A stretch of DNA of 12,583 nucleotides from Clostridia bacterium (GTDB lineage Bacteria; UBA6262; WVXT01; JAUXBS01). The translations under genes and the position numbers were made by a program. Under the pieces are notes generated by a model. It ran no database searches, had not been told where the DNA came from, and saw only the letters and a program-made list of their open reading frames with translations. Shown piece after piece: positions 1-12,583 of this stretch. Each line of letters starts with the position of its first letter. The stretch's first letter is position 1. The DNA is taken from assembly GCA_030618495.1 (NCBI GenBank), contig JAUXDE010000046.1:1-12583 (forward strand), read 5' to 3'.

Positions 1-2
1 AT

Positions 3-1787
3 TTCTACAATGACATTCAGGTATCGATTACCGTGCTGTCTTTTGATAAGGAAAACGATGCGGATATTCCCGCCCTGATAGGCGCAAGCTGCGCCGTGAG
101 CATTTCACAGGTTCCGCCAATTGAAGGAATGTCTGCGGTGCGTGTGGCAAAAGTGGATGAGGATTATATCATTAATCCCACTTTGGCCCAAAAGGAAGCA
201 AGCGAATTGAACATTGTTATCTCAGGCACAGATGATTCAATCCTTATGATAGAGGGGGAAGCAGAAGAAGTGTCTGAAGAGGTGGTTCTGAACGCGATTA
301 AGGCGGGTCATGAGGAAATAAAGAAATTAATCAAACTTGAAGAATCCATCATAAAAGAATGCGGTAAACCAAAAATTGCTGTAGGCAAGAAAGTACTTGA
401 TGAAACGAAAAAAGAAGAAATAAAAAACAATTTCACCAACAGGCTTAAGGAAATAATGGCAATTGAAGATAAGATAAAAAGAGAGGAAGCAAGAGCCTTG
501 CTTCAGAATGAGGTGCTTGAAAAATATTCTGATGGTTCATTGCCCGGGGAAGAACTTGAAATCAAGGTGGTGCTGGACAATATTGAGAGGACCTGCATTC
601 GCAGATCAATTGTAGAGGAAGGAAAGAGAAGGGGAAACAGAGCCAGTGATGAGATACGCCCGATAAGCGGATGTGCGGGTTTCCTGCCGAGAACACATGG
701 TTCCGCTTTGTTTACACGCGGACAGACGCAGGCTCTTGTTGTGGTAACCCTGGGAACGATGATGGACAGCCAGATAATAGACGGACTGGAAGAGGAATAT
801 AAGAAAAAATTCATGTTTCACTATAATTTCCCTTCATATAGCGTAGGAGAGGTTCGGCCGGACAGGGGCCCCGGGCGCAGGGAAATAGGGCACGGCGCCC
901 TGGCTGAGAGGGCATTGAAACAGGTGCTTCCCGTCAGCGATGATTTTCCTTATATCATAAGGATAGTATCGGATATACTGGAGTCAAACGGTTCATCGTC
1001 AATGGCATCGGTTTGCGGGGGAAGTATTGCCCTGATGGATGCCGGGATAGAAATATCCGCTCCCGTCGCCGGGGTTTCAATCGGGCTGGTAAAGGAACCC
1101 GATAAAACGGTTATACTGTCGGATATAGAAGGGGCAGAGGACCACTACGGTGACCTGGATTTCAAGGCGGCCGGCACGAGAAAAGGTATTAACGCAATAC
1201 AGATGGACATGAAGGTGAAAGGGCTTGACCTGGAAATAATGAAAGAGGTTCTGGCTCGTTCCAAAGCGGGCAGGGAGCACGTTCTGGATGAAATGGAAAA
1301 GATAATAAATGCTCCCCGCGAACAGATATCGCCGCTTGCCCCGAAAATATTAACTATAAAAATCAGCGTTAATAAAATAAAAGACGTTATCGGCCCGGGG
1401 GGTAAGATAATCAAGAAAATCATAGCGGATACATCCGTTAACATGAATGTGGATGATGATGGAACAATTACCATATCCGCGGAAGATTCGAAGTCTGTCG
1501 ATGCTGCAAAAAAGATAGTTGAAGAAATCATAGCCGACGTGGAAGTTGGCAGGATATACAAGGGAAAGGTTGTCCGCATCACAAACTTCGGCGCTTTTGT
1601 TGAAGTACTGCCGGGGAAAGACGGGTTGGTTCATATTTCGCAGTTCTCCACAAAAAGGCTAAACAAGGTGGAGGATTTTTGTTCGGAAGGTGACGAGTTA
1701 CTCGTTAAATGTATTGAAATCGATAAGATGGGAAGAGTCAACCTGAGCCATATTGAAGCATTAAAAAGCGAAGGTAAGGAAAAATAA
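3..1787 (+). CDS. pnp: Polynucleotide phosphorylase (PNPase), 5'-truncated by window edge
   Basis: 3'-to-5' phosphorolytic exoribonuclease of mRNA turnover. The frame is open from base 3, and the first visible residues already match the interior of the first RNase PH domain (VSITVLSFDKEN, then IPALIGAS), so the true start lies upstream and the GTG at 33 is internal. 594 residues are visible against roughly 700 for the family. Domains in order: rest of RNase PH domain 1; the all-alpha linker domain (about nt 270-560); RNase PH domain 2 with the FLPRTHGSALFTRGQTQ signature and the acidic active-site stretch EDHYGDLDFK near nt 1137-1166; a KH domain with VIGPGGKIIKKI near nt 1387; and a C-terminal S1 domain with NFGAFVEV and HISQF (about nt 1545-1760). 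All core motifs look intact. The TAA stop shares one base with the accB start, implying co-transcription. Identification is essentially certain. Confidence 0.98.
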   Translation, partial: FYNDIQVSITVLSFDKENDADIPALIGASCAVSISQVPPIEGMSAVRVAKVDEDYIINPTLAQKEASELNIVISGTDDSILMIEGEAEEVSEEVVLNAIKAGHEEIKKLIKLEESIIKECGKPKIAVGKKVLDETKKEEIKNNFTNRLKEIMAIEDKIKREEARALLQNEVLEKYSDGSLPGEELEIKVVLDNIERTCIRRSIVEEGKRRGNRASDEIRPISGCAGFLPRTHGSALFTRGQTQALVVVTLGTMMDSQIIDGLEEEYKKKFMFHYNFPSYSVGEVRPDRGPGRREIGHGALAERALKQVLPVSDDFPYIIRIVSDILESNGSSSMASVCGGSIALMDAGIEISAPVAGVSIGLVKEPDKTVILSDIEGAEDHYGDLDFKAAGTRKGINAIQMDMKVKGLDLEIMKEVLARSKAGREHVLDEMEKIINAPREQISPLAPKILTIKISVNKIKDVIGPGGKIIKKIIADTSVNMNVDDDGTITISAEDSKSVDAAKKIVEEIIADVEVGRIYKGKVVRITNFGAFVEVLPGKDGLVHISQFSTKRLNKVEDFCSEGDELLVKCIEIDKMGRVNLSHIEALKSEGKEK

Positions 1788-2269
1788 TGAAAAAGAACGA
1801 TAGCAGAAAACCTGACGACCTTGATGAGATAATGAAGGTTTATAAATTAATGGTCAAGGAGAATCTGACCGAAATAAACTGGGATCAGGGTAAAAGGAAA
1901 CTGCTGATAAAACGGAAGTCAAGCCGGCAGGGGCCGGTTGTGGCCGGAAGCCCCGCTGAAATGACCCAAAACGTTCAGCCGGCGGATAATGCGGCAGACA
2001 TTGAAAAGGAGCAAGAGGAGAAAAAGGGAACGGTCAAGATTGAATCTCCGATGAACGGTGTGATTTACAGGTCTCCGTCACCCGGAGACGAGCCTTTTGT
2101 TAAGGAGGGTGACGTTGTTTCCTCAGGACAAACAATATGCATAATAGAAGCAATGAAACTCATGAATGAAATAAAGGCAGAGTGCGCATGTAAGATTGTA
2201 AAGATATATGCGGCTGATGCGGAAAGCGTAAATTCCGGCCAGCCCATATTTCTAATCCTTCCGAAATAA
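1787..2269 (+). CDS. accB: Biotin carboxyl carrier protein of acetyl-CoA carboxylase
   Basis: Carries the biotin that shuttles carboxylate from biotin carboxylase to carboxyltransferase in the first committed step of fatty-acid synthesis. 160 aa, close to the 156 aa of the E. coli protein. The N-terminal segment (about 1-45, with EIMKVYKLM and TEINWDQG) is the AccB oligomerisation region. A charged linker (about 45-80) follows, then the biotinyl domain, which begins with IESPMNGVIYRSPSPG and carries the biotinylation motif EAMKLMNEI; the acceptor is Lys124. The domain has the longer AccB-type form, with an extra 'thumb'-like stretch before the motif, which favours AccB over a decarboxylase subunit. 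The start overlaps the pnp stop (TAATG). The biotin carboxylase gene accC, often the next gene, is not adjacent here. Confidence 0.95.
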   Translation: MKKNDSRKPDDLDEIMKVYKLMVKENLTEINWDQGKRKLLIKRKSSRQGPVVAGSPAEMTQNVQPADNAADIEKEQEEKKGTVKIESPMNGVIYRSPSPGDEPFVKEGDVVSSGQTICIIEAMKLMNEIKAECACKIVKIYAADAESVNSGQPIFLILPK

Positions 2270-2271
2270 AC

Positions 2272-2469
2272 ATGACTAACCAAATTGGATTTCTTGCTGT
2301 TGATATTTACAATATGCTGAAAGATTGCGGCGAAGTAAGCGTTCTGACGGTGAAATCAAAATTGAACGTATCGAACACCCAGGTTTATCTTGCCATCGGA
2401 TGGCTGCTGAGAGAGGGAAAGTTAGATATCAAGAAAGAAGGGGACGATTATCTGGTGAAATTAGTGTAG
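2272..2469 (+). CDS. Small winged helix-turn-helix protein (DUF2582-like)
   Basis: 65-aa protein starting two bases after the accB stop. It opens with IGFLAVDIYNML, has a middle segment that reads as a helix-turn-helix (KSKLNVSNTQVYLAIGWL), then the characteristic AIGWLLREGKLDIKKEG, where the 'GWL-RE-K' core is typical of the DUF2582 winged-helix family. The last strand (DDYLVKLV) would be the wing. Members are small putative DNA-binding or partner-binding domains with no settled function. Position in the pnp-accB transcript suggests co-expression, not a specific target. The TAG stop at 2467-2469 lies inside the left arm of the inverted repeat at 2463-2481, so the present C-terminus may have been shaped by that repeat. 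Family call is good; function unknown. Confidence 0.82.
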   Translation: MTNQIGFLAVDIYNMLKDCGEVSVLTVKSKLNVSNTQVYLAIGWLLREGKLDIKKEGDDYLVKLV

Positions 2470-2481
2470 TAACACTACACT
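2463..2481. repeat. Short perfect inverted repeat matching both ends of the 267-bp element
   Basis: AGTGTAGT-AAC-ACTACACT: two perfect 8-bp arms around a 3-base centre. The same outer bases are the two termini of the palindromic element at 8147-8413 (AGTGTAGT at its left end, ACTACACT at its right end). The flanking T before and G after are also shared. It overlaps the 3' end and stop codon of the winged-helix gene. It could be an excision scar or fully deleted copy of the element, a pre-existing target resembling the ends, or simply a small hairpin. No T-tract follows, so it is not a convincing intrinsic terminator. Confidence 0.7.
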
Positions 2482-2491
2482 GTTTAAACCA

Positions 2492-2506
2492 GAACCGTTC
2501 CGGTTC
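2492..2506. repeat. Inverted repeat just upstream of uppP start
   Basis: GAACCG-TTC-CGGTTC, a perfect 6-bp stem with a 3-base loop, ends six bases before the uppP ATG, where a Shine-Dalgarno sequence would normally sit. The palindrome GTTTAAAC lies at 2482-2489. An mRNA hairpin here could affect translation, or the DNA palindrome could be an operator; neither is shown by sequence alone. Confidence 0.55.
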
Positions 2507-2512
2507 CTATCA

Positions 2513-3310
2513 ATGGATTTTATCAAATCTACCATTATGGGAGTAGTTCAGGGAGCTACTGAATTCCTGCCCGTTTCAAGTTCGGCTCACCTTGTTTTCA
2601 GTCAACATTACCTGGGTTTTAAAAATCCTCAAATACTGTTTAATGTATTGCTTCATTTCGCAACGCTTATGGCGGTCCTGATTTACTTCAGGGAAGACAT
2701 AGGCAGCATACTAAGAAATTTTTATAAATTAAAGGAAATCAAATCAAACGGGCACTGCCGGACTTTCTGGTTTGTCGCCGCGGGCTCTGTACCCACAGCG
2801 GTTATCGGGTATGTATTCAGGGATAACATAGAGGAAATATTCGGCAATATTACGGTAGTGGCGTTACTCCTGGTTTTTACGGGACTCCTGGTTTTTATAA
2901 GCGACAGGATAAGACGGACAACAAAAAACGAAATACAAACAACAATAATTGATGTAATTATTATAGGAACTGTCCAGGGGTTGGCAATACTGCCGGGCAT
3001 TTCACGCTCAGGAATAACCATTGTAGTCGCCCTTCTATTAGGCTTCAACCGCAGGTGGGCCGCGAAGTTCTCATTCCTGCTCGCAATACCCGCTATTATC
3101 GGAGCCACGGTTCTGGAACTGACAAGATTGACAGGTGATTTTAACGGGCATCTGGTTATAATTTATTCCGCCGGGGTAATATCGGCATTTGTCGTCGGGT
3201 ACCTGTCATTGAGAATCCTGATGAAAATCCTGGAAAGCAGGAAACTCAGTTATTTTTCATACTATTGCTGGCTCATAGCTGCAATTGTGTTGCTCCAACA
3301 AATCCTTTAA
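2513..3310 (+). CDS. uppP: Undecaprenyl-diphosphatase (UppP/BacA family)
   Basis: Integral membrane phosphatase that converts undecaprenyl diphosphate to the monophosphate, recycling the lipid carrier of peptidoglycan and other surface polymers. 265 aa, normal family length, with about seven or eight hydrophobic segments. The two signature motifs are intact: QGATEFLPVSSSAHL at residues 14-28 (Glu18 and the Ser cluster) and PGISRSG at 161-167 (Arg165), which together form the active site. The ATG at 2513 gives the canonical family N-terminus MDFIK..IMGVVQG. No clear Shine-Dalgarno precedes it; instead there is a short inverted repeat at 2492-2506. It follows the pnp-accB-winged helix group after 43 bases and could be read through from it. 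Confidence 0.97.
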   Translation: MDFIKSTIMGVVQGATEFLPVSSSAHLVFSQHYLGFKNPQILFNVLLHFATLMAVLIYFREDIGSILRNFYKLKEIKSNGHCRTFWFVAAGSVPTAVIGYVFRDNIEEIFGNITVVALLLVFTGLLVFISDRIRRTTKNEIQTTIIDVIIIGTVQGLAILPGISRSGITIVVALLLGFNRRWAAKFSFLLAIPAIIGATVLELTRLTGDFNGHLVIIYSAGVISAFVVGYLSLRILMKILESRKLSYFSYYCWLIAAIVLLQQIL

Positions 3311-3362
3311 TTAAGGTATGGATGTCACTTCCTATTTTCAGTAGAACCAAAATCATATTATA

Positions 3363-3391
3363 TTGATATTATAATACTAATTTGCTATACT
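3363..3391 (+). promoter_or_regulatory. Predicted sigma70-type promoter for the ftsK operon
   Basis: TTGATA (3363-3368), a 17-bp spacer, then TATACT (3386-3391), with TG two bases before the -10 box (TGC-TATACT, an extended -10). It sits in the AT-rich spacer between uppP and ftsK, about 30 bases before the ftsK ATG, and fits transcription of the ftsK-rodZ-pgsA-thyA-pgpA group. A Shine-Dalgarno-like AAAGGGG lies at 3405-3411. The match to consensus is good; no experimental support. Confidence 0.65.
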
Positions 3392-3422
3392 TGAATTAAT
3401 TCCTAAAGGGGTTCTAATCAGC

Positions 3423-5576
3423 ATGCAAAATAAAAAAACAGAAGAAAAACATAATGAAATTGCCGGGATATTATTATTTGCGCTGGCAATACTTATCTTC
3501 TTAAGTTTAGTTTCCTTCCAGGCAGAAAAATTCTTTCTTGGTAAAATAGGGGAAATCATAGGTTCCGCATTGCTGGGCGTATTCAAGTACGGCGCTTATA
3601 TACTTCCATTCTTAGTGGGCATCTGGGGTTGGACCAATTTCAGGGGGATAGTGATTGAAAAGCCGTACCTGAGATTAGTCAGCATCATAGCCCTGATGCT
3701 CTGTGTGTGCAGTTTTCTTAATCTTGTAGGGGGTAATGATGTCAGAATAGGCGGGAATGTCGGTTGTTTCATTGACGATGGCCTCCTTTCGCCTTTGGTG
3801 GGCAAGGTGGGGTCGTTTATTATCATTCTTACCCTGACTATTGTATTCGTTTCCCTGCTGACGGGAATTTCTCTAAAGGAATTTGCCGGAGGGATGAGCG
3901 GATTAATGAAAGGCATGTCAGAGAGAAGGAAGCGGATAGTCGTTAAAAAACCGGTTAAGGACAGGCAGAGTTCATTGTTGATAAGGCAGAAAGAAAAAGC
4001 CAGGGAACTGGAGAAGAAAAAAGAAAAGAAGAGAATCGAAGAAAAGAGGAAGGAAAGGGAAGCGAAGCAGAGGAAGGAAAAACATCGTTCCAAAACTCCT
4101 TCACAAACCGCGGCGGCCTCCTCTTCCGGCAGTGAAGTTGAATATAAGTTGCCGGTAATGGATTTTCTCAATGCGCCTGCCCCACAGGATACAAAACAGG
4201 AGCAGAGTGAATTAAATGAAAAAGCGCGTGTTCTTGAGAGCACGCTGGATAGTTTTTCGATATCCGCAAAAGTAAGAAAAATATATCCGGGGCCCGTTAT
4301 TACCCGTTATGAAATCGAACTTGCGCCCGGAGTAAAGGTAAGCGCCGTGAGCAGTCTGTCCAATGATCTTGCCCTGGCCCTGAAAGCCAAGACCATAGTG
4401 ATACTGGCTCCGATACCCGGCAAGTCAGCTGTGGGGATAGAGATACCCAACAAGGACAAAAAGATAATACATTTAAGGGAGCTGCTGCAGTCCGATGCCT
4501 ATAAGAAATCAAAGTCGCTGCTCACCTTTGCTCTCGGTAAGACAGTCTCAGGCGGGGACTATGTTGGTGACCTGGCTAAGATGCCCCACCTGCTTGTTGC
4601 CGGCGCGACAGGCGCGGGGAAGAGCGTGTGCCTTAACACCATGGTTACAAGTATATTGTATAAGGCAAAACCCGATGAAGTGAAGTTTATCATGATTGAT
4701 CCTAAAATGGTTGAACTGCCCGTGTACAACGGTATAAAACATTTATTAAATCCCGTGGTTACGAATGTCAAGGAAGCGGTTATAGCGCTGGGGTGGGCTG
4801 TTGCGGAAATGGAAAAAAGGTATAAGAAGTTTGCTGAGCATGTTAAGAGGGATATTGCCGATTACAATGAATTTTCGAGGAAAACCGGGGTGGTGGACCC
4901 GATGCCCGCTATTGTAATCATTATTGATGAACTTGCGGACCTGATGACCATGGCTTCGAAGCAGGTTGAAAAATCGGTACTGCGGATTGCCCAGAAGTCC
5001 AGGGCTGTGGGTATTCACCTGGTGATTGCCACGCAGAGGCCGTCAGTTGACGTTCTTACGGGTATTATTAAGGCCAATATCCCCGCGCGTATTGCCTTCC
5101 AGGTGACTTCAAGAGTCAATTCAAACATAATACTTGATATGAGCGGGGCAGAAAACCTGATAGGCGAGGGGGACATGTACTACCTGCCTTCGGGAGCGCC
5201 GAAACCTGTTCGTCTGCAGGGGGGATACATAGACACGGGAGAAATAAGTAAAATAGTGGAGCATGTGAAATCTCAGGGAAGCCCGGATTATACCGGGGGA
5301 ATTGTGGAGGTTGTATCAAAATTAGCTGAAGGAAAGCCGGGGGGCGGGGAAGATAAGGAATTGACTATGCAGGCATGCCGGCTGATTATTGAAAGGAAAC
5401 AGGCGTCAACTTCGCTGTTCAAGGGCGCCTTGCGAATTAGTGACGGTAGGGCGTCCAACTTGATAAGTTTGCTTGAAACGGCCGGGCTGATAGGGCCGTC
5501 GCAGGGCTCAAGGCCCAGGGAAGTATTTATTAAAGAGATTGAAAAATATCTGGAAGAATTAGAGGCGCAGGAATGA
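3423..5576 (+). CDS. ftsK: DNA translocase FtsK/SpoIIIE
   Basis: Septum-anchored, ATP-driven double-stranded DNA pump that clears the chromosome from the division site and promotes dimer resolution. 717 aa, the compact SpoIIIE-like length. Domains: four membrane segments in about residues 12-150; a Lys/Glu/Arg-rich, probably coiled-coil linker (about 165-225); then the RecA-like motor with Walker A GATGAGKS (394-401) and Walker B IVIIIDELADL (Asp502/Glu503), followed by SRAVGIHLVIATQRP. The C-terminal winged-helix gamma domain starts about residue 650 (RLIIERKQASTSLFKGALRI) and ends near PREVFI. Its presumed recognition helix reads RISDGRASNL where the usual family sequence is close to RIGYNRAARL, so orienting-sequence specificity may differ. 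ATG 3423 follows AAAGGGG and a clear promoter. Its stop overlaps the next gene by four bases. Confidence 0.96.
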   Translation: MQNKKTEEKHNEIAGILLFALAILIFLSLVSFQAEKFFLGKIGEIIGSALLGVFKYGAYILPFLVGIWGWTNFRGIVIEKPYLRLVSIIALMLCVCSFLNLVGGNDVRIGGNVGCFIDDGLLSPLVGKVGSFIIILTLTIVFVSLLTGISLKEFAGGMSGLMKGMSERRKRIVVKKPVKDRQSSLLIRQKEKARELEKKKEKKRIEEKRKEREAKQRKEKHRSKTPSQTAAASSSGSEVEYKLPVMDFLNAPAPQDTKQEQSELNEKARVLESTLDSFSISAKVRKIYPGPVITRYEIELAPGVKVSAVSSLSNDLALALKAKTIVILAPIPGKSAVGIEIPNKDKKIIHLRELLQSDAYKKSKSLLTFALGKTVSGGDYVGDLAKMPHLLVAGATGAGKSVCLNTMVTSILYKAKPDEVKFIMIDPKMVELPVYNGIKHLLNPVVTNVKEAVIALGWAVAEMEKRYKKFAEHVKRDIADYNEFSRKTGVVDPMPAIVIIIDELADLMTMASKQVEKSVLRIAQKSRAVGIHLVIATQRPSVDVLTGIIKANIPARIAFQVTSRVNSNIILDMSGAENLIGEGDMYYLPSGAPKPVRLQGGYIDTGEISKIVEHVKSQGSPDYTGGIVEVVSKLAEGKPGGGEDKELTMQACRLIIERKQASTSLFKGALRISDGRASNLISLLETAGLIGPSQGSRPREVFIKEIEKYLEELEAQE

Positions 5577-6322
5577 TTTACGCAGTGGGAGACAGGTTAA
5601 GAGAAAACAGAAACACAAAGAATCTTACCATTGAAGAAGTTTCGGCGAAAACAAGAATAAGTAAGGGATATATTGAAGCCATGGAAAATGAGAATTACGA
5701 TGTTTTCCCCGCAAAGGTGTATCTCCTGAATTTTATGAAGAAGTACAGTGAATTTCTTGGTCTTGACACGGACGCTATTCTTCACAGGGTAAGAAGTGAA
5801 TACAATAAGGCAGAATCCGTGGAGTTAAGTAAGCTTACAAAAGCTACTGAGAAGACGGGATCTATAAGAAAAAACAGAAAGGTTGTTGCCGCGTTTTTAC
5901 TGCTTCTTGTAATTGCTGCCGGATTATGTGCGGTTTTGCGCATTAAAGCGGTTAACCCGGGAGGCGGTTCGGAAAAGGTTGTTTCAACGGCAGTATCCGG
6001 CTACTCCGGGATTACTAAAAAGGGTATTGACGTTGTGATGGCGACCAGGGACAAAACGTGGGTAAGGGCGACGGTTGACGGGAAACACTACCTTGAAGAA
6101 ATATTGCCTGCCGGCTATGAAAGGAAATTGTCAGCTGAGAAGGAACTTAAGCTCCGAATCGGCAACGTTTACGGGATTGATTTATGGCACGGTGGGGAAA
6201 AAATTGATGTGATTACAGGCAACAGTGGAGACGTTAATGAGATAACTTTTATATATTCTTCCGGGAATAAAAAGGTAAACATCGAAAGGAAAGCTCCGTT
6301 TAATGATAAGGAGCGAAGATAG
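5573..6322 (+). CDS. rodZ: RodZ-like transmembrane helix-turn-helix protein
   Basis: 249-aa protein with the three-part RodZ layout. Residues about 5-75 form a cytoplasmic helix-turn-helix domain of the RodZ type (GDRLRENRNTKNLTIEEVS, SKGYIEAMENENYDVFPAKVYLLNFMKKYSEFLG), which in studied bacteria contacts MreB rather than DNA. A basic stretch (KNRK) precedes one membrane helix at about 103-123. The extracytoplasmic C-terminus (about 145-240) resembles the DUF4115 beta domain (TWVRATVDGKHYLEEILPAG, LRIGNVYGIDLWHGG). The likely role is rod-shape maintenance with the elongasome. The start ATG overlaps the ftsK TGA (ATGA), so translation is probably coupled; ftsK followed by a rodZ/ymfM gene is also seen in Firmicutes. 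Whether MreB is present in this genome cannot be judged here. Confidence 0.88.
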   Translation: MIYAVGDRLRENRNTKNLTIEEVSAKTRISKGYIEAMENENYDVFPAKVYLLNFMKKYSEFLGLDTDAILHRVRSEYNKAESVELSKLTKATEKTGSIRKNRKVVAAFLLLLVIAAGLCAVLRIKAVNPGGGSEKVVSTAVSGYSGITKKGIDVVMATRDKTWVRATVDGKHYLEEILPAGYERKLSAEKELKLRIGNVYGIDLWHGGEKIDVITGNSGDVNEITFIYSSGNKKVNIERKAPFNDKERR

Positions 6323-6330
6323 CCCCTGAT

Positions 6331-6918
6331 ATGGCAAAGGATAGACCGTTAAACGCTGTTACGTATATTAGAATGGCATTTGTTCCTCTTGTCGTGATAT
6401 TTATTCTTGCGGGGAATGTATATACGGTATTGGCTGCGTTTTTGATTTTTGTCGCCGACTTCCTGATTGATATTTATGAAAACCGCGGCGCGGGAAGCAG
6501 GGGGATATTTCCGGTTCTTGTTGATAAGCTGATAATCTCATCGGCGTTCATCGCTTTCGCCGGAACAAGAGACCTGTCAATACCGGTATGGATGGTGATA
6601 TTGATAGTGCTAAACGAGTATGTTACTTCCGGGTTAAGAAACATTGCGATTTCCAGAAAGGACAACGTTTCCATAAAAACGAATCCAAAATTAAGGTTTT
6701 TTTCAAAGGGCGGGATAATAATCATTTCAATTATTCTTGTAGTTAAGCTTGTTTTGAAGGAAAATTCCCAAATAATAATTAATGATGCGAATCAGTTGTT
6801 ATTGAAAACAATACCTTACTGGATAACTCTTATAATTGCCGGGTTCAGCGCGGCATCAGGTATAAATTGCGTTAAAAGAAACATTGAAGTTCTTCGGGAG
6901 GGAGAAGGTAATGAGTGA
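6331..6918 (+). CDS. pgsA: PgsA-like CDP-alcohol phosphatidyltransferase homologue with degenerate catalytic motif
   Basis: 195-aa polytopic membrane protein. PgsA makes phosphatidylglycerol phosphate from CDP-diacylglycerol and glycerol 3-phosphate. Family features outside the catalytic motif are recognisable: an N-terminal LNAVTYIRMAFVPLVV resembling the usual N-LT-xR-x-P start, NEYVTSGLR in the place of the usual REF-VSGLR, and the downstream PKLRFFSKGGIII segment. However, the hallmark DxxDGxxAR..GxxxDxxxD is badly eroded. The region reads DFLIDIYENR (43-52) then RGIFPVLVDK (57-66): the first two Asp are spaced by three residues instead of two, Gly after the second Asp is Ile, Ala of the AR pair is Asn, and the third Asp aligns with Pro61. 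Only the last Asp (Asp65) is clear. The frame is uninterrupted. It may be a pseudoenzyme or divergent enzyme. It starts eight bases after the rodZ stop, with AAGGAG at 6308-6313, and overlaps the next gene by eight bases. Confidence 0.8.
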   Translation: MAKDRPLNAVTYIRMAFVPLVVIFILAGNVYTVLAAFLIFVADFLIDIYENRGAGSRGIFPVLVDKLIISSAFIAFAGTRDLSIPVWMVILIVLNEYVTSGLRNIAISRKDNVSIKTNPKLRFFSKGGIIIISIILVVKLVLKENSQIIINDANQLLLKTIPYWITLIIAGFSAASGINCVKRNIEVLREGEGNE

Positions 6919-7663
6919 TGAAGGAGGATTGAAGCCGGTTTACCTGGAAGCCTTTGACCTTGACGATGCATGGTTTCAATGCCTGAATGCTATTCTGGAA
7001 AAAGGGCAGGTTTATAAAATAACAAGGGGAAGTTATGAAGGACAGAGGAGGCTTGAGTTTGACTTTATTACCGTCAGGGTTAAAAAACCGTCTAACCAGA
7101 TAATTCCTATAATACCCGAGGGTATGTCGATATCTCCTCCGACTAACATGGAGTACGTAAATAAGTATTTGAATTATCTATTAACAGGCAATAAAACCAA
7201 AACAGAGGAATATACTTACGGGGAAAGGCTGGTTGACGCTAAAGTCAGGATTAAGGAATATAAGGACGGGAAGGAAATGCTGAGTGAATTGCGTCTTAAC
7301 GTTAACCAGGTGCAGGAAGTGATAAACATATATAAAAAACAGGGATTCGGGACGAACCAGGCAATAATGGAAATAGGGATGCCTTCGGATATAAAACTGG
7401 ACGACCCGCCGTGCCTGCGGCTCATAGATACGAGGGTGAGGTACGGCAAGCTGCATTTCATTATTTACTTCAGGTCATGGGACCTTTGGGGAGGTTTTCC
7501 GTCCAATCTTGGCGGGATACAGCTGGTAAAACAGTACATGGCTGATGAGATAGGGATTGATGACGGGGAAATGATACTTGTGAGCAAGGGGCTGCATTTG
7601 TACGAATACACGTGGGAATGGGCAAAGCAGAGGACGGGGAAGTATGACCTGGAGGTAAAATGA
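6911..7663 (+). CDS. Thymidylate synthase-family protein (archaeal/methanogen-like type)
   Basis: 250 aa. Thymidylate synthase methylates dUMP to dTMP using a folate cofactor. Aligning by eye to E. coli ThyA, the core residues keep identical spacing: catalytic Cys168 in DPPCLR (E. coli Cys146), Arg188-Ser189-x-Asp191 (166-167-169), Asn199 (177, the residue favouring a uracil over a cytosine base), His229 and Tyr231 (207 and 209). YTYGERL near 103 matches the YGKQWR segment. The ThyA ELLWFLQG segment is replaced by YLNYLLTG, so I cannot assign the usual Glu58, and only about 19 residues follow Tyr231 instead of about 55, so the long C-terminal tail that closes the folate site is missing. This shape resembles short archaeal-type enzymes. 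ATG 6911, preceded by GGGAGGGAGAAGG, is preferred to an upstream in-frame TTG at 6884 that lies inside pgsA. A related nucleotide hydroxymethylase activity cannot be excluded. Confidence 0.85.
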   Translation: MSDEGGLKPVYLEAFDLDDAWFQCLNAILEKGQVYKITRGSYEGQRRLEFDFITVRVKKPSNQIIPIIPEGMSISPPTNMEYVNKYLNYLLTGNKTKTEEYTYGERLVDAKVRIKEYKDGKEMLSELRLNVNQVQEVINIYKKQGFGTNQAIMEIGMPSDIKLDDPPCLRLIDTRVRYGKLHFIIYFRSWDLWGGFPSNLGGIQLVKQYMADEIGIDDGEMILVSKGLHLYEYTWEWAKQRTGKYDLEVK

Positions 7664-8148
7664 AGGGGGAACGATTGAAAAACAAAAATAATGCCAATGA
7701 TGTGATAAAATTGCTTGCCACGGGATTCTATACGGGGTATTCCCCGTATGCCCCGGGAACGGCGGGGACGATTCTTGCCATGCTCCTTTACCTGATTCTC
7801 CCGTCAAGCCCTGCTTTTTACTGGTTGATTCTTATCGTATTGGTTGCGGGGGGGACGGTGGTTAGCGGTAAGGCCGAGAAAATGTACGGGAAGAAGGATT
7901 CTTCGTGTATTGTGATTGACGAGATATGCGGGTATTTCATTACAATGGCATTCCTGCCGAAGAGTCTGCCCCTCATGATTCTGGGTTTTGCGGTTTTCAG
8001 ATTTCTTGATATTTTTAAGCTGCCGTTTATAAGAAGGCTTGAAGATGTAAAAGGCGGTTTGGGGATAATGCTTGACGATATTGCCGCGGGAATGATAGGC
8101 AGCGTGATTCTTCATTTAATAAACCTATTTGATATTGTCGTACTCTAG
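7660..8148 (+). CDS. pgpA: Phosphatidylglycerophosphatase A
   Basis: 162-aa membrane phosphatase that removes the phosphate of phosphatidylglycerol phosphate, the step after PgsA. Family motifs are present in order: TGYSPYAPGTAGT (residues about 25-37), CIVIDEICGYF (about 83-93), and FRFLDIFKLPFIRR followed by GGLGIMLDDIAAG (about 108-143) with the conserved acidic residues retained. About four hydrophobic segments are visible, and length is normal. The ATG overlaps the TGA of the preceding gene (ATGA) and has GGAGG five bases upstream; a TTG at 7675 is a weaker alternative. The TAG stop is formed at the left boundary of the 267-bp repeat element: A8147 and G8148 belong to its terminal repeat. 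The catalytic Asp-rich motifs here are intact, in contrast to the PgsA-like protein two genes upstream. Confidence 0.95.
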   Translation: MKGERLKNKNNANDVIKLLATGFYTGYSPYAPGTAGTILAMLLYLILPSSPAFYWLILIVLVAGGTVVSGKAEKMYGKKDSSCIVIDEICGYFITMAFLPKSLPLMILGFAVFRFLDIFKLPFIRRLEDVKGGLGIMLDDIAAGMIGSVILHLINLFDIVVL

Positions 8149-8178
8149 TGTAGTGTTTCTAACATAGCTTTACATATG
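8147..8178 (+). repeat. Left terminal inverted repeat of the palindromic element
   Basis: 32 bases starting AGTGTAGTG and ending CATATG. It differs from the reverse complement of the right arm at two positions only (T8156 and G8168 in this copy). The T8156 difference would still allow a wobble pair in RNA. Confidence 0.88.
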
Positions 8179-8270
8179 AAGGGCAGGCTTTGAGACGGAT
8201 TCAAGGAAAGACGATGAAAGCATATCGAGAATATGGTGAAGAGGAAAGACGCAGAATACGTCCAAATGAT

Positions 8271-8286
8271 GCCCTTCCCGAAGGGC
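8271..8286. repeat. Central hairpin of the palindromic element
   Basis: GCCCTT-CCCG-AAGGGC, a perfect 6-bp stem with a 4-base loop, located at the midpoint of the 267-bp element. Downstream bases TGTCGTCTTTT contain a short T-run six bases after the stem, so it might weakly terminate the pgpA transcript, but the distance is too long for a typical intrinsic terminator. Confidence 0.6.
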
Positions 8287-8381
8287 TGTCGTCTTTTGTC
8301 CATCGTCGGCGTCACTCATCGTTCACATACGTACAGTATTCTCACTCTTCGTTCCTTGAAGATGAAGCAAAATACTTCCAG

Positions 8382-8413
8382 CATATGTAAAGATATGTTA
8401 GAAGCACTACACT
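8382..8413 (-). repeat. Right terminal inverted repeat of the palindromic element
   Basis: Reverse-complement partner of 8147-8178 with 30 of 32 bases matching. Its outer end ACTACACT stops directly before the GAAGGAGGAG ribosome binding site of recA. Confidence 0.88.
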
Positions 8414-8414
8414 G

Positions 8415-8423
8415 AAGGAGGAG
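8415..8423 (+). promoter_or_regulatory. recA ribosome binding site
   Basis: AAGGAGGAG ends two bases before the recA ATG (8426), with the GGAGG core six bases away. It begins just two bases after the right end of the palindromic element, so the recA leader must run through that element or start inside it. I find no convincing -35/-10 pair within the element. Confidence 0.8.
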
Positions 8424-8425
8424 AT

Positions 8426-9454
8426 ATGGCTAAGACAGAATCAAAGTCCGGGCAAAAGGAAGTAAAATTAGAGACTGAAAAAACAAAAGCTCTTGACCTG
8501 GCGCTTTCGCAGATTGAAAAGCAGTTCGGTAAAGGTTCAATAATGAGATTAGGCGATGACCATTACAAAGTAACAGTAGCGGCGATACCAACAGGGGCTT
8601 TGTCGCTTGACGTGGCCCTGGGTATAGGCGGACTGCCGAGGGGAAGGGTTGTTGAGATATTCGGGCCTGAAGGCGGAGGCAAAACCACACTGTCCCTGCA
8701 AATAATCGCCAATGCGCAGAAACAGGGGGGACGGGCGGCATTCATAGATGCGGAGCATGCTATGGACCCTATTTACGCGAAGAAACTCGGTGTTGACGTG
8801 GATAACCTGTATATTTCACAGCCTGACAGCGGTGAACAGGCGCTGGAAATAATGGAAACTCTTATCAGAAGCGGAGCGCTTGACGTAGTGGTGATTGACA
8901 GTGTCGCGGCGCTCGTGCCGCAGGCCGAGATAGAAGGCGAGATGGGTGATCAGCAGATGGGACTGCAGGCAAGGCTGATGTCCAAGGCGCTCAGAAAGAT
9001 CACCGGCGCTGTTTCAAAGTCAAAGACATGTACTATTTTTATAAACCAGATCAGGGTAAAGATAGGCATGATGTTCGGCAATCCCGAAACAACGACAGGC
9101 GGCCGCGCGTTGAAGTTCTATTCATCCGTCAGGATGGACATTCGCAGGATAGGATCAATAAAATCAGGCAATGAAATTATAGGTAACCGTGTGCGTGTGA
9201 AAGTGGTTAAGAACAAGGTGGCGCCGCCATTCCGGCAGACTGAATTTGACATGATATTTAATGTCGGAATCAGCAAGGAGGGCAGTATATTTGATATGGC
9301 TGTTACCAGTGAGTTAATCGAAAAGAGCGGCACGTGGTTTTCATATAAGAGTGAAAGAATCGGCCAGGGAAGGGAAAACTCCATGAGATATTTGAAGGAG
9401 AACCCGAAGATATTAAATGAACTGGAAAAGATTATACGCGAGAAGTTGAAATGA
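8426..9454 (+). CDS. recA: Recombinase RecA
   Basis: ATP-dependent strand-exchange protein of homologous recombination and co-protease for LexA-type repressors. 342 aa, slightly short because the C-terminus ends REKLK without the long acidic tail of E. coli RecA. The conserved core is complete: [41 protein letters not shown], Walker [10 protein letters not shown] at residues 80-88, Walker [11 protein letters not shown], the L1 and L2 loop regions ([38 protein letters not shown]), and the polymer-interface region. The P-loop reads GPEGGGKTT rather than the usual GPESSGKTT; this still satisfies the Walker consensus. ATG 8426 follows an excellent Shine-Dalgarno. No LexA-type operator was recognised in the short upstream space. 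Confidence 0.98.
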
Positions 9455-9469
9455 TAGTGTGGTGACAGA

Positions 9470-10099
9470 ATGTCTATAAAAATCAAGAAATTCGAAGTGG
9501 GCCCGGTTGTTACAAATTGTTATATCGTTTATAATGACAACACGTCCGAATCCATGATAATTGACCCGGGAGCGGAGCCGGGACTCCTGCTAGAATTTAT
9601 TTCAAAAAACGGGTTAAAGTTGAACTGCATTGTAAATACCCACGGGCACCCGGACCATATCGGGGCGAACAGGGAAATAAAAAAGTTGTATCCGGATGTA
9701 CCCATATGCGTACACAGGGATGATGCAATGCTTCTGACTGAAAAACAGGTGATGCTGTCGGTGTTCTTTGGGATGAAGTACGGTTCCCCTCCGGCGGACA
9801 GGCTGCTGGAAGAGGGGGATGAGGTAGGAATCCCAGGTTTGAAGCTGAAGGTGCTCCATACTCCCGGTCACACGCCGGGGGGTATTTCCCTGTTGGACGG
9901 AGGATTTATTTTTACCGGTGACACGTTGTTTTATGATTCCATCGGCAGAAGCGACCTGCCGGGCGGTAACTCCGAAGAACTGATTGATTCCATAAAGAAA
10001 AAAATCCTGACGCTTGACGGGGAGTTGACGGTCTACCCGGGGCATGGGCTGCAGACTACGGTTGGAAGAGAGCTTGCCGAGAATCCATTTCTGAGATGA
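9470..10099 (+). CDS. MBL-fold metallohydrolase (glyoxalase II-like)
   Basis: 209 aa, about the size of the small YcbL-type hydrolases. All metal-binding motifs of the metallo-beta-lactamase fold are present: THGHPDH with His58, His60, Asp62 and His63; HTPGHTPGG with His134; FTGDTLF with Asp151; and YPGHG with His192. The N-terminal VGPVVTNCYIVYND is typical of the hydroxyacylglutathione hydrolase-like branch, so a thioester or similar small substrate is plausible. The residue set does not fix the substrate, and the longer C-terminal domain of true glyoxalase II is absent. It starts 15 bases after recA with only a weak Shine-Dalgarno (GGTG) and overlaps the next gene by four bases (ATGA). Confidence 0.92.
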   Translation: MSIKIKKFEVGPVVTNCYIVYNDNTSESMIIDPGAEPGLLLEFISKNGLKLNCIVNTHGHPDHIGANREIKKLYPDVPICVHRDDAMLLTEKQVMLSVFFGMKYGSPPADRLLEEGDEVGIPGLKLKVLHTPGHTPGGISLLDGGFIFTGDTLFYDSIGRSDLPGGNSEELIDSIKKKILTLDGELTVYPGHGLQTTVGRELAENPFLR

Positions 10100-10698
10100 T
10101 AAAAGCAATTATTTTCGATTACGGTAATGTAATAGAAAAAATCAACAATGATATATTTTTAAGGGCTATTTCAAGTCATACGCAGAAATCCATGGTGGAG
10201 CTGAGGGGCCTGGTTTACAATTCCGACCTGCCGGAAAAATACGAGAAGGGAATGATGTCCTCGGGTGAATTTTACCAGGAGGTTGTAAAGAGATGCAAGC
10301 TTTCGATATCCATACCGGATTTTATAGATGCATACACCGGGGTAAGCATTCCCATACCTGCTACCTTTGATTTGATGAGGAAGTTGAAGAAGAAATATAA
10401 ACTGGCTCTTATTTCAAATACGAGTGAATGGGATTTTGAAAGAATAATCATGCCGTCGGAGGTCTACGGTTTGTTTGATGCCGTAACCATATCGTGCAGA
10501 GTAAAAATGATGAAACCTGCAAATGATATTTACCTGGACGCGCTTAATAAACTTAAACTCAGTCCGGATGAATGTGTATATATAGACGACGTAAAGGAAT
10601 ACGTTGAAGGCGCCTGCAAAAACGGGATTAAGGGAATTCAATACAAATCCCATGACGGACTGTTGAAATCACTGCGTAAACTGAAGGTTTCCATTTAG
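10096..10698 (+). CDS. HAD-superfamily hydrolase (YihX-like, subfamily IA)
   Basis: 200 aa, probable phosphatase. HAD motifs in order: motif I FDYGNVI with nucleophile Asp8; an alpha-helical cap (about 15-90); motif II LALISNTSEWDF with the Ser/Thr near residue 109; motif III Lys140 in MKPANDIYLDAL; motif IV VYIDDVKEYVEGA with Asp164 and Asp165. Motif I has Gly where the general acid Asp usually sits two residues after the nucleophile; D-x-G-N-V is the form also found in YihX-type sugar phosphatases, so it is a subfamily feature rather than damage. The start overlaps the stop of the metallohydrolase gene (ATGA), suggesting translational coupling. The stop codon lies inside an 11-bp tandem repeat. 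Substrate unknown. Confidence 0.9.
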   Translation: MIKAIIFDYGNVIEKINNDIFLRAISSHTQKSMVELRGLVYNSDLPEKYEKGMMSSGEFYQEVVKRCKLSISIPDFIDAYTGVSIPIPATFDLMRKLKKKYKLALISNTSEWDFERIIMPSEVYGLFDAVTISCRVKMMKPANDIYLDALNKLKLSPDECVYIDDVKEYVEGACKNGIKGIQYKSHDGLLKSLRKLKVSI

Positions 10699-10712
10699 AA
10701 ACCATTTAGAAA
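10691..10712 (+). repeat. Tandem 11-bp repeat next to promoter
   Basis: CCATTTAGAAA occurs twice head to tail (10691-10701, 10702-10712), followed by a partial third unit (TCATTTGAC, 10713-10721) that merges with the -35 box of the downstream promoter. The first copy contains the TAG stop of the HAD gene. Direct repeats abutting a -35 box can be activator or repressor sites, but no protein can be named. Confidence 0.7.
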
Positions 10713-10716
10713 TCAT

Positions 10717-10746
10717 TTGACATTTACTAAATTAAATTTATATACT
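10717..10746 (+). promoter_or_regulatory. Predicted sigma70-type promoter for the DUF5693 gene
   Basis: A perfect TTGACA (10717-10722), an 18-bp spacer and TATACT (10741-10746), in a very AT-rich stretch between the HAD gene and the next start. An AGAGG ribosome binding sequence (10763-10767) sits nine bases before the ATG at 10777. A new transcription unit most likely begins here. Confidence 0.72.
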
Positions 10747-10776
10747 CTAATATAATAATATAAGAGGAACTTCCTT

Positions 10777-12583
10777 ATGAGTTTGAGTATTGTTAAAAAA
10801 GTTTTATGGGTTTTTGTAATTCTGGGTCTTGTATGCTGTATTTTAACAGGTTTTTTAAGATGGAGTATTGAAAGAAACAATAAAACCGTTGAACTTGCCT
10901 GCGATTACGATGAAATCTATGAATACTCGCAGGAGTACGGCTATGAACTTGGTGAAATGCTGGAGGATTTGCGCCTTAACGGTATCAATTCAATAGCCAT
11001 TAATGAAGAAACCCTAAGGAACCTTTCCGCTTCGGGCGAAGTACTGCTTTTTAACAGCAGTGAAATGAAGTTCTTTGCATCAAAGTATATGGTTACCCCG
11101 GCAGCCAATAAAGGGTATACGTACATCGTTATTGAGAATCCCAAATTGTACGAGGACATGCTTTTGTGGCTTAAGATTAAACTTGGCGGGGAAAGAATTA
11201 TAACCGGGTTTAAGACGGGCTACAGCGCAGGCCGGTATTACAGGCTGATAGCCGTTGACATAAGAAAAAAGAACCTGCTCCGGAATATCGGGCTTGGGTT
11301 TTCACGCCAGAGGATAAGGAATATAACGGGTAAAGGTTTGAAGGTTATATTGCGTCCTGCCAACGATCCTTATGTAAGTACCCTGTCAATAGAAAACATT
11401 TTTAACTCCATTGAAGACGTCCGGGAGATATCGGGTGTTATATTCAGCGGCACAGAGGTGCTGGGATACCCCGATTACGTGCAGGATGCAAAAAAACAGT
11501 TTGAATCGAATGATATTAAAGTCGGGGTTGTTGAGTTTACGAAACAGAAGGGAATAGGGAATTTCAGTAATAACATTGTCCGGGTGCACAGCGTCAGGAA
11601 GGACGAGTTGAGGAGAAAGACTGCCGGCAGCCTGATATACAGGTTTAAAAGAGCGGTAGTAGAGAGGAACGCGCGGCTTCTGTATATTCGTTTTACAAAT
11701 GTTCAAGCCCGTAACAGAACGATGGGTGAATGGGTCGCGGGTATTCGCAGGGCAATTGAAGGGGCGGGCTTTAAGAGCGGGATTGCCGGTATCATGAAGA
11801 AATTTAACCCGATGACGTTTATCCCCGGCATTCTGATAAGCCTGGGGTTGATAGCGTCCTTGATGTTGATGATTAAGGCGTACACGAATATGGGCATTGA
11901 GAAGCTGGCTGTACTTATGGCTGTTTTTGTCTTAATGGCTGTAGCGCTTGGGAATAACGTGGTGTTTGTTCAGATTCTGGCATTAATTATTGCAGTAGTT
12001 TTTCCTTCGTTTGCCGTTAAGCGGGTTTTTGATGAGAACTCAGAGATTAGCCTTAGCATGTATATTAAGAAAGACGTACCGGAAATGCTGGTTGTTTTAA
12101 GAGTGTTTTTTCTTGTGACGCTTTTTTCCGCTGCGGCGGCATTGTTTATAACGGGCCTGCTCAGCAGGTGGGATTTCATGATGAAAGTTCACCAGTTCAG
12201 AGGAATAAAGCTTGCGTTGCTGCTCCCGCTGTTAGCCGGGTTGTTTGTCCTTTACCCCCGGGGGAAATACTTAAGGAGTTTTATGTCAAGAACCGTGAAA
12301 ACGGCTGATGCAGCGGCCGTGTTGGCGGCTGCCGTCGTGTTGTTCGTGTTCCTTGCCAGAAGCGGGAACAATGCCACGGGGATGACGGGTGAGCTTGAGA
12401 GCGTTATAAGAGACTTTCTTGAAAGAATACTGTACGTCAGGCCGAGGTTCAAGGAGTTCCTGGTAGGACATCCGCTGATGCTCATGGGGATATACCTGTG
12501 GGTGAAACATTTGAGGGGAAAGGGATACATGACGCCTGTAAACAATTACAAGCCCTTTATAATCATAGGCATGGTCGCCCAGG
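10777..12583 (+). CDS. DUF5693 family membrane protein, 3'-truncated by window edge
   Basis: Open frame from ATG 10777 (AGAGG upstream, strong promoter) to the last base; 602 codons are visible without a stop. The N-terminus has one membrane anchor (about residues 8-27), followed by RWSIERNNKTVELACDYDE, which matches the family opening. The extracytoplasmic region (about 30-340) includes LRLNGINSIAINEETLRNLSASGEV. From about residue 346 a cluster of hydrophobic segments follows (FIPGILISLGLIASLMLMI, LAVLMAVFVLMAVAL, VVFVQILALIIAVVF and later ones), then VRPRFKEFLVGHPLMLMG, also typical of DUF5693. Members have no proven function; in many genomes the gene is followed by csaB (polysaccharide pyruvyl transferase), so a role in cell-surface polymer attachment is a reasonable but untested inference. 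Family recognition is from memory of its conserved motifs. Confidence 0.8.
   Translation, partial: MSLSIVKKVLWVFVILGLVCCILTGFLRWSIERNNKTVELACDYDEIYEYSQEYGYELGEMLEDLRLNGINSIAINEETLRNLSASGEVLLFNSSEMKFFASKYMVTPAANKGYTYIVIENPKLYEDMLLWLKIKLGGERIITGFKTGYSAGRYYRLIAVDIRKKNLLRNIGLGFSRQRIRNITGKGLKVILRPANDPYVSTLSIENIFNSIEDVREISGVIFSGTEVLGYPDYVQDAKKQFESNDIKVGVVEFTKQKGIGNFSNNIVRVHSVRKDELRRKTAGSLIYRFKRAVVERNARLLYIRFTNVQARNRTMGEWVAGIRRAIEGAGFKSGIAGIMKKFNPMTFIPGILISLGLIASLMLMIKAYTNMGIEKLAVLMAVFVLMAVALGNNVVFVQILALIIAVVFPSFAVKRVFDENSEISLSMYIKKDVPEMLVVLRVFFLVTLFSAAAALFITGLLSRWDFMMKVHQFRGIKLALLLPLLAGLFVLYPRGKYLRSFMSRTVKTADAAAVLAAAVVLFVFLARSGNNATGMTGELESVIRDFLERILYVRPRFKEFLVGHPLMLMGIYLWVKHLRGKGYMTPVNNYKPFIIIGMVAQ

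Follow-up and report, generated by a model that had tools for sequence, protein, structure and literature searches.

A 265-bp palindrome between pgpA and recA in a Clostridia bacterium, most probably one copy of an IS630-type MITE family

The spacer between pgpA and recA in the analysed window, a stretch of 12,583 nucleotides from a Clostridia bacterium, is filled by a nearly complete palindrome. With a probability of about 0.93, this palindrome is one copy of a family of non-autonomous DNA transposons (MITEs) whose ends fit a transposase of the IS630/Tc1-mariner type. The best reading is of a new IS630-type MITE family, of a kind already known from the RUP and Correia elements. The element is short, non-coding and bordered by terminal inverted repeats (TIRs), its copies are dispersed, the family duplicates a TA dinucleotide, and both filled and empty sites are seen, with a remnant possible at the recA site. 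Derivation from IS630 is indicated by TIRs matching one end of an IS630 element from a different bacterium and by a TA target, preferably within CTAG; an autonomous partner was found neither in the host genome (G000) nor in the same-genus genome G001.

The first-pass annotation had described a 267-bp near-palindrome at window positions 8147-8413, with 32-bp TIRs identical at 30 of 32 positions, additional internal pairing, a perfect central hairpin and no coding capacity, and each of these observations was borne out. The outer 32 bases match the opposite arm at 30/32 positions, where the best of 2000 shuffles reached 18; a repeat search recovered paired arms at 8138-8178/8382-8422 and 8200-8214/8346-8360; the hairpin lies at the centre, and zero ORFs of at least 80 amino acids occur inside the element. 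Folded as plus-strand RNA, the recA-site element reaches -96.5 kcal/mol compared with -61.3 kcal/mol for shuffles (z -7.08). The limits of the element are corrected here to those of Table 1, between GTGTAG and CTACAC, with the two 31-bp ends of this copy agreeing at 29/31 positions. The earlier remark that no target duplication is visible was misleading, as the family duplicates TA and the right-hand TA of the recA copy is degenerate, reading TG.

Table 1. Features of the element and its neighbours, in window coordinates.
Feature	Position	Strand	Basis
pgpA (phosphatidylglycerophosphatase A)	7660..8148	+	ORF; Pfam PgpA 2.8e-40
Left TA target duplication, within pgpA stop codon	8146..8147	.	TA adjoins 34/55 family ends
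MITE copy, 265 bp, non-coding	8148..8412	orientation arbitrary	Genome copies, end alignment
Left terminal inverted repeat GTGTAGTGTTTCTAACATAGCTTTACATATG	8148..8178	+	End comparison
Central perfect hairpin GCCCTTCCCGAAGGGC, tail weakly terminator-like	8271..8286	+	Hairpin search, fold
Right terminal inverted repeat GTGTAGTGCTTCTAACATATCTTTACATATG, minus-strand reading	8382..8412	-	End comparison
Right target duplication, TG in place of TA	8413..8414	.	End comparison
recA ribosome binding site AAGGAGG, directly 3' of element	8415..8421	+	Sequence
recA	8426..9454	+	ORF; Pfam RecA 1.5e-138

A search of the whole host genome, read locus by locus, located element sequence at about 38 places, with up to 95% identity to the recA copy. 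Some of these places may be halves of one copy, because many lie at contig ends. Full-length copies are also found inside contigs, each with different flanks, and in five of the copies fetched (L001, L002, L003, L005 and L006) the GTGT-type ends enclose exactly 265 bp. The same-genus genome G001 has several copies of its own, one of them on a contig (C280) whose flanks are merely 73% identical to the host genome, so the family is truly present in that species. The proposal of an undescribed repeat family is thus supported by the host places and the further copies in G001. Among the remaining relatives searched the family was not found, save for end-only matches in the genome G043, and a search of viral contigs, plasmids and phages gave zero matches to the element.

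Two further copy-bearing contigs of the G001 assembly (C208 and C47, with loci L038 and L039) are 99.8-99.9% identical to G000 over the entire fetched length, whereas true orthologues of the two genomes are 73-78% identical. Judged by this identity, both contigs are probably mis-binned, and for the same reason their copies are left out as proof of old shared insertions.

That the palindrome arose by chance, or as an artefact of assembly through inverted duplication, is scarcely credible. Strong self-complementarity can come from such an artefact, and many copies do lie at the contig ends of a fragmented assembly, but the shuffled sequences fall far short of the observed match between arms, full copies sit inside contigs with different flanks, and the diverged contig C280 also carries the element.

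The target of the family was read from 55 ends, defined as GTGTAG...CTACAC and including three from G043. TA lies directly outside 34 of these 55 ends, the two ends of one copy not being independent, against a background of 6.8% (p about 5e-26), and a C precedes the flanking TA in 22 of the 34 cases (background 8.3%). Several copies, among them L003, L006 and L007, have TA on both sides. Tenzen and Ohtsubo 1991, as cited in PMC2170065, name a CTAG preference of IS630 in their title, and the present family has this preference as well as the TA target of IS630.

Nearly the same terminal repeat was found in G043, a bacterium of another family, in an autonomous element that spans about 1.13 kb and has one IS630 transposase gene, TA on both sides and the ends GTGTGATGTTTCATAAATAACTTGACATTTG and GTGTGGTGTTTCTAACAGATCTTTACATTTG. 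Its transposase (about 351-366 amino acids) matches NF033545 IS630 with 263 bits and contains a DDE_3 domain. The right end, GTGTGGTGTTTCTAACAGATCTTTACATTTG, shares 27-29 of its 31 bases with the window family, compared with a maximum of 21 in 200,000 shuffles, while the other end, GTGTGATGTTTCATAAATAACTTGACATTTG, agrees at 22-25/31. In the window family both ends are of the GTGTGGTGTTTCTAACAGATCTTTACATTTG type, whereas the small elements of the genome G060 have one end of each type. The latter (L072 and L074), from an unrelated bacterium, are about 170 bp long and represent another MITE that shares these IS630 end types. The G043 element and ISBmu8-type IS630 elements encode a transposase of about 350 amino acids, whereas the window element encodes nothing; the transposase of the ISBmu8 type shares 52% identity with that of G043, and the ends of its element look just loosely alike.

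A resident autonomous partner is usual for an IS630-derived MITE but does not define one, membership being a matter of origin even where no partner is present. With the G043 transposase as query, zero matches were obtained in the host and related genomes, and an IS630 transposase was found neither in the host genome (98% complete) nor in G001, G043 serving as positive control. The missing host partner may reflect loss or assembly gaps. The sole transposase-family match in the host, a weak one on contig C116, was considered as the mover and rejected, as it is IS3/IS481-like with different target rules; it corresponds to a transposase ORF of 328 amino acids at L047:880-1866, close to the contig end.

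A second family of palindromic repeats, about 268 bp long, is also present, at L017:1593-1870 (contig C92 of the host genome) and at L077, L078, L079 and L085, with roughly 15-20 places in all. It has the TIR GTGCTCTGTAACATAAATTCCCGTTATTTTTG and a similar centre, CCCGAAGGGC, and its TIR bears a weak likeness (17-19/31) to the left-end type of the IS630 group in G043 and G060. Chimeric elements, one half from the recA-type family and the other from the second family, occur in L017, L018, L023, L025, L009 and L077, with TA still outside several of their ends.

Comparison of sister genomes for an empty pgpA-recA site showed the element to be absent from G001, where the spacer is about 30 bp, and from the same-order genomes G002 and G003 (about 20 bp each) and G004 (about 60 bp). 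At a second site, L005, the flanks lie about 100 bp apart in G001 compared with about 370 bp in the host. Together with the 38 or so copies and the TA targets, these two sites empty in G001 support the MITE architecture first suggested from the single copy. The G001 recA spacer contains TTAGTGTTATATTTC, which weakly resembles the element end (11/14 bases, counted by eye), so a decayed old remnant is possible there instead of a never-filled site. Even so, the same-order genomes place the gain of the recA-site element within the genus. The flanks of L007 match different G001 contigs, and a clean empty-site alignment was not obtained for the C280 site.

The two arms of individual copies are matched to a degree beyond that of the family at large. 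Ends of one copy are more alike than ends of different copies (27.7 vs 25.9 of 31), a likeness reached in 2 of 10,000 shuffles, and among copies the paired columns covary, with 94.8% paired and a covariation score of 0.132 vs 0.087 in shuffles. Such matching would result if one arm converted the other, or if selection kept the two transposase sites equal. Covariation of this kind might also be expected of a conserved RNA that regulates recA in cis or forms its leader, a highly improbable reading here. As the loci of the compared copies are unrelated, the covariation is a property of the repeat family and no evidence for a recA function; the spacers of about 20-60 bp in G001 to G004 show no conservation at recA, and an Rfam search of the element returned nothing up to E 1.

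The suggestion that the palindrome acts as a regulatory or RNA-structure element for recA is likewise unsupported. Family copies adjoin many unrelated genes, the element is absent at recA in relatives, a sigma-70-like promoter was not found in 7900-8500, and a search of the element for a Gram-positive-type LexA box gave zero matches. A co-opted MITE is nevertheless conceivable, in which a 265-nt hairpin in the pgpA-recA mRNA would attenuate transcription or be cut by RNase III, tuning recA apart from pgpA. Its transcript is predicted to fold strongly, the hairpin at the centre weakly resembles a terminator, and operon-borne Correia and ERIC elements affect mRNA (PMC2229807; PMC3049150). Against this, the recA spacer of same-genus and same-order genomes is free of the element, similar copies stand beside many unrelated genes, and neither a promoter-like site nor a Gram-positive-type LexA-box match was found, making co-option unlikely. 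On sequence grounds the palindrome is taken to be a MITE copy and not a dedicated recA control element, with an incidental effect on the pgpA-recA mRNA possible.

Insertion of such a MITE would proceed with a transposase, supplied in trans and presumably of the IS630 type, which would bind the 31-bp terminal repeats, excise the element and join it to a TA, preferably within CTAG, the TA thereby being duplicated. At the present site the element would have inserted at the TA within the stop codon of pgpA, its far end coming to lie 2 bp upstream of the recA ribosome binding site. The pgpA stop TAG (8146-8148) consists of the target TA and the first base (G) of the element, and the PgpA protein is unchanged because this G restores TAG; its end position is identical in G001. 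The insertion may thus have been neutral. Among 33 copies examined, with genes called as simple ORFs, the TAG stop of a neighbour is likewise composed of target TA and element G in 7, and the stop of a neighbouring gene falls within the element end in 13. Of the non-coding TA sites, 3.8% fall within stop codons, and against this background the 6 of 28 host copies located at them represent an excess (p about 5e-4), landing in stop codons being about five times over expectation. Either the preference for CTAG or the selective loss of damaging insertions could explain this, special targeting being unnecessary. A more elaborate scheme, in which the ends serve as stop-codon cassettes, the arms are kept matched in each copy by repair or hairpin selection, and copies settle at gene 3' ends, leaving the protein unchanged while operons acquire a long hairpin that is processed, recA being thereby uncoupled from pgpA at this site, is doubtful.

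Among known systems, RUP of Streptococcus pneumoniae is a small non-coding repeat with IS630-like terminal repeats, a TA target, many intergenic copies and a strong hairpin (PMC2229807), and the window element shares these properties with RUP and its partner IS630-Spn1, down to the small size, TA target, many copies and strong hairpin. RUP differs in having 107 bp and a 9-bp TIR, compared with 265 bp, a TIR of about 31 bp and a near-complete palindrome here, and its IS630 partner resides in the same species, whereas that of the window family has been seen only in another bacterium. The Correia or NEMIS elements of Neisseria have 24-bp TIRs, TA at their termini, hairpin RNA and insertions beside genes (PMC2229807). 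Compared by description and not by sequence, the window element is similar in TIR length, TA termini, hairpin RNA and position adjacent to genes, but Correia elements are about 107 or 155 bp long; RNase III processing has been studied for them.

A candidate regulatory element for recA is hereby removed from consideration. A TA insertion in a stop codon can be protein-neutral, as the first base of the element restores the stop. A little-studied lineage appears to have its own IS630-type MITE family, which may be or have been active in this host and whose ends are related to those of mobile elements in unrelated bacteria.
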